A DNA stretch of 64,000 bases from Azospirillum thermophilum (GTDB taxonomy: Bacteria; Pseudomonadota; Alphaproteobacteria; Azospirillales; Azospirillaceae), in the NCBI RefSeq assembly GCF_003130795.1, contig NZ_CP029358.1:186001-250000 (forward strand), given 5' to 3'. Below the pieces are notes generated by a model, which was not told the DNA's origin, made no database searches, and worked only from the letters and a program-made list of their open reading frames with translations. Every line of letters begins with the position of its first letter. Position 1 is the first letter of the stretch. This document shows, in pieces, positions 1-64,000 of the stretch. The position numbers were made by a program, and so were the translations under genes.

Positions 1-1116
1 GCCGCCTGGATCACCGGCCAGCCCGACGGATGGACGCCGCCGCCGGTCGATCCGCGCACGCCCTTCCTGATCGGCTTCACCTCCGGCACCACCGGCCGGC
101 CCAAGGCCTTCGTCCGCGACCAGGGCTCCTGGCGGGCGACGCTGGAGGCGAGCTGGGCGGAGTTCGGCATCGGCCCGCAGGACGGCGTCCTGGTTCCCGG
201 ACCGCTCGTCCACGGCCTCGGCCTCTATGGCGCCGTGGAGGGGCTGGCGGCGGGCGCCACCGTCCATGTCCAGCCGAGATTCGACGCGGCCGATGCGGTG
301 CGCCGTCTGGCGGAGCATGGGCTGACCACCATCGTCGCCGTGCCGACCATGCTGGTCGGGCTGCTCGACGCCGCGGAGGCCGCCGGATCGCGCTTTCCGG
401 CGGTGACGCGCGTCGTCTCCTCCGGCGCGAAGCTCTCCCCCGCCCTGCACGACCGTCTGGCGGCGGCCTTCCCCGGCGCCACGGTCTTCGAATATTACGG
501 CGCCTCGGAGCTCAGCTTCATCAGCCTGCGCTCCTCGCGCGAGGGCGCCCCGGCGGACAGCGTCGGCCGCGCCTTCCACGGTGTCGCGCTGGAGCTGCGC
601 GGCGGCGACGGCCGGCCGGTGCCGCGAGGGGCGGTCGGCACCGTCTGGGTGCGCAGCGCCATGCTCAGCGACGGCTATATCGGCCCGACCGACGGCGGCG
701 GCTTCCGCGCCCACCGGGGCTGGGGGACGGTCGGCGACTATGGCTGGATCGACGGGGACGGCTGGCTGCACCTGATCGGCCGGGCCGGCGACATGCTGAT
801 CTCCGGCGGCCTCAACATCTATCCGGCGGAGGTGGAGGCCGCCCTGCGCGCCCATCCCGCGGTGGCGGAGGCGGTGGTCTTCGGCCTGCCCGACCCCTAT
901 TGGGGCGATGCGGTGTCGGCCGTCCTGTGGTGGCGGGGCGGGGCGCGCGCCACCGCGGCGGACCTCCGCTCCTGGTGCCGCGGCCGGCTGGAGGGCTACA
1001 AGGCGCCGCGCCGCTGGTTCGCCGCGACCGACATGCCGCTGACCGGCAGCGGCAAGATCGCCCGCGCCACCGTGCGCGAGCGCGCCGCCGCCGGTACCCT
1101 GGAGGCGCTGACATGA
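1..1116 (+). CDS. Acyl-CoA synthetase / AMP-dependent ligase (5' partial)
   Basis: The frame is open from the first base, so the N-terminus lies outside the window; 371 residues are visible. It shows the adenylate-forming P-loop TSGTTGRPKA near visible residue 28, the core FEYYGASE around residue 164, a GDYGWID hinge region and the C-terminal lysine motif PLTGSGKI. These define an ANL-superfamily enzyme that activates a carboxylate as acyl-AMP and transfers it to CoA; the substrate cannot be read. Its stop overlaps the thiolase start (ATGA), implying translational coupling. The pairing with a thiolase and an exporter suggests a small acyl-CoA pathway, possibly for an exported metabolite, but this is inference. 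Confidence 0.9.
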   Translation, partial: AAWITGQPDGWTPPPVDPRTPFLIGFTSGTTGRPKAFVRDQGSWRATLEASWAEFGIGPQDGVLVPGPLVHGLGLYGAVEGLAAGATVHVQPRFDAADAVRRLAEHGLTTIVAVPTMLVGLLDAAEAAGSRFPAVTRVVSSGAKLSPALHDRLAAAFPGATVFEYYGASELSFISLRSSREGAPADSVGRAFHGVALELRGGDGRPVPRGAVGTVWVRSAMLSDGYIGPTDGGGFRAHRGWGTVGDYGWIDGDGWLHLIGRAGDMLISGGLNIYPAEVEAALRAHPAVAEAVVFGLPDPYWGDAVSAVLWWRGGARATAADLRSWCRGRLEGYKAPRRWFAATDMPLTGSGKIARATVRERAAAGTLEALT

Positions 1117-2288
1117 GGGGAGGCCGCGCCGTCATCGTCGCCGCGCGCCGCACCCCGGTGGGACGGATCGGCGGGATGCTGCGCGACCTGCCCGTCGAGC
1201 ATCTCGCCGCCCCGGTGATCCGCGCCGTCCTCGCCGATGCCGGGCTGGACGGGGCGGAGGTGGAGGAGGTCATCCTCGGCAACGCGGTCGGGCCGGGCGG
1301 CAACGTCGCCCGCCTGTCGGCGCTGCAGGCCGGTCTCCCCGTCGCGGTTCCCGGCGTGACGGTCGACCGCCAGTGCGGGTCCGGGCTGGAGGCGATCAAC
1401 CAGGCGGCCCGGCTGATCGAATCCGGCGCCGTCGACGTCGTGCTGGCCGGCGGGGTGGAGAGCACCAGCACCGCCCCCTGGCGGGTGGAGAAGCCCGACA
1501 GCCTCTACCGCAGCCCGCGCTTCTACGGCCGCGCCCGCTTCGCCCCGGATGCGGTCGGCGACCCCGACATGGGGGTGGCGGCGGAGAATGTCGCGGAGGC
1601 CTGGGGGATCGGCCGCGGGCGGCAGGACGCCTACGCGCTGGAGAGCCACCGCAAGGCGGTCGCCGCGCAGGCTGCCGGCCGCTTCACGCGGGAGATCGTG
1701 CCGCTCACCCTGCCGGACGGCCGGATCGCCGCGCAGGACGAATGCCCGCGTGCCGACACCTCGGCCGGGAAGCTCGCCCGGCTGCGGCCGGTGTTCCGCG
1801 AGGGCGGGACGGTCACCGCCGGCAACGCCTGCCCGGTCAATGACGGCGCCGCCGTCGTGGCGCTGGTGTCGGAGGAGCGCTTCCGCCGGATGGGCCGGCC
1901 GGCCGGACTGCTGGTGGCCGATTCCGCCGCGGCCGGGGTGGAGCCGCGGCTGCTCGGCACCGGTCCGATTCCGGCGGTGCGCCGGCTGCTCGCGCGCAAT
2001 CCCGGCCTCGCCCTCGGCGACGTCGATCTGGTGGAGTTCAACGAGGCCTTCGCCGCCCAGGTGCTGGCCTGCCTCGACACGCTGGGCATCGCGCGGGAGC
2101 GGGTCTGCGTCGGCGGCGGAGCCCTGGCGCTCGGCCATCCCTACGGAGCCTCCGGCGCCATCCTGGTGACGCGGCTCTTCAGCGAGCTGCTCTTCCCGCC
2201 GGCAGGCACCGCCCCGCGGCGGGGGCTCGCCACGCTCGGCATCGGCGGCGGTCTCGGCCTTGCCACCCTCTTGGAGGTCCTGACGTGA
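1113..2288 (+). CDS. Thiolase family protein (acetyl-CoA acetyltransferase-like)
   Basis: A 391-residue protein of normal thiolase length. The acyl-accepting cysteine is present in VDRQCGSGLEA (about residue 89), NEAFAAQ is present, and the catalytic histidine is in ALGHPYGASGA. At the C-terminus, where thiolases have a second catalytic cysteine (consensus LCIGGGxG), this protein reads LGIGGGLG, so the general-base cysteine is replaced by glycine. Claisen-type activity may therefore be altered; an acyl-transfer role is possible. The ATG at 1113 overlaps the ligase stop, and the 3' end overlaps the GTG of the MFS gene, so the three genes form one coupled unit. Family assignment is sure, exact reaction is not. 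Confidence 0.88.
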   Translation: MRGGRAVIVAARRTPVGRIGGMLRDLPVEHLAAPVIRAVLADAGLDGAEVEEVILGNAVGPGGNVARLSALQAGLPVAVPGVTVDRQCGSGLEAINQAARLIESGAVDVVLAGGVESTSTAPWRVEKPDSLYRSPRFYGRARFAPDAVGDPDMGVAAENVAEAWGIGRGRQDAYALESHRKAVAAQAAGRFTREIVPLTLPDGRIAAQDECPRADTSAGKLARLRPVFREGGTVTAGNACPVNDGAAVVALVSEERFRRMGRPAGLLVADSAAAGVEPRLLGTGPIPAVRRLLARNPGLALGDVDLVEFNEAFAAQVLACLDTLGIARERVCVGGGALALGHPYGASGAILVTRLFSELLFPPAGTAPRRGLATLGIGGGLGLATLLEVLT

Positions 2289-3534
2289 CAAGCCCCACCG
2301 GCAGTCCCTCCGAAGCCGCCTCCGCCGGCCGTTCCATCTTCCGCCACCGCTCCTTCACACTGTTCTGGTGCGCCCGCATCGCCGCCATGCTGGCGATCCA
2401 GATGCAGGTCGTGGCGGTCGGCTGGCAGATCTACGAGCTGACCAGCGACCCGCTGGACCTCGGGCTCGTCGGGCTGTTCCAGTTCCTGCCCACGCTGGTG
2501 CTCGCCCTGGTCTCCGGCCATGTGGTGGACAGCAACGACCGCCGGCTGGTGCTGATGGGTGCGCTGGGGTGGAGACGGTGGCGGTCTGCATCCTGTTCCT
2601 GATGACGCTGTCCGGGCTGCCGACCCCGCTGGTGGTCTTCGGCGTCGTGGCGCTGATCGGCGTCGCCAAGAGCTTCGAGGGGCCGGCGAACCAGGCCATC
2701 CTGTCGGCGGTGGTGCCGGTGGAGGAGCTGCCGACGGCGGTCGCCTGGAACTCCTCGGCGGTGCAGGTGGCGCAGATTTCCGGTCCGGCGCTGGGCGGGC
2801 TGCTCTACATCGCCGGGCCGGCGGTGGTCTACGGCTTCAGCACGGTGATGCTGGCGGTCGCGGTCCTCCTCGTCCTGCTGATGCGCCCGCGGGCGGTGGA
2901 GCTGGCGCCGCGCGCCATGAGCTGGGGGGCGATCCTGGCCGGCGTCTCCTTCATCCGCAGCCGGCCGGCGATCCTCGGCGCCATCTCGCTCGACCTCTTC
3001 GCGGTGCTGCTCGGCGGCGCCACGGCCCTGCTGCCGGTCTATGCCCGCGACGTGCTGCATGTCGGGCCCTGGGGCCTCGGCCTGCTGCGCAGCGCGCCGG
3101 CCATCGGGGCGCTGATGATGGCGGTGGTCATCACCCGCTACGGCGTCAAGCGCCATGCCGGGCGGCGGATGCTGGTGGCGGTGGCGGGGTTCGGCGTCGC
3201 CACCATCGCCTTCGGCCTGTCGGCCGACCCGGTGCTGTCCTTCTTCGCCCTGCTGGCGGTGGGCGCCACCGACCAGATCAGCATGTTCGTCCGCCAGACG
3301 CTGATCCAGCTCGCCACGCCCGACGCCATGCGCGGCCGGGTCGGCGCCGTCACCTCGCTGTTCATCGGTGCGTCCAACCAGCTCGGCGAGTTCGAATCCG
3401 GTGCGGCGGCGGCCCTGCTCGGGGCGGTGCCGGCCGTCGTGCTCGGCGGGATCGGTGCGGTCGGCCTCGCCGGCCTCTGGGGCTGGCTGTTCCCTGCGCT
3501 GCGCCGCATCGACCGGCTGTCGGACGTCCGCTGA
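2285..3534 (+). pseudogene. MFS exporter, EntS-like, frameshifted (probable sequence error)
   Basis: Starts at a GTG overlapping the thiolase stop. The first ~100 codons (frame of 2285) encode the start of a 12-helix major facilitator protein, including motif A-like DSNDRRLV. The remainder, from about 2570, lies in another frame and continues without loss (GVETVAVC onward to LSDVR). Adding one G to the GGGG run at 2566-2569 restores a 416-residue protein resembling the enterobactin-exporter (EntS/MFS_3) group. Nothing else looks decayed, so a homopolymer undercall is more likely than true inactivation. Its likely job is export of the product of the two preceding enzymes; the substrate is unknown. 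Confidence 0.8.
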
Positions 3535-3555
3535 CGTCCCGCCGGGGGCCGCGGA

Positions 3556-3852
3556 TCAGCTCCGCGCCGCCTGCCGCGCCGCCTGCCGGCCGATGTTCTT
3601 GCGGGCGATCCCCAGGATGATCAGCAGGAAGGCGGCCAGCCGCAGCAGATAGACCCAGGTCTGCTCCTCCCGCAGCAGCCCGCCCAGCGCCAGGATCCCC
3701 TGGTTCAGCGCCATCAGCGCGAAGGCGGCGGCGAAGGCGAGGAACAGGCCGTCGCGCGTCCGCCGCCAGAAGCGCAGGAAGAACAGCCCGGCGATCAGGT
3801 ACAGCGCAGTCAGGACGCCGGTCATGAAGGCGTAAGCGGTGGGTGTCATCAT
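3556..3852 (-). CDS. Small membrane protein, DUF5985-like (second of a pair)
   Basis: A 98-residue, very hydrophobic protein with about three membrane helices (residues ~5-25, 35-57, 65-82) and a basic tail. It begins with two ATGs (3852 and 3849), the first overlapping the stop of the upstream gene, so it is translationally coupled to it. It resembles its neighbour in size and topology, suggesting an ancient duplication. I associate the pair with the uncharacterised DUF5985 family by general appearance, not by a strict motif. Function unknown; position at the end of a kinase cluster hints at a membrane signalling accessory role. Confidence 0.7.
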   Translation of the reverse strand: MMTPTAYAFMTGVLTALYLIAGLFFLRFWRRTRDGLFLAFAAAFALMALNQGILALGGLLREEQTWVYLLRLAAFLLIILGIARKNIGRQAARQAARS

Positions 3853-4118
3853 TCGGCATCCCAGATGAAGCCGAACAGCAGCAGCCCCACACCGGCAAGC
3901 GCACTGGCGTGGCGCAGCGGCAGCAGGTCGACCTCGGTCGGCAGGAGGACCACGTCGATGAACAGCAGCAGGTTGTTCATCGCCAGCCCGACGAAGCACA
4001 GCGTGCTCCACAGCAGGAGCCGGCTGTGGGATCGCCGGTAGCTGCGCGCCAGAAGCGCCATGCACAGCATGCTCGATGCGAAGCACAGCAGGTAGACGGC
4101 GGACTTCACCACATCCAT
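3849..4118 (-). CDS. Small membrane protein, DUF5985-like (first of a pair)
   Basis: 89 residues with roughly three hydrophobic helices (about 5-25, 35-56, 68-86) and a short acidic end (DAE). It starts one base after the stop of the winged-helix-like gene and overlaps the next small membrane protein, so the three form a tight unit. No catalytic motif is visible. DUF5985-type proteins are common beside regulators in alphaproteobacteria, but no function is established that I can name. Confidence 0.7.
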   Translation of the reverse strand: MDVVKSAVYLLCFASSMLCMALLARSYRRSHSRLLLWSTLCFVGLAMNNLLLFIDVVLLPTEVDLLPLRHASALAGVGLLLFGFIWDAE

Positions 4119-4119
4119 G

Positions 4120-4494
4120 TCAGTCGAGGCTCCGGAACCGGAAGGAGTCCGCGAAGATCTGCACCTTGCTCTGCGGCGACGCGAAGATCTCCCGGATCAC
4201 CGCGGAGGGGCGCAGGCTGTAGGCCTCCGCGATCTCCTGCACCCACCGGTCGAGCACCTCGGCCACCGGATGGTAGCGCAAAGCCCCGTCCGGCTCCTTC
4301 GCCACCAGCCCGGCGGCGGTCAGGGCGCCCAGCGCCTCCCCGACCACCATGGGACTGCCGCGAAGCTCCGCGACCAGCGTGTCGGGGGTCCAGCTCCGCC
4401 CGCACTCGCGGCGGAGGAGAAGGAGAAGCTCGAGAGCCCAGACGGACCGGACGGACCTGCGGAGAAGCGTGAGCGCATCGTCGGACAACACCAT
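4120..4494 (-). CDS. Winged-helix-like small regulator candidate, unknown family
   Basis: 124 residues. The first ~75 residues look like a winged helix domain: a leucine-rich helix, then TPDTLVAELRGSPMVVGEAL as a possible helix-turn-helix, then a wing-like LVAKEPDGALRYHP. The C-terminal half is helical and ends FADSFRFRSLD. It sits 145 bp after the REC-PAS-kinase gene and one base before the first DUF5985-like gene on the same strand. DNA binding is inferred from shape only. It may be an anti-sigma-like or transcriptional partner of the kinases upstream. No strong ribosome binding site precedes the ATG at 4494. Confidence 0.65.
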   Translation of the reverse strand: MVLSDDALTLLRRSVRSVWALELLLLLRRECGRSWTPDTLVAELRGSPMVVGEALGALTAAGLVAKEPDGALRYHPVAEVLDRWVQEIAEAYSLRPSAVIREIFASPQSKVQIFADSFRFRSLD

Positions 4495-4639
4495 GAACCA
4501 AACTCAATCATGCCGATGACCAGGGCCCTGCCCCGCATCGGGAGCAAGGACGGATCCGCCCGGCCGTTCCGGCCCTGCACCGGAGCGGTCCGGCGGTTCA
4601 GCCGGCCGGACACGGAAAGCTCCTCCGCGCCCGGCCGCG

Positions 4640-6738
4640 TCATTCTGCGGAAACCGCCTTTCCGTGATCGGGCACGCCGCCGCCGGCCGCGCAGGCATCG
4701 GGCGTCCCATCGTCCAGAGCCCGGTGCAGAGCCCGGGCGAGGTCGGCGTCGCGGTAGGGCTTGGCGAGCGTCTCGACGGGGGCGAGCTCGGCATCCGCCT
4801 CCGCAGCCGTGCCGTCGGCATAGCCGGAGGCGAACAGCACCCGCAGGCCGGGGCAGCGCCGCAGCCCCTCGCGCGCCAGCTCGCGCCCATTCATTCCGGG
4901 CATGACGATGTCGGTGAACAGCAGATCCACCCTGCGCCCGGCGGTGAGCTGGGCGAGCGCCTGCTCCGCCCCCTCGGCCTCCAGCACCCGGTAGCCGAGG
5001 TCGCGGACCGCCTGCACGGTGACCCGCCGGACGTCCGCGTCGTCGTCCACCACCAGCACCGTCTCGCCCCGGCCGGTCAGCGGGGCCGCGCCGTCGGCGG
5101 CTCCCGCGGCGGGCTGGCCGCCGGCCGCGGCGCGCGGCAGGTAGAGGCTGAAGGTCGTGCCCTGCCCGACCGCGCTGTCGATGCGGATCAGCCCCCCGCT
5201 CTGCTTGACGAAGCCGTAGATCATGCTGAGGCCGAGACCGGTTCCCTTGCCCGTCTCCTTGGTGGTGAAGAAGGGCTCGAACGCCCGCTCCAGCACCTCC
5301 GGCGGCATGCCGCAGCCGGTGTCGGCGACGCTGAGCACGACATAGTCGCCGGGCTCCGCCGTGATGCCGTGGCCGCTCAGCGGTTCCGTCAGGCGGGCGT
5401 TGGCGGTACGGATCGTCAGCCGGCCGCCCTGGGGCATGGCGTCGCGGGCGTTGATCACCAGGTTCAGCAGCGCCGATTCCGCCTGGGAACGGTCGACGGT
5501 CGCCGGCCACAGCGTCCCCGCCTCCTCCCCCGCGATCGAGATCGCGATGCTGCGGCCGAGCGTGCGTTCCATCAGCTCGCCCATGCCGGCGGCCAGCGCG
5601 TGCAGGTCGACCGGCTCGGGGTTCAGCGTCTGACGGCGGGCGAAGGTCAGCAGCCGGCGCGTCATGTCGGAGCAGCGCAGGGCGGCCTGCAGCGCCATGT
5701 CGGCCGGCGCGCCGCGGCGGGATCGTCCTGCAGCGAGCGTTCCAGCCGTTCCAGGCTGCCGATCACCACCATCAGCATGTTGTTGAAGTCGTGGGCGATC
5801 CCGCCGGTGAGCTGCCCGACCATCTCCATCTTCTGGGCATGGGCGAGCTGCTGCTGCGCCGTCCTGGTCTCGGTCACGTCCAGGATGGTGCCGAACACCT
5901 CGCGCGGCACGCCCGCCTCGTCGCGCACCACCACCGCCTGGTCCAGCAGGTGCCGCTCCGTGCCGTCGGCGCAGCGCAGGCGGTACTCGGCGGTGGAGAC
6001 GCCGGTCGTCAGGATGGCCGCCATCTGCTGCTGCAGGCGGGGCCGGTCGTCGGGGTGCAGCCGCTCCTCCCACAGGCCCGGATCCTCGATGAACCGGGCG
6101 GCGGGGAAGCCGAACAGCGTCTCGACATTGCCGGACAGGAAGCGGAAGGGCTGGCCCGGCTCCACCGCCGCCGTGTAGAGCACGATGGGAAGCTGGCGCA
6201 GGATCAGCGCCTGCCGCTCCTCCGACCGGCGCAGCGCCTGCTCGGCCTGCAGCTTCTCCATGCGGACGCGGTAGTTCTCGTCCAGCAGCCGCTGCCGCGC
6301 CTCCGCCTGCTGGCGGATCTCCTCGGTCTTGCGGAACAGCTCGACGAAGACGGAGACCTTGCAGCGCAGGACCTGCGGGTCGACCGGCTTGAACATGTAG
6401 TCCACCGCTCCCGCGGAATAGCCGCGGAAGATGTGCATCTCGTCCTTGTTGATGGCGGTCAGGAAGATGATGGGGATGTGCCGGCACTTCTCGCGCTTGC
6501 GGATCATCTCCGCCGTCTCGTAGCCGTCCATCCCCGGCATGTGGACGTCCAGCAGGATCAGCGCGAAATCCTGGCGCAGCAGGTGCTTCAGCGCCTCCTC
6601 ACCCGACTTGGCCAGCACCAGGGCGGCGCCCAGATCCTCCAGCGTCTCGCGGACGGCGAACAGGTTCCGGCTGTCGTCGTCGACGATCAGGATGTTGACG
6701 TCCGGCGGACGGGCGTCGGGCTTCGGATCTCGGGTCAT
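4640..6738 (-). pseudogene. REC-PAS-histidine kinase-REC hybrid protein, frameshifted (probable sequence error)
   Basis: Order of domains from the ATG at 6738: receiver (residues ~14-130, phosphoacceptor D64, conserved K117), coiled coil, PAS (~180-300), HisKA with GIAHDFNN (H316), HATPase (N, G1 DTGCGMP, G2 GTGLGLS boxes) and a C-terminal receiver with the TDIVMPGMNG motif. After about residue 345 the frame changes near 5700-5715; adding one base there (for example a G, minus strand, in the CGGCC stretch) restores a 699-residue protein. All domains on both sides are intact, so an assembly error is likelier than decay. No membrane segments, so cytoplasmic. It follows the poly-HAMP kinase on the same strand, and its N-terminal receiver could take phosphate from that kinase. 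Several in-frame upstream starts exist; this one has a GGAG 10 bases before it. Confidence 0.82.
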
Positions 6739-6952
6739 CACGTTGGGCTCCCGCGCCGGAAGTCCCCCTGCCCCCCGCGCGGACGGGACGGGCATCGGGG
6801 GCCTCGGGTTCAGGGGCATGAGCGCCTGGCGCGGGATCAGGAAGGGGGACGGGCCCCCCGGCCGGCGCGCGCCGGTTCCCGTTCCGGGCCGGCCCCGATG
6901 CGCCGGTGAAAGGCTGGCCCGCGGGCGGGCGCTGAGTCGGCGGTTCATCGGA

Positions 6953-12784
<5,832 letters not shown>

Positions 12785-13232
12785 CTCGCCTTCCCTGTTC
12801 AGCCGCTGCCGGTTCTCCGGCCGTTCCCCGCTCTTGCCGCCGGCCGGTCCGGCCTGTCGCAAGATTCTTGTCCAGGCCCGAAGCGAACTCTGAAATAGCC
12901 GCGCCTACAGTCATCGCAGGATTATGAAATCCGGCGAATCGCCCTGCTGTAGCACAGCGCCACACGATGAAGTAAAGGGCATTTGGGTCAACTTGAACTT
13001 TGGTCGGCGCTCATCCGTCGGCGATATGAGCTTGGCATATGCCCTTGGATACCAATCTTCCGAGAGTTTTGTTGGAAGACTGTGACAATGGCTTTTGCCA
13101 TAAGCCGGGCTTGCGCCTCGATCCTCCGTCCGTTACGGACCGGAAAAAGAGGATGGCCCGCATCGGGGGTGCCGGTGCGGGCCGAAACCTGTGCTTGAGT
13201 CAGGGGAAGGAGGCGTGGCCGGTCCCGGCCGT
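12785..13232. other. Intergenic region between phasin-like gene and poly-HAMP kinase
   Basis: 448 bp without a convincing gene. It is lower in GC than its neighbours from about 12890 to 13110. It holds the kinase leader, a perfect GGCATATGCC palindrome at 13034-13043, a weak minus-strand TTGACC (12986-12991) without a good -10, and the terminator-like hairpin of the phasin-like gene at 13155-13183. Short frames here have no codon or motif support. Confidence 0.6.
13155..13183 (-). terminator. Rho-independent terminator of the phasin-like gene
   Basis: An 8-bp perfect GGCCCGCA/TGCGGGCC stem with a 13-base loop; on the minus strand it is followed by ATCCTCTTTTTCC, giving a U-rich tail about 50 bases after the phasin-like stop codon. 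Confidence 0.65.
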
Positions 13233-13673
13233 TCAACCCGATGTCCTGGCGGCGGCGGCGGTGGCCCTTGCCGCCGCCCGCAGCCCGCCGGCCGCGGACG
13301 CGCTGCGCTCCGCCGCTTCGCCGCCGCTGGCCATCGTCTCCTTCGTCACGGCCTCCATGCAGTCCGCCATGCTCTTCATATCCTCCACCCAGCGGCCGGC
13401 CGCTTCGGTCGCCCAGGCATTGGCGATGGCGTTGCGCTCCGCCGCGTCGTCGGTCGCGTTCATCCGGTCGAGCGCGGCAAGCGCCGCGTTCACCCCGGCC
13501 CGGCGTCGGCGCAGCCAGTCCTCGTTGAAGCGCTCGAGCGCCGCCAGGGCCTGTGCCTGACCGCGCAGCCACAGCCGCGTCTGGTCGGACAGCACGGTCT
13601 GCCACGGAGTCCAGACTTTCGCGAGGTCGGCGATGGTCGGAATCGGGGTCGGCGTTGACGGTTGCGACGTCAT
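13233..13673 (-). CDS. Phasin-like protein
   Basis: 146 residues, mainly amphipathic helix, alanine-rich, with the pattern WTPWQTVLSDQTRLWLRG then aligned aromatic and acidic positions, as in phasin_2/PhaP-type proteins that coat polyhydroxyalkanoate granules. The ATG at 13673 follows a strong GAGGGAGGAT site. A U-tailed hairpin lies downstream and the gene stands alone. No PHA synthesis gene is seen apart from the atypical thiolase at 1113. Other helical surface proteins could look similar, so the role is probable, not certain. Confidence 0.65.
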   Translation of the reverse strand: MTSQPSTPTPIPTIADLAKVWTPWQTVLSDQTRLWLRGQAQALAALERFNEDWLRRRRAGVNAALAALDRMNATDDAAERNAIANAWATEAAGRWVEDMKSMADCMEAVTKETMASGGEAAERSASAAGGLRAAARATAAAARTSG

Positions 13674-14209
13674 GGGATCCTCCCTCGGTGGCTTCCCGGC
13701 CCGTAACACCCCACGGCGAAAATCCGGAAAAGCACCGGGTCCGGCGGAACGACTCCTCCGGCCGCGGGGTTATGGACGAGACAGGGCAACGATGCGTCCG
13801 CCGCCGGCCGCGCACCGTGTAAGTCCTTGTCGTAACATACGGTATCCAGGATGTTCCTCTGGACGTTTACCACATATTCCGCGACCTGGTGTGCGCTCTC
13901 ATGGATCAGCACCTGCCACCAAGGCATGGCTCTGTTTCGAACGTTCGGGATGCCGGACGGCGCACCCTTCCCCCTGACGCAAGCGGTGGTGGTCCCCTTT
14001 CCTGCCCTGGACGCCGATATCCGCGGAGCCCGCACCCACAGGGCTGACGGCCGGCAGGACGCCGGCCGGGGCTGCGCCGCGGTGATCCAACTGAAGGACC
14101 GCCGTCGTATCGGATAGGACGGCCGGGGGCGATTACGGGAGCTTCATTTGCCGTGGAGCCCCTACGGGCCTACTGTTATGCCGTCGAACGATGTGATCGG
14201 AGACGGCCG
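13674..14209. other. 536-bp intergenic region upstream of msrP and the phasin-like gene
   Basis: Divergent promoter region. A stretch at roughly 13816-13935 is markedly less GC-rich (about 50 percent). On the minus strand an open frame over about 13670-14035 contains a segment (WWQVLIHESAHQVAEY then VVNVQRNILD) that looks less random than typical shadow frames, but it has no good ribosome site and I do not recognise it. I annotate no gene here. No tRNA or riboswitch was recognised. Confidence 0.5.
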
Positions 14210-15157
<948 letters not shown>

Positions 15158-15158
15158 G

Positions 15159-15860
15159 ATGGCCGTTTCCGCGAGGGATGGCTGGCGGCAGGCGGCCAAC
15201 GGCGCCCTGCTGTCGCCCTGGGCCAAGCCGCTGGTCTTCGCGGCGGCCCTCGTCCCGCTGGCCTGGACGGTCTGGCTCGGCTGGTCGGGCGGGCTGGGGG
15301 CCGAGCCGGTGCTGGAGAGCGTGCGGCAAAGCGGGCTGTGGGCCCTGCGCTTCCTGCTCGTCGCCCTGGCGGTGACGCCGCTGCGGATGCTGACGGGGGT
15401 GGCGGCGCTCGCCCGCTTCCGCCGGATGCTCGGGCTCTTCGCCTTCTTCTATGCCGCCCTCCACCTCTCCACCTGGATCGGGCTCGACCAGTTCTTCGAC
15501 TGGCCGGCGATCTGGAAGGAGATCGTCAAGCGCCCCTACATCACCGTGGGGATGGGCGCCTTCCTCATCCTGACCGCACTTGCCGCCACCTCGACCGACG
15601 CAATGGTGAAGCGGCTGGGCGGGCGCCGCTGGCGGGCGCTGCACAAGGGCGTCTTCGTCGCCGGGCTGGCCGGCTGCCTGCACTATGTCATGCTGGTGAA
15701 GGGGTGGCAGACGCCACCCCTGGTCTATGCCGCGCTCTGCGTCGGGCTGCTGGCCTTCCGCCGCTGGCCGGTCAGAATACGGCCTGCAGCAGCCCGAGCG
15801 AGCGCCGATACGCCAGCCCGGCGCTTTCCCGATGGAAGCTCGCCCGCTCGTCGCAGTTGA
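15159..15860 (+). CDS. msrQ: MsrQ, heme-binding membrane subunit of the MsrPQ system
   Basis: 233 residues with about six membrane helices of the ferric-reductase-like fold, and histidines likely to ligate heme (for example in YAALHLSTW, ALHKGVF and CLHYVML). It passes quinone-derived electrons to periplasmic MsrP. The last ~30 residues (from VRIRPAAARA) lie over the 3' end of the convergent hydrolase gene and look unlike the family, which usually ends near residue 205; the natural stop may have been lost. Confidence 0.93.
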   Translation: MAVSARDGWRQAANGALLSPWAKPLVFAAALVPLAWTVWLGWSGGLGAEPVLESVRQSGLWALRFLLVALAVTPLRMLTGVAALARFRRMLGLFAFFYAALHLSTWIGLDQFFDWPAIWKEIVKRPYITVGMGAFLILTALAATSTDAMVKRLGGRRWRALHKGVFVAGLAGCLHYVMLVKGWQTPPLVYAALCVGLLAFRRWPVRIRPAAARASADTPARRFPDGSSPARRS

Positions 15861-16446
15861 ATCCGTGCCCGGCCGGGTAGAGGTGGACGATGGCGCCGGG
15901 GTGCCGCTCCCGCACCCCGTCGGCGACGGAGGGCGGGATGGCGTGGTCCTGCTCGCCGAAATGCAGCAGGGCCGGCATGCGCGGCGCCTCGTCCAGCCGG
16001 TTGCCGATGCCGCCGCCGTAATAGGCGATGGCCGCGCGCAGCGGCAGGCGGGAGGCCGCCGCCCAGGCGATGGTTCCGCCCCAGCAATAGCCGACGACCG
16101 CCGCCGACCCGGCCCCGCCGAGATGGCCCAGCGCCGCCTCGACGTCGGCGAGCGCGCCGTCCATCGGCACGGCGCCCATCAGCGTCCGGCCGCGCTGGAT
16201 CCCCGCCTCGTCATAGGCCAGCTCGACGTCATGCTCGACCCGGTCGAAGAGGGCGGGCGCCAGCGTCAGGTACCCTTCCTCCGCATAGCGCTCGCAGACC
16301 GCGCGGATGTGGCGGTTGACGCCGAAGATCTCCTGGACGACCAGCAGCCGTCCCTTCTCCGCCCCGCGCGGCCGGGCCTGGAAGGCGCGCAGCCGGTGGC
16401 CGTCGCCGGACGTCAGGTTGACCCATGCGCTGTCGATCCCGCTCAT
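15772..16446 (-). CDS. Dienelactone hydrolase family protein
   Basis: 224 residues, alpha/beta hydrolase. The expected triad is visible: nucleophile C121 in GYCWGG, D167 in GEQDHAIP and H194 in PAGHGFN; VVQEIFG near residue 39 is also typical. Such enzymes open dienelactones in chlorocatechol breakdown or act as general carboxylesterases. No catabolic genes adjoin it, so the substrate is open. The ATG at 16446 follows CCGGGAG; its 3' end overlaps msrQ by 89 bp in convergent orientation. Confidence 0.9.
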   Translation of the reverse strand: MSGIDSAWVNLTSGDGHRLRAFQARPRGAEKGRLLVVQEIFGVNRHIRAVCERYAEEGYLTLAPALFDRVEHDVELAYDEAGIQRGRTLMGAVPMDGALADVEAALGHLGGAGSAAVVGYCWGGTIAWAAASRLPLRAAIAYYGGGIGNRLDEAPRMPALLHFGEQDHAIPPSVADGVRERHPGAIVHLYPAGHGFNCDERASFHRESAGLAYRRSLGLLQAVF

Positions 16447-16613
16447 CTCCCGGTCCCCTCTGCGGTTGGTGGGCTGATGATAGGGATCGGGCGGCCAAGG
16501 GCAACCGCCCGTCTTATGGAGTAATCTTTTGGTGCTATGATTATCGGTGTTAGCGTCTTTTCGGGCCGCGGACCTCCCATCCGCGTGCCGCAGCACACCC
16601 GAAAGGACCAGCC

Positions 16614-16958
16614 ATGCGACGTCTTGCACTTCTCGCCGCAGCAGCCCTTTTTGCCGGCACCGCCACCGTTCCTCCCGCCGCGGCCGGAGACACCTACAAG
16701 TTCAACCTGCACAACAAGTCGTCCCAGTATGTGATCAACGGCTTCCAGACCTATGAGAATGGAGCCTGGAGCAAGAACTGGATCAACTTCACCCTGAAGC
16801 CCGGCGAGGCCGCCGAGATGGACTGGGGCACCGACGAGGGCAACTGCGTCGTGCCCTTCCGTGTGAGCTGGATCGGCTATGAAGCGGAAAAGTTCAGCGT
16901 CGACTGGTGCAAGGTGAAGAACATCTATATGAAGGACCAGGGCTTCTCCTGGGATTGA
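16614..16958 (+). CDS. Small secreted protein, unknown function
   Basis: 114 residues. A Sec signal peptide (RRLALLAAAALFAG to about AAAG, residue 25) leads to an ~88-residue mature domain with many aromatic residues and two cysteines (NCVVPF and DWCKV) that may form a disulfide. The beta-rich pattern (YKFNLHNKSSQYVI, KPGEAAEMDW) suggests a small beta-sandwich. AAAGGACC lies before the ATG. It is monocistronic and ends at a hairpin. I do not recognise the family. Confidence 0.78.
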   Translation: MRRLALLAAAALFAGTATVPPAAAGDTYKFNLHNKSSQYVINGFQTYENGAWSKNWINFTLKPGEAAEMDWGTDEGNCVVPFRVSWIGYEAEKFSVDWCKVKNIYMKDQGFSWD

Positions 16959-16988
16959 TGGCCGGAGGCTGACGGCGAGCACCCGCAA

Positions 16989-17009
16989 GGCCGGGGCGGT
17001 CGCCCGGCC
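16989..17009. terminator. Hairpin between two convergent genes
   Basis: GGCCGGG paired with CCCGGCC, loop of seven bases, lying between the stops at 16958 (+) and 17012 (-). On the plus strand it is followed by GCTTACTTCTTC. Likely a shared terminator, though the U-tract is imperfect. Confidence 0.4.
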
Positions 17010-17011
17010 GC

Positions 17012-18277
17012 TTACTTCTTCGCCGGCGGCGCCGCCTGGCTTGAGGCTCCGCCGGCCGCCGGGGCTGCCGGACCCGGTGCCGCGGGAGCCTGCCCCTGTC
17101 CCTGCCCCTGGCTTTGGACACCCTGCCCCTGGGCGGCGGCGTTGGCGCCCGCCGCGCGCAGCAGCACCTGGGCGAGGTTGTCGCGCGCCTTGTCGGCGAG
17201 CACGACGTCGTTCTCCGTCGCCTCGTGGAACAGCACGGTGAACAGGCGCCCCTGGGCCAGCATGAAGGTCAGGGCGACGTGCAGCGTACCGTCCTTCAGT
17301 TCGCAGCGCACGGCGCCGGTGCGGACCGATACGGCGCCGGCCGCCTCGGTGTTGTTCAGGGCGATGGTGCCGGTGCCCTCGCAGCGGCTCTTCATCGCAT
17401 CGGCGAAGGCGCCGGACAGGTCGTCCAGCTTCGCCCCCTCCTCGACCACCCGCTCGCGGATGCCGCCGACCAGCGGACCGACGCGCCAGGCGACGTCGGC
17501 CGGGCGCTGGTCCTTCGGGATGTTGTCCATCGGCACCAGCTCCGGCCCGCGCAGGCCGGCCGCCGCCAGCAGGTCGACCAGCCCCGGCGGCAGCCTGGAG
17601 GTCTTGACGCCGGTGGAGGTGTTGATCGGCGGCACGTCACCCGCCTTGTCGACGCAGGTCTTCAGGTCGGTCAGGACCTTCTTGGTGCCCTTCAGCGTGA
17701 AGGCGATGCGGTCGCTGGCGGAGGAGACGACAAGCTGCTTCCCGTTCATCAGGGCGGTCACCAGCTCCTCGTCCTTGCCGTTCGGCACCACCAGCATGTC
17801 GGTGCCGGAGGCGACGGCGACCCGCTCGCGGGTCAGCTTGTTGTCGACCGCGACCTTGACCGGCCACTGCTCGCCCTTCGGCAGCTCGGCGCCGGGGATG
17901 CCGATGCCGATGTTGGTCTCGCCCTTCGGGCTGCGGGCGATCAGCAGGACATGGCCGGAGTTGAAGCGCCCCTCGACGACGCAATAGGCGAACTTGCCGT
18001 CCTTTTCCCGCGCCGCCCCGCCTTCCCAGCCGTCCTCCAGCTCCGCCGGTCCATCCTTGGCCGGCCCATCCTTGGCCGGGGCGGCGTTGGCTCCCTGCGC
18101 CTTGCCCGGGGCGGCGGAGGCCGCGGGCGGCGGCGCCACCGGCTCGGGCGAGGGCACGCCGTACATCAGGGCGGGCGGCAGCTCCGGCTCCACCGGCACC
18201 AGGTCGGCCAGCGCGGGACAGGCCGTTCCGCCGAGCAGGAGAAGGGTCGACAGCAGGGCGGAGCGGCGGACGGTCAT
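17012..18277 (-). CDS. Exported protein with Q/G-rich tail, unknown function
   Basis: 421 residues from the ATG at 18277. A signal peptide (residues 1-24, ending PALA), a proline/alanine-rich linker with a KDGPAKDGPA repeat (~50-75), then a domain with four cysteines (FAYCVVEG, DLKTCVD, KSRCEGT, VRCELKD). The end is low complexity (QGQGVQSQGQ, then Pro/Ala). The first part (FNSGHVLLIARSPKGETNIG) resembles secreted proteins that bind or inhibit, but I cannot place it in a family. Probably periplasmic. It stands alone. Confidence 0.75.
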   Translation of the reverse strand: MTVRRSALLSTLLLLGGTACPALADLVPVEPELPPALMYGVPSPEPVAPPPAASAAPGKAQGANAAPAKDGPAKDGPAELEDGWEGGAAREKDGKFAYCVVEGRFNSGHVLLIARSPKGETNIGIGIPGAELPKGEQWPVKVAVDNKLTRERVAVASGTDMLVVPNGKDEELVTALMNGKQLVVSSASDRIAFTLKGTKKVLTDLKTCVDKAGDVPPINTSTGVKTSRLPPGLVDLLAAAGLRGPELVPMDNIPKDQRPADVAWRVGPLVGGIRERVVEEGAKLDDLSGAFADAMKSRCEGTGTIALNNTEAAGAVSVRTGAVRCELKDGTLHVALTFMLAQGRLFTVLFHEATENDVVLADKARDNLAQVLLRAAGANAAAQGQGVQSQGQGQGQAPAAPGPAAPAAGGASSQAAPPAKK

Positions 18278-18398
18278 GGCGGAGAAGTCCTGGAAAGGGC
18301 TATGCGAGCGGGAAGCTAACGACCTCGCCTCTTCCGGGCAAGCGATACCACTTGCATCCGTAACAAAGGTCATAGAACTGGGGTTTTCAGACCACAGA

Positions 18399-19103
18399 TT
18401 ACAGCCCGAGGAAGGTGTCCTGCAGGACGTCCTGCGACACCGCCCCGGCCGGCCCGTCATGGACGACGCGGCCGAGCCGCAGCAGGACCGCCCGCCCCGC
18501 CACCTCCAGCGCGCGCGCCGCGCTCTGCTCGGCCAGCAGCACCGCGGTGCCGGCCGCGGCGATCGAGCGCACCGCGGCGAACATCTCCCCCGCCAGCCGG
18601 GGCGACAGGCCGAGCGACGGTTCATCGAGCAGAAGCAGCCGCGGCCTGCCCATCAGCGCCCGGCCGACCGCCAGCATCTGCTGCTGCCCGCCCGACAGGC
18701 GCCAGGCGCTTTCCCGCGCCTTGGTCCGCAGGTCGGGGAACAGGGCGAAGATGCGCTCCAGGTCCGCTGCCCGCCCGTGGCGGTCGAGCGGGCTCGCGAC
18801 CTCCAGATTGTCCAGCACGCTCATGCCGGGGAAGACCCGCCGCCCCTCCGGCACATAGCCGAGGCCGAGGCGCACCCGCCGCTCCGCCGGCAGCGTGGTG
18901 ACCTCGCGGCCATCCAGCAGGACGCGCCCGCCGGCCGCCGGCAGCAGACCCAGCACCGCCTTCAGAAGGGTGGACTTGCCCGCCCCGTTGGCGCCGAGCA
19001 GCGCCACCGTCTCCCCCGCCGCGACGCTCAGCGAGACGCCGTCGACCGCCGTCACGCCGCCGGGGCCGGCGCGCAAGCCCTCCACCCGCAGAACGGCCGT
19101 CAT
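18399..19103 (-). CDS. HAAT-family ABC transporter ATP-binding protein (LivF-like)
   Basis: 234 residues with Walker A GANGAGKST, the signature LSGGQQQ, Walker B LLLLDEP and a switch histidine replaced by glutamine (LLAEQS), which is usual for LivF. It is the second ATPase of the branched-chain-amino-acid-type transporter and the last gene of the riboswitch-controlled operon; its ATG overlaps the stop of the fused permease-ATPase gene. From the operon leader I infer that the substrate is linked to thiamine metabolism rather than amino acids. Confidence 0.93.
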   Translation of the reverse strand: MTAVLRVEGLRAGPGGVTAVDGVSLSVAAGETVALLGANGAGKSTLLKAVLGLLPAAGGRVLLDGREVTTLPAERRVRLGLGYVPEGRRVFPGMSVLDNLEVASPLDRHGRAADLERIFALFPDLRTKARESAWRLSGGQQQMLAVGRALMGRPRLLLLDEPSLGLSPRLAGEMFAAVRSIAAAGTAVLLAEQSAARALEVAGRAVLLRLGRVVHDGPAGAVSQDVLQDTFLGL

Positions 19104-20824
19104 GCCTGCCCTCCCCGCCGGCCGGTTCCCAGATAGGCGGCGACCACCGCCGGATCGCGGCGCACCCCCTCCGGCGGCCCGGCATAGAGAAGGCGCCCCT
19201 GGTCGAGGCACAGAACATGGCCGGCGAGCGGCAGCAGGAAGCCCATGTCATGCTCCACCACCAGCAGGGCGGTACCCTCCGCCGCGACGCCGCGCAGCAG
19301 GGCCGCCAGCTCCGCCTTCTCGCCGTCGGTCAACCCGGCTGCCGGCTCGTCGAGCAGCAGCACCGCCGGCCGGCGGGCGAGCGCGCGGGCGAGATCGACC
19401 CGCCGCCGCAGCGCCGCCGGCAGCCCGGCGCAGGGGCTCGCCGCATGGCCGGCGATGCCCAGCCGGTCGAGGATCCGGTGCGCGGTCGCTTCGGCCTGCT
19501 CGACCGACCGGTCGAGCGTCAGCCGGGCGGCGGCCACCGCCTGCAGCACCGTCGCCCCTTCCGGCAGCGATCCCGCCTGGAAGGTCCGCGCGAGGCCGGC
19601 CGCCGCGATGCGGTCGGGACGCTGCCCGGCAAGCTCCCGCCCGCCCAGCCGGACCGATCCGGCATCCGGCCGCTCCAGCCCGGAGATCAGGTTGATGGCC
19701 GTCGTCTTTCCCGATCCATTCGGCCCGATCAGGCCGGTGATCGTCCCCGGCTCCAGCGGGAAGGACAGGCCGTCGACCGCCAGCACGCCGCCGAACCGCT
19801 TGGACAGGCCGTCGACCTGCAGCGCCGATCGGTTCGGCACGAGGCCCGGCTGTTCCGCAGGCTCCGCCGGGCGGCCCGGCAGCCGGACCCGCGGGCGCCC
19901 CGCCAACCGGTCGAGCAGCCCGGTCAGCCCCTCCGGCGCCAGCACGATCGCGGCCAGCAGGGCGCCGCCGTAGACGATCAGGTAGCTGCGCTCCAGCGCG
20001 CGGAACCACTCCGGCAGGTGGATCAGCAGGACGGCACCCAGCACGGCCCCGGCCATGCGGCCCCGGCCGCCGACCACGGCGATGGTCAGGATGGTCACCA
20101 TCACCGGGAACTCCAGCACCTCCGGCGAGACCACCCGCTGGGTATGGACCGCCAGGGCTCCCGCCGCCCCGGCGAACAGCGCGCTCATCGCGAAGGCCGC
20201 CAGCCGCAGCCGGCCGACATCCAGCCCCAGCGTCGCCGCCGCCAGCGGATCGTCCCGCAGCAGGGTGAGCGAGCGGCCGAAGCGGCCCCGTGCCAGGCTC
20301 CAGGCGATCACGCCGCCGGCCGCCACCGCTCCCCAGACCAGCAGAGCCATCGGCAGCCCGCGCCCGACCGGCCAGCCGAACAGCACGACCCCCGGCACGC
20401 CGGGAATGCCGTTGGCCCCGCCGGTCAGCCCAGGCAGGTTGACCGCCAGCAGAAGCAGGACCTGCGCGACGCCCAGCGTCGCCAGCGCGAAGTAATGCGA
20501 TTCCAGCCGCAGCACCGGCAGCCCGACCAGCAGGGCGGCCAGCAGCGGGACCAGCAGCGACAGCGGAAAGGTCAGGGCGAAGCCCCAGCCCATCTGCGTC
20601 GCCAGCAGGCCGGTGGTGTAGGCGCCGAGCCCGAAGAAGGCGCCCTGGGCCAGCGACAGGGCGCCGCCCAGCCCGAAGACGATCTGGAAGCCGAAGGTGG
20701 CGAGCGCATAGACCCCCGCCACGGTCAGCACCCGCAGCCCGTAGGGCGTGGCGTAGCCGACCGCGTAGAGGCCGAGCGCCAGGGCGCCGAGCGTCAGCAG
20801 CAGAGGGGAGAGCCGGTCACGCAC
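19100..20824 (-). CDS. Fused HAAT-family permease and ATP-binding protein (LivM-LivG-like)
   Basis: 574 residues. Residues ~1-310 form a LivM-type permease with eight or more helices (LSLAQGAFFGLGAY and the cytoplasmic loop FGRSLTLLRDDPLAA). After a linker (~310-335) comes a LivG-type ATPase with Walker A GPNGSGKT, a signature loop that is weak (AGLPAALRRR in place of LSGGQ), Walker B VLLLDEP and switch VVEHDM. LivM-LivG fusions are known but less common than separate genes. It starts at GTG 20824, overlapping the LivH stop, and its end overlaps LivF. Part of the TPP-riboswitch operon. Confidence 0.92.
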   Translation of the reverse strand: MRDRLSPLLLTLGALALGLYAVGYATPYGLRVLTVAGVYALATFGFQIVFGLGGALSLAQGAFFGLGAYTTGLLATQMGWGFALTFPLSLLVPLLAALLVGLPVLRLESHYFALATLGVAQVLLLLAVNLPGLTGGANGIPGVPGVVLFGWPVGRGLPMALLVWGAVAAGGVIAWSLARGRFGRSLTLLRDDPLAAATLGLDVGRLRLAAFAMSALFAGAAGALAVHTQRVVSPEVLEFPVMVTILTIAVVGGRGRMAGAVLGAVLLIHLPEWFRALERSYLIVYGGALLAAIVLAPEGLTGLLDRLAGRPRVRLPGRPAEPAEQPGLVPNRSALQVDGLSKRFGGVLAVDGLSFPLEPGTITGLIGPNGSGKTTAINLISGLERPDAGSVRLGGRELAGQRPDRIAAAGLARTFQAGSLPEGATVLQAVAAARLTLDRSVEQAEATAHRILDRLGIAGHAASPCAGLPAALRRRVDLARALARRPAVLLLDEPAAGLTDGEKAELAALLRGVAAEGTALLVVEHDMGFLLPLAGHVLCLDQGRLLYAGPPEGVRRDPAVVAAYLGTGRRGGQA

Positions 20825-21700
20825 GGCGCCGCGCCGCCTCGCCGAACAGGCCCTGCGGCCGGGCGACCAGGATGACCAGCAGCGTGGCATAGAGCAGCCC
20901 GAGCGCCACCGGGTAGGAGAGCAGCGAGGACACCCCCACCTCGAACAGCGCGATCAGCAGCGCGCCCGCCACCGCCCCGGGAACGGAGCCCCAGCCGCCG
21001 ATGGTCACGGCGATGTAGGCCTTCAGGATCAGGTCGCCGCCCGCGGTCGGCGTCACGAAATAGCGGTTGGCGAGCAGCAGGCCCGCCGCCCGGCGAAGGC
21101 GGCGGCGATGGCGAAGGTCAGCAGGATCATCCCCGTCACCGGCACGCCGCAGGCCCGCGCCATCTCCGGATCCTGCGCCGTCGCGCGCAGCCGCCGGCCG
21201 AGCTGCGTGCGGCCGAACACCCATTGCTGCAGACCGATCAGCAGCGCCGCCACCGCGACGATGGCGAGCGACTGTTCCGGCACCACGAGGTCGCCGACGC
21301 GCAGCGTCTGCCCGGTGACCAGCGGCGGCGCGGCCCGCGGCTCCGGCCCGAACAGGACGGAGGCGCCGTTCTGCAGGATGATGCCGACCGCGATGGTGCT
21401 GATGAAGACCGCGACCGGCGGCCGGCCGCGCAGCGGCAGATAGGCCACGGCGGCAAGCAGCAGTCCCAGCCCCGCCATCAGCGCCATCACCAGCGGCAAC
21501 AGCAGCAGGCCCGGCAGCGGCACCGCCTGCGCCACCGGCGGGGCGAGCGCCACCGCCAGCAGCCCGCCGGCCATGACGAGGTCGCCCTGCGCGAAATTCA
21601 CCGCCGCGGTGGCGTTCAGCACCAGGACGAAGCCGAGCGCCACCAGCGCATAGGCCGCCCCCAGCGCGACCCCGTTCAGGAGGAGCTGGAGGGCGGTCAT
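20817..21700 (-). pseudogene. HAAT-family permease (LivH-like), frameshifted (probable sequence error)
   Basis: The N-terminal ~200 residues from the ATG at 21700 form a LivH-type permease (NFAQGDLVMAGG, LFGPEP). At the CCC run 21089-21091 the frame shifts and the rest (AAGLLLANRYF to FGEAARRRA) follows in another frame. One extra C on the plus strand (G in the minus strand) restores a 294-residue protein, normal for LivH. The operon is otherwise complete, so a homopolymer undercall is the best explanation. It starts four bases after the binding-protein stop. Confidence 0.85.
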
Positions 21701-21704
21701 GGCC

Positions 21705-22865
21705 TTACTTCACCACGCCCGTGACGTTGTCGTAGCGCTTCGCCACCGCCGGCACGCGCGAGGTGCCGTCGAAGCAGACGATGACGGCGGAATGCGCCAT
21801 GTTCCCCTTGCCGTCCGAGGCATAGGTCATGGCGAGGCCCCGGTAGCTGGTGGCGGACAGCGCCTTGCGGATCTCCTCGGGCGTGCGGGCGCCGGCCCTG
21901 GCCGCCTCCACCGCCATGCGCATGCCGTCATACTGGCCGAGCGCGAAGGCGTCCGGCTCCGCATTGAAGGCGGCGCGGTAGGCGCGGGTGAACGACTCCA
22001 TCTCCGGCGAGCCGCCGGAAATGGGCGAGGCGGCGGTCTCCGCGCACACGCCCTTCAATTCGGCCGGCTCCAGCAGGGCGGCCGTGCTCGGCTGGTGCAT
22101 GGCGGAGCCGGCGACGATCGGCACCGTCACCCCGTTGGCCGCCGCCTGCCGCAGCAGCAGCGCCGTCGGTCCGGCATGGAGGTGCAGCACCAGCACGTCG
22201 GGATTGGCGGCGAGCGCCTTGGTCAGCACCGGCAGCAGGTCCTTGGCGGCGGGATCGACCCCCTCCTCGAACACCGGCTCGACGCCCAGCGCCTTGAAGG
22301 CGGCGGCGAGGTGGGTCCGGCCGCTCTGGCCATAGGCGGTGGTCTGGTAGATGACCGCCGGCCGCGTCCTGCCCAGCTCCTCCACCACATAGCGGGCATG
22401 GGCGGTCTTGGTCACCGCGTCGCCGGGGAAGAAGCGGAAGACCCAGGGATTGCCCTGTTCCGTGATCGAGGCGGTGCCGGACACGGTGATCAGCGGCAGC
22501 TTCAGCTCCGCCGCCAGCGGCAGCATGGCGAGCATCTGGGTGCCCAGCATGCTGGCCGCCACGCCGGCCACCCGGCCGCGCCCGGCCGCCCGCTCCAGCG
22601 CCGTCACCGCGGCTTCGGGCGAGGTGCCGGTATCGATCACCTCGCCGGCCACGGCGACGTCGGGCGGGGCCTCCTTCAGCGCCAGCAGCGCGCCGTTGCG
22701 CTGGCTGGTGCCTTCCAGCGACAGGAAGCCGGTCAGCGGCACCAGGACCGGGAAGGCGGCGGGCTCCCCCGATCCGGCCGCGCGGGCCGCCGGAGGGGCA
22801 GCCGTGGCGAGGGCCGATCCTGCGATCAGGGAGGCCGCGATCAGGGAGTGGGTAAGCCGCCGCAT
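21705..22865 (-). CDS. HAAT-family periplasmic substrate-binding protein (LivK-like)
   Basis: 386 residues: a Sec signal peptide (to about residue 29, AARA), then a type I periplasmic binding fold (PVLVPLTGFLSLEGTSQRNG, FFPGDAVTK, ALGQYDGMRM). This is the Peripla_BP_6 family that usually binds branched-chain amino acids, amides or aromatic acids. It is the first gene after the TPP riboswitch and has a strong AGGAGGA site eight bases before the ATG. I infer a thiamine-related ligand (thiamine, a pyrimidine or thiazole moiety, or a breakdown product); the sequence alone does not show which. Confidence 0.93.
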   Translation of the reverse strand: MRRLTHSLIAASLIAGSALATAAPPAARAAGSGEPAAFPVLVPLTGFLSLEGTSQRNGALLALKEAPPDVAVAGEVIDTGTSPEAAVTALERAAGRGRVAGVAASMLGTQMLAMLPLAAELKLPLITVSGTASITEQGNPWVFRFFPGDAVTKTAHARYVVEELGRTRPAVIYQTTAYGQSGRTHLAAAFKALGVEPVFEEGVDPAAKDLLPVLTKALAANPDVLVLHLHAGPTALLLRQAAANGVTVPIVAGSAMHQPSTAALLEPAELKGVCAETAASPISGGSPEMESFTRAYRAAFNAEPDAFALGQYDGMRMAVEAARAGARTPEEIRKALSATSYRGLAMTYASDGKGNMAHSAVIVCFDGTSRVPAVAKRYDNVTGVVK

Positions 22866-22873
22866 GTCGTCTC

Positions 22874-22922
22874 TCCTCCTGCTGCCCGGGCATGGCGGGC
22901 GGGGAGGCCGTCGCGAGGAGGA
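22874..22922 (-). promoter_or_regulatory. Possible Shine-Dalgarno sequestering pair (riboswitch expression platform)
   Basis: The Shine-Dalgarno AGGAGGA at 22874-22880 is fully complementary to TCCTCCT at 22916-22922, 35 bases upstream in the same leader. Pairing would hide the ribosome site, as in translational TPP riboswitches. A perfect 12-bp palindrome GTTCTCGAGAAC at 22936-22947 sits between this element and the aptamer. No U-tract terminator is seen, which favours translational control. Confidence 0.5.
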
Positions 22923-22950
22923 TGCCGGTCCGGCGGTTCTCGAGAACGGG

Positions 22951-23028
22951 CGGCTCCCTTCGCCGGCATGACCCGGATCAGGTTCGATGGGTGTCTCTCA
23001 GCCCGCGTCGCCGCAGGCACCCCAGCCG
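22951..23028 (-). promoter_or_regulatory. TPP riboswitch (THI element) aptamer
   Basis: Read on the minus strand, this 78-base region has all the conserved parts of the TPP aptamer: P1 closed by CGGCT (23024-23028) with AGCCG (22951-22955), the GGGGTGC block, CTGAGA (22996-23001), the core CCTGATC (22976-22982) with CGGGTCATGCCGGCG, and the closing GAAGGGA. It lies 85 bases before the start of the LivK-like gene, with no other gene between. In bacteria this aptamer lowers expression when thiamine pyrophosphate is abundant. Confidence 0.95.
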
Positions 23029-23104
23029 TGTGGTGGCGCGAGAGTTGGACCGGGGCGGGCGGCTTGTCAACCCCGGTCCTTGGCCCTGCCCTTCGATCCG
23101 GCGC

Positions 23105-23944
23105 TCACCCCAGCTCGAAGGTGGTGACGCCGAACAGCCGGCTGGTGTCGACGGCGGGAGCCGGCCCGAGATACATGCGGGCGGTCTCGAACTGCGGCGT
23201 CAGCCCCAGCTCCTCCGCCAGGCGGACGGCCGGGGCGTTGACCTCCGGCACGTCGAGGTAGACCGGCCCCTCCCCCGCCTGCTCCGCGAGCGCCAGCAGC
23301 AGGTCGCGGGCCGTGGCGTCGTCGTCGGCATAGAGCGGGCCGATCTTGTGGCCGCTGTGGCAGGGCCGGATGACGCCGAAGCCCGCGAGGCCGCCGTCCC
23401 GCAGAGCGGCGAGCGCCGTCGTCCCAGGCAGGGCGATCCAGTTGGCGAGGAAGCCCGGCCGCGGGGCCGGGAACAGCGCGGAATCGAGCGCCAGCAGCCG
23501 GTCGAACGGCACCGTCCGCGCGTCGGCCGGCCGCCGCCCGATGGCGCCGCGCGGCGGCGCCCCGCCGAAGCGGATGTTGCGGTAGGCGAGCGCGAAGCCC
23601 GACCGGCGGTAGTTCTCCTGCTGCGCCACCACGCCGTCCAGGCCGACGGTGCAGCCCTCCAGGTGCTTCAGGCCCGCCTGCCAGAGCTGCCAGCCATAGC
23701 CGCGGCCGCGCGCCTCCGGCCGCACGATGTAGAAGCCGAGGAAGCCGAACCTGCCGGGATAGCGGACGACGGAGATGCTGGCGACCGGCCGGCCGTCCAG
23801 CCGACCGGCGAGGAAGCCGCTGGGATCGGCGGCATGGAAGGCCCCGGCATCGTGCAGGCCGGGGTTCCAGCCCTCCGCCCGCGCCCAGTCCACCGCCAGA
23901 TCCAGCTCGGCCCGGCTCATCACCCCGATGCGATAGCCCTGCAC
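23105..23944 (-). CDS. GNAT acetyltransferase, YitH-like two-domain type
   Basis: 279 residues from a GTG with GGGGAGGA upstream; an earlier in-frame GTG at 23989 lacks such a site. The N-terminal GNAT domain shows the acetyl-CoA loop EARGRGYG (about residue 82) and typical VDWARAEGWNPG near the start. The C-terminal half is a second GNAT-related domain as in YitH proteins. The acetylated substrate is unknown. It ends just upstream of the riboswitch leader on the same strand but is probably transcribed separately. Confidence 0.85.
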   Translation of the reverse strand: MQGYRIGVMSRAELDLAVDWARAEGWNPGLHDAGAFHAADPSGFLAGRLDGRPVASISVVRYPGRFGFLGFYIVRPEARGRGYGWQLWQAGLKHLEGCTVGLDGVVAQQENYRRSGFALAYRNIRFGGAPPRGAIGRRPADARTVPFDRLLALDSALFPAPRPGFLANWIALPGTTALAALRDGGLAGFGVIRPCHSGHKIGPLYADDDATARDLLLALAEQAGEGPVYLDVPEVNAPAVRLAEELGLTPQFETARMYLGPAPAVDTSRLFGVTTFELG

Positions 23945-24006
23945 GCTCCCGTCCTCCCCTGCGGCCGGACGGCCCGGCGCCGTCCGCACGGGATGATTCT
24001 ACCGCA

Positions 24007-24897
24007 TCACCGACGCATCGTCTCGCGGTGCAGGATGTAGAGGCCGCTGCCGATGATGACCAGCGCGCCGGCCAGCACCGCCGGGGTCGGCACCTCGCCG
24101 AACACCAGGAAGCCGAACAGCGTCGCCCAGATCATGCCGGTATACTCGAAGGGCGCCACCGTGGCCGGCGGAGCGCGGCGGAAGGCCTGGGTCAGCAGCA
24201 CCTGCGCCGCCGCCCCCAGCGTGCCGACCAGCGCCATCAGCCCGAGGCCGCGGGCGTCCGGAGTCTCCCACACCGGAATCGTCAGGACCCCGCTGACCAC
24301 CGTCGTCGTCAGCAGCAGGTAGACGACGGTAGAGGTGCTCGTCTCGGTCCGCGCCAGTCCGCGCACGGCGAGCACAGCCAGCGCATAGAAGAAGGCGGCG
24401 GTCAGACCGACCAGCACCGGCAGCAGCGGCGCGCCGGAGGAGGACGGCCCGGCCATGATGACCACCCCGGCGAAGCCGACCAGCACCGCCGCCCAGCGCC
24501 GCCAGCCCACCGTCTCGCCCAGCAGCGGCACCGACAGGGCGGTGATGAACAGCGGCCCGGCGAAGCTCAGCACATAGACCTCGGCCAGAGGCAGATGCTT
24601 GAAGGCGTAGAAGAAGCAGCCCATGGAGATCAGTCCGGCGAAGGCCCGCCAGACATGGCCGAGCGAGCGCCGGGTGCGCAGCGAGGCGACGTTGCCGTCC
24701 CGCGCCACCGCCCAGCCGCCGACGATCAGCAGCGCCACCAGCGACCGCACGAACATGAGCTGCGGCACCGGGTACTCCGCCGACAGCAGCTTGATCAGCG
24801 TGTCCATCATGCCGAACAGCAGCACCGCCGACAGGTAGCAGGCGGTGGCGTAGCGGACGGAATCGGGAACCGCCGGAAGGGCGCGGGCTTCTGTCAT
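24007..24897 (-). CDS. EamA/DMT-family transporter
   Basis: 296 residues with ten hydrophobic helices arranged as two EamA repeats (for example AFAGLISMGCFFYAF in the first and PFEYTGMIWATLFGFLVFGE in the second). Such proteins export metabolites or amino acids. The ATG at 24897 is preferred to an upstream TTG. The neighbours give no clear substrate clue. Confidence 0.92.
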   Translation of the reverse strand: MTEARALPAVPDSVRYATACYLSAVLLFGMMDTLIKLLSAEYPVPQLMFVRSLVALLIVGGWAVARDGNVASLRTRRSLGHVWRAFAGLISMGCFFYAFKHLPLAEVYVLSFAGPLFITALSVPLLGETVGWRRWAAVLVGFAGVVIMAGPSSSGAPLLPVLVGLTAAFFYALAVLAVRGLARTETSTSTVVYLLLTTTVVSGVLTIPVWETPDARGLGLMALVGTLGAAAQVLLTQAFRRAPPATVAPFEYTGMIWATLFGFLVFGEVPTPAVLAGALVIIGSGLYILHRETMRR

Positions 24898-24998
24898 GAT
24901 GCCCAAAGTAGCGGCATGACGTCGCGCTGCCCAATGCCGCGAACGCGGGTCAGACCCTCAGTCCGCCCCGCGTCCTTCCGGTTCGCCGACGATGCCCG

Positions 24999-26315
<1,317 letters not shown>

Positions 26316-26322
26316 CGTCACC

Positions 26323-27147
26323 TCAGTATCCCGCGGTTGCCGGCTGCATCGCATCGCCCGGCGCGCCGTGCCCGCAGGTGGCGAGCAGCGCGTCGAGCAG
26401 GCTGGAGGCGCCGAAGCGGAAGGTCTGCGGCGTCGCCCAGCCCTTGCCCAGCAGATGCTCGGCCAGCGCCAGATAGGACACCGCCTCGTCGGCCGTGCGG
26501 ATGCCGCCCGACGCCTTGAAGCCGACCGTCCTGCCCGAATCGTGGATGGTGTCCAGCATCACCGCAGCCGCTTCCAGCGTCGCGGCCGGCTGGGTCTTGC
26601 CGGTGGAGGTCTTCAGGAAGTCCGCCCCGGCGGCAATCGAGTCGCGCGCCGCCCAGGCCAGCAGCTCCGGATCGGGATAGGTCCCCGATTCCAGGATCAC
26701 CTTCATCGGGATGCCCTCGCCGCAGGCCTCGCGGCAGGCGCGCACGACGCTCATCGGCTGGGTGCGGGCGCCGTCGATGAAGGCCTGGTAGGGCAGCACC
26801 ACGTCGATCTCCTGCGCGCCGGTGTCGATGGCGCGCCGCGTCTCCGCGGCGACGGAGGGGGCGTCGGCCTCTCCGGTCGGGAAGTTGACGACGGTGGCGA
26901 CGCGCACCGGTGTCCCCTCCAGCGCCCGGCGGGCGGTCTCCACGAAGCGGGGCCAGACGCAGACGGCGGCCACCGGGCCGACCGGGGTGACGGCGCGGGC
27001 GCACAGCGCCTCCACCACCCGGTCGGTGTCGTCGCCGTTCAGGCTGGTGAGGTCGAGCAGCCCGACCGCCCGGCAGGCCACGTCCGGATCGGACGGAACG
27101 CTGCGCGAGGCGTCGAGCGCGCTTTGCAGGTCGGCGGACAGTTTCAT
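26323..27147 (-). CDS. deoC: Deoxyribose-phosphate aldolase
   Basis: 274 residues. Contains LDLTSLNGDDT at the start of the TIM barrel, EIDVVLPY, FLKTSTGK (Schiff-base lysine region) and VGFKASGGIRT (second conserved lysine). It splits 2-deoxyribose-5-phosphate to acetaldehyde and glyceraldehyde-3-phosphate. Its ATG overlaps the stop of the purine nucleoside phosphorylase gene, so expression is coupled. Confidence 0.97.
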   Translation of the reverse strand: MKLSADLQSALDASRSVPSDPDVACRAVGLLDLTSLNGDDTDRVVEALCARAVTPVGPVAAVCVWPRFVETARRALEGTPVRVATVVNFPTGEADAPSVAAETRRAIDTGAQEIDVVLPYQAFIDGARTQPMSVVRACREACGEGIPMKVILESGTYPDPELLAWAARDSIAAGADFLKTSTGKTQPAATLEAAAVMLDTIHDSGRTVGFKASGGIRTADEAVSYLALAEHLLGKGWATPQTFRFGASSLLDALLATCGHGAPGDAMQPATAGY

Positions 27148-27992
27148 GACCGGGCTCCGTCCTTCTCGTCGAGGGATAGGTCCTTGATACGCTCGATGAA
27201 GGCCACCAGCAGCCGCTCCAGGTCGGCAGCCGCGGCCGAGGCGGCACGCAGAGTCTGGTCGTGGTCCACCGGCCCGTCGCCGAGCCCCACGCCGAGGTTG
27301 GTGATGACGGCGCAGCCGGCGACCCGCAGGCCGCAATGGCGCGCGATGATGCATTCCGGCACCGTCGACATGCCGACCGCGTCGGCCCCCAGCCCCCGGA
27401 TCATCCGCACCTCGGCCGGCGTCTCGAAGCTCGGGCCGGGGAAGGCGGCATAGACGCCCTCGGCCAGATCGATGCCGAGCATCTCCGCCGTCCCGGCCAT
27501 CACCCGGCGCAGCGCCGGATCCCAGGCGTCGGTCAGGGACGGGAAGCGCGGGCCGAAGGCGTCGTCGTTGGGGCCGGTCAGCGGGTTGGCGCCCAGCAGG
27601 TTGATGTGGTCGGCGATCATCATCAGCCGGCCCGGCCCGACCTCGGTCCGCAGCGAGCCGGCGGCGCAGGTCAGCACCAGCATCTCGCAGCCGGCGAGCT
27701 TCAGCGCCCGCACCGCGGTCTTCAGCGCGTCGAAGCCGTTGCCCTCATAGGCGTGGACGCGGCCCTGCATGACCGCGACCTCGACCCCGGCGATGCGACC
27801 GACCACCAAGCGCCCGGCATGGCCGGAGACGCTGGGAACCGGGAAGCCCGGCAGCTCCGCATAGGGGATGGCGACCGCGTCCTCGGCCCGGTCGGCGACG
27901 GCGCCGAGTCCGGAGCCGAGCACGATCCCGACCCGCGGGCGGTGCCCGGCGGCACGGTGCAGGATTTCCGCGGCGGCGCGGGCAGCGGTCAT
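27144..27992 (-). CDS. Purine nucleoside phosphorylase (PNP/MTAP family)
   Basis: 282 residues with the phosphate loop LGSGLG near residue 27, VSGHAGR, the purine-site motif FPGPSFETPAE and AVGMSTVPE. This is the trimeric PNP type, acting mainly on guanosine and inosine. It releases (deoxy)ribose-1-phosphate that feeds deoC after isomerisation by a phosphopentomutase not encoded here. It lies 13 bp after cdd. Confidence 0.95.
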   Translation of the reverse strand: MTAARAAAEILHRAAGHRPRVGIVLGSGLGAVADRAEDAVAIPYAELPGFPVPSVSGHAGRLVVGRIAGVEVAVMQGRVHAYEGNGFDALKTAVRALKLAGCEMLVLTCAAGSLRTEVGPGRLMMIADHINLLGANPLTGPNDDAFGPRFPSLTDAWDPALRRVMAGTAEMLGIDLAEGVYAAFPGPSFETPAEVRMIRGLGADAVGMSTVPECIIARHCGLRVAGCAVITNLGVGLGDGPVDHDQTLRAASAAAADLERLLVAFIERIKDLSLDEKDGARS

Positions 27993-28005
27993 GGGAACAC
28001 TCCGG

Positions 28006-28425
28006 TCAGAAGCTCAAATTGGTGGGGCCGAATGAATAGGGCAACAGCTCGCCCAGCGTGAAGGTCCGGCGCAGGCCGCCGGCATCGCCGATATGGATCG
28101 GCACGTCGTCGGCCGCGAACTCCCGGATGCGCTGCCGGCAGCCGCCGCAGGGCGTGCAGAGGTCGCCGCCGGCCTCGCCGCCCACCACGGCGACGGCGCG
28201 GATGCGCCGGTCGCCCGCCGCGATCATCGCCCCGATGGCCGAGGCCTCGGCGCAGTGGCCCTGCGGATAGGCGGCGTTCTCGACGTTGGCGCCGAGGAAG
28301 ACGCGGCCCGACTCGCCGAGGATGGCGGCCCCGACCTTGAAGCGGGAATAAGGGGCGTGGGCGTTCTCCCGCACCCGGATGGCGGCGGAGACCAGATCGT
28401 CGGGCAGGACCTGCGGACCGCTCAT
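28006..28425 (-). CDS. cdd: Cytidine deaminase
   Basis: 139 residues, the short tetrameric form. Zinc ligands are C58, C93 and C96 (HCAE and CTPCGGC), with the catalytic E60; AHAPYSRFKVG is the usual N-terminal signature. It converts cytidine and deoxycytidine to uridine and deoxyuridine, which makes them substrates for the downstream phosphorylase. It starts two bases after the permease stop. Confidence 0.97.
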   Translation of the reverse strand: MSGPQVLPDDLVSAAIRVRENAHAPYSRFKVGAAILGESGRVFLGANVENAAYPQGHCAEASAIGAMIAAGDRRIRAVAVVGGEAGGDLCTPCGGCRQRIREFAADDVPIHIGDAGGLRRTFTLGELLPYSFGPTNLSF

Positions 28426-28427
28426 GC

Positions 28428-29402
28428 TCACCGCTCCTTCACGTAGGGGATGCCGCTGGCCCTGGGCGCCACCGCCTTGCCGACGAAGCCGGCGAGCAGC
28501 AGCACGGTCAGGACATAGGGCAGCATCTGGATGAACTGCACCGGGATCACCCCGATGCCCGGCAGGGGCACGCCCTGCAGCCGCGCCTGAAGGGCGTCGG
28601 TGAAGGCGAACAGCAGGCAGGCGAACAGGGTCGGCCCCGGCCGCCACTTGCCGAAGATCAGCGCCGCCAGCGCCAGATAGCCCTTGCCGGCCGTCATGTC
28701 GCGCACGAACCCCGCCCCATGGCCGGTGGAGAGGTAGGCGCCGGCCAGCCCGGTCAGCACGCCGGTGATCATCAGGGCCTGATAGCGCAGCCGCGTGACG
28801 GAAAGGCCGGCGGTGTCGACGGCCGCCGGATTCTCCCCCACCGCGCGCAGCCGCAGCCCGAAGCGGGAGCGGAACAGCACCCACTGGGTCGCCAGCACGA
28901 TGACCAGCGTCATCCAGATCAACAGGTTGTTGCCGGTGATCAGCTCGCGGTAGACCGGCCCCAGCACCGGGACGGCGCCGACGGCCTCCACCCCCGGCAG
29001 GTCGATCTGCGGCAGGCGGGCCGACGAGGGCAGCAGCGGCGTCTGGCCGCCGTAATGGAACCAGGCATAGGCGAGCGTCGGGGCCAGCCCGGCGACCAGG
29101 ATGTTGATCGCCATGCCGGAGACGACCTGGTTGCCGTTGTGGGTGATGCAGGCGAAGCCGTGGACCAGCGCCAGCGCCACCCCGGCCGCCACCGCGGCCA
29201 GCAGCCCGAGCCAGGGGCTGCCGGTGGCCGAGGCGGCGGCGGCGGCGAAGAAGGCGCCGGCCAGCATCTTGCCCTCCAGCCCGATGTCGACCACGCCGGC
29301 CCGCTCGCAATAGATGCCGGCGAAGGCGGCCAGCACCAGCGGGGTCGCCAGCCGGACGGTGGCGCCGAGGAGCTGCAGGGCAAGCAGGAGCGCGTCTTCC
29401 AT
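28428..29402 (-). CDS. Nucleoside ABC transporter permease (BMP type, second permease)
   Basis: 324 residues, about nine helices, BPD_transp_2 family. Typical features are AGVVDIGLEGKML near residue 35 and the coupling loop FGLRLRAVGENP. With the permease before it, the ATPase at 32368 and the binding protein at 33954, it forms a nucleoside importer. It is followed at once by cdd, which supports nucleosides as substrate. Confidence 0.93.
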   Translation of the reverse strand: MEDALLLALQLLGATVRLATPLVLAAFAGIYCERAGVVDIGLEGKMLAGAFFAAAAASATGSPWLGLLAAVAAGVALALVHGFACITHNGNQVVSGMAINILVAGLAPTLAYAWFHYGGQTPLLPSSARLPQIDLPGVEAVGAVPVLGPVYRELITGNNLLIWMTLVIVLATQWVLFRSRFGLRLRAVGENPAAVDTAGLSVTRLRYQALMITGVLTGLAGAYLSTGHGAGFVRDMTAGKGYLALAALIFGKWRPGPTLFACLLFAFTDALQARLQGVPLPGIGVIPVQFIQMLPYVLTVLLLAGFVGKAVAPRASGIPYVKER

Positions 29403-29405
29403 CCC

Positions 29406-30551
29406 TCACCCCCGTCCCGGTTCGGTGGCGGCCGCGCCGCGGCGGCGGAACAGCGCCTCCACCTGCGGCCTGAACAGGTTCTCCAGCGCGCCGGCGAACA
29501 GGATCACCAGCCCCTGGATGACCATCACCAGCTCGCGGTTGATGGTCGGATACTCGAAGGAGACCTGGGCGCCGCCCTGGGCCAGCACGCCGAACAGCAG
29601 GGCCGCCAGGATGATGCCGACCGGATGGTTGCGGCCCATCAGCGCCACCGCGATGCCGACGAAGCCGACGCCGCCCGTGAAGTTCAGGATGATGCGGTGC
29701 TGCACCCCCAGGATCTCGTTCACCCCGACGAAGCCGGCGAGCGCGCCGGAGATCAGCATGGCGACGATGATCTGGCGGGAGGGGGAGATGCCGGCATAGA
29801 CCGCCGCCCGCTCGTTGCGCCCCACCGTGCGCAGCGCATAGCCCCAGCGCGTGTGCCACAGGAACAGGTGGAACAGCCCGCAGCAGGCGAGCGCCCACAG
29901 GAAGGAGAGGTTCAGCGGCGAGTTGGGCAGGGTCACGCCGAACCAGCCGGCCGCCTGCTCCATCGAGGGCAGCCAGACACCGGGATCGAACTCGCGGGTT
30001 TCCGGCGACTGCTGGCCCGGCTTGATCAGCACGTCGACCAGCAGCCAGGTCATCAGCGCGGCGGCGATGAAGTTGAACATGATCGTCGTGATGACGATGT
30101 GGCTGCCGCGCTTGGCCTGCAGAACCGCCGGGATCCAGGCCCAGGCGGCGCCGAGCAGGGCGGAGGCCAGGATGGCCGCCAGCGCCGCCACCGGCCAGGG
30201 CCAGCCGGTCAGCGCCAGCCCGACCAGCCCGGCACCGAGCCCGCCGAGATAGGCCTGCCCCTCGCCGCCGATGTTGAACAGGCCGCAATGGAAGGCGATG
30301 GCGACGGCGAGCCCGGTGAAGATGTAGTCGGTCGTGTAGTAGAGCGTGTAGCCGATCGCCTCCGGATAGCCGACGGCCTCCGACAGCATCAGCGACAGCA
30401 CGTCGACCGGATTCTCCCCGATCACCAGGATGACGAGGCCCGACAGCAGGAAGGCCGCGATCAGGTTCAGCACCGGCATCAGGGCATAGCCCACCCAGCC
30501 GGGAACCATGCCCGGCTGCCCGCCCGCCTTGACCATCCCGGCCTGCGCCAT
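29406..30551 (-). CDS. Nucleoside ABC transporter permease (BMP type, first permease)
   Basis: 381 residues, ten or so helices. The family signature FHCGLFNIGGEGQAYLGG occurs near residue 95 and the coupling region WGYALRTVGRNERAA near 225. It is separated from the next permease by three bases, and from its ATPase by about 1.8 kb of unrelated genes (WYL, VOC, EVE), which is unusual for this transporter type. Confidence 0.93.
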   Translation of the reverse strand: MAQAGMVKAGGQPGMVPGWVGYALMPVLNLIAAFLLSGLVILVIGENPVDVLSLMLSEAVGYPEAIGYTLYYTTDYIFTGLAVAIAFHCGLFNIGGEGQAYLGGLGAGLVGLALTGWPWPVAALAAILASALLGAAWAWIPAVLQAKRGSHIVITTIMFNFIAAALMTWLLVDVLIKPGQQSPETREFDPGVWLPSMEQAAGWFGVTLPNSPLNLSFLWALACCGLFHLFLWHTRWGYALRTVGRNERAAVYAGISPSRQIIVAMLISGALAGFVGVNEILGVQHRIILNFTGGVGFVGIAVALMGRNHPVGIILAALLFGVLAQGGAQVSFEYPTINRELVMVIQGLVILFAGALENLFRPQVEALFRRRGAAATEPGRG

Positions 30552-30656
30552 CCCCTGCCCCCTCGCCCCGTCCCCGCAGTCTCAACGCGGATCCAGGGGC
30601 GAAAGTGCCCGGCCCGGGGAAGCAACGCAAGCGTGGCGCGGCGGCTCCGGAGTCGT

Positions 30657-31139
30657 TCACCGGTGGAGCAGCGCCGGGATCTCCGGTTGGGCGGGCGGCG
30701 GCAGCCGAAGGGCCAGATCGTCCAGCCCCATCGCCCCGGCGATCAGGTCCATGTCGGCCCCGCTGACCTCGAACAGCCCGAATCGGAGCTGGTAGCCCCA
30801 GGTCCGGCCGCCGCGGGCGAACTCCAGCCGGTCGAGCAGCGGGCGGATCGGCGCCTCGGCACCGTCCAGCCAGTCGACATCGCGGCGGAAGGGGTGGAAG
30901 CCGTAGCCCATGTCCGCCTGATAGGGGGCGCCCGGCCGCACCAGCCCGATGGCGGTGAAGGCCTGCAGCGGGTCCGGTCCCCGGAAGGTGACGGTGGGGG
31001 AGTAGTAGGCCACCCGGTCGCCGGCGGAGAGGCGGCGCAGCGGCGCCGCCTTCCCGTGGCAGACCTGCATGAAGCCTTCGGCCCGCCCGCGCCGGACATG
31101 CTCGGCGCAGGCGACGGCGATCCAGCTCCGGACGGCCAT
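30657..31139 (-). CDS. EVE-domain protein (UPF0310 type)
   Basis: 160 residues with the EVE/PUA-like pattern: [14 protein letters not shown] at the start, [18 protein letters not shown] and a C-terminal helical part with FEVSG. EVE domains bind modified nucleobases, and some act in restriction or RNA modification. Here it overlaps the VOC gene (TGATG), and the WYL regulator lies upstream; this trio is a recurring neighbourhood in alphaproteobacteria as far as I recall. Confidence 0.85.
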
Positions 31140-31519
31140 CAGGCGGCGTCCATCTCGTCGAGCGCGTAGACGCGCAGCCGATGGCCGTCCGGGTCGGTGG
31201 CGGTGAAGGTGAAGCCGAAATCCATCCGGGTCGGCTGCTGCAGCATCGTCATGCCGCGCCCGCTCCACGCGTCATGGATGGCCCGCACGGCCGCCTCGTC
31301 GGCGACGCTGAAGCACAGCTCGGCACCGCCGCCGGCCGCTGCGGCCGAAGGCTCCACCGTGTCCCGCGACCACAGCCCCAGCTTCAGGCCCGACGGCAGG
31401 ATCAGCAGCGCGAAGGTCGGGGAGACCTCGACCGGCGCCCGCCCGGTCAGCCCCGCGTAGAAATCGGCGCTGGCCGGCGGGTTCGCGACGTAGAGGATGA
31501 CGTGGTTGACGTCGAACAT
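31139..31519 (-). CDS. VOC / glyoxalase-fold protein
   Basis: 126 residues, one VOC unit pair ([18 protein letters not shown] at the start, [17 protein letters not shown] at the end). Members are metal-dependent lyases, dioxygenases or resistance proteins; the key metal residues here (H6, E69 and a lost last ligand) do not settle which. Coupled to the EVE gene and 100 bp after the WYL regulator that probably controls it. Confidence 0.88.
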
Positions 31520-31619
31520 CGGGTGTCTTCCTTCCTGGAGCTTTCGGTTTTCGCCGGCGCCGCAGCGTCCGGTGAACCCAAAGCTAAGGGCACCCGCTGT
31601 CAGATTCTGTCAGCAGCGT

Positions 31620-32336
31620 TCACCCGGGAGTGTTCGCCGCGCGTCCGGCTTCCTTCTGCCGCCGCATGTCCTCCCGCCAGTCCTTCAGCAGGGCCTGGCG
31701 GCGGCGGGGATAGCGGCGGTCGGTGGCGGTGATGGAGAGGATGCGGTCGGCGCGGAAATGGCGGAAGCCGTCGCGCAGCTCGCACCAGGCGACCAGGATG
31801 CGCACGCGGTCGAAGAAGCCCAGCGCGAAGGGCCAGACGGTCCGCCGCGTCTCGGCATCCTCGACGTCGCGATAGGCGATCTCCAGCTTGCGCTCCTCGC
31901 GGATCGCCTGGCGGATGGCGGCCAGGTCGATGGCGGCCTCCACCGCCGGCGGGCCGGGGCCGATCAGCAGGGTGGTGGCGTCCAGATCCTCGCGCAGTTC
32001 CTCCGGCAGGACGGCGGCGATCTTGGCGAGCGCGTCGCGCGCCGCCGCGCCCAGCAGGTCGTCGGTGCGGTCCGCCACCCAGCGGGAGCCCAGAACCAGC
32101 GCCTCGATCTCCTCCTCCGAGAACATCAGCGGCGGCAGCAGGAAGCCGGGGCGCAGCAGGTAGCCCACCCCCGGCTCCCCCTCGATCCGGGCGCCCTGGG
32201 CCTGCAGCGTCGCGATGTCGCGGTAGAGCGTGCGCAGGCTGACGCCCAGCTCCTCGGCGATGGCCTTTCCGGTCACCGGCCGGCGGTGGCGCCGCAGGAT
32301 CTGCAGAAGGTCGAGCAGGCGCTGGGCGCGCGACAT
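31620..32336 (-). CDS. WYL-domain transcriptional regulator, YafY family
   Basis: 238 residues: an N-terminal HTH_11 winged helix (RRPVTGKAIAEELGVSLRTLYRDI, split around residues 18-41) and a C-terminal WYL domain (residues ~140-205, IAYRDVEDAET, VWPFALGFF). Such proteins sense ligands or nucleic acids through the WYL fold. It sits 31 bp after the nucleoside ABC ATPase and before the VOC-EVE pair on the same strand. It may regulate the pair, or the surrounding nucleoside operon into which it is embedded. Confidence 0.9.
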   Translation of the reverse strand: MSRAQRLLDLLQILRRHRRPVTGKAIAEELGVSLRTLYRDIATLQAQGARIEGEPGVGYLLRPGFLLPPLMFSEEEIEALVLGSRWVADRTDDLLGAAARDALAKIAAVLPEELREDLDATTLLIGPGPPAVEAAIDLAAIRQAIREERKLEIAYRDVEDAETRRTVWPFALGFFDRVRILVAWCELRDGFRHFRADRILSITATDRRYPRRRQALLKDWREDMRRQKEAGRAANTPG

Positions 32337-32367
32337 TGCCTTGCGCTCCGGAAAACGGGAGGGGGCG

Positions 32368-33930
<1,563 letters not shown>

Positions 33931-33953
33931 GTCGGCGGCGCGGCTCGTCGCGG

Positions 33954-34958
33954 TCAGGGCTGGTAGGGCTTCACCGACAGGCTGCCGGCGATGATCTGCT
34001 TCTTGGCCTCTTCCAGCTTGGCCTCGATCTCCGGGGTGATCAGCTTGCGGTTGTTGTCGTCGAGCGCGTAGCCGACCGCCCCCTCCTTCAGGCCGACATA
34101 GCGGTGGCCGGCGGCCCAGCTTCCCTCCTTGGCGGACTTCATGCAGTCGTAGACGACCACGTCGACGCCCTTGACCATCGAGGTCAGCACCTTGCCCGGA
34201 TGCAGGAAGTTCTGGTTGCTGTCCACGCCGATGCCGAGCTTGCCCGAGTCGGCCGCCGCCTGCAGGACGCCAAGCCCCGTCGCCCCCGCCGCGGCGAACA
34301 CCACGTCGGCGCCGCGGCCGAACTGGCTGCGGGCCAGCTCCGCCCCGCGGGTCGGGTCGTTCCAGGCGGCGGGGGTGGTGCCGGTCATGTTGGCGAAGAC
34401 CTCGCCGTTCGGCGTCACATGCTTGAAGCCCTGCTCGTAGCCGGTCAGGAAGTTGCGGATCAGCGGGATGTCCATGCCGCCGATGAAGCCCGCCTTGCCG
34501 GTCTTCGACGCCAGCGCCGCCGCCATGCCGACCAGGAAGGAGCCCTCATGCTCCTTGAAGGTGACCGACTGCACGTTCGCGGCGTCCAGCTTGTCGTCGA
34601 TCAGGCAGAACCGGGTGTTGGGGAACTCCTTGGCCACCTTGGTCAGCGCCGCGGTGTGGGAGAAGCCGACCGCCACCACCAGGTTGGCGCCGCGGCGGGC
34701 GAGCGTGCGCAGGGCCTGCTCGCGCTGTCCCTCGTTGGTGACCTCGAACTCGCGATAGGCGATGCCGGTGTCCTTCTTGAACCGCTCCGCCCCGTTGTAG
34801 GCGGCCTCGTTGAAGGACTTGTCGAACTTGCCGCCCTGGTCGAACACCACCGCCGGCACGAAGTCCTGCGCCCCGGCGGGAGCGGCCAGGACGGGGAATG
34901 CCAGGAGCGATACGGTCAGGACCGACCGGGCCAGCACGGCCAGACAGCGCGACTTCAT
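33954..34958 (-). CDS. BMP-family nucleoside-binding lipoprotein-like periplasmic protein
   Basis: 334 residues with a Sec signal peptide (to about residue 30, PAGA), then a PnrA/Bmp fold: VFDQGGKFDKSFNEAAY near residue 38, GFIGGMDIPLIRNF, and the end GSLSVKPYQP. It delivers nucleosides to the ABC transporter. First gene of the nucleoside operon, with AAAGGGATTTAGGT before the ATG and a promoter upstream. There is no lipobox cysteine at the cleavage site, so it is probably soluble in the periplasm. Confidence 0.94.
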   Translation of the reverse strand: MKSRCLAVLARSVLTVSLLAFPVLAAPAGAQDFVPAVVFDQGGKFDKSFNEAAYNGAERFKKDTGIAYREFEVTNEGQREQALRTLARRGANLVVAVGFSHTAALTKVAKEFPNTRFCLIDDKLDAANVQSVTFKEHEGSFLVGMAAALASKTGKAGFIGGMDIPLIRNFLTGYEQGFKHVTPNGEVFANMTGTTPAAWNDPTRGAELARSQFGRGADVVFAAAGATGLGVLQAAADSGKLGIGVDSNQNFLHPGKVLTSMVKGVDVVVYDCMKSAKEGSWAAGHRYVGLKEGAVGYALDDNNRKLITPEIEAKLEEAKKQIIAGSLSVKPYQP

Positions 34959-35262
34959 ACCTAAATCCCTTTCACCGATGGCGGGTTGGCGAAAAGCATA
35001 ACCGCACAGCGTGCCCGTACAACAGGGAAAGGCGACGCTTACGGCACGGAATCGGGCCGGCGGCGGAAATGGGCCGGCAGCGATTCCGCCCCCCGGCGGT
35101 TGACGCCAGCAGTTGACGGATGCCGGGGGGACGGCTATCACCCGCCACCGTCGACCCTTCGCGCGCGGCACGTCCGCCCTGCCGCGCCGTCCGGCTGGAC
35201 AGCCATCGCTTCCCGGCGCCGCGCCACGACCGGCGCTCCGCCATCCCGGAGGATCTCGTTCA
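34959..35262. other. Divergent promoter region between bmp gene and LysE gene
   Basis: 304 bp with no gene. It holds the minus-strand promoter at 34995-35022 and, on the other side, two GTTGACG copies near 35099 and 35112 that could belong to a plus-strand -35 for the LysE gene. No riboswitch was recognised. Confidence 0.55.
34995..35022 (-). promoter_or_regulatory. Sigma-70-type promoter of the nucleoside operon
   Basis: On the minus strand TTGTAC (35017-35022) and TATGCT (34995-35000) are separated by 16 bases, about 37 bases before the bmp start codon. The spacing and matches are good for a vegetative promoter; regulator operators were not identified. Confidence 0.45.
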
Positions 35263-35916
35263 GTGGAAGAGTTGATCGTGCTGGTGCAGGGCATCGTCCT
35301 CGGCTTCGCGATCGCGGCGCCGGTGGGACCGATCGGCCTGCTCTGCATCCGCCGCACGATCCAGCACGGTCCGCTGATGGGCTTCTTCACCGGCTTCGGG
35401 GCGGCGATCGCCGACACCATCTACGGTGCCATCGCCGCCTTCGGCGTCTCGACGGCGCTCAGCTTCCTGCGCGGGCACGAGACGGCCTTCCAGCTCGTCG
35501 GCGGCATCTTCCTGCTGGTGGTCGCCGTGCGCACCTTCCGCCAGCGGCCGGAGGACGAGGAGCGGGAGGTCGAGCCGGTGGTCGACAGCAAGACCTGGAT
35601 CGGCGGCTTCATGACCGGCCTGTCGCTGACCCTGACCAACCCCGCCACCATCATGGCCTTCATCGCCATCTTCGCCGGATTCGGACTCGGCGGGACGCTC
35701 AGCCGGATCGAGGCCTCGACGCTCGTGCTCGGCGTCTTCCTCGGCGCGTCGCTCTGGTGGTTCACCCTGTCGATGGGCGTGGCGGCGGTCCGCCACCGCA
35801 TCTCCGACCGCGGGCTGGTCATGCTGAACCACTGCACCGGCGTGGCGCTCGCCTGCTTCGGGCTGTGGGCGCTCGGCCTCGCCGTCACCGGCATGGTCAG
35901 CATGGCGATGGAGTGA
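35263..35916 (+). CDS. LysE-family exporter
   Basis: 217 residues, about six helices, with the LysE/RhtB signature FAIAAPVGPIGLLCIRRT at residues ~14-31 and LTLTNPATIMAF in the middle. Exports amino acids or similar small molecules. The start is a GTG at 35263 with GGAGG about ten bases upstream. Its last 20 bases overlap the convergent DedA-type gene. Confidence 0.9.
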   Translation: MEELIVLVQGIVLGFAIAAPVGPIGLLCIRRTIQHGPLMGFFTGFGAAIADTIYGAIAAFGVSTALSFLRGHETAFQLVGGIFLLVVAVRTFRQRPEDEEREVEPVVDSKTWIGGFMTGLSLTLTNPATIMAFIAIFAGFGLGGTLSRIEASTLVLGVFLGASLWWFTLSMGVAAVRHRISDRGLVMLNHCTGVALACFGLWALGLAVTGMVSMAME

Positions 35917-36553
35917 CCCGGCTCTTCGTCCCCGCCGCCTGCCGCATCTCGCGCAGGTTCCGCACGAGGCGGTAGAGATAGAGCCCGACCAGCACCACCA
36001 GAAGCCCGATGGTGAAGTAGCCGACCAGCCGGTGGGCGAAGGGCCAGGTGGACAGCATGTAGCCGGTCCAGGCCAGCACCAGCGTCCACAGGATCGATCC
36101 GAACCCGGAACACAGGCTGTAGACCAGGATCGGCATCCGGCAGGCCCCGGCCGGGATCGAGATCAGCGTCCGCACCCCCGGGACCGGCTGCGAGAACAGC
36201 ACGGCCTTCCAGCCATGCCTGCCGAACCATTCCGTGCTCTGCCTGACCTTCTTCGGAGGGATGGTCAGCCAGGGCCCGTACGTCTTCAAGAAGGCCTCCA
36301 GCCGCTCGCGGCCCATCAGGCGACTCGGCAGGAACCAGACGAGCTGCCCGACCAGCGACCCCAGCCCGCCGGCCACCGCGATCCCGACCAGGCTGTATTC
36401 GCCGGTGGCCGCACCGATGCCCGCCAGCGGGATCACACTTTCCGCCGGGACCGGCGGCACGACCCGCGCCAGCACCAGCAGCAGGAAGATTCCCACATAA
36501 TCGAGCTGATGCATCACCTGCACCAGCCAGTCCGTCAACCCGCCGCTCATCAT
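35897..36553 (-). CDS. DedA-family membrane protein
   Basis: 218 residues from an ATG-ATG start at 36553/36550. Hydrophobic segments at ~20-40, 50-72, 135-160 and 170-195 flank the DedA-type motifs VPPVPAESVIPLAG and FSQPVPGVRTLISIPAG, which include the conserved arginine. DedA proteins act in membrane homeostasis and lipid-carrier recycling. It is monocistronic. Confidence 0.9.
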   Translation of the reverse strand: MMSGGLTDWLVQVMHQLDYVGIFLLLVLARVVPPVPAESVIPLAGIGAATGEYSLVGIAVAGGLGSLVGQLVWFLPSRLMGRERLEAFLKTYGPWLTIPPKKVRQSTEWFGRHGWKAVLFSQPVPGVRTLISIPAGACRMPILVYSLCSGFGSILWTLVLAWTGYMLSTWPFAHRLVGYFTIGLLVVLVGLYLYRLVRNLREMRQAAGTKSRVTPSPC

Positions 36554-36656
36554 CCACCATCCGAGACTGATCCCCGACTCGGGCAACACCGGCGGAGGGC
36601 CGGCTGTTCCTTGGCGGGCGGAGCGGGGCGCGGACCTGTGTCGGATGAGCGGCCGG

Positions 36657-37262
36657 CTATAGCCTCTTGACCAGCAGGACGCTGCCGCCGCGATGCGGCA
36701 GGCGGGGATGCCACGGCACGGCGGCCTGCCCGTGCTCCTCGAAGCCCTCGCGGCGGTAGAGTTCCCGCGCCGCCTCGTTGTCGGCCCAGACATGCAGCGA
36801 CACCCGGTCGAAGCCGCCGCGCCGCGCCTTGGCGTAGAACCAGGCGAGCAGCCGCCCGGCGATGCCGGCCCGCCGGTACGCCGGATCGACGGCGAGCGCC
36901 GAGAGGAAGTAGCTCCCCCAGTCCTGCAAGGCCGCGAAGCTGGAGAGATGCTCCACCCGGTCGGGCGGCAGGCCGCTGTGGTCCTCGGTCTTCATCCAGT
37001 CCACGGGATAGCCGTGGGCGATGCCGACCACCCGGCCGTTCAGCTCGGCGACGCCGCTCAGCCGGTAGGACAGTGAGCCGGCCGTCCCGGCGAGGCCGGG
37101 GATCAGCATGTGCTCGGCCGGGAGGCCCGGCACGATGCCGTCCAGCAGGAACTCGTACACCCCGCCCCCGGCCAGCAGGAGCAGCCGGGCCAGATCGGGG
37201 GCGTCCTCGGCCTCGGCCGGCCGGATGATCAGGTCCGGCATGACGGCGCTGCTGTCGCTCAT
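36657..37262 (-). CDS. GNAT acetyltransferase
   Basis: 201 residues from the ATG at 37262. The acetyl-CoA loop AYRRAGIAGRLL is near residue 130, followed by VSLHVWADNEAARELYRREGF, the usual C-terminal GNAT pattern. The substrate cannot be told. The upstream region has two direct copies of GGATCGGTCCC (37309-37319 and 37325-37335). Confidence 0.9.
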   Translation of the reverse strand: MSDSSAVMPDLIIRPAEAEDAPDLARLLLLAGGGVYEFLLDGIVPGLPAEHMLIPGLAGTAGSLSYRLSGVAELNGRVVGIAHGYPVDWMKTEDHSGLPPDRVEHLSSFAALQDWGSYFLSALAVDPAYRRAGIAGRLLAWFYAKARRGGFDRVSLHVWADNEAARELYRREGFEEHGQAAVPWHPRLPHRGGSVLLVKRL

Positions 37263-37497
37263 GGTCGCGCTTCCTTCCCTTCCGTCCTCCGGCGGGGCCG
37301 TCCCGGCAGGATCGGTCCCGGGCCGGATCGGTCCCGTCGTCTGCTGTTGACCGCGGAGGCCGTTCGCCGGTACGCTCGACGGCATGGTTGGACATCGGTT
37401 TGCCAGCATTCTGCGAATTAGCGGCCCGGTTCTCCTTTGAGAGCCGGGGAATTTCGCTCGTCCAGACTGTCAAACCATATGAAGGCGCCGATTTGCC

Positions 37498-37881
37498 ATG
37501 TCCACCTCGACCATGCCCCCCGCTGCCGCCCCCACTGCATCCACCCTCATGGCATCCTCAGGGACCGTCACGCTGGCTCCGCCGGCCGCTGAGACGCGCC
37601 CGACCGATCCCGGGCGCCGCGTCGACTTCTGCGTCCTGGCCGATGCCGATCCCGGCACCCTGCCCCGCGTCCTGGAACTGGTCGCCAAGCGCGGCCTCGT
37701 CCCGCTCACCCTCACCAGCCGGCTGGCCGACGGGATGCTGGCCATCGAGATGGAGGTGCAGGGCATGGTCCGCGCCGAGTCGGAGCATATCGGCAACTGC
37801 CTGCGCCAGATCCCGATGGTGGCGGAGGTGCTGGTGCGCGAGCGCAGCACCTCCGTCCCCCTGCCGGTCGCGGCCGAATGA
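37498..37881 (+). CDS. ACT-domain protein
   Basis: 127 residues. After ~40 residues of Ala/Pro/Thr-rich leader comes an ACT-like fold (FCVLADADPGTLPRVLELVAKRG, then MLAIEMEVQGM and ENIG-like HIGNCLRQIP). It resembles the small regulatory subunit of acetolactate synthase (IlvM/IlvN-like), but there is no catalytic partner nearby. It may be a free-standing amino-acid sensor. The stop lies four bases from that of pssA, which is convergent. Confidence 0.8.
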   Translation: MSTSTMPPAAAPTASTLMASSGTVTLAPPAAETRPTDPGRRVDFCVLADADPGTLPRVLELVAKRGLVPLTLTSRLADGMLAIEMEVQGMVRAESEHIGNCLRQIPMVAEVLVRERSTSVPLPVAAE

Positions 37882-37885
37882 TCCG

Positions 37886-38782
37886 TCAATGCGGGCCGGC
37901 GGCCGGCTTGCCGGCCTCCGCAGCGGCCTTCGCAGCCTCCGCCTCGGGCTCGGCGATCGGCTCCTGCATGATCTGGGCGGCGCGCTGAAGCTTGCGGAAC
38001 TGCGCGACCGAGAAGGGCAGGCTGGCCAGATAGGCGATGCCGACCCCCGACAGGGTCCACCAGGGCTGGCTGACCAGCAAGGCGGCGAGCAGGCCGACTC
38101 CGGCCAGGGCCGGCACCACCAGATGGGCCGGCACCCGCATCCCCTTGAAGGAGAAGGTCGGCAGCGTGCTGACCATCAGGACGCCGGTCATCAGGGTCCA
38201 GGGAACGGTGATGATCGGGTGGCCGGCCAGCGACGGCCCGGCCTCGAACCCGACGATCATCGGCAGCAGCACCAGCCCGGCCCCGGCCGGCGCCGGGACG
38301 CCGGTGAAGTAGTTGAAGGCCCAGGGCGGCAGGTCGACGATGCCGAGGCGCGAGTTGAAGCGGGCGAGCCGCAGGGCGCAGCACACGGCATAGGCCATCG
38401 CCGCGATCCAGCCCAGGCTGCCGGCGTTGTTCAGGCCCCACAGATACATCATGACGGCCGGCGCCACGCCGAAGCTGATCACGTCGGACAGGCTGTCCAG
38501 CTCGGCGCCGAACTTGCTCTGCCCGTTCAGCAGCCGGGCGATGCGGCCGTCCAGCGCGTCGAGGATGGCGGCGATGACGATGGCGATGACCGCCGGTTCC
38601 CAGCGGTCCTGCATGGCGAAGCGGATCGCCGTCAGGCCGGAGCACAGCGCCAGGACGGTCAGGACGTTCGGCAGCAGGTGGTTGATCGACAACCCCTTCA
38701 GCCGGGGATGCGGACGCCGGCTGCGGCGCGGCGCACCGGCCGGCCGGAACATCGGCTTGCGGAAGACCGGCGGCCGGTTCAT
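37886..38782 (-). CDS. pssA: CDP-diacylglycerol-serine O-phosphatidyltransferase
   Basis: 298 residues. The CDP-alcohol phosphotransferase signature is complete ([11 protein letters not shown] followed by GAELDSLSD), in a protein with about eight helices. It makes phosphatidylserine at the inner membrane. The ATG overlaps the psd stop, so the two steps of phosphatidylethanolamine synthesis are translationally coupled. The tail is Ala/Glu-rich. Confidence 0.96.
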
Positions 38783-39477
38783 CGGCGCACGTCCCCTTGT
38801 CGTTGCGGCTCTGTGCCGGCGAGGTCGGCGAGGATCGTCTCGCCGCCGATGGCGGTCTGCCCGACGCAGACCAGCGGCGCCACGCCGTCCGGCAGATAGA
38901 CGTCGGTGCGGCTGCCGAAGCGGATCAGGCCGAATCGCTCGCCCGCCCTGACCTCCTGCCCGGCCTTCACCCACCACAGGATGCGGCGGGCGACCAGCCC
39001 GGCGATCTGCACATAGGCGATCTCGCGCCCGTCGGGCAGCCGGTGGCGGAAGGACATGCGCTCGTTCGTCTCGCTCGCCTTGTCCAGCGCCGCGTTCAGG
39101 AAGGTGCCGGGATGGTACTCCGCCGCCACGATGGTGCCGTCCACCGGCACGCGGTTGACGTGCACGTTGAAGACGTTCAGGAAGATGCTGATGCGGGTCA
39201 GCGGCTTGTCGCCCATGCCCAGCTCCGGCGGCGGCACGGCCGGGACGATCATGGTGACGCGCCCGTCGGCCGGGCTGACCATCAGGCCGGGCCGGGTCGG
39301 GGTCACGCGGTCGGGGTCGCGGAAGAAGTACGCGCACCAGGCGGTCAGCACGAGGCCGATCCACCCCAGCGGCGCCCACACCGCCAGACCCAGGATCAGG
39401 GACACCACCGCGAACGCGGCGATGAAAGGCCAGCCGGCACGATGGATCGGAACGACGACGGTATCGATGGCGGACAT
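38779..39477 (-). CDS. psd: Phosphatidylserine decarboxylase proenzyme
   Basis: 232 residues, the short alphaproteobacterial form. Two helices near the N-terminus (~17-45) are followed by [18 protein letters not shown] and the autocleavage site in RFGSRTDVY, where Gly-Ser cleavage forms the pyruvoyl group. Produces phosphatidylethanolamine. First gene of the psd-pssA pair. Confidence 0.96.
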
Positions 39478-39603
39478 CGCCTGGGTTTCACTCTTCCAGT
39501 CTCGAAAGGAGGGCGCATTCTAGACGCGCGCCTGCGCCCTTTACAGAATTTTAGCGGGCATGCCTGATGCTCGGGCATTGCCTTGAGGAAATGAGCGAAA
39601 CCC

Positions 39604-40062
39604 GTGTCCGTTCCCGATCTGCAGACGATCCAGTCGCTGGCCGAGGTGCCTGACGGCGCCCTCCCGATCTCCTCCGAGTCGATCTTCATGACTCCGGAAG
39701 GCGTGCTGGGGATCGCCAAGCCGCCGCGCCCGTGCAAGCTGACCTACTTCGCCGACGGGCTGCCCTTCAACGTGGCGGTGCGGCACGAGGGCGACGGCTC
39801 CGTCTGCCAGATCTTCGCCGACGTGGGCCATGTCCCCTACACCGCCCAGGCGCCGGAGAAGCGGCGCAACGTGCTGGCCATCCTGCGCGGGATCGAGGGG
39901 CTGAAGCATGTCCGCTTCATCGTCCAGGGCGGCCACAAGATCCTGCTGTTCTCCGAGGTCCGGCTGGACCATCAGGCGGCGCCCGAGGACCTGTTCCACC
40001 AGACCATCCTGGCGATCCAGGAGGCCCGCCCCTTCCTGCGGCTGCTGGGGGAGTATCTGTAG
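39604..40062 (+). CDS. YbjN-domain protein
   Basis: 152 residues, alpha-beta fold of the YbjN/T3SS-chaperone-like type (LTYFADGLPFNVAV, HVRFIVQGGHKILLFSEVRL, FHQTILAIQEARPFL). Its role is poorly known; YbjN acts on motility and stress in enterobacteria. The start is a GTG at 39604, just after an in-frame stop; an out-of-frame ATG at 39591 has a better ribosome site (TTGAGGAA), so the exact start is uncertain. Confidence 0.75.
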   Translation: MSVPDLQTIQSLAEVPDGALPISSESIFMTPEGVLGIAKPPRPCKLTYFADGLPFNVAVRHEGDGSVCQIFADVGHVPYTAQAPEKRRNVLAILRGIEGLKHVRFIVQGGHKILLFSEVRLDHQAAPEDLFHQTILAIQEARPFLRLLGEYL

Positions 40063-40196
40063 ACGAACATCAACGGGTGGAGTGCAGCCTTTATGCGGCA
40101 TTCTGTCACCAAATATCGACCAGAAGGCTGTTTAAGAGCTCCGGTGGCGGTTGGTAGCATGAGTGCAGCTATCAACCCATGCGCTGGAGGAGTGGA

Positions 40197-41240
40197 ATGC
40201 CGCTGCACGATGAAGTAGAGAGAATTCGCGGAGAACTATATAAAGACGACAGATTGAGGGTCTCCGTTGCGCTTTTTGGGCAACCTGGGGCCGGCAAATC
40301 ATCCCTAATCAACAAAATGATTGGACAGAAGCTTGCCGCCGTTGGCGTCGAGACGGACAAGACCGTATCCGCTGGCGAATATGAATCAAAAGGTATTACA
40401 TTCGTTGATCTTCCTGGTTACGGAACGAAAAAGTTTCCGAAGGAAGGATACTTCGAGGAATTTGACATTCCGAGTAGAGATTTATTTTTATGCGTGACCA
40501 GCGGAAAGCTCCTTCAAAGTGATGCGGAGCTTTTCTCGGAACTGATAAAATTTGGGAAAATATGTATATTTGTATCGAATAAGTATGACGAATTGTGGGA
40601 GGACGACATTCCACTATCAGAGCTTAAACAGCGTCGCCGCGATGACATTGTAAAACACGTTGGTCATCAAGTGCCTGTCGTTTTTACGAGCTGCCGGACG
40701 AATGAAGGTCTAGACGACCTTCAGAACCTTATTGCCCAAAATCTTCACGAGGCAAAGCGAGAGAGATGGCTACGCAGTGCAAAGGCGTATTCTCAGGTGT
40801 TTCTTGAAGAGAAGAAAAACGCTTGTGAACGAAAAGTGCAGATCGCTGCTGCGGTTTCTGCTGCCAACGGGTTAAACCCCATCCCAGGAACCGATGTAGC
40901 TGTCGACATAAGTACATTAGTGGTGCTTTTTCGCGAGATAAGAGAATCTTATGGTCTTGCTGACGAACTAGTTGTTGAATTGAAGCAGCAATCAGTGCCC
41001 TTGATCGCACAGCTTGCCGGGAAGGCTGCACAATATGCAGCCAAAGAAGGAATCTTAATGCTTCTCAAATCAGTCGCAACTCGTGAGGTGGTAAAGACGA
41101 CGGTTAGATTCGTTCCTGTTGTGGGTCAACTAATTGCCGCATCAATTGGTTTCGGGATAACATATAGTGCAGGCATGTCGTATTTAAAAGATTGCCATGA
41201 TCTGGCAACGGAGGTTTTGAATAAAAGACTATCATATTGA
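40197..41240 (+). CDS. GTPase with C-terminal DUF697-like membrane domain (IRG/Era-like)
   Basis: 347 residues. The G domain has P-loop GQPGAGKSS (residues 28-36), a G3 DLPGYG (71-76), G4 SNKYDE (N128, K129, D131) and G5 TSC. The C-terminal part has NPIPGTDV (227-234) followed by hydrophobic stretches (~285-325, FVPVVGQLIAASIGFG), the pattern of DUF697. A strong GGAGGAGTGGA precedes this ATG; an earlier ATG at 40179 is less likely. Its base use is foreign to the region. Related large GTPases act on membranes, and some bacterial ones appear in defence loci; a defence role here is only a suggestion, since no partner gene is present. Confidence 0.85.
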   Translation: MPLHDEVERIRGELYKDDRLRVSVALFGQPGAGKSSLINKMIGQKLAAVGVETDKTVSAGEYESKGITFVDLPGYGTKKFPKEGYFEEFDIPSRDLFLCVTSGKLLQSDAELFSELIKFGKICIFVSNKYDELWEDDIPLSELKQRRRDDIVKHVGHQVPVVFTSCRTNEGLDDLQNLIAQNLHEAKRERWLRSAKAYSQVFLEEKKNACERKVQIAAAVSAANGLNPIPGTDVAVDISTLVVLFREIRESYGLADELVVELKQQSVPLIAQLAGKAAQYAAKEGILMLLKSVATREVVKTTVRFVPVVGQLIAASIGFGITYSAGMSYLKDCHDLATEVLNKRLSY

Positions 41241-41253
41241 TTAAATATTGAAA

Positions 41254-41280
41254 AAAGGGCCGGGGAGTTCCCGGCCCTTT
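41254..41280. terminator. Strong bidirectional terminator
   Basis: An 11-bp perfect stem AAAGGGCCGGG/CCCGGCCCTTT with a five-base loop, 13 bases after the GTPase stop and 20 bases after the convergent bmp stop. The minus strand continues with TTTTTT in total and the plus strand with TTTCTT, so it can serve both genes. Confidence 0.9.
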
Positions 41281-41300
41281 CTTGAATCAAGATTAGGCGC

Positions 41301-42392
41301 TTACTTCGGAACCTTGCCCTGCACGCCCTCGACGTACCAGTCCATCTTCAGGATCTGCTCGTCGGTGGCGGTCTTGCCTTCCGGAATCACGACCTTGCCG
41401 GCCTGGTCCTTCACCGGGCCCTGGAAGGCGTGGCGCTTGCCGGAGACGATGTCGGCCTTGATCTGGTCGGCCAGCGTCACGACGTCGGCCGGGATCGCCG
41501 GGTTGTAGGGCGCGAGCTCGACCATGCCGGTGCCGATGCCGCCCCAGGTGTCGACCGGCTTCCAGCTCCCGTCGAGCACCGCCTTGACGCGGTTGACGTA
41601 ATAGCCGTTCCAGTCCTCGATGATCGCGGTCAGGTGCGACTTCGGCCCGAAGCGGGTCATGTCCGACGACTGGCCGACCGACCACAGCCCGCGCTCCTGC
41701 GCGGTCTGGATCGGGGCCGGGCTGTCGGTGTGCTGGACGATGACGTCGGCGCCCTGGTCGATCAGGGCCTTGGCCGCCTCGGCCTCCTTGCCGGGATCGT
41801 ACCAGCTGTTGACCCACACGACGCGGACCTCGGCCTTCGGGTTCTGCTCGCGCAGGGCCAGCGTGAAGGCGTTGATGCCGCCCACCACCTCCGGGATCGG
41901 GTAGGACCCGACATAGCCGATGATGTTCGACTTGGTCATCTTGCCGGCGATGGCGCCGACCACCGTGCGCGCCTCGTAGAAGCGGCCGGAGTAGGTCGCG
42001 ACATTGGCGGCGCGCTTGTAGCCCGTCGCGTGCTCGAACTTCACGTCGGGATAGCGCTGCGCCACCTTCAGCGTCGGGTTCATGAAGCCGAAGGAGGTGG
42101 TGAAGATCAGCTTGTGGCCGGAGGCGGCGAGCTGCTCGATCACGCGCTCGGCGTCGGCGCCTTCCGGCACGTTCTCGACATAGGTGGTGGTCACCTTGTC
42201 GCCCAGCGCCTTCTCCACGGCCAGACGGCCCTGGTCGTGCTGGTAGCTGTAACCGTGATCGCTGACCGGGCCGACATAGACGAAGCCGACCTTCAGCTTG
42301 TCCTGGGCGAGCGCCGCGCCGGCACCGACGGACAGCGCCACGGCGGCCCCGGCGAGCCCCAGCAGGGTCTTCCCCATCGTCCTTCTGTTCAC
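41301..42392 (-). CDS. BMP-family substrate-binding protein of second ABC transporter
   Basis: 363 residues from a GTG preceded by GAGGAGCTTTCAC; an ATG five codons later is also possible. The signal (TMGKTLLGLAGAAVAL to ALAQ) has Arg-Arg and may be Tat or Sec. The mature part is a Bmp fold (VGFVYVGPVSDHGYSYQHDQGR, then EWNSWYDPGK-like VNSWYDPGKE) and ends DWYVEGVQGKVPK. This subgroup is often found near purine catabolism genes, so a purine or nucleoside ligand is plausible. It is the last gene in the order ATPase-permease-permease-binding protein. Confidence 0.92.
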   Translation of the reverse strand: MNRRTMGKTLLGLAGAAVALSVGAGAALAQDKLKVGFVYVGPVSDHGYSYQHDQGRLAVEKALGDKVTTTYVENVPEGADAERVIEQLAASGHKLIFTTSFGFMNPTLKVAQRYPDVKFEHATGYKRAANVATYSGRFYEARTVVGAIAGKMTKSNIIGYVGSYPIPEVVGGINAFTLALREQNPKAEVRVVWVNSWYDPGKEAEAAKALIDQGADVIVQHTDSPAPIQTAQERGLWSVGQSSDMTRFGPKSHLTAIIEDWNGYYVNRVKAVLDGSWKPVDTWGGIGTGMVELAPYNPAIPADVVTLADQIKADIVSGKRHAFQGPVKDQAGKVVIPEGKTATDEQILKMDWYVEGVQGKVPK

Positions 42393-42465
42393 GTGAAAGC
42401 TCCTCGTCTGTGTGAGTGGTTTGTTCGTGTTGTCGACGCAGGGAGTCGGCGGCGCCTGCCCCGGC

Positions 42466-43398
42466 TCAGGCATCGGGATGGAAGACCTTGCCCAGGCAGG
42501 CCGGCGCGTTCAAACGGATGCGGGCGACGTCCCGCGAGATCGCCACCAGGACCACGACGGTAGCCAGATAGGGCAGCATCGACAAGAGCTGCGACGGGAT
42601 CGCGATGCCCATGCCCTGGACGTGGAGCTGCGCGATGGTCACCCCGCCGAACAGCCAGGCGCCCAGCAGCACCCGCCCCGGCTTCCAGGTGGCGAAGACC
42701 ACCAGCGCCAGCGCGATCCAGCCGCGCCCCGACGTCATGCTCTCCGCCCACATCGGCGTGTAGTCCAGCGACAGGTACGCCCCGGCCAGCCCGCTCATCG
42801 CACCGCCGAACATCACCGCCAGGAAGCGGATGCGCACGACCTTGTAGCCCAGCGCATGCGCGGCGGCATGGTTCTCCCCCACTGCCCGCAGCACGAGGCC
42901 GGAGCGGGTGCGGTAGAGGTACAGATGGACCAGCGGCACCATCAGCAGCGCCAGATAGACCACCGCGTCCTGCCCGAACAGCGCCTCGCCGATCACCGGG
43001 ATGTCGGTCAGGCCGGGGATGTGCAGTTCCGGCACGTCGGCGATGGGGGTGCCGACATAAGGCTGCCCGATCAGCGACGACAGCCCGATGCCGAACAGGG
43101 TCAGCGCCAGCCCGGTCGCCACTTGGTTGGCGAGCAGCAGCAGGGTCAGCACGCCGAACAGCGCGCCCATCGCGGCCCCCGCCACCGCGGCGGCGGCGAA
43201 GCCGGCGGTGGAGCTGCCGGTCTTCACCGTGATGGCGAAGCCGCAGACCGCCCCGACCAGCATCATGCCCTCGACCCCGAGGTTGAGGACCCCCGACTTC
43301 TCGACCACCAGCTCGCCCAGCGCCGCGAACAGCAGCGGCGTCGCCGCGGTGAACATGGCCGCCAGGATGGGGCCGAGCAGCAGAAGCTCGTTGCTCAT
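42466..43398 (-). CDS. BMP-type ABC transporter permease (second system)
   Basis: 310 residues, nine or so helices, BPD_transp_2 family; KSGVLNLGVEGMMLVGA near residue 34 and the coupling loop SGLVLRAVGENHAAAHALG near 170. The ATG overlaps the stop of the upstream permease. Pairs with it in the second BMP-type importer. Confidence 0.93.
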   Translation of the reverse strand: MSNELLLLGPILAAMFTAATPLLFAALGELVVEKSGVLNLGVEGMMLVGAVCGFAITVKTGSSTAGFAAAAVAGAAMGALFGVLTLLLLANQVATGLALTLFGIGLSSLIGQPYVGTPIADVPELHIPGLTDIPVIGEALFGQDAVVYLALLMVPLVHLYLYRTRSGLVLRAVGENHAAAHALGYKVVRIRFLAVMFGGAMSGLAGAYLSLDYTPMWAESMTSGRGWIALALVVFATWKPGRVLLGAWLFGGVTIAQLHVQGMGIAIPSQLLSMLPYLATVVVLVAISRDVARIRLNAPACLGKVFHPDA

Positions 43399-44471
43399 GC
43401 CACGGCCCTCCGGCCGCCGATGCGGATGCGGTAGCGGATCAGCACGTCGGTCGCCAGCAGGAAGAACAGCAGCATCCCCTGGAACACCCCGGTGATCGCC
43501 TTGGGCAGGCCGAGCGCGATCTGCGCCTGCTCGCCGCCGATGAAGGACAGTGCCATCAGCAGCGCCGCCAGCAGGATCCCCACCGGATGCAGCCGGCCGA
43601 GGAAGGCGACGATGATGGCGGTGAAGCCGTAGCCGGGCGAGATGCTGGCGGTGATCTGGCCGATCGGCCCCGCCACCTCGCCCAGCCCGGCGATGCCCGC
43701 CAGCCCGCCCGACAGCAGGAAGGTCATCCAGATGATCCGCTTCTGGTCGAAACCGGCATAGCCGGCCGCCGCCGGGGTCAGGCCGATCACCTTGATCTGG
43801 AAGCCGATGAAGGTCCGCGCGATCAGCACCCAGCCGCCCGCCACCGCCAGCAGGGCGAACAGCGCGCCGAGATGCACGCGTGTCCCGGCAACGAGATTCG
43901 GCAGCATGGCGTAGGGCTCGAACAGCCGCGATTCCGGGAAGGCGAAGCCCTCGGGATCGCGGTAGGGGCCGTGCACCAGATAGTTCAGCAGCAGCAGCGC
44001 CACGTAGGTCAGCATCAGGCTGGTCAGGATCTCGCTGGCGTTGAAGCGGATGCGCAGCCAGGCGGGGATCGCCGCCCAGGCCATGCCGCCGGCCGCCCCG
44101 GCCACCACCATCAGCGGCAGCACCCACCAGCCGCCGTCGCCGTAGAAGGCGAGCGCCAGCCCGCCGCCGGCGACCGCCCCCATGGTGAGCTGCCCTTCCG
44201 CCCCGATGTTCCAGACATTGGCGCGGAAGCCGATGGCGAGCCCGATGGCGCACAGCACCAGCGGCGTGGCCTTCACCACCAGCTCGCCCAGCCCGCGCGC
44301 CGTCGACAGCGGCGCGATGAAGAAGGCGTTCAGCGCCTTCACCGGGTCGAACCCCATCGCCCAGAACAGCAGGAAGCCGCTGGCGAGCGTCAGCGCCACC
44401 GCCAGCAGCGGCGTAAGATAGACCATGGCCCGGGAAGCCTGGCCACGCGGTTCGAGACGCAGCAGGCTCAT
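43395..44471 (-). CDS. BMP-type ABC transporter permease (second system)
   Basis: 358 residues with about ten helices. FRANVWNIGAEGQLTMGA near residue 85 is the family signature, and IAFLGRLHPVGILLA-like AFLGRLHPVGI occurs near 305. The ATG overlaps the ATPase stop (ATGA) and its own stop overlaps the next permease, so translation is coupled along the operon. Confidence 0.93.
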   Translation of the reverse strand: MSLLRLEPRGQASRAMVYLTPLLAVALTLASGFLLFWAMGFDPVKALNAFFIAPLSTARGLGELVVKATPLVLCAIGLAIGFRANVWNIGAEGQLTMGAVAGGGLALAFYGDGGWWVLPLMVVAGAAGGMAWAAIPAWLRIRFNASEILTSLMLTYVALLLLNYLVHGPYRDPEGFAFPESRLFEPYAMLPNLVAGTRVHLGALFALLAVAGGWVLIARTFIGFQIKVIGLTPAAAGYAGFDQKRIIWMTFLLSGGLAGIAGLGEVAGPIGQITASISPGYGFTAIIVAFLGRLHPVGILLAALLMALSFIGGEQAQIALGLPKAITGVFQGMLLFFLLATDVLIRYRIRIGGRRAVA

Positions 44472-46248
44472 GCCGCCCCTCCGGCGCCGGCGCCGAAACA
44501 CTCACATCGCACGGGCGATCCCCCATCCTCGTCCGGCGGCGTGCCGAACAGGCCGCCCATCAGCAGGCCGATCTGCTCCACGCTCGTCTCATGGGTCGGG
44601 CGGCTCGGCGACAGGCGGCCGTGGAACAGCACCGAGATGCGGTCCGACAGCACGAACAGCTCGTCCAGGTCCTGGCTGATGACCAGCACCGCGGCGCCCT
44701 CGCGCGCCAGCCCGATCAGCGCCTTGTGGATCGCCGCGGCGGCGCCGGCGTCGACCCCCAGGTCGGCTGGCCGACCACCAGAAGCCGCGGCTTCTGCAGG
44801 ATCTCGCGCCCGATGATGAATTTCTGCAGGTTGCCGCCCGACAGCGAGCGCGCCTCCGCCCGGTGCCCGTGGGTGACCACGTTGAACAGGCGGATGATCG
44901 TCTCGGCATAGCTGCGCGCCCGGCCGAAATGCACCAGCCCGCCGCGCACCAGCGATTCGCGGGCGTAGCCCGACAGCAGCGCGTTCTCCGACAGGCTGAG
45001 CTCCGGCACGGCGCCGCGGCCCAGCCGCTCCTCCGGCACGAAGGCGAGGCCGAGGCCACGCCGCTCCCGCGGCCCGAGATGACCGGCCGGCCGTCCCTCG
45101 ATCTGCACGGCGTTGGGGTCGGGGACCAGCATCTCGCCGCTCAGCGCCGCCATCAGCTCCGCCTGGCCGTTGCCGGCGACGCCGGCGATGCCCAGGATCT
45201 CGCCCGCCCGCACCTCGAAGGTCACTTCCTTCAGGTTGGTGGCGAACGGGTTGTCGGAGGTGGTGGACAGGTTGCGCACCTGCAGCCGCGCCGCCCCCGC
45301 CGCAGCCTGCGGCAGCCGTTCGGGCGACGACAGCTCGGTGCCGATCATCATCTCGGCGAGGCTGCGCGCCGTTTCCTGCCGCGGGTCGCAGGCGCCGACC
45401 ACCCGGCCGCCGCGCAGGACGGTGGCGCGGTCGCACAGCGCGCGGATCTCCTCCAGCTTGTGCGAGATGTAGAGGATGGTGCAGCCCTCCGCCGCCAGCC
45501 GCCGCAGCGTCTCGAACAGGCGCGTCGCCTCCTGCGGGGTCAGGACGGAGGTCGGCTCGTCCATGATCAGCAGCTTGGGGTCCTGCAGCAGGCAGCGCAC
45601 GATCTCCACCCGCTGCCGCTCGCCGACCGACAGGTGGTAGACGTGGCGCTGCGGGTCGAGCGACAGCCCGTAGCGTTCCGACACCATGCTGATCCGCTGC
45701 GCCAGCGCATCCATCGGGCCGGGATTGTCGAGGCCGAGCGCGATGTTCTCCGCCACCGTCAGCGTGTCGAACAGCGAGAAGTGCTGGAACACCATGCCGA
45801 TGCCGAGCTGCCGGGCGCCGGCAGGGCTGGGCACCGCGGTCTCCCGCCCCTCCCACAGCAGGCTGCCGGAATCGGCATGCAGCACGCCGTAGATCATCTT
45901 GACGAGCGTGGACTTCCCGGCCCCGTTCTCGCCGAGCAGCGCATGGATCTCGCCGGGCCGGAGGACGAGGTCGACATGGTCGTTCGCCAGGCAGCCGGGA
46001 AAGCGCTTGGTGATGCCGCGCAGCTCGAGCCTGGGCGCTCCTGGGGGCGCTCCGGGGGTGTTCCGGGAGGCCGTCCGGCGGGCGATGCTGGGGAGGGCGG
46101 AGGTGCGGACGTCAAGTGTGGCGTATCCGAAGGGCGGCTTGACCGATGGGCGGGTGATCGACAGGCGGGTGGACGGTGACCGGAAAATCGCTCTCCGAAG
46201 GAGGTGCGCGGGATCCGGCTTTGCCAGCGCCGTGCCACCTTTTAGCAC
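44468..46248 (-). pseudogene. BMP-type ABC transporter ATPase, frameshifted (probable sequence error)
   Basis: Two ABC cassettes. The first has Walker A GENGAGKST, signature LSVGERQR and Walker B LLIMDEPTSVLTP; the second has GVAGNGQAE and LSGGNLQK. After LLVVGQPTWG the frame changes at the CCCCC run 44755-44759; one more C (six in all, G on the minus strand) joins it to VDAGAAAAIHKAL and the conserved end. The restored length is 593 residues. The start is uncertain: the conserved part begins near 46040, but the only in-frame start codon upstream is GTG 46248, giving a ~65-residue low-complexity leader. It is the first gene of the second BMP operon. Confidence 0.82.
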
Positions 46249-46410
46249 ACTAGCGCGTCTTGGGCGTCGCCCGTCAACCCCTGCGGAAAACCGCCCGGTC
46301 TTCAGGCGGTTGCACAGTGGTTGGGCAATGATTGACAAGCAGCCCGGATCCCCTCTCTGCTAGGGGTGGGCCGTCCCGTCCGGGCGGCCGTTGTCTTGTG
46401 AACGGAGACC

Positions 46411-46805
46411 ATGACCATGAACCGCAAATCGCTGCTGGGCGACCCGCCGCCGATCCGCATCACCCCGCGCGACCTCGGCCTTCTCGACAGCATCCTGTCC
46501 CAGCTCAGCCGCCCCTCGCCGGTCGTCGACTTCCTGCAGCGCGAACTCGACCGCGCCAGCGTCGAGGATGCGGCCCCGGCTCCTTCGTCGCCCTCGGCAC
46601 CCGCGTCACCTTCGACGACGACCGTGGCAGCCGCCATACCGCCACCCTTCTCGCCCCCGGCGAGATGCGGCCGGACGGCATCTCCATCCTGACCCCCGTC
46701 GGCGCCGCGCTGCTCGGCCTGTCGGAGGGGCAGTCCATCGCCTACACCACCCTCGACGGCCGCACCAAGTCGGTGCGGGTCCTGCGGCTCCATCCGGCCG
46801 GCTGA
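46411..46805 (+). pseudogene. Rnk/GreA-like regulator, frameshifted (probable sequence error)
   Basis: The N-terminal 55 residues (ITPRDLGLLDSIL, FLQRELDRASVEDAA) and the C-terminal GreA/GreB-type domain (GSFVALGTRVTFDDD, GMRPDG-like, SILTPVGAALLGL, GQSIAY) lie in different frames. They join perfectly if the CCCC run at 46574-46577 is read as five C (GCG GCC CCC GGC), giving 131 residues. This is the regulator of nucleoside diphosphate kinase (Rnk) family, which binds RNA polymerase near the secondary channel. A second ATG at 46417 has better spacing from GGAG. A hairpin follows at 46837-46864. Confidence 0.85.
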
Positions 46806-46836
46806 TCGTCCGGCGGCCCGGAAGGGCCGGGAGTCC

Positions 46837-46864
46837 GGCGCGTCCGCTGCTGACCGGACGCGCC
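46837..46864 (+). terminator. Possible terminator hairpin after the Rnk-like gene
   Basis: A perfect 10-bp stem GGCGCGTCCG/CGGACGCGCC with an eight-base loop, 32 bases after the stop codon. There is no U-tract, so termination would be weak or factor-dependent. Confidence 0.35.
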
Positions 46865-46991
46865 GCTCCGCCATCGCCTCGTGTCCCGCCGCTCGGCGGA
46901 GCGGTTGCCATCACCCTTGCCTCGCCCGGCCCCGTCGCCCAACTATCGGGGCTGGACGGTATGACGGCGGGATCTGCCGCGGGAGAGGATC

Positions 46992-47894
46992 ATGGAGATG
47001 GCTGGAGCAAGCTATGCGGTGCTGGCGGACCGCGCGGTGATCGCGGTGGCCGGCGAGGACCGCGCGGCGTTCCTGCAGGGGCTGGTGTCGGCCGACGTCC
47101 GCCCGGTCGGGCCGGGACGGGCCGCCTATTCGCTGTTCCTGACCCCGCAGGGAAAGTTCCTGCATGATTTCACGCTGGCCGAACTGGACGGCGCCCTGCT
47201 GCTCGACCCCGAGGCGGAGCGGCGGGCCGACCTGCTGAAGCGGCTGAAGCTGTACAAGCTGCGCTCCAAGGTGACGCTGGAGGACCGTGCCGACCGTCTG
47301 GCCGTGGTCGCGCTGTTCGGCGCCGGGGCGCTCGACCGGCTCGGGCTGCCGGCCGGAGCCGGCGCGGCGGTGCCGTTCGGCGGCGGGATCGCCTTCACCG
47401 ACCCGCGCCTGCCGGAGCTCGGCGCCCGCGCCTTCCTCCCCGCCGCCGGGCTGGCCGGCGCCCTGGAGGCCGCGGGCCTCACCGCAGCCGGTCCGGAGGC
47501 CTACGACCGGCTGCGCCTGTCGCTCGGCGTGCCGGACGGCAGCCGCGACATGGTGCCGGAGAAGGCCATCGCGCTGGAGAACCGGCTCGACGGGCTGAAC
47601 GCCATCTCCTGGGACAAGGGCTGCTACATGGGGCAGGAGCTGACCGCCCGCACCCGCTACCGCGGGCTGGTCAAGAAGAAGCTGTTCCCCGTCACGGTCA
47701 GCGGCCCCCTGCCGGAGCCGGGCACGCCGGTGACGCTGGAGGGCAAGGAGGTGGGCGAGGTGCGCAGCGGCCGCGACTCCGCGGCGCTCGCCCTGCTGCG
47801 GCTGGAGGAGACGGCCGCGGCGGTTGCCGGCGGCCTGCCCCTGCAGGCGGGCTCCGCCACCCTGGTCGCCCGCCTGCCGGCCTGGGAGGCGTGA
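46992..47894 (+). CDS. YgfZ/GcvT-family folate-binding protein
   Basis: 300 residues with the hallmark KGCYMGQE (around residue 213) and the GcvT-like folate fold (FLQGLVSADV at residue ~28). YgfZ helps assemble or repair iron-sulfur clusters, for example in radical-SAM and MiaB-type enzymes. The ATG follows GGGAGAGGATC. It stands alone, which is usual in alphaproteobacteria. Confidence 0.92.
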   Translation: MEMAGASYAVLADRAVIAVAGEDRAAFLQGLVSADVRPVGPGRAAYSLFLTPQGKFLHDFTLAELDGALLLDPEAERRADLLKRLKLYKLRSKVTLEDRADRLAVVALFGAGALDRLGLPAGAGAAVPFGGGIAFTDPRLPELGARAFLPAAGLAGALEAAGLTAAGPEAYDRLRLSLGVPDGSRDMVPEKAIALENRLDGLNAISWDKGCYMGQELTARTRYRGLVKKKLFPVTVSGPLPEPGTPVTLEGKEVGEVRSGRDSAALALLRLEETAAAVAGGLPLQAGSATLVARLPAWEA

Positions 47895-48024
47895 CCGCGC
47901 GGGAACGGCGGGGGTTTCCTGCCGCGCGAAGGCCCGCGCGTTAAATCGCCGTAATGACGTGACGGGTCCGGCGCTTCCCTGTTGTCAGGATTGCCAATGG
48001 CATTGACGACAAAGGGAGCCAACG

Positions 48025-48582
48025 ATGCGACGCACTTTCATTGCCACCACGGCGGCCCTCGCCCTTTTCTCCGGCGCCGCGATCGCCCAGACCTCGAACC
48101 CGGCCACGAACAGCCCCACGTCGAGCGACGGATCGGGCTCGACCTCTCTGACCGCGCCGATGCCCGACACCGACGCCAACAAGGGCACGACCGCGACCGG
48201 CACCGCGACCACCGGCAACGGCGGCGTCACCTCGACGGGCGGCGGCCTGACCGGCGGGCAGATGGCGAGCGCCGACGAGCTTCTCGGCAAGAACGTCTAC
48301 GGCCGCGACAACGAGAAGATCGGCGAGGTGGAGGACGTGATCCTCGACCAGAGCGGCCAGGCCAAGCAGCTCGTCCTGTCCTCGGGCGGCTTCCTCGGCA
48401 TCGGCGACAAGAAGGTCGCCATCGACTACAACGCCGCGAACTGGGACAAGTCGCAGGACCGCATCACCCTGTCGGGGATGAGCCGTGACGACATCCGCAA
48501 CATGCCGGAGTTCCAGTACGACGACAGCATGACCTCGCTGAACCGCAACCAGCGCGACCAGCAGGGTTCGACCGCCAAGTAA
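48025..48582 (+). CDS. Secreted PRC-barrel domain protein
   Basis: 185 residues. A Sec signal peptide (ends AIAQ, ~21), a Ser/Thr/Gly-rich linker (22-85), then a PRC-barrel (LLGKNVYGRDNEKIGEVEDVILDQSG, VLSSGGFLGIGDKKVAIDY, ~88-150). PRC barrels bind protein or RNA partners; secreted forms are common stress or envelope proteins in alphaproteobacteria. AAAGGGAGCC precedes the ATG. Confidence 0.9.
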   Translation: MRRTFIATTAALALFSGAAIAQTSNPATNSPTSSDGSGSTSLTAPMPDTDANKGTTATGTATTGNGGVTSTGGGLTGGQMASADELLGKNVYGRDNEKIGEVEDVILDQSGQAKQLVLSSGGFLGIGDKKVAIDYNAANWDKSQDRITLSGMSRDDIRNMPEFQYDDSMTSLNRNQRDQQGSTAK

Positions 48583-48644
48583 CGGCAGGTGGTCGACGGC
48601 AGGCGGTCGACGGCAGTCAGCCAAGGGCCGTGGCCTCCCTCTCC

Positions 48645-48674
48645 GGCCTCCCTCTCCGCCCGGAGGGGGAGGCC
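48645..48674. terminator. Hairpin terminator between convergent genes
   Basis: A 13-bp stem GGCCTCCCTCTCC with GGAGGGGGAGGCC (one G-T wobble) and a four-base loop, between the PRC-barrel gene and the ATP12 gene. No U-tract. Just before it lies a 14-base direct repeat, GCGGTCGACGGCAG, in two copies near 48590-48616. Confidence 0.55.
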
Positions 48675-48686
48675 CGCCGTCCATCC

Positions 48687-49382
48687 CTATCCCCGCAGCA
48701 GATCGGCGAAGCGCCGGCAGGAGTCGATCTCGGCGCGCAGGCCGGCGCGGCGCCTGGCGGCCTCCGGATCCTCGCCCCACTGCTCGATCTGGTAATTCTC
48801 GTCGAGCTGCGAGACCTCGAAGGCCTCGACGGCCGACAGCCGCCCGTCCAGCAGGGCGAGCGCCACCACCAGCGAGCCGCAGGCCCCGGTGGCCGTCTGC
48901 AGGGCCGACAGCATCCAGTCGTCGTGCGAATCGACGGCACTGCGCAGGGCGCGCAGCGCCTCGGGGGGCTGCGGCCTGGGCATCAGCCCGGCGCAGACCT
49001 GCAGCGGCGCGTCGAAGCGCAGGGTCGCCCAGTCGAGCAGCGGCTGCCAGGCGCGGTGCTGCCGCTCCACCAGCTCCTGCGGATGCTCCGCGCGATAGCA
49101 CAGCAGGTCGGTCTCGGCATAGGCGGAGACCGCCGCCACGATGTCCGGCCGCTTGGCCGGGATCAGGTCGACCGCCGTGCTCGAAAGCTGCATCAGCGGC
49201 ATGGAGTTGGCGTCGATCTGCTCGCCCTGGGCCTCCCACTCCCCGGCCACCCCGCCGGCGAGCGCCGCGCTGGAGAAGACCAGCGGAGCCTTGGCGGGGC
49301 TGCGGATCGGGCGGTTGTCCAGGCGGACCTCGAACCCGCCCGCCGCGGGCTCCACCGACACGGTCTTGTAGAAACGCTTCAT
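48687..49382 (-). CDS. ATP12-family F1-ATPase assembly chaperone
   Basis: 231 residues. Starts RFYKTVSVEPAAGGFEVRLD, contains LDNRPIRSPAKAPL and EWEAQGEQIDANSMPLMQL, as in ATP12 proteins that guide the alpha subunit into the F1 sector. Found in alphaproteobacteria and mitochondria, which supports the taxonomic placing. It starts three bases after the HAD gene's stop and is probably co-transcribed with it and the RluC-type gene. Confidence 0.94.
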   Translation of the reverse strand: MKRFYKTVSVEPAAGGFEVRLDNRPIRSPAKAPLVFSSAALAGGVAGEWEAQGEQIDANSMPLMQLSSTAVDLIPAKRPDIVAAVSAYAETDLLCYRAEHPQELVERQHRAWQPLLDWATLRFDAPLQVCAGLMPRPQPPEALRALRSAVDSHDDWMLSALQTATGACGSLVVALALLDGRLSAVEAFEVSQLDENYQIEQWGEDPEAARRRAGLRAEIDSCRRFADLLRG

Positions 49383-49385
49383 TCC

Positions 49386-50060
49386 TCAGCCTTCCAGCAG
49401 GTCCAGGACCGCCGTCGCGACGTCCCGTCCGCGATGCACGATGCGGTCGGCGCCGGCCGCCTCCAGGTCCGCCACCGGATGGTAGCCCCAGGACACGCCC
49501 ACCGACGCCACCCGCGCGTTGCGGGCCATCAGAATGTCGTAGGTCGTGTCGCCGATCACAACCGTCCGCGCGCCGTCCACCCCGGTTTCCCCGAGCGCCC
49601 GCTGCACCATGTGCGGGTGCGGCTTGCCCGGGCAGGCGTCGCTGGTCTGCAGCGTGACGAAGCGGCCGGTCAGCCCGTGCCCCTTCAGCACGGCATCCAG
49701 GCCGCGGCGCGACTTGCCGGTGGCGATGCCCAGCAGCACGCCGGCGTCCTCCAGCGCCGTCAGCGTGTCGAGGATGCCGGGGAACAGCGGCTCGTCCACC
49801 TCGCCGCGGGCGCGGCTGGCGGCGAAGGCCTGCTTGTAGCTCTCCGCCACCGCCTCGTGGGTCCCGCGGTCGAGCGCCGGCAGCAGCAGCGCCACCGCCT
49901 CCACCAGCGGCAGACCGACCATGCGGCGGACCTCCAGCGGGTCGGGCTCGCCCAGCCCGTGCTCCGCCCAGGCGGCGGTCATCGCGTCGATGATGGAGAA
50001 CTGGCTGTCCACCAGGGTCCCGTCGCAGTCGAACAGGGCCAGTCGCAAGGGGGCCGTCAT
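49386..50060 (-). CDS. HAD-superfamily phosphatase (phosphoglycolate phosphatase-like)
   Basis: 224 residues. Motif I FDCDGTLVDS (D11, D13), motif II serine/threonine region, lysine motif IATGKSRRG and motif IV VIGDTTYDI. A Gph-like enzyme dephosphorylates 2-phosphoglycolate or similar small phosphates. Its ATG at 50060 lies eight bases after the pseudouridine synthase stop. The substrate is not proven. Confidence 0.92.
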   Translation of the reverse strand: MTAPLRLALFDCDGTLVDSQFSIIDAMTAAWAEHGLGEPDPLEVRRMVGLPLVEAVALLLPALDRGTHEAVAESYKQAFAASRARGEVDEPLFPGILDTLTALEDAGVLLGIATGKSRRGLDAVLKGHGLTGRFVTLQTSDACPGKPHPHMVQRALGETGVDGARTVVIGDTTYDILMARNARVASVGVSWGYHPVADLEAAGADRIVHRGRDVATAVLDLLEG

Positions 50061-50067
50061 GGTCGGG

Positions 50068-51093
50068 TCACTCCACCCCTTCGAAGGGGTCGCCGCGCAG
50101 GTTGGGGCTGAAGCCGAAATACTTCCAGGTCGCCTGCATGTGGTCGGGCAGCGGGGCCGTCACGTCGATGGTCCGCCCGCCGCGCGGATGCGGCAGGATC
50201 AGCCGCCGGGCGTGCAGGTGCAGCTTCTTCGGCACCTCCGCCCCGGCGACCGAGGCGTTCTGCCCGGCATATTTGCCGTCGCCCAGGATCGGCGTGCCGA
50301 TGGCGTTCATATGCACGCGAAGCTGATGGGTGCGGCCGGTGCGCGGCCACATGGCAACGAAGGCCGCCTGCTTGCCGACATTCTCCAGCACCGAGAAGTA
50401 GGTGACGGCCTTCTTGCCCTCCTTCTCGTCGATCACGACGCGCTCGCCGCCGCCGGTCTCCTTGGACAGCGGCAGGTCGACCTTGCCCTGGAAGGGCTTC
50501 GGCACGCCGACCGTGGCGGCCCAGTAGATCTTGCGCACGTCGCGGCCGCGGAACTGCTCGGTCAGCTTGGTCGCGGCGAAGCTGTTGCGCGCCAGCAGCA
50601 GGACGCCCGAGGTGTCCTTGTCCAGCCGGTGGACCAGCTTCGGACGCTCCGGCGAATCGAAGCGCAGTGCGTCGAGCATGGCGTCGAGATGCCTGGAGGT
50701 CCCGGTGCCGCCCTGCACGGCAAGACCCGCCGGCTTGTTCAGCGCGATGACGTCGGCGTCCTTGTAGAGCACCAGCGCCCGCAGCTCCTCGGCCTCCTTG
50801 TCCGAGATCGCCGGCTTGGGCTTGGCCGTGACCGGCGACGCCACCGGGGCGGCCCAGGCGGCGAGCGGCGGGATGCGGACCGCCTGTCCGGCGGCCAGCC
50901 GGGTCGAGGTCTCCGCCCGTTTGCCGTCCACCCGCACCTGTCCCGTGCGCAGGAGCTTCTGCAGGTAGCTGTGGTTCACGTCCGGGAAATGGCGCTTGAA
51001 CCAGCGGTCGAGCCGCATCTCCGCCTCGTCGGCGGTGACGGTGCGCAGCTCCACGGCGGGCTTGTCGGAAACGGGCTTGGGAGAATCGGACAT
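50068..51093 (-). CDS. RluC/RluD-type 23S rRNA pseudouridine synthase
   Basis: 341 residues: an S4 RNA-binding domain (~20-75, MRLDRWFKRHFP) then the catalytic domain with HRLDKDTSG, in which D158 is the catalytic aspartate, followed by GRTHQLRVHM. It most resembles RluC, which modifies 23S rRNA. The ATG overlaps the crcB stop (TGATG). Confidence 0.93.
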   Translation of the reverse strand: MSDSPKPVSDKPAVELRTVTADEAEMRLDRWFKRHFPDVNHSYLQKLLRTGQVRVDGKRAETSTRLAAGQAVRIPPLAAWAAPVASPVTAKPKPAISDKEAEELRALVLYKDADVIALNKPAGLAVQGGTGTSRHLDAMLDALRFDSPERPKLVHRLDKDTSGVLLLARNSFAATKLTEQFRGRDVRKIYWAATVGVPKPFQGKVDLPLSKETGGGERVVIDEKEGKKAVTYFSVLENVGKQAAFVAMWPRTGRTHQLRVHMNAIGTPILGDGKYAGQNASVAGAEVPKKLHLHARRLILPHPRGGRTIDVTAPLPDHMQATWKYFGFSPNLRGDPFEGVE

Positions 51094-51494
51094 CAGAGGG
51101 ACACCGGAACAAAGGACCGCACGACCGCGAGGCCGGCGAAGAAACCGACGACGGTCAGCACCAGCGAGGCCAGCACATAGCCGGCCGCGGCGGCCAGCTC
51201 GTTGCGCCCCACCAGCGCCCCGACGTCGAGCGTGAAGGAGGAGAAGGTCGTGAATCCCCCCAGCACCCCGACCATCAGCAGCGCCCGCAGCTCCGGCGAG
51301 GGCGACCAGACCAGCGCCGCCAGCTCCGCCAGCACGCCCATGGCGAAGCAGCCGAGCGCGTTCACGGCCAGGGTGCCGTAGGGGAACTGGGTGCCGAGCC
51401 ACTGGCCGACCGCCGTCATCAGAAGATAGCGCGCGACCGACCCGGCGGCACCGCCGGCGGCGACCGCGGCGAGCATTGCGGGGGATGGGAGCAC
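51093..51494 (-). CDS. crcB: Fluoride exporter CrcB/Fluc
   Basis: 133 residues, four helices, with VNALGCFAMG and the GGFTTFSSF signature of fluoride channels. Starts at GTG 51494 with GGAGG close upstream. No fluoride riboswitch could be recognised in the leader, and it heads an operon with the pseudouridine synthase gene. Confidence 0.95.
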   Translation of the reverse strand: MLPSPAMLAAVAAGGAAGSVARYLLMTAVGQWLGTQFPYGTLAVNALGCFAMGVLAELAALVWSPSPELRALLMVGVLGGFTTFSSFTLDVGALVGRNELAAAAGYVLASLVLTVVGFFAGLAVVRSFVPVSL

Positions 51495-51600
51495 GGGGCC
51501 TCCGAAGCGGGGTTGCGGGGAATCGGGGTTGCCGGCGGATTAGAGCCAGAAAGCGCGGCGCTTGTCACGCGACGGACGCGCAGGGCATGGTATCGTGGCC

Positions 51601-52185
51601 ATGACGACCCATCCCACCCTCCCCCACAATGCCGCCCTGATGATCGTGGACCTGCAGAAGGCCCTCGACGATCCGCGCTGGGCGGCCGATGGCCCGCGGA
51701 ACAACCCGCAGGCCGAATCCAACACCGCCGCCCTGCTGGCGGCCTGGCGCCGCACCGGCCGTCCGGTGATCCATGTGCGCCACGATTCGCTGGAGCCGGG
51801 CTCGACCTACGACCCGGCCTCCGCCGGCCACGCCTTCAAGCCGGAGGTGCTGCCCCTGCCCGGCGAGCGCGTGGTGTCCAAGACCACCAACAGCGCCTTC
51901 ATCGGCACCGATCTCGATGTCTGGCTGCGCGAGCAGGGCATCTGGGTGCTGGTGATCGCCGGCGCCATCACCAACAACAGCGTCGAGGCGACGGCGCGCA
52001 TGGCCGGCAACCTCGGCTTCGACACCCGGCTCGTCGCCGACGCCACCTTCACCTTCGCCCGGCGCGACTGGTCCGGCCGCCTGCGCAGCGCCGGGGAGGT
52101 CCACGACCTGTCGCTCGCCAACCTGTCGGGCGAATACGCGACGATCACCGACACCGCGGCGGTGCTGGCGCTGCTGGGGGAGTGA
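51601..52185 (+). CDS. Isochorismatase-like hydrolase lacking the usual catalytic cysteine
   Basis: 194 residues of the cysteine-hydrolase fold: ALMIVDLQKAL (aspartate), VVSKTTNSAF (lysine), and the nucleophile region AITNNSVEATAR where most relatives have Cys; here it is Ser. It may be a distinct subgroup or inactive as a thiol hydrolase. The ATG at 51601 is preferred; an upstream TTG is possible. Its end overlaps the convergent DUF429-like gene by 41 bp. Confidence 0.85.
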   Translation: MTTHPTLPHNAALMIVDLQKALDDPRWAADGPRNNPQAESNTAALLAAWRRTGRPVIHVRHDSLEPGSTYDPASAGHAFKPEVLPLPGERVVSKTTNSAFIGTDLDVWLREQGIWVLVIAGAITNNSVEATARMAGNLGFDTRLVADATFTFARRDWSGRLRSAGEVHDLSLANLSGEYATITDTAAVLALLGE

Positions 52186-53074
52186 GCCCCGCCAGCCCGG
52201 CTCCGCCCACCCCGAAGATCCACCCCTCGATGCGGCGGGCGGGCGGGTCGAGGCCCGGCGGCTCCCAGGCCTCCGCCAGGCTGGCCAGCCGGCGCAGGCC
52301 GGCGGCGGAGACCAGGGCGTCGGCATCGTGGTCGCTGACCACGCCCACCATCCCCAGCGGGCAGGAGCCGAGCGCGGCCAGTGCCGCGTCGAGCTCCGCG
52401 CCATCGCGGATCTTCCTCTGGCCGAAGCCGGTCTGCTTCAGGAACAGGCGCGGATAGATCTCGCAGAACAGCGTCCGGCCGGGCGCGGGATCCTCGAAGG
52501 GCCAGACCGCCACCCGTTCCGGCTCGGCCCGGCGCAGGGCGTGCAGCATCCGCATGCCGGCCAGCCCGCCCTTCCCCACCTGCCTGGAGCCGATCAGCTT
52601 GTAGGGGCTCTGCGGGCTGCCCAGCCCGTCGGCCCGGCAGGCCATCTCGGCCCGGCGGTGCGGATCGCGGTACCAGTCCGGCTGCAGGCCGCTGCGCCAG
52701 AAATCGCCGCCATAGTCGGGATGCTCGACGAAGGGGCCGCCGCCGAAATCGGGCTCGCCGGCCGCGACGCGGTCGATCAGCTCCCAGAGGTCGAAGACGG
52801 TCGCCCGCGCGGGATCGGCGAAATAGCGCCGGGACACGGCGAAGGGCAGCGAGAAGGCGCAGTCGATGCCGACCAGCGCCGGCCCGCGGTCCAGCGAGCG
52901 GCGCAGCCAGTCGAACACCGCGCTGCGCGACCACCAGCCGCCCGGCCCCGCGACCAGCCGCGGCGCCGCGGCGCCGGCGTCGCACTCCGCCACCGCGATG
53001 CCGGCATAGCGCCGGCCGCGGGCGCCCGACCAGTCGATGGCGACGACGCGGCCGACCTGCGGCGGCGCCGTCAC
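52145..53074 (-). CDS. DUF429-like protein
   Basis: 309 residues from a GTG that overlaps the rarA stop (GTGA). The start VAIDWSGARGR resembles the acidic active-site-like strand of DUF429/RNase H-type folds; VGIDCAFSLPF and SDHDADALVSA add further conserved aspartates. Function unknown, possibly a nuclease-like or nucleotide-binding protein. The last ~20 residues (GGAGLAGLTPP) are low complexity and overlap the neighbouring gene. Confidence 0.8.
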   Translation of the reverse strand: MTAPPQVGRVVAIDWSGARGRRYAGIAVAECDAGAAAPRLVAGPGGWWSRSAVFDWLRRSLDRGPALVGIDCAFSLPFAVSRRYFADPARATVFDLWELIDRVAAGEPDFGGGPFVEHPDYGGDFWRSGLQPDWYRDPHRRAEMACRADGLGSPQSPYKLIGSRQVGKGGLAGMRMLHALRRAEPERVAVWPFEDPAPGRTLFCEIYPRLFLKQTGFGQRKIRDGAELDAALAALGSCPLGMVGVVSDHDADALVSAAGLRRLASLAEAWEPPGLDPPARRIEGWIFGVGGAGLAGLTPPAAPAPPRCR

Positions 53075-54393
53075 CCCTCCTCCGTCCTGCGGTCCCGCAG
53101 CTTCGCCCAATAATCCAGCCGCTTGCGGATCTCGCGCTCGAATCCGCGCTCCACCGGCTGGTAGAACTCGCGGCGCTCCATGCCGTCGGGGAAGTAGTTC
53201 TGGCCCGAGAAGCCCTCGGCCGTGTCGTGGTCGTACTCGTAGCCCTTGCCGTAGCCGATCTGCTTCATCAGCTTGGTCGGGGCGTTCAGGATATGCTTGG
53301 GCGGCATCAGCGAGCCCGTTTCCTTCGCGGCACGCACCGCCGCCTTGTAGGCGGAATAGCCGGCGTTCGACTTGGGCGCGGTGCCGAGATAGATGACGAG
53401 CTGCGCGATCGCCAGCTCCCCTTCCGGGCTGCCCAGCCGCTCATAGGCCTCCCAGGCGGCGATGGCCTGGGTCAGGGCGTTGGGGTCGGCCAGCCCGATG
53501 TCCTCCACCGCGAAGCGGGTCAGGCGGCGGGCGATGTAGCGCGGGTCCTCGCCGCCCGACAGCATGCGGGCGTACCAGTAGAGCGCCGCATCGGTGTCGG
53601 AGCCGCGCAGCGACTTGTGCAGCGCGCTGATGAGGTTGTAGTGCCCCTCCTGCGCCTTGTCGTAGAGCGGCGCCCGGCGCTGGATGGTGGTGGCGAGGCC
53701 GTTGTTGTCGAGCAGGGTGCCCTCGGGCAGGGCGAACAGCTCCTCGCACAGGTTCAGGCAGAAGCGGCCGTCGCCGTCCGCCATCGCCTTCAGCGCGGCG
53801 CGGGCGTCGGCGTCCACCGGCAGCGGGCGGCCCGTCTCCGCCTCGGCGCGCTGCAGCAGCCGCTCCAGCGCCGCGTCGTCCAGGCGGTTCAGCACGAAGA
53901 CCTGGGCACGGGACAGCAGCGCGGCGTTCAGCTCGAAGGACGGATTCTCCGTCGTGGCGCCGACCAGCGTGACCGTCCCGTCCTCGACATAGGGCAGGAA
54001 GCCGTCCTGCTGGGAGCGGTTGAAGCGATGGATCTCGTCGATGAACAGCAGCGTGCCCTGGCCGGCGGCGCGGCGGGCGCGGGCGGCGTCGAACACCTTG
54101 CGCAGGTCGGCGACGCCGGAAAAGACGGCCGACAGCGGCTCGAAATGCAGGTCGGTGGTCTGGGCGAGCAGCCGGGCGATCGTCGTCTTGCCGCAGCCCG
54201 GCGGCCCCCACAGGATCATCGAGGCGAGGCGGCGGGCCGCCACCATGCGGCCGACCGGCCCGTCGGGCTTCAGCAGATGCTCCTGCCCGACCACCTCGTC
54301 CAGCGTGCGCGGGCGCAGCCGGTCGGCCAGCGGGCGCGGTGCTGCCGATTCGAACAGCCCGCCCCCGTCGCCCGACCCGCTTCGCCTCGCCAT
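53071..54393 (-). CDS. rarA: Replication-associated recombination ATPase RarA (MgsA)
   Basis: 440 residues, AAA+ family. LADRLRPRTLDEVVGQEHLL, Walker A GPPGCGKT (63-70), Walker B FIDEIHRFN (D119, E120), sensor STTENPSF-like ATTENPSF, and the C-terminal MgsA domain (AALYWYARMLSGGEDP). It acts at stalled replication forks. Followed directly by the DUF429-like gene (overlap). Confidence 0.96.
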   Translation of the reverse strand: MARRSGSGDGGGLFESAAPRPLADRLRPRTLDEVVGQEHLLKPDGPVGRMVAARRLASMILWGPPGCGKTTIARLLAQTTDLHFEPLSAVFSGVADLRKVFDAARARRAAGQGTLLFIDEIHRFNRSQQDGFLPYVEDGTVTLVGATTENPSFELNAALLSRAQVFVLNRLDDAALERLLQRAEAETGRPLPVDADARAALKAMADGDGRFCLNLCEELFALPEGTLLDNNGLATTIQRRAPLYDKAQEGHYNLISALHKSLRGSDTDAALYWYARMLSGGEDPRYIARRLTRFAVEDIGLADPNALTQAIAAWEAYERLGSPEGELAIAQLVIYLGTAPKSNAGYSAYKAAVRAAKETGSLMPPKHILNAPTKLMKQIGYGKGYEYDHDTAEGFSGQNYFPDGMERREFYQPVERGFEREIRKRLDYWAKLRDRRTEEG

Positions 54394-54402
54394 GGCCGGG
54401 AC

Positions 54403-54798
54403 TCAGCGCGCCGTGTTGCAGCGCTGGTAGCAGCGGCGCAGCTCGTCGCCGCAATTGTCCATCGGGGTGAAGGGACCGGCGCGGTCCGGCCGCTCGACGC
54501 CGCTCTGCGTGCGGGCGGCGACCGAATCCATGCACATGTTGTGGCTGCGCTCGCACTGCGTCCGGCAGGAGCCGACGCCGGTCATCTCGTTGTCGAGCCG
54601 CAGCGACTGGTCGTCCGTCCGCGTGGAGGCGCCGGGGGCGGGGGTGGTCCGCGGGGCGCTCTGGGCCGGGGCGGACTGCGTCACCGCCGGGGCGCTGCCG
54701 CTGCTGCGCTGCGGAGCCCGTTCGGCACAGGCGCTCAGCGCCATCACGGCGATGGCCAGGACGGCGGGCACGGTGAGGGTGCGGAAGGGGCGGAACAT
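54403..54798 (-). CDS. Cysteine-rich lipoprotein, unknown function
   Basis: 131 residues with a lipobox (ALSACAE, Cys ~24), an Ala/Pro/Thr/Ser-rich linker and a C-terminal region with six cysteines (SCRTQCERSHNMC, DNCGDELRRCYQRC), likely two or three disulfides. It lies ten bases upstream-of-stop to rarA in the minus direction, and its own start may be 54798 or 54816. Outer-membrane or inner-membrane lipoprotein; family not recognised. Confidence 0.7.
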   Translation of the reverse strand: MFRPFRTLTVPAVLAIAVMALSACAERAPQRSSGSAPAVTQSAPAQSAPRTTPAPGASTRTDDQSLRLDNEMTGVGSCRTQCERSHNMCMDSVAARTQSGVERPDRAGPFTPMDNCGDELRRCYQRCNTAR

Positions 54799-54966
54799 CT
54801 CGGCTGGAGCTCCCATTGTTCTTGGTACCGGAGTGCTGGTACGGGGTCGGTGCGAGGTCGGTCTGATCGTCGGGCGCATCCGGGCCGGCACGACGCCACG
54901 CCGCTGGACCACCGACCGGTCAGGCCCCACTATGCCGGTAACCTGTGTGAGAAGGGAATGACCCAA

Positions 54967-55230
54967 ATGAGCCGAGAGACCGGAGACCGCCGTCCGGGAC
55001 GGGGAAAGCCCGTCCTGCTGTTCGCAGCCCTGCTGATCGCCGGGCTCGCCATGCTGGGCATGCGCGTCCTGGCCCGGCCGGACGTCGGACTCGGGGATAT
55101 GATCCTGCCCTTCCTGGGCGGGCTGCTGATCGCCGGCGCCATCGCGATGATCGTGCGGCGCGACCGGCGGGACCGCGAGTCGCTGCCGCCCTCGGTCCGC
55201 GACCGCCAGGATCACGGCACGCCGAACTGA
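54967..55230 (+). CDS. Small two-helix membrane protein
   Basis: 87 residues with hydrophobic stretches at ~14-32 and ~43-63, a basic loop end (VRRDRRDR) and a charged tail. AAGGGA lies nine bases before this ATG; an ATG three codons earlier is too close to it. Function unknown. Ends at the hairpin at 55248. Confidence 0.65.
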   Translation: MSRETGDRRPGRGKPVLLFAALLIAGLAMLGMRVLARPDVGLGDMILPFLGGLLIAGAIAMIVRRDRRDRESLPPSVRDRQDHGTPN

Positions 55231-55247
55231 CGGGCGGCCGGGCAAAC

Positions 55248-55275
55248 GGCCCTGGCTGCGCGCTCAGCCAGGGCC
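55248..55275. terminator. Hairpin between convergent genes
   Basis: An 11-bp perfect stem GGCCCTGGCTG/CAGCCAGGGCC with a six-base loop, 18 bases after the small membrane protein and eight before the YqaA stop. No U-tract on the plus strand; GTTT on the minus strand. Confidence 0.5.
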
Positions 55276-55283
55276 GGGCCCGA

Positions 55284-55862
55284 TCAGACGAACTTGAAGC
55301 TGAGCAGGCCGCCGACCACGATGACCACCAGGATCGTGGTGACCAGCATCAGGCGCCGCTCGATGATCTGCTGGACCTGCGGCCCGTAGAAGTGCAGCAG
55401 GATCGCGATCATGTAGAACCGCGAGAAGCGCGCGACGATCGAGCAGAGGATGAAGACCGTCAGGTCGAGATGCGCGAAGCCGGCGGTGATCGTCAGCAGC
55501 TTGTAGGGAATCGGCGTGACGCCCTTCAGGATCAGGAACCAGGGGCCGAACTCGGCGAACATCTCCTGGAACCGCAGGAAGGAATCCTGGGCGTTGTAGA
55601 AGTCGATGATCAGGCGCCCGACGCTCTCGAACAGGTAGAAGCCGACGGCATAGCCGAACAGCCCGCCGATCAGCGAGGCGATGGCGCAGACGTTGGTGTA
55701 GAACCACAGCTTCTTCGGCTGTGACAGGCACATCGGCACCAGCATCACGTCCGGCGGAAGCGGGAAGAAGGAGCTCTCCGCGAAGGAGACGGCGGACATC
55801 CACCACACGGCGTCCTTGCGGGCGGCCGCCTGCTGGATTCGATTGTAAAGGGATCGCAACAT
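55284..55862 (-). CDS. YqaA-family membrane protein (VTT/DedA-like)
   Basis: 192 residues with the family motif SFAESSFFPLPPDVMLVPMC at residues ~26-45, then FLILKGVTPIPYKLLTITAG, and four or so helices. A SNARE-associated (VTT) protein of the YqaA subgroup, probably in lipid trafficking or homeostasis. It starts 22 bases after a terminator, so it is likely transcribed from its own promoter. Confidence 0.9.
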   Translation of the reverse strand: MLRSLYNRIQQAAARKDAVWWMSAVSFAESSFFPLPPDVMLVPMCLSQPKKLWFYTNVCAIASLIGGLFGYAVGFYLFESVGRLIIDFYNAQDSFLRFQEMFAEFGPWFLILKGVTPIPYKLLTITAGFAHLDLTVFILCSIVARFSRFYMIAILLHFYGPQVQQIIERRLMLVTTILVVIVVGGLLSFKFV

Positions 55863-55883
55863 TCCGTCAGCCGGATAAGGGAA

Positions 55884-55917
55884 ACCCTTCCACCGGAGAC
55901 AGGCCCGGTGGAAGGGT
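55884..55917 (-). terminator. Terminator downstream of the ribosomal operon
   Basis: A 13-bp perfect stem (ACCCTTCCACCGG with CCGGTGGAAGGGT) and an eight-base loop, about 100 bases after the rplQ stop. The minus strand continues TTTCCCTTATCC, a weak U-rich tail. Confidence 0.7.
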
Positions 55918-56020
55918 CGGTCGGGTTGGCCGATCACCTATATCGGACGCCGCCCCGCGAAGCACAACCATTTGAGTGCCCAGCAAAGCGGCGGCCGACC
56001 CGGTCACCGTGAGGCGACCG

Positions 56021-56443
56021 TTACTCCTCGCCCGCGGCCTCTTCGGAGACCAGCACCGGGCCCGAATCCTGGCCCTTGGCCTCCACGTCGCGGTCGACCA
56101 GCTCGATCACCGCCATGTCGGCGGCGTCGCCGTAGCGGAAGCCGGCCTTCAGGACGCGGGTGTAGCCGCCCTGGCGGTCCTTGTAGCGGTCGGCCAGAAC
56201 GGTGAACAGCTTGTCGACCATCGCGTTGTCGCGCAGCTGGGCGAAGGCCAGGCGGCGGTTGGCGAGGCCACCCTTCTTGCCGAGGGTGATGAGCTTGTCC
56301 GCGATCGGGCGCAGCTCCTTGGCCTTCGGCAGGGTGGTCTTGATCTGCTCGTGCTTGATCAGCGCGTTCGCCATGTTGGCGAACATCGCCTTGCGGTGGC
56401 TGCTGGTCTTGCTGAGCTTACGTCCGGAAACGCCGTGACGCAT
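56021..56443 (-). CDS. rplQ: 50S ribosomal protein L17
   Basis: 140 residues starting [20 protein letters not shown], with the universal L17 motif [21 protein letters not shown]. Has the usual alphaproteobacterial acidic extension ([11 protein letters not shown]). Last gene of the rpsM-rpsK-rpoA-rplQ unit; separated from rpoA by 241 bases with tandem hairpin repeats. Confidence 0.98.
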
Positions 56444-56527
56444 GGCGGTCCTCCTTCATGGCTTGGCCCCCCTCGGGGAGCCGATCGTGGACCCCGCCGC
56501 CCGGATGGAGCCGGTACGGTAGGGGAC

Positions 56528-56630
56528 GGGCCGGGACGGCCCTGGGAAACAGTAGGGCCGGAACGGCCCTGGGAAACAAGAGGGCCGGGACGGCCCTGGG
56601 ATGGAACGGGCCGGATGGCCCTGACAAACG
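56528..56630 (-). repeat. Four tandem hairpin repeats between rpoA and rplQ
   Basis: Four copies of GGGCC-x-GGCCCTG spaced 27, 27 and 26 bases apart (GGGCC at 56528, 56555, 56582 and 56608), with linkers such as GGGAAACA. Each unit folds as a five-bp GGGCC/GGCCC stem with a four- or five-base loop. They lie in the rpoA-rplQ intergenic RNA, where they might weaken transcription or stabilise the mRNA end. Confidence 0.85.
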
Positions 56631-56684
56631 TCCCCGCCGGCGGGCGGCCGGCGGGGACGGATGACCTCGGTGTCGAGAAAAGGC

Positions 56685-57701
56685 TTAGTACGGCTCTTCC
56701 AGACGCTTGGCCAGCTCCTCGATGTTCTCGGGCGGCCAGTTCGGGATTTCCATACCCAGGTGCAGGCCCATCTGGGCCAGCACTTCCTTGATCTCGTTCA
56801 GCGACTTGCGGCCGAAGTTCGGGGTGCGGAGCATTTCCGCCTCGGTCTTCTGCACCAGGTCGCCGATGTAGACGATGTTGTCGTTCTTGAGGCAGTTGGC
56901 CGACCGGACCGACAGCTCGAGCTCGTCCACCTTGCGGAGCAGGTTCTTGTTGAACGGAACCTCCTCGTGCTTCTCCTCGGCGACCGTGTGGGTCGGTTCC
57001 TCGAAGTTGATGAAGAGCTGGAGCTGGTCCTGCAGGATACGGGCGGCGAGCGCCACCGCATCGTCCGGCTTCACGGCGCCGTTGGTCTCCACCGTCATCG
57101 ACAGGCGGTCATAGTCGGTGACCTGGCCGACGCGGGCGTTGTCGACCTTGTAGGAGACCTTGCGCACCGGCGAGAACAGCGCGTCGACGGGGATCAGGCC
57201 GATCGGCGCGTCCTCGGGCCGGTTCTGGCTGGCCGGGACATAGCCCTTGCCGGTCTCGACCGTCAGTTCCATGTTCAGCCGCGCGCCGTTGTCCAGCGTG
57301 CAGATGACCAGATCCGGGTCCATGACCTGGATGTCGGCGCCGGTCTCGATCATGCCGGCCTTGACCTCGCCCGGGCCTTCGGCGCGCAGGCGCATGCGCT
57401 TCGGGCCGTCGCCGCCCATGCGCAGGCCCATCGTCTTGATGTTCAGGACGATGTCGGTCACGTCCTCGCGGACGCCGGGGATCGAGGAGAACTCATGCAG
57501 CACGCCGTCGATGTGGATCGACGTGACGGCGGCACCCTGCAGCGAGGAGAGCAGGACGCGGCGGAGCGCATTGCCGAGGGTCAGACCGAAGCCGCGTTCC
57601 AGCGGCTCGGCGACCACGGTCGCCACACGGTCGGCGTCGTCGCCGGGCTGGATTTCCAGCTTCGACGGCTTGATGAGTTCCTGCCAGTTCTTCTGAAGCA
57701 C
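56685..57701 (-). CDS. rpoA: RNA polymerase alpha subunit
   Basis: 338 residues. N-terminal dimerisation domain with [17 protein letters not shown] and the C-terminal domain with [22 protein letters not shown] and [12 protein letters not shown], which binds UP elements and activators. Follows rpsK after a 135-base spacer that holds no gene. Confidence 0.99.
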
Positions 57702-57836
57702 GGATCGTACCTCTTGCCATCGGGTGAATCACGAAACCGCGGCGACCGGCCGTTCCCATTCTGCGAGGGCCGCGATGGCTGCGGCCCCCTGTCCCGGAAC
57801 GGCTGGTCCCCGCGGGCGCGGAGACGTCTTGCGGAC

Positions 57837-58235
57837 TTAGACGCGACGCTTCTTCGGCGGGCGGACGCCGTTGTGGGGGATCGGCGTGACGTCGCGGATC
57901 GAGGTGATCTGGAAGCCGATCGACTGCAGGGCGCGCAGGGCGGACTCACGTCCCGAACCCGGACCCTTGACCTCGACCTCCAGGGTCTTCATGCCGTGCT
58001 CCTGAGCCTTGCGGCCGGCATCCTCGGCAGCCACCTGGGCGGCGTACGGGGTCGACTTGCGCGAGCCCTTGAAGCCCATGGTGCCCGACGACGACCAGGC
58101 AATGGTGTTGCCCTGCGCGTCGGTGATGGTGATCATCGTGTTGTTGAACGAGGCGTTCACGTGGGCGACGCCGGCAGTGATGTTCTTACGCTCACGACGA
58201 CGAAGACGCTGCGAGGCGGCGGACGGCTTGGCCAT
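57837..58235 (-). CDS. rpsK: 30S ribosomal protein S11
   Basis: 132 residues, with [39 protein letters not shown] and the C-terminal [19 protein letters not shown], all universal S11 marks. Eighteen bases after rpsM. Confidence 0.99.
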
Positions 58236-58253
58236 GGAAGGTAATCCTCTGTC

Positions 58254-58622
58254 TTACTTCTTCTTGCCGGCGATCGGCTTGGCCGGACCCTTGCGGGTGC
58301 GGGCATTGGTGTGGGTGCGCTGGCCGCGGACCGGCAGGCCCTTGCGGTGACGCAGGCCGCGGTAGCAGCCCAGGTCCATCAGACGCTTGATGTTCATCGC
58401 GACTTCGCGACGCAGGTCACCCTCGACCTGATAGTCGCTGTCGATCGTCTCGCGGATCTTCAGGACTTCGTCGTCCGTCAGCTGGTTCACGCGGCGCTCG
58501 GCCGGGATGTCCAGCTTCTTGCAGATTTCCTTGGCCTTGAACGGGCCGATCCCATGGATGTAGGTCAACGCGATCTCCACGCGCTTCTGCGCGGGGATGT
58601 TGACGCCAGCAATACGCGCCAC
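58254..58622 (-). CDS. rpsM: 30S ribosomal protein S13
   Basis: 122 residues: [20 protein letters not shown] at the start, [23 protein letters not shown] near the end, lysine tail. First gene of this unit. In most bacteria secY and adk lie just upstream; here an IS element and pyruvate kinase are found instead, and the gene has its own promoter at 58756-58784. Confidence 0.99.
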
Positions 58623-58755
58623 GCCTGCTCTCCTCGATTCTCAACAACCGCCCCCAAAAGGGGCCGCCGGTGCGACAAAGCGGCCCGATCCAGATCCCCC
58701 TGATCTCGGGACGCAAAACTTCGTTCGAACCCCTGGTGGGGCACGAGAGGGTGCG

Positions 58756-58784
58756 AATATTGAAAACCACCGGCCATTTGTCAA
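58756..58784 (-). promoter_or_regulatory. Strong sigma-70 promoter of the rpsM operon
   Basis: On the minus strand TTGACA (58779-58784) and AATATT (58756-58761) are separated by exactly 17 bases, about 134 bases before the rpsM start. The perfect -35 is notable in GC-rich DNA. It lies between the IS element and rpsM, so it is untouched by the insertion. Confidence 0.75.
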
Positions 58785-58861
58785 GATGAATCCCCGGCCG
58801 GGGCGTTCGCAGCGCACGGACACGGACATAAAGCGATTCCTCCGCCGGGGCAAGCGGGGTG

Positions 58862-58871
58862 TCCGATCCGG
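58862..58871. repeat. Target-site duplication, left copy
   Basis: TCCGATCCGG, immediately before the left inverted repeat of the IS element; identical to 60204-60213. Confidence 0.93.
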
Positions 58872-60203
58872 CAGGGCTCCGAATCCAGGTTAACGGATTT
58901 TGGCGGCAAGGATGGCGTCGAGGTAATCGGTGTCCCATCCCGCCAGCTTTCGTCGGAGCTTGATGCTTGTCGCTTTGGGTTTGGCCGGTTTTTTGGTGGC
59001 GCGCCGCAGTCCCGAGCGCGGCCGGGCGGGTTCCTCGGCCTTGCGGACGAGATTGATGGCGAAATGGCGGACGACGGCCATGTTCTGAGCGCCATGTCCC
59101 TTGCGCAAGCGGGACTGGTCGTCGGTGAAGACGACGTCGAGAACCCAATGCAGCCGGTTCTCGATGCCCCAATGCCCCCGAATGGCCTCAGCCGCTGCCT
59201 GGGCGCTCAGCGTGGCGGAAGAAACGTAGTAGCGGGTGTCGAAGCGGCAGCGGTCCTTCAACTCGGCTTTGCTGCCAACCCGAATGATCGAGGCGACGGC
59301 GGGCAGACGCACCTCGCCGGGGAAGCGGCGCTCGCCGGTCAGCCAATCGACCTCGCGGGCGACCGTGACCGTGCGCTGCTCGATCCGGCCATGGCCCTTG
59401 TCGATGTCGGTGGCGTGCTCGAGGGCCACGTCCGGGGCCTCGGCGAAGTAAGTTTCGATCTCATCGCGCAGGGTCGGCTGGTTGGCCTTGACCGCCAGCA
59501 GGTAGTCGGCCCCGGCGTCGCGGATGGCTTGGGCGATGGTGGCGTTGCAGGCGATGGCGTCGATGGTCACGATCGCTCCCGTGAGGCCGCCGTCGGCCGC
59601 CAGGCGCTCCAGAAGAACGGGAATGGCCGCGAGTTCGCCAGCCTTGTCTTCGACGGCTTCCTGCCCGAGCACCAGACGGCTGGTGGTGGCGAAGGCCGAC
59701 ACCAAGTGGAGAGGGGCTTGAGCGCGGCTGCGGTCATGGCTGCGCCGCGAGGTCTTGCCGTCGATGGCGACAAGCTCGGGGCGGTCGGGCCAAGCCTCGC
59801 GCACCCAGGCTGTGAAGCAGTCCTGGAACAGGCACGGGTTGATCCGGTTCATGAACACGGTCAGCCAGCGTCCGCTCGGCACCCCGTGATGGTAGGGCTG
59901 AAACCGCCGCAGAAAATCGAGCCGGGCTTCGCCCCACGCTGCGATCGCCTCATAATCCTCACAATCGGCGATCGTCCCACAGACCGCCAGAAGCAGAATC
60001 TCCGGCAAGGGATAGGCCACCCGCCACGGATCGCGCGGATCGTCGATCAGCGAAAAATGATCCAGCAGCGCCTTCAGACGCGATTTCTGACCAAATTCGG
60101 CTGCGATGGAACTCATGGCACGGCACCCCCGATCCGGTTCGGCCCCACCGAATCAGAAACCGTGCCGTTCGTAAACCAGCGTTAACCCGACTTCGGAGCC
60201 CTG
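58872..60203 (-). mobile_element. ISAs1-family insertion sequence, intact (1332 bp)
   Basis: The ends are imperfect inverted repeats: both begin CAGGGCTCCGAA, then differ at three of 24 positions, and end GGTTAACG. A perfect 10-bp direct repeat flanks it, TCCGATCCGG at 58862-58871 and 60204-60213. A single transposase gene (58890-60116, minus) fills it. The intact repeat pair shows a simple, recent transposition into the rpsM-pyk intergenic region without deletion. Confidence 0.95.
58890..60116 (-). CDS. ISAs1-family DDE transposase
   Basis: 408 residues, full length and uninterrupted. The N-terminal DDE_Tnp_1-associated domain (DHFSLIDDPRDPWRVAYPL) is followed by the catalytic core: AIDGKTSRRS (first D), TIDAIACN (second D) and GHWGIENRLHWVLDVVF (E), the hallmark of ISAs1/H-repeat proteins. 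Its stop codon lies inside the left inverted repeat. Confidence 0.96.
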   Translation of the reverse strand: MSSIAAEFGQKSRLKALLDHFSLIDDPRDPWRVAYPLPEILLLAVCGTIADCEDYEAIAAWGEARLDFLRRFQPYHHGVPSGRWLTVFMNRINPCLFQDCFTAWVREAWPDRPELVAIDGKTSRRSHDRSRAQAPLHLVSAFATTSRLVLGQEAVEDKAGELAAIPVLLERLAADGGLTGAIVTIDAIACNATIAQAIRDAGADYLLAVKANQPTLRDEIETYFAEAPDVALEHATDIDKGHGRIEQRTVTVAREVDWLTGERRFPGEVRLPAVASIIRVGSKAELKDRCRFDTRYYVSSATLSAQAAAEAIRGHWGIENRLHWVLDVVFTDDQSRLRKGHGAQNMAVVRHFAINLVRKAEEPARPRSGLRRATKKPAKPKATSIKLRRKLAGWDTDYLDAILAAKIR

Positions 60204-60213
60204 TCCGATCCGG
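60204..60213. repeat. Target-site duplication, right copy
   Basis: TCCGATCCGG, immediately after the right inverted repeat of the IS element. Confidence 0.93.
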
Positions 60214-60350
60214 CCGGCCGCGCATGCCGGGCTTGATCGGCGCACCGGGTCGGGCAACATGGGCGGGGGATGCGCTGTTCGCAGCGTTGGCGGCCCGCCC
60301 GGCCGCGCCGTTCCCGCCCGTCCCGTCCGACCGCAACGGAAGCCTCCCCG

Positions 60351-61793
60351 ATGACCGCCACCGGCCGCCCGATCCGCCGCTCCCGCCTCACCAAGATCGT
60401 CGCCACGCTCGGCCCCGCCTCCGCCTCGCCGGAGGTGATCCGCGCCCTGTTCGAGGCCGGGGTGGACGTCTTCCGCCTGAACTTCAGCCACGGCACCCAC
60501 GAGGACCACGGCCAGCGCCTCGCCATCCTGCGCGAGCTGGAGGCGGAGACCGGCCGCCCGATCGCCGTCATGGCCGACCTGCAGGGTCCGAAGCTGCGCA
60601 TCGCCACCTTCGCCAACGGCCCGATCACCCTGACCGCCGGCCAGGAGTTCCGTCTGGACCTGTCGAAGGAGCCGGGCGACGACCGCCGCGTCGGCATGCC
60701 CCATCCGGAGATCTTCGCGGCGCTGACGCCGGACACCGACCTGCTGCTCGACGACGGCCGGGTGCGGCTGCGCGTGCTGTCCTGCGGCCCCGACCATGCC
60801 GACACCCGCGTGGTGTCCGGGACCCGGCTGTCGGACCGCAAGGGCGTCAACGTGCCCGGCGTCGTGCTGCCGCTGTCGCCGCTCACCCAGAAGGACCGCG
60901 CCGACCTCGCCTTCGCGCTCGACCACGGGGTCGACTGGGTGGCGCTCAGCTTCGTGCAGAAGCCGGAGGACGTGGCGGAGGCGCGGCGCCTGATCGCCGG
61001 CCGCGCCGCGCTGCTGTCGAAGCTGGAGAAGCCCCAGGCCATCGCCCATCTCGCCGAGATCATCGAGCTGTCGGACGGCATCATGGTCGCCCGCGGCGAT
61101 CTCGGCGTCGAGCTGCCGGCGGAGGACGTCCCGACGCTGCAAAAGCGGATCGTCCGCGAGTCGCGCCGCTCCGGCAAGCCGGTGATCGTCGCCACCCAGA
61201 TGCTCGAGTCGATGGTCGCCGCCCCGGCGCCGACCCGGGCCGAGGCTTCGGACGTCGCCACCGCCGTCTATGACGGGGCGGACGCCGTGATGCTGTCGGC
61301 GGAGACGGCCAGCGGCTCCTATCCGGTGGAGGCGGTGTCGATCATGGACCGCATCGCCCGCCGGGTGGAACATGACCCGCTCTACCGCTCCATCATGGAC
61401 GCCCAGCATCCGGACCCGCAGCAGACCGCCGCCGACGCCATCACCGCGGCGGCCCGCCAGGTGGCCCACACCATCCAGGCGGCGGCCATCGCCACCTACA
61501 CCACCTCCGGCTCGACCACGCTGCGCGCGGCGCGCGAGCGGCCGGAGGTGCCGATCCTCTGCCTGACCTCGGCGATGGAGACGGCGCGGCGGCTGCAGCT
61601 CGCCTACGGCGTCCACGCCGTCCACACCCAGGACATCAGCAACTTCTCGGAAATGGTCCAGACGGCGACCCGCACGGCCTTCCGCGACGGCATCGCGCTG
61701 GAAGGCCAGCGGCTGGTCATTACCGCCGGCGTGCCCTTCGGCACCCCCGGCAACACCAACATCCTGCGCATCGCCTGGGTGGAGGGCGAGTAG
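60351..61793 (+). CDS. pyk: Pyruvate kinase
   Basis: 480 residues, the bacterial two-to-three domain form: KIVATLGPAS at the start, FRLNFSHGTHEDH, the substrate-binding SKLEKPQAI and MVARGDLGVELP, TQMLESM, and a C-terminal allosteric domain. Converts phosphoenolpyruvate and ADP to pyruvate and ATP. The ATG at 60351 fits the family start. The IS element now lies 147 bp upstream and may change its expression. Confidence 0.97.
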   Translation: MTATGRPIRRSRLTKIVATLGPASASPEVIRALFEAGVDVFRLNFSHGTHEDHGQRLAILRELEAETGRPIAVMADLQGPKLRIATFANGPITLTAGQEFRLDLSKEPGDDRRVGMPHPEIFAALTPDTDLLLDDGRVRLRVLSCGPDHADTRVVSGTRLSDRKGVNVPGVVLPLSPLTQKDRADLAFALDHGVDWVALSFVQKPEDVAEARRLIAGRAALLSKLEKPQAIAHLAEIIELSDGIMVARGDLGVELPAEDVPTLQKRIVRESRRSGKPVIVATQMLESMVAAPAPTRAEASDVATAVYDGADAVMLSAETASGSYPVEAVSIMDRIARRVEHDPLYRSIMDAQHPDPQQTAADAITAAARQVAHTIQAAAIATYTTSGSTTLRAARERPEVPILCLTSAMETARRLQLAYGVHAVHTQDISNFSEMVQTATRTAFRDGIALEGQRLVITAGVPFGTPGNTNILRIAWVEGE

Positions 61794-61796
61794 CCG

Positions 61797-63152
61797 CTAC
61801 TCCACCGCCGCCAGGGTCTTGCGCCCCTCCCCGTGCGGGCGGGGCGGCGGCGGGGCCGGCGGCTCGGCATCCAGGCAGGGGGCGTGCAGCATCTCGCTCT
61901 CCCGCCGGACATGCGGCAGGTCGAACTTCAGCTTCAGCTCGATGTTGCGCCAGATCTGGCGCAGGCGCTGGACATGCAGGTCCTCGCCGATCGCCCGGAC
62001 GATGGTCTCGACCGTGGCGTCGGTGATGCCGCGGTCCTGCTGCAGGACGGTGCCCTTGCCGTCGGTGCGCGGCGTGTTCAGCGCCGTCACGAGCAGGGCG
62101 CGCGAGGCCGGCGTCTCCAGGAAATGCTCCAGGTCGAAGATGGTCCGCACGTTGATCAGCCGCAGCGCCTCGATCTGGTCGAGGTCCAGCGCCAGGATCA
62201 GCTGCGCCTGCGCCACCCAGTCCATCGTCTCGTAGATGCCGTAGGGCGTCTCGACGAACAGCAGGATCGGGTTGGCGGTGGCGAGGTTCTGCACGTCCTC
62301 GATCTCGAACTCGGCCAGCCGGAACTTGATGGCCGAATCGATTCCCAGCACCATGTCGATGGGATATTCCTTGGCGAAGCCGGAGGCGCGCGGATCGACC
62401 CGCCGCACCTGGAGCTGCGGCACCCGGCTCAGCAGGGTCTGCAGGCCGAGCTTCGGGAAGAAGCCGATCAGGAAGGCGACGATCAGCTCCGGCACCCGGT
62501 CGCCGACCACGCTGGACGGACTGCTGTTCATCAGCTCGACATAGCCGTGATGCAGCGTGACCGAGGTGACGCAGGCCAGGATGATGTGCGCCGTCACCCG
62601 CAGGAAGGAGATCGGCGACAGGTCGTAGTTGGAGATCCGCCGCACCAGGTAATCGATCGACCAGATATAGGCGCCGATGAAGGTGAAGGTCAGCGCCGAC
62701 ATGGTCTGCATCTGGTAATGGACCATCGTCGTCCGGCTGGCGGGGTCGCCGGTGACCAGCGTCATGCCGCTGAAGAAGGGCTGGAAATGCTCCAGCCGGG
62801 CATGCGTCAGCAAAAGGCCGGACGAGGTCAGGAATCCGCTGAACGACACCAGGATGAAGACCAGCACCGGCAGGAAATAGGCCCGCCATTCCGATGGCTG
62901 CGGCTGGTCGCTCTGATGCGGCAGCGCCCGGTACTTGTAGGCGGCGAACTCGAAGGACGGGATCAGCGTGTCCGGACCGTGGCCGTCGATGCGGAAGACA
63001 TTCTCCAGATCGGCGATGATCTTCTGCCGGATCGTCTTGATGTTGCTGCGGCCGATGAAGATCGTCAGCGGCAGGATGAAGGACAGGCACAACAGGGCGA
63101 CGGCGCTGAGGACACGCAGCTCCGCCACGACTTCAAAGATACCGTGCAACAT
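61797..63152 (-). CDS. Membrane protein with cytoplasmic C-terminal domain, unknown function
   Basis: 451 residues with hydrophobic helices at ~15-35, 90-110, 145-170, 185-205 and 220-240. The C-terminal ~200 residues are soluble and helical, with DLDQIEALRLINVRTIFDLEHFLE, which resembles a helix-hairpin-helix. It ends in a proline-rich tail. Three bases separate its stop from that of pyk. Family not recognised; conserved-looking and not truncated. Confidence 0.72.
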   Translation of the reverse strand: MLHGIFEVVAELRVLSAVALLCLSFILPLTIFIGRSNIKTIRQKIIADLENVFRIDGHGPDTLIPSFEFAAYKYRALPHQSDQPQPSEWRAYFLPVLVFILVSFSGFLTSSGLLLTHARLEHFQPFFSGMTLVTGDPASRTTMVHYQMQTMSALTFTFIGAYIWSIDYLVRRISNYDLSPISFLRVTAHIILACVTSVTLHHGYVELMNSSPSSVVGDRVPELIVAFLIGFFPKLGLQTLLSRVPQLQVRRVDPRASGFAKEYPIDMVLGIDSAIKFRLAEFEIEDVQNLATANPILLFVETPYGIYETMDWVAQAQLILALDLDQIEALRLINVRTIFDLEHFLETPASRALLVTALNTPRTDGKGTVLQQDRGITDATVETIVRAIGEDLHVQRLRQIWRNIELKLKFDLPHVRRESEMLHAPCLDAEPPAPPPPRPHGEGRKTLAAVE

Positions 63153-63256
63153 GCGAGATCCCGCCGCGGTCGCCGGGCGGCCCGCCCAGGCCGTTCTTCA
63201 TACACCCAAAGCGGGAGTAAACGCAAAGAATTACGCGAAACACATGCAGACGTATG

Positions 63257-63811
63257 TCACAGCGCGAGGCCGGCGGCGCTGATGCGGATGGACTGCGCCT
63301 GCCGGCGCAGATTGGGCAGGTGCGGGTTGATGGCGAGCGCCGCGTCGAAGGCGCGCAGGGCGGCGGCCGGCCGGTCGAGTTCGAGATAGACGAGGCCGAG
63401 CGTAGCCAGGGCGCCGAAATGGCGGGGCTCCAGCAGCAGGGCGCGGCGCAGATCGTTCATCGCCGACTCGTAGTCGCCCAGCATGTAATGGGCGCTGGCC
63501 CGCTTGTTCCATCCCTCGGCATAGGTCGGATCGCGCGCGACGACGCGGTCGAAGGCGTCCAGGGCGGCCGGATAGTCGTCGGCGTTCAGGCTGAGCACGC
63601 CGGACCGCATCTCCGCCAGCAGCGTCTCGTCGGGATGCTGCAGCCAGACGTCCCAGATCCGGCCCTCCACCGGCTCGGCGGCGACATCGTCGGGGGCGGC
63701 GCGCAGGGCCTGGAACAGCGAATCGAGCGGCGCGCTTCCCTGCCCCGCCCCGGCGGGGGCGCCAAGCAGAAGCGTCAGCACAACAGTCAAGAAAAAGAAG
63801 CGCTGGCTCAT
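63257..63811 (-). CDS. Exported tetratricopeptide-repeat protein
   Basis: 184 residues from the ATG at 63811. A Sec signal (SQRFFFLTVVLTLLLGAPAGAG, ~22 residues) then three TPR units (for example YPAALDAFDRVVARDPTYAEGW and ESAMNDLRRALLLEPRHFGAL and LDRPAAALRAFDAALAINPH). Periplasmic scaffold role likely; partner unknown. Similar TPR proteins occur widely in alphaproteobacteria. Confidence 0.88.
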   Translation of the reverse strand: MSQRFFFLTVVLTLLLGAPAGAGQGSAPLDSLFQALRAAPDDVAAEPVEGRIWDVWLQHPDETLLAEMRSGVLSLNADDYPAALDAFDRVVARDPTYAEGWNKRASAHYMLGDYESAMNDLRRALLLEPRHFGALATLGLVYLELDRPAAALRAFDAALAINPHLPNLRRQAQSIRISAAGLAL

Positions 63812-63949
63812 GAAAGAGAGTGTGGGTGTGTCCGGCGGGACCGCCAACCCCCTTTTCGTCGATTCTGCCAAAGTCGGAAAAATTTTCGCGAACGGCCTAT
63901 GCCCTGACCAAAGCCGCGTCCGCTCCGCCGCATTCCGGGCCAAAAGGAA

Positions 63950-63977
63950 ACGGCCGGCGGATCGCTCCGCCGGCCGT
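63950..63977 (-). terminator. Terminator of a minus-strand gene beyond the window
   Basis: A perfect 12-bp stem ACGGCCGGCGGA/TCCGCCGGCCGT with a four-base loop. On the minus strand it is followed by TTCCTTTTGG, so it probably ends a gene that lies to the right of the window. Confidence 0.6.
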
Positions 63978-64000
63978 CGCCGTAGAACCGTCGTCCGGCC

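Follow-up and report, generated by a model that had tools for sequence, protein, structure and literature searches.

Azospirillum thermophilum encodes a HAAT-type (LivK-like) ABC importer in an operon directly behind a TPP riboswitch, and the best explanation of this arrangement is an importer of HAAT architecture that is now a member of the thiamin regulon. The link between riboswitch and operon is inherited, and the thiamin gene content of the genomes that share it suggests that the system probably imports either the thiazole half of vitamin B1 or the vitamin itself. The window analysed here is a stretch of 64,000 nucleotides (contig NZ_CP029358.1, positions 186,001 to 250,000), and the relevant features, numbered from its first letter, are as follows:

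22938..23034, minus strand: complete TPP riboswitch aptamer (RF00059), 68.5 bits against a gathering threshold of 54.3, E 2.3e-11
22866..22937, minus strand: leader from aptamer to start codon, with a strong Shine-Dalgarno sequence, AGGAGGAG
21705..22865, minus strand: substrate-binding protein (SBP) of HAAT (LivK-like) type, 386 aa; PF13458, 163 bits, 2e-47
20817..21700, minus strand: LivH-like permease, frame broken in the assembly; PF02653 in both pieces
19100..20824, minus strand: LivM-LivG fusion (permease and ATPase); PF02653, PF00005 and PF12399
18399..19103, minus strand: LivF-like ATPase; PF00005, 8.5e-32

One operon, with all genes on the minus strand, thus encodes a PF13458 SBP, two PF02653 permeases and two ABC ATPases, the complement of a HAAT-type importer, and a SAR116 copy of the operon contains every part. 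The order SBP, LivH, LivM-LivG fusion, LivF given in the first-pass annotation holds, but LivH is not intact in this assembly: two different frames each hold part of its PF02653 match, the frame being lost somewhere from about 21068 to 21089, and tblastn returns two segments in different frames. LivH is single-frame in five of five relatives compared. The starts of LivM (about 20824, GTG) and LivF (19103, within an ATGA overlap) were assigned from sequence and are both later than the longest-ORF starts, and the N-terminus of the SBP, judged by eye, resembles a signal peptide.

The cmscan match to RF00059 is complete, covering model positions 1-105 of 105, and above the gathering threshold, and it is the sole above-threshold Rfam match across the whole window; a genome search recovered four TPP sites in the source genome, this one included and above the cut-off. 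The earlier reading of a complete TPP aptamer at 22951-23028 is therefore upheld by the covariance model except in its extent, which sits within the wider match, and the 85 nt reported between aptamer and ATG at 22865 become 72 nt if the gap is counted from where the complete covariance-model match stops. Translational control by the leader is plausible, since in predicted folds a UCCUCCU upstream of the Shine-Dalgarno sequence is able to pair with it, and at least seven contiguous anti-Shine-Dalgarno pairs occur in 23 of 39 distinct leaders. However, statistics lend this mode of control no support: the pairing in the window leader is equalled by 14% of 200 shuffles (fold z-scores 0.61 and -0.26), and just six of the 39 leaders are matched by 6% of shuffles or fewer.

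Among the 82 genomes of the source genome's family that were searched, 50 have an SBP orthologue, and in all 50 the riboswitch lies directly upstream of it. The same holds for 65 of 80 relatives from named genome records, reaching SAR116, Nisaea and Thalassobaculum, which answers in the affirmative whether orthologues elsewhere also follow the riboswitch. The orthologues share 64-84% identity with the window SBP, and the riboswitch-bearing loci are scattered over the SBP tree. According to the Rfam model, the site is above the gathering threshold in 26 of 31 carrier genomes outside Azospirillum, the sites of G089, G090, G094, G098 and G109 falling below it, at 47.0-53.4 bits. Fifteen of the 80 relatives gave no riboswitch match, of which 12 were also negative by Rfam scan, and L110 cannot be judged; 13 of the 15 fall into two clusters on the SBP tree, one of 11 and one of 2 members, and genes that look catabolic adjoin some of the 15. 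These 15 relatives are all that speaks for an accidental neighbourhood, in which the riboswitch would belong to another gene or be a remnant, a highly improbable account given that in each of the 39 loci measured it lies on the same strand, 21-83 nt ahead of the start assigned to the SBP, and is kept over the SBP tree. Chance or artefact is rejected on the covariance-model score together with conservation.

Genes surrounding the operon vary between lineages, and a nucleobase-salvage reading based on them was dropped for this reason. A PyrE-like gene is found downstream in 14 loci, with PyrE confirmed in Nisaea, and nucleoside-catabolism genes adjoin the HAAT operon in Azospirillum ramasamyi.

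The first-pass annotation had inferred import of thiamine, one of its moieties or a breakdown product, and the covariance-model score and the conserved riboswitch support that inference: the HAAT operon very likely imports some B1-related compound. Which compound is suggested by the thiamin genes of the 31 carriers outside Azospirillum (one Skermanella and 30 others, mostly MAGs of unstated completeness). Full-length ThiG, whose matches score above 324 bits, is absent from 30 of the 31, a count that leaves MAG G055 aside, and Skermanella alone has one. The Pfam ThiG cut-off is low (23 bits), and partial matches in ten of the 30 (20.7-33 bits over 74-110 positions) are taken as other proteins. 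ThiC is present in six carriers and missing from 25; five keep it without ThiG (G089, G090, G094, G097 and G108), and none combines full-length ThiG with missing ThiC. A TPP-controlled pyrimidine source, either ThiC or ThiXYZ, occurs in 27 of the 31, and a separate TPP site controls ThiXYZ, here an NMT1-type system, in 21 of the 25 carriers without ThiC and ThiG. The presence of ThiG in one of 31 carriers versus six of 12 riboswitch-less relatives (Fisher p = 0.0009) is a correlation not secured, because just two phylogenetically independent pairs exist.

The TPP sites recovered in MAG G055 regulate thiC, thiM-thiE and the HAAT operon, and those of Thalassobaculum fulvum, which has neither ThiC nor ThiG, regulate thiM-thiE, ThiXY and the HAAT operon. 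Combined with the missing ThiG and the retained pyrimidine source, these sites point to the thiazole half of B1 (HET or a closely related compound, for instance carboxy-HET), which on gene content has a nearly even chance of being the imported compound. In G090 and G094, where ThiC is kept without ThiG and the only TPP sites found are those of thiC and the HAAT operon, the thiazole half is what would have to come from outside. ThiM with or without ThiC, but lacking ThiG, is the HET-requiring pattern in a table of PMC6593275, which gives ThiXYZ as an HMP transporter; a B1-type ThiXYZ2 in the same source counts against thiazole import. It should be noted that the source genome has thiG as well as a thiC whose frame is broken in the assembly, so that need does not account for the HAAT system there.

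A further difficulty concerns ThiM, the known HET kinase. A strong match (PF02110) was found in only one of the 31 carriers, plus G055, and matches in the 45 Azospirillum genomes were without exception weak and partial, one of them (G010), at 27.8 bits, just exceeding the 27-bit cut-off. The known enzyme could therefore not phosphorylate HET in most carriers, which makes thiamine imported whole, or as TMP or TPP, a close rival, and a functional stand-in for ThiBPQ is accordingly a possibility to be taken seriously, if a less probable one. Whole B1 would satisfy genomes that lack ThiG, mostly ThiM and, in 25 of 31 cases, ThiC; ThiB was above cut-off in just one of the 82 family genomes and in none of 45 Azospirillum; and in G098 and the SAR116-like G111 and G112 the TPP site of the HAAT operon was the only one seen under strict search filters. 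Free thiamine would require a kinase, and thiamine pyrophosphokinase (TPK, the family searched) was found in 0 of 82 and 0 of 43 genomes; import of TMP or TPP needs no thiamine kinase. However, import of the intact vitamin leaves unexplained why five carriers keep ThiC without ThiG, why TPP-controlled ThiXYZ is retained in most ThiC-less carriers, and why G055 and Thalassobaculum have thiM-thiE operons.

A true amino-acid importer, placed under TPP control through the TPP-dependent acetolactate synthase of branched-chain amino-acid synthesis or through the use of glycine or tyrosine in thiazole synthesis, is unlikely. It would fit the architecture, which is that of branched-chain amino-acid transporters, and the solved relatives of the SBP, which are LivK-type proteins. 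Nevertheless, the curated NCBIfam Liv models score far below their cut-offs (SBP 40.7 of 477 bits, LivG part 169.8 of 362, LivF 172.1 of 441, and the N-terminal piece of LivH, taken as a piece only, 70.7 of 379), and among the plasmid records listed no identity value lies between 83% and 31.5%. In the alignment, the acidic residue of 3td9, 4gnr and 3ipc, which we take to face the ammonium group of the ligand, corresponds to a serine, Ser254, in all 81 members, and the position of LivJ Ser79 is Leu or Phe. The Ser254 argument is weakened by 3hut, a putative amino-acid SBP that also has Ser there, and by 4ey3, which we take to bind aromatic acids and which has Asp. Amino-acid import would also leave the link with missing ThiG unexplained.

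Import of the pyrimidine moiety, as HMP or in the salvage forms AmMP and FAMP, is slightly less probable still, and pyrimidine-only import is unlikely. This reading was favoured after ThiC proved missing from most carriers and was dropped once full-length ThiG proved absent from 30 of 31. TenA-family proteins in 73 of the 82 family genomes would suit it, and PMC10470507 raises the question of which transporters import FAMP and AmMP. Yet a pyrimidine importer would be useless to G055, G090 and G094, which have ThiC and show no other TPP-controlled transporter; ThiXYZ already fills the role in most carriers; and no carrier has the complementary pattern of full-length ThiG without ThiC.

With HAAT/Liv importers (LivKHMGF; PDB 3td9) the operon shares the PF13458 SBP, two PF02653 permeases and LivG- and LivF-type ATPases, but differs from them in the fusion of LivM to LivG, in the TPP riboswitch and, by alignment, in the partly unconserved amino-acid headgroup residues of its SBP. 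ThiXYZ, the NMT1-type HMP/FAMP importer, is likewise an ABC system under a TPP riboswitch in mostly the same genomes, but it has a PF09084 SBP, one permease and one ATPase, all of other protein families; the window SBP has no PF09084 match, whereas the separate TPP-controlled ThiY of the source genome does. ThiBPQ is the periplasmic ABC system for uptake of thiamine, TMP and TPP in the thiamin regulon, and the HAAT operon resembles it in mode of uptake and regulon, although the SBP is not matched by TIGR01254, the ThiBPQ SBP family. ThiW and ThiU, membrane proteins without a periplasmic SBP and by that description set apart from the HAAT system, resemble it in the predicted role in thiazole salvage. 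Both are HET transporters in a table of PMC6593275, and PMC6478431 shows TPP and HMP-PP riboswitches controlling a thiW gene.

In the favoured account, scarcity of TPP would allow the riboswitch to permit expression of SBP, LivH, LivM/G and LivF, and plentiful TPP would shut the operon off, possibly at translation. The periplasmic SBP would most likely capture HET or a near relative of it, for example carboxy-HET, which the two permeases and two ATPases would carry inward; ThiM where present, and another kinase elsewhere, would phosphorylate it, and ThiE would join the product to HMP-PP. Tentatively, Rhodospirillales-like Alphaproteobacteria may have drawn an ABC system of amino-acid type into their thiamin regulon, and the HAAT system would then found a new class of importers for thiazole (HET-type) compounds. 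It would stand in for thiazole synthesis in auxotrophs for both B1 halves, each half entering through its own TPP-switched ABC system, and would imply a further thiazole kinase in the many ThiM-less carriers.

We found no HAAT system under a TPP riboswitch in the open-access papers searched; the main text of PMC3766115 contains neither 'Rhodospirillales' nor 'branched-chain', and an entry in its supplements or in RegPrecise is possible. The marine B1 transporter tables of PMC10881298 and PMC10470507 name no HAAT system. Transporters for B1 precursors are incompletely known, and according to PMC6593275 the HET transporter ThiW occurs in just 64% of HET auxotrophs. Proteins of the TPP-switched SBP family are annotated as amino-acid transport in several sources, and the carriers, which include Nisaea, Thalassobaculum, a SAR116 genome and marine Rhodospirillaceae MAGs, may as a result be counted as having no uptake route for B1-related compounds. 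Once the substrate is defined, predictions of auxotrophy could be corrected, and there would be a testable route by which B1 halves are exchanged in plankton and in Azospirillum living with plants.

Within the window (positions 186001-250000 of contig C7 of a 6.78-Mb genome in 9 contigs), a single RNA scores above its Rfam threshold, and it heads an operon of the HAAT type.

22938-23034, minus strand: complete TPP riboswitch aptamer (Rfam, 68.5 bits against a gathering threshold of 54.3)
downstream in this order, minus strand: Peripla_BP_6 binding protein; LivH-like permease; fused LivM-LivG; LivF-like ATPase

The covariance model thus bears out the complete aptamer claimed in the first-pass annotation, and the LivK-, LivH-, LivM-LivG- and LivF-like genes proposed to follow it are found in that order on one strand. 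LivH is split between two frames, with the break near 21068-21089, and is a single frame in the five relatives compared. Because thiC of the same genome (L037:5534-7320(+), contig C2) is likewise broken between two frames, assembly indel errors are more likely than true decay of both genes. The next downstream gene on the operon's strand (17012-18277(-)) encodes a conserved hypothetical protein of ~421 aa (counting from Met at 18277), which matched nothing in Pfam or NCBIfam searches; when 81 loci were clustered, its cluster occurred in 26.

The linkage between riboswitch and binding protein is invariant close to the window's species. An order-wide search, whose 82 genomes all fall within one family, recovered the orthologue in 50 genomes (Azospirillum, 44/45; Skermanella, 5/5; a third genus, 1/1), and the TPP riboswitch lies directly upstream in 50/50 (30/30 and 9/9 loci scanned, plus 11 from coordinates), with 21-83 nt between aptamer and assigned start in the 39 loci measured. 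Of the 45 genomes in the genus, only G006 gives no transporter match at E 1e-40; it has three TPP sites, and 41 of the remaining 44 have four or five; taken alone this count proves little, because the transporter-bearing G018 and G042 also have three and G031 has two.

For the wider scan, one genome per species was taken, and an alignment of 14 orthologues was used via two conserved 8-residue patterns, a route that biases the scan toward close relatives. Among the best 80 of the 149 relatives returned, a custom covariance model (built from 14 riboswitches of the family, 13 of which belong to the transporter operon) placed a riboswitch ahead of the binding protein in 65, the association that the first-pass annotation had proposed to look for in other genomes. 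The 65 comprise 32/32 in Azospirillum, Skermanella and related records and 33/48 elsewhere, including Nisaea, Thalassobaculum, SAR116 and many Rhodospirillaceae MAGs. With the Rfam model on whole genomes outside Azospirillum, 26 of 31 carriers score above gathering, and G089, G090, G094, G098 and G109 score 47.0-53.4 bits. The custom model matched no riboswitch in 15 of the 80, nor did an Rfam scan of 12 of these; one of the 15 (L110) sits at a contig edge and cannot be judged, and another (L099) has little upstream sequence. In the binding-protein tree, 13 of the 15 fall together next to the Azospirillum-Skermanella group, as one cluster of 11 (94/97) and one of 2 (91/87), and riboswitch presence or absence changes at least three times, one change being the unjudgeable L110. 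The proteins of L107, a record titled Klebsiella pneumoniae MAG, and of L108, a Betaproteobacteria MAG, are neighbours on very short branches; the Klebsiella title is probably wrong.

The remaining TPP sites of the window's genome lie ahead of thiC, thiO-thiG and a ThiZXY-type system. Outside Azospirillum, the 31 riboswitch-bearing genomes examined are one Skermanella and 30 others, chiefly MAGs for which no completeness value is given. ThiC occurs in six of them and full-length ThiG (>324 bits) in one, the Skermanella; partial ThiG matches of 20.7-33 bits in ten others were left uncounted, the Pfam cut-off being low. Of the 25 carriers with neither ThiC nor ThiG, 21 have a ThiXYZ-type system under the control of a further TPP site, and one more (G101) has a distant NMT1-type system. 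A TPP-controlled pyrimidine source is therefore present in 27/31 carriers (ThiC in six, ThiXYZ in 21 further), or 28 counting G101. In G101, the locus L195 (contig C22) has a TPP riboswitch followed by an operon of LuxE-like, distant NMT1-type ABC, SDR and GcvT-like genes (LuxE-like, SDR and GcvT-like assigned by eye). Under strict filters that may lose weak sites, the only TPP site seen in G098, G111 and G112, the last three of these 25, is that of the HAAT transporter, and in G090 and G094, two of the five carriers that keep ThiC without ThiG, the sites found are those of thiC and the transporter only. ThiG is present in 1/31 riboswitch carriers versus 6/12 riboswitch-less members (Fisher p = 0.0009), and ThiC in 6/31 versus 5/12 (p = 0.24); backing for the ThiG link is limited, because only two pairs are phylogenetically independent.

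Individual genomes illustrate the pattern. In a MAG of the window's family (G055, outside the set covered by the ThiG search), thiC, thiM-thiE and the HAAT operon each stand under one of the three TPP sites; in Thalassobaculum fulvum, where searches found neither ThiC nor ThiG, those under TPP control are thiM-thiE, ThiXY and the HAAT operon. Of the TPP-controlled transporters seen in these two genomes, the HAAT system alone is left as a route for thiazole. A Pseudolabrys MAG with a riboswitch-less HAAT system (G124) has thiC and thiM-thiE-thiD under TPP control; its ThiC is a fragment at a contig end, unmatched in the ThiC search, and its ThiG a weak partial match. A table in PMC6593275 assigns ThiC-ThiD-ThiE-ThiM to auxotrophs for hydroxyethylthiazole (HET) and ThiD-ThiE-ThiM to dual HMP and HET auxotrophs; the HET transporters tabled there are ThiW and ThiU, with ThiW in only 64% of HET auxotrophs.

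The binding protein matches LivK-type solved structures at low similarity and, in alignment to them, keeps the Ser-Gly-Thr loop (S129-G130-T131) and Tyr178; we take the roles of the aligned ligand-site residues to be those of the LIV-binding protein. Ser254 occupies, in 81/81 members, the position of an acidic residue in 3td9, 4gnr and 3ipc, Leu or Phe stands where LivJ has Ser79, and His257 is found in 66/66 riboswitch-linked members versus 10/15 others. These residues would suit a ligand outside the set of standard amino acids. They are no proof of one, because 3hut, a putative amino-acid binding protein, likewise has Ser at the Ser254 position, and 4ey3, presumably a binder of aromatic acids, has Asp.

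Taken singly, HAAT importers and TPP riboswitches are both familiar; in the open-access literature (RegPrecise and subscription papers being outside this scope) we found no report of their combination, its wide conservation or its tie to missing thiazole synthesis. A TPP riboswitch also precedes another binding protein at L191:5615-6655(-) (G085), L203:1714-2751(+) (G118) and L154 (G116). The first two match TIGR03261, named in NCBIfam as a putative 2-aminoethylphosphonate binder, with 447 and 465 bits against a cut-off of 393, and the third was assigned through 87% identity to the G118 copy. This system is a candidate for a further misnamed B1-related transporter.

When TPP is low, the HAAT operon would be expressed, the binding protein would capture a B1-related compound, and the permeases and ATPases would carry it inward. 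That the compound is B1-related is highly probable. Its thiazole half is the favoured, if tentative, choice, because a pyrimidine source is under TPP control in most carriers and full-length ThiG is missing from 30/31. What weighs most against this choice is that almost no carrier has ThiM: strong matches occur in 1/31 outside Azospirillum plus G055, and in none of 45 Azospirillum genomes, where G010 has a partial match (27.8 bits, barely above the 27-bit cut-off). Import of the thiazole half would there need a kinase other than ThiM, unless the substrate arrived already phosphorylated. Ranked second, as possible but less probable, is uptake of intact thiamine, TMP or TPP; thiamine pyrophosphokinase was found in 0/31 carriers outside Azospirillum.

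Several members of the riboswitch-less group are titled Betaproteobacteria. At two riboswitch-less loci (L101:2367-5854 and L104:2017-12365), genes for siroheme synthase, sulfite reductase and a DUF934 protein lie upstream of the HAAT system, and at the latter locus a TPP-dependent enzyme follows LivF. An Fe-type alcohol dehydrogenase is encoded in or beside the operon at five riboswitch-less loci (L097, L099, L102, L111, L116), an aldehyde dehydrogenase is nearby at L111 and L116, and an AurF-like di-iron protein at six, the sole Pfam match made for it falling under the cut-off. This group may possibly use for catabolism the hydroxyethyl-bearing compound proposed for the riboswitch-linked members, or one akin to it.
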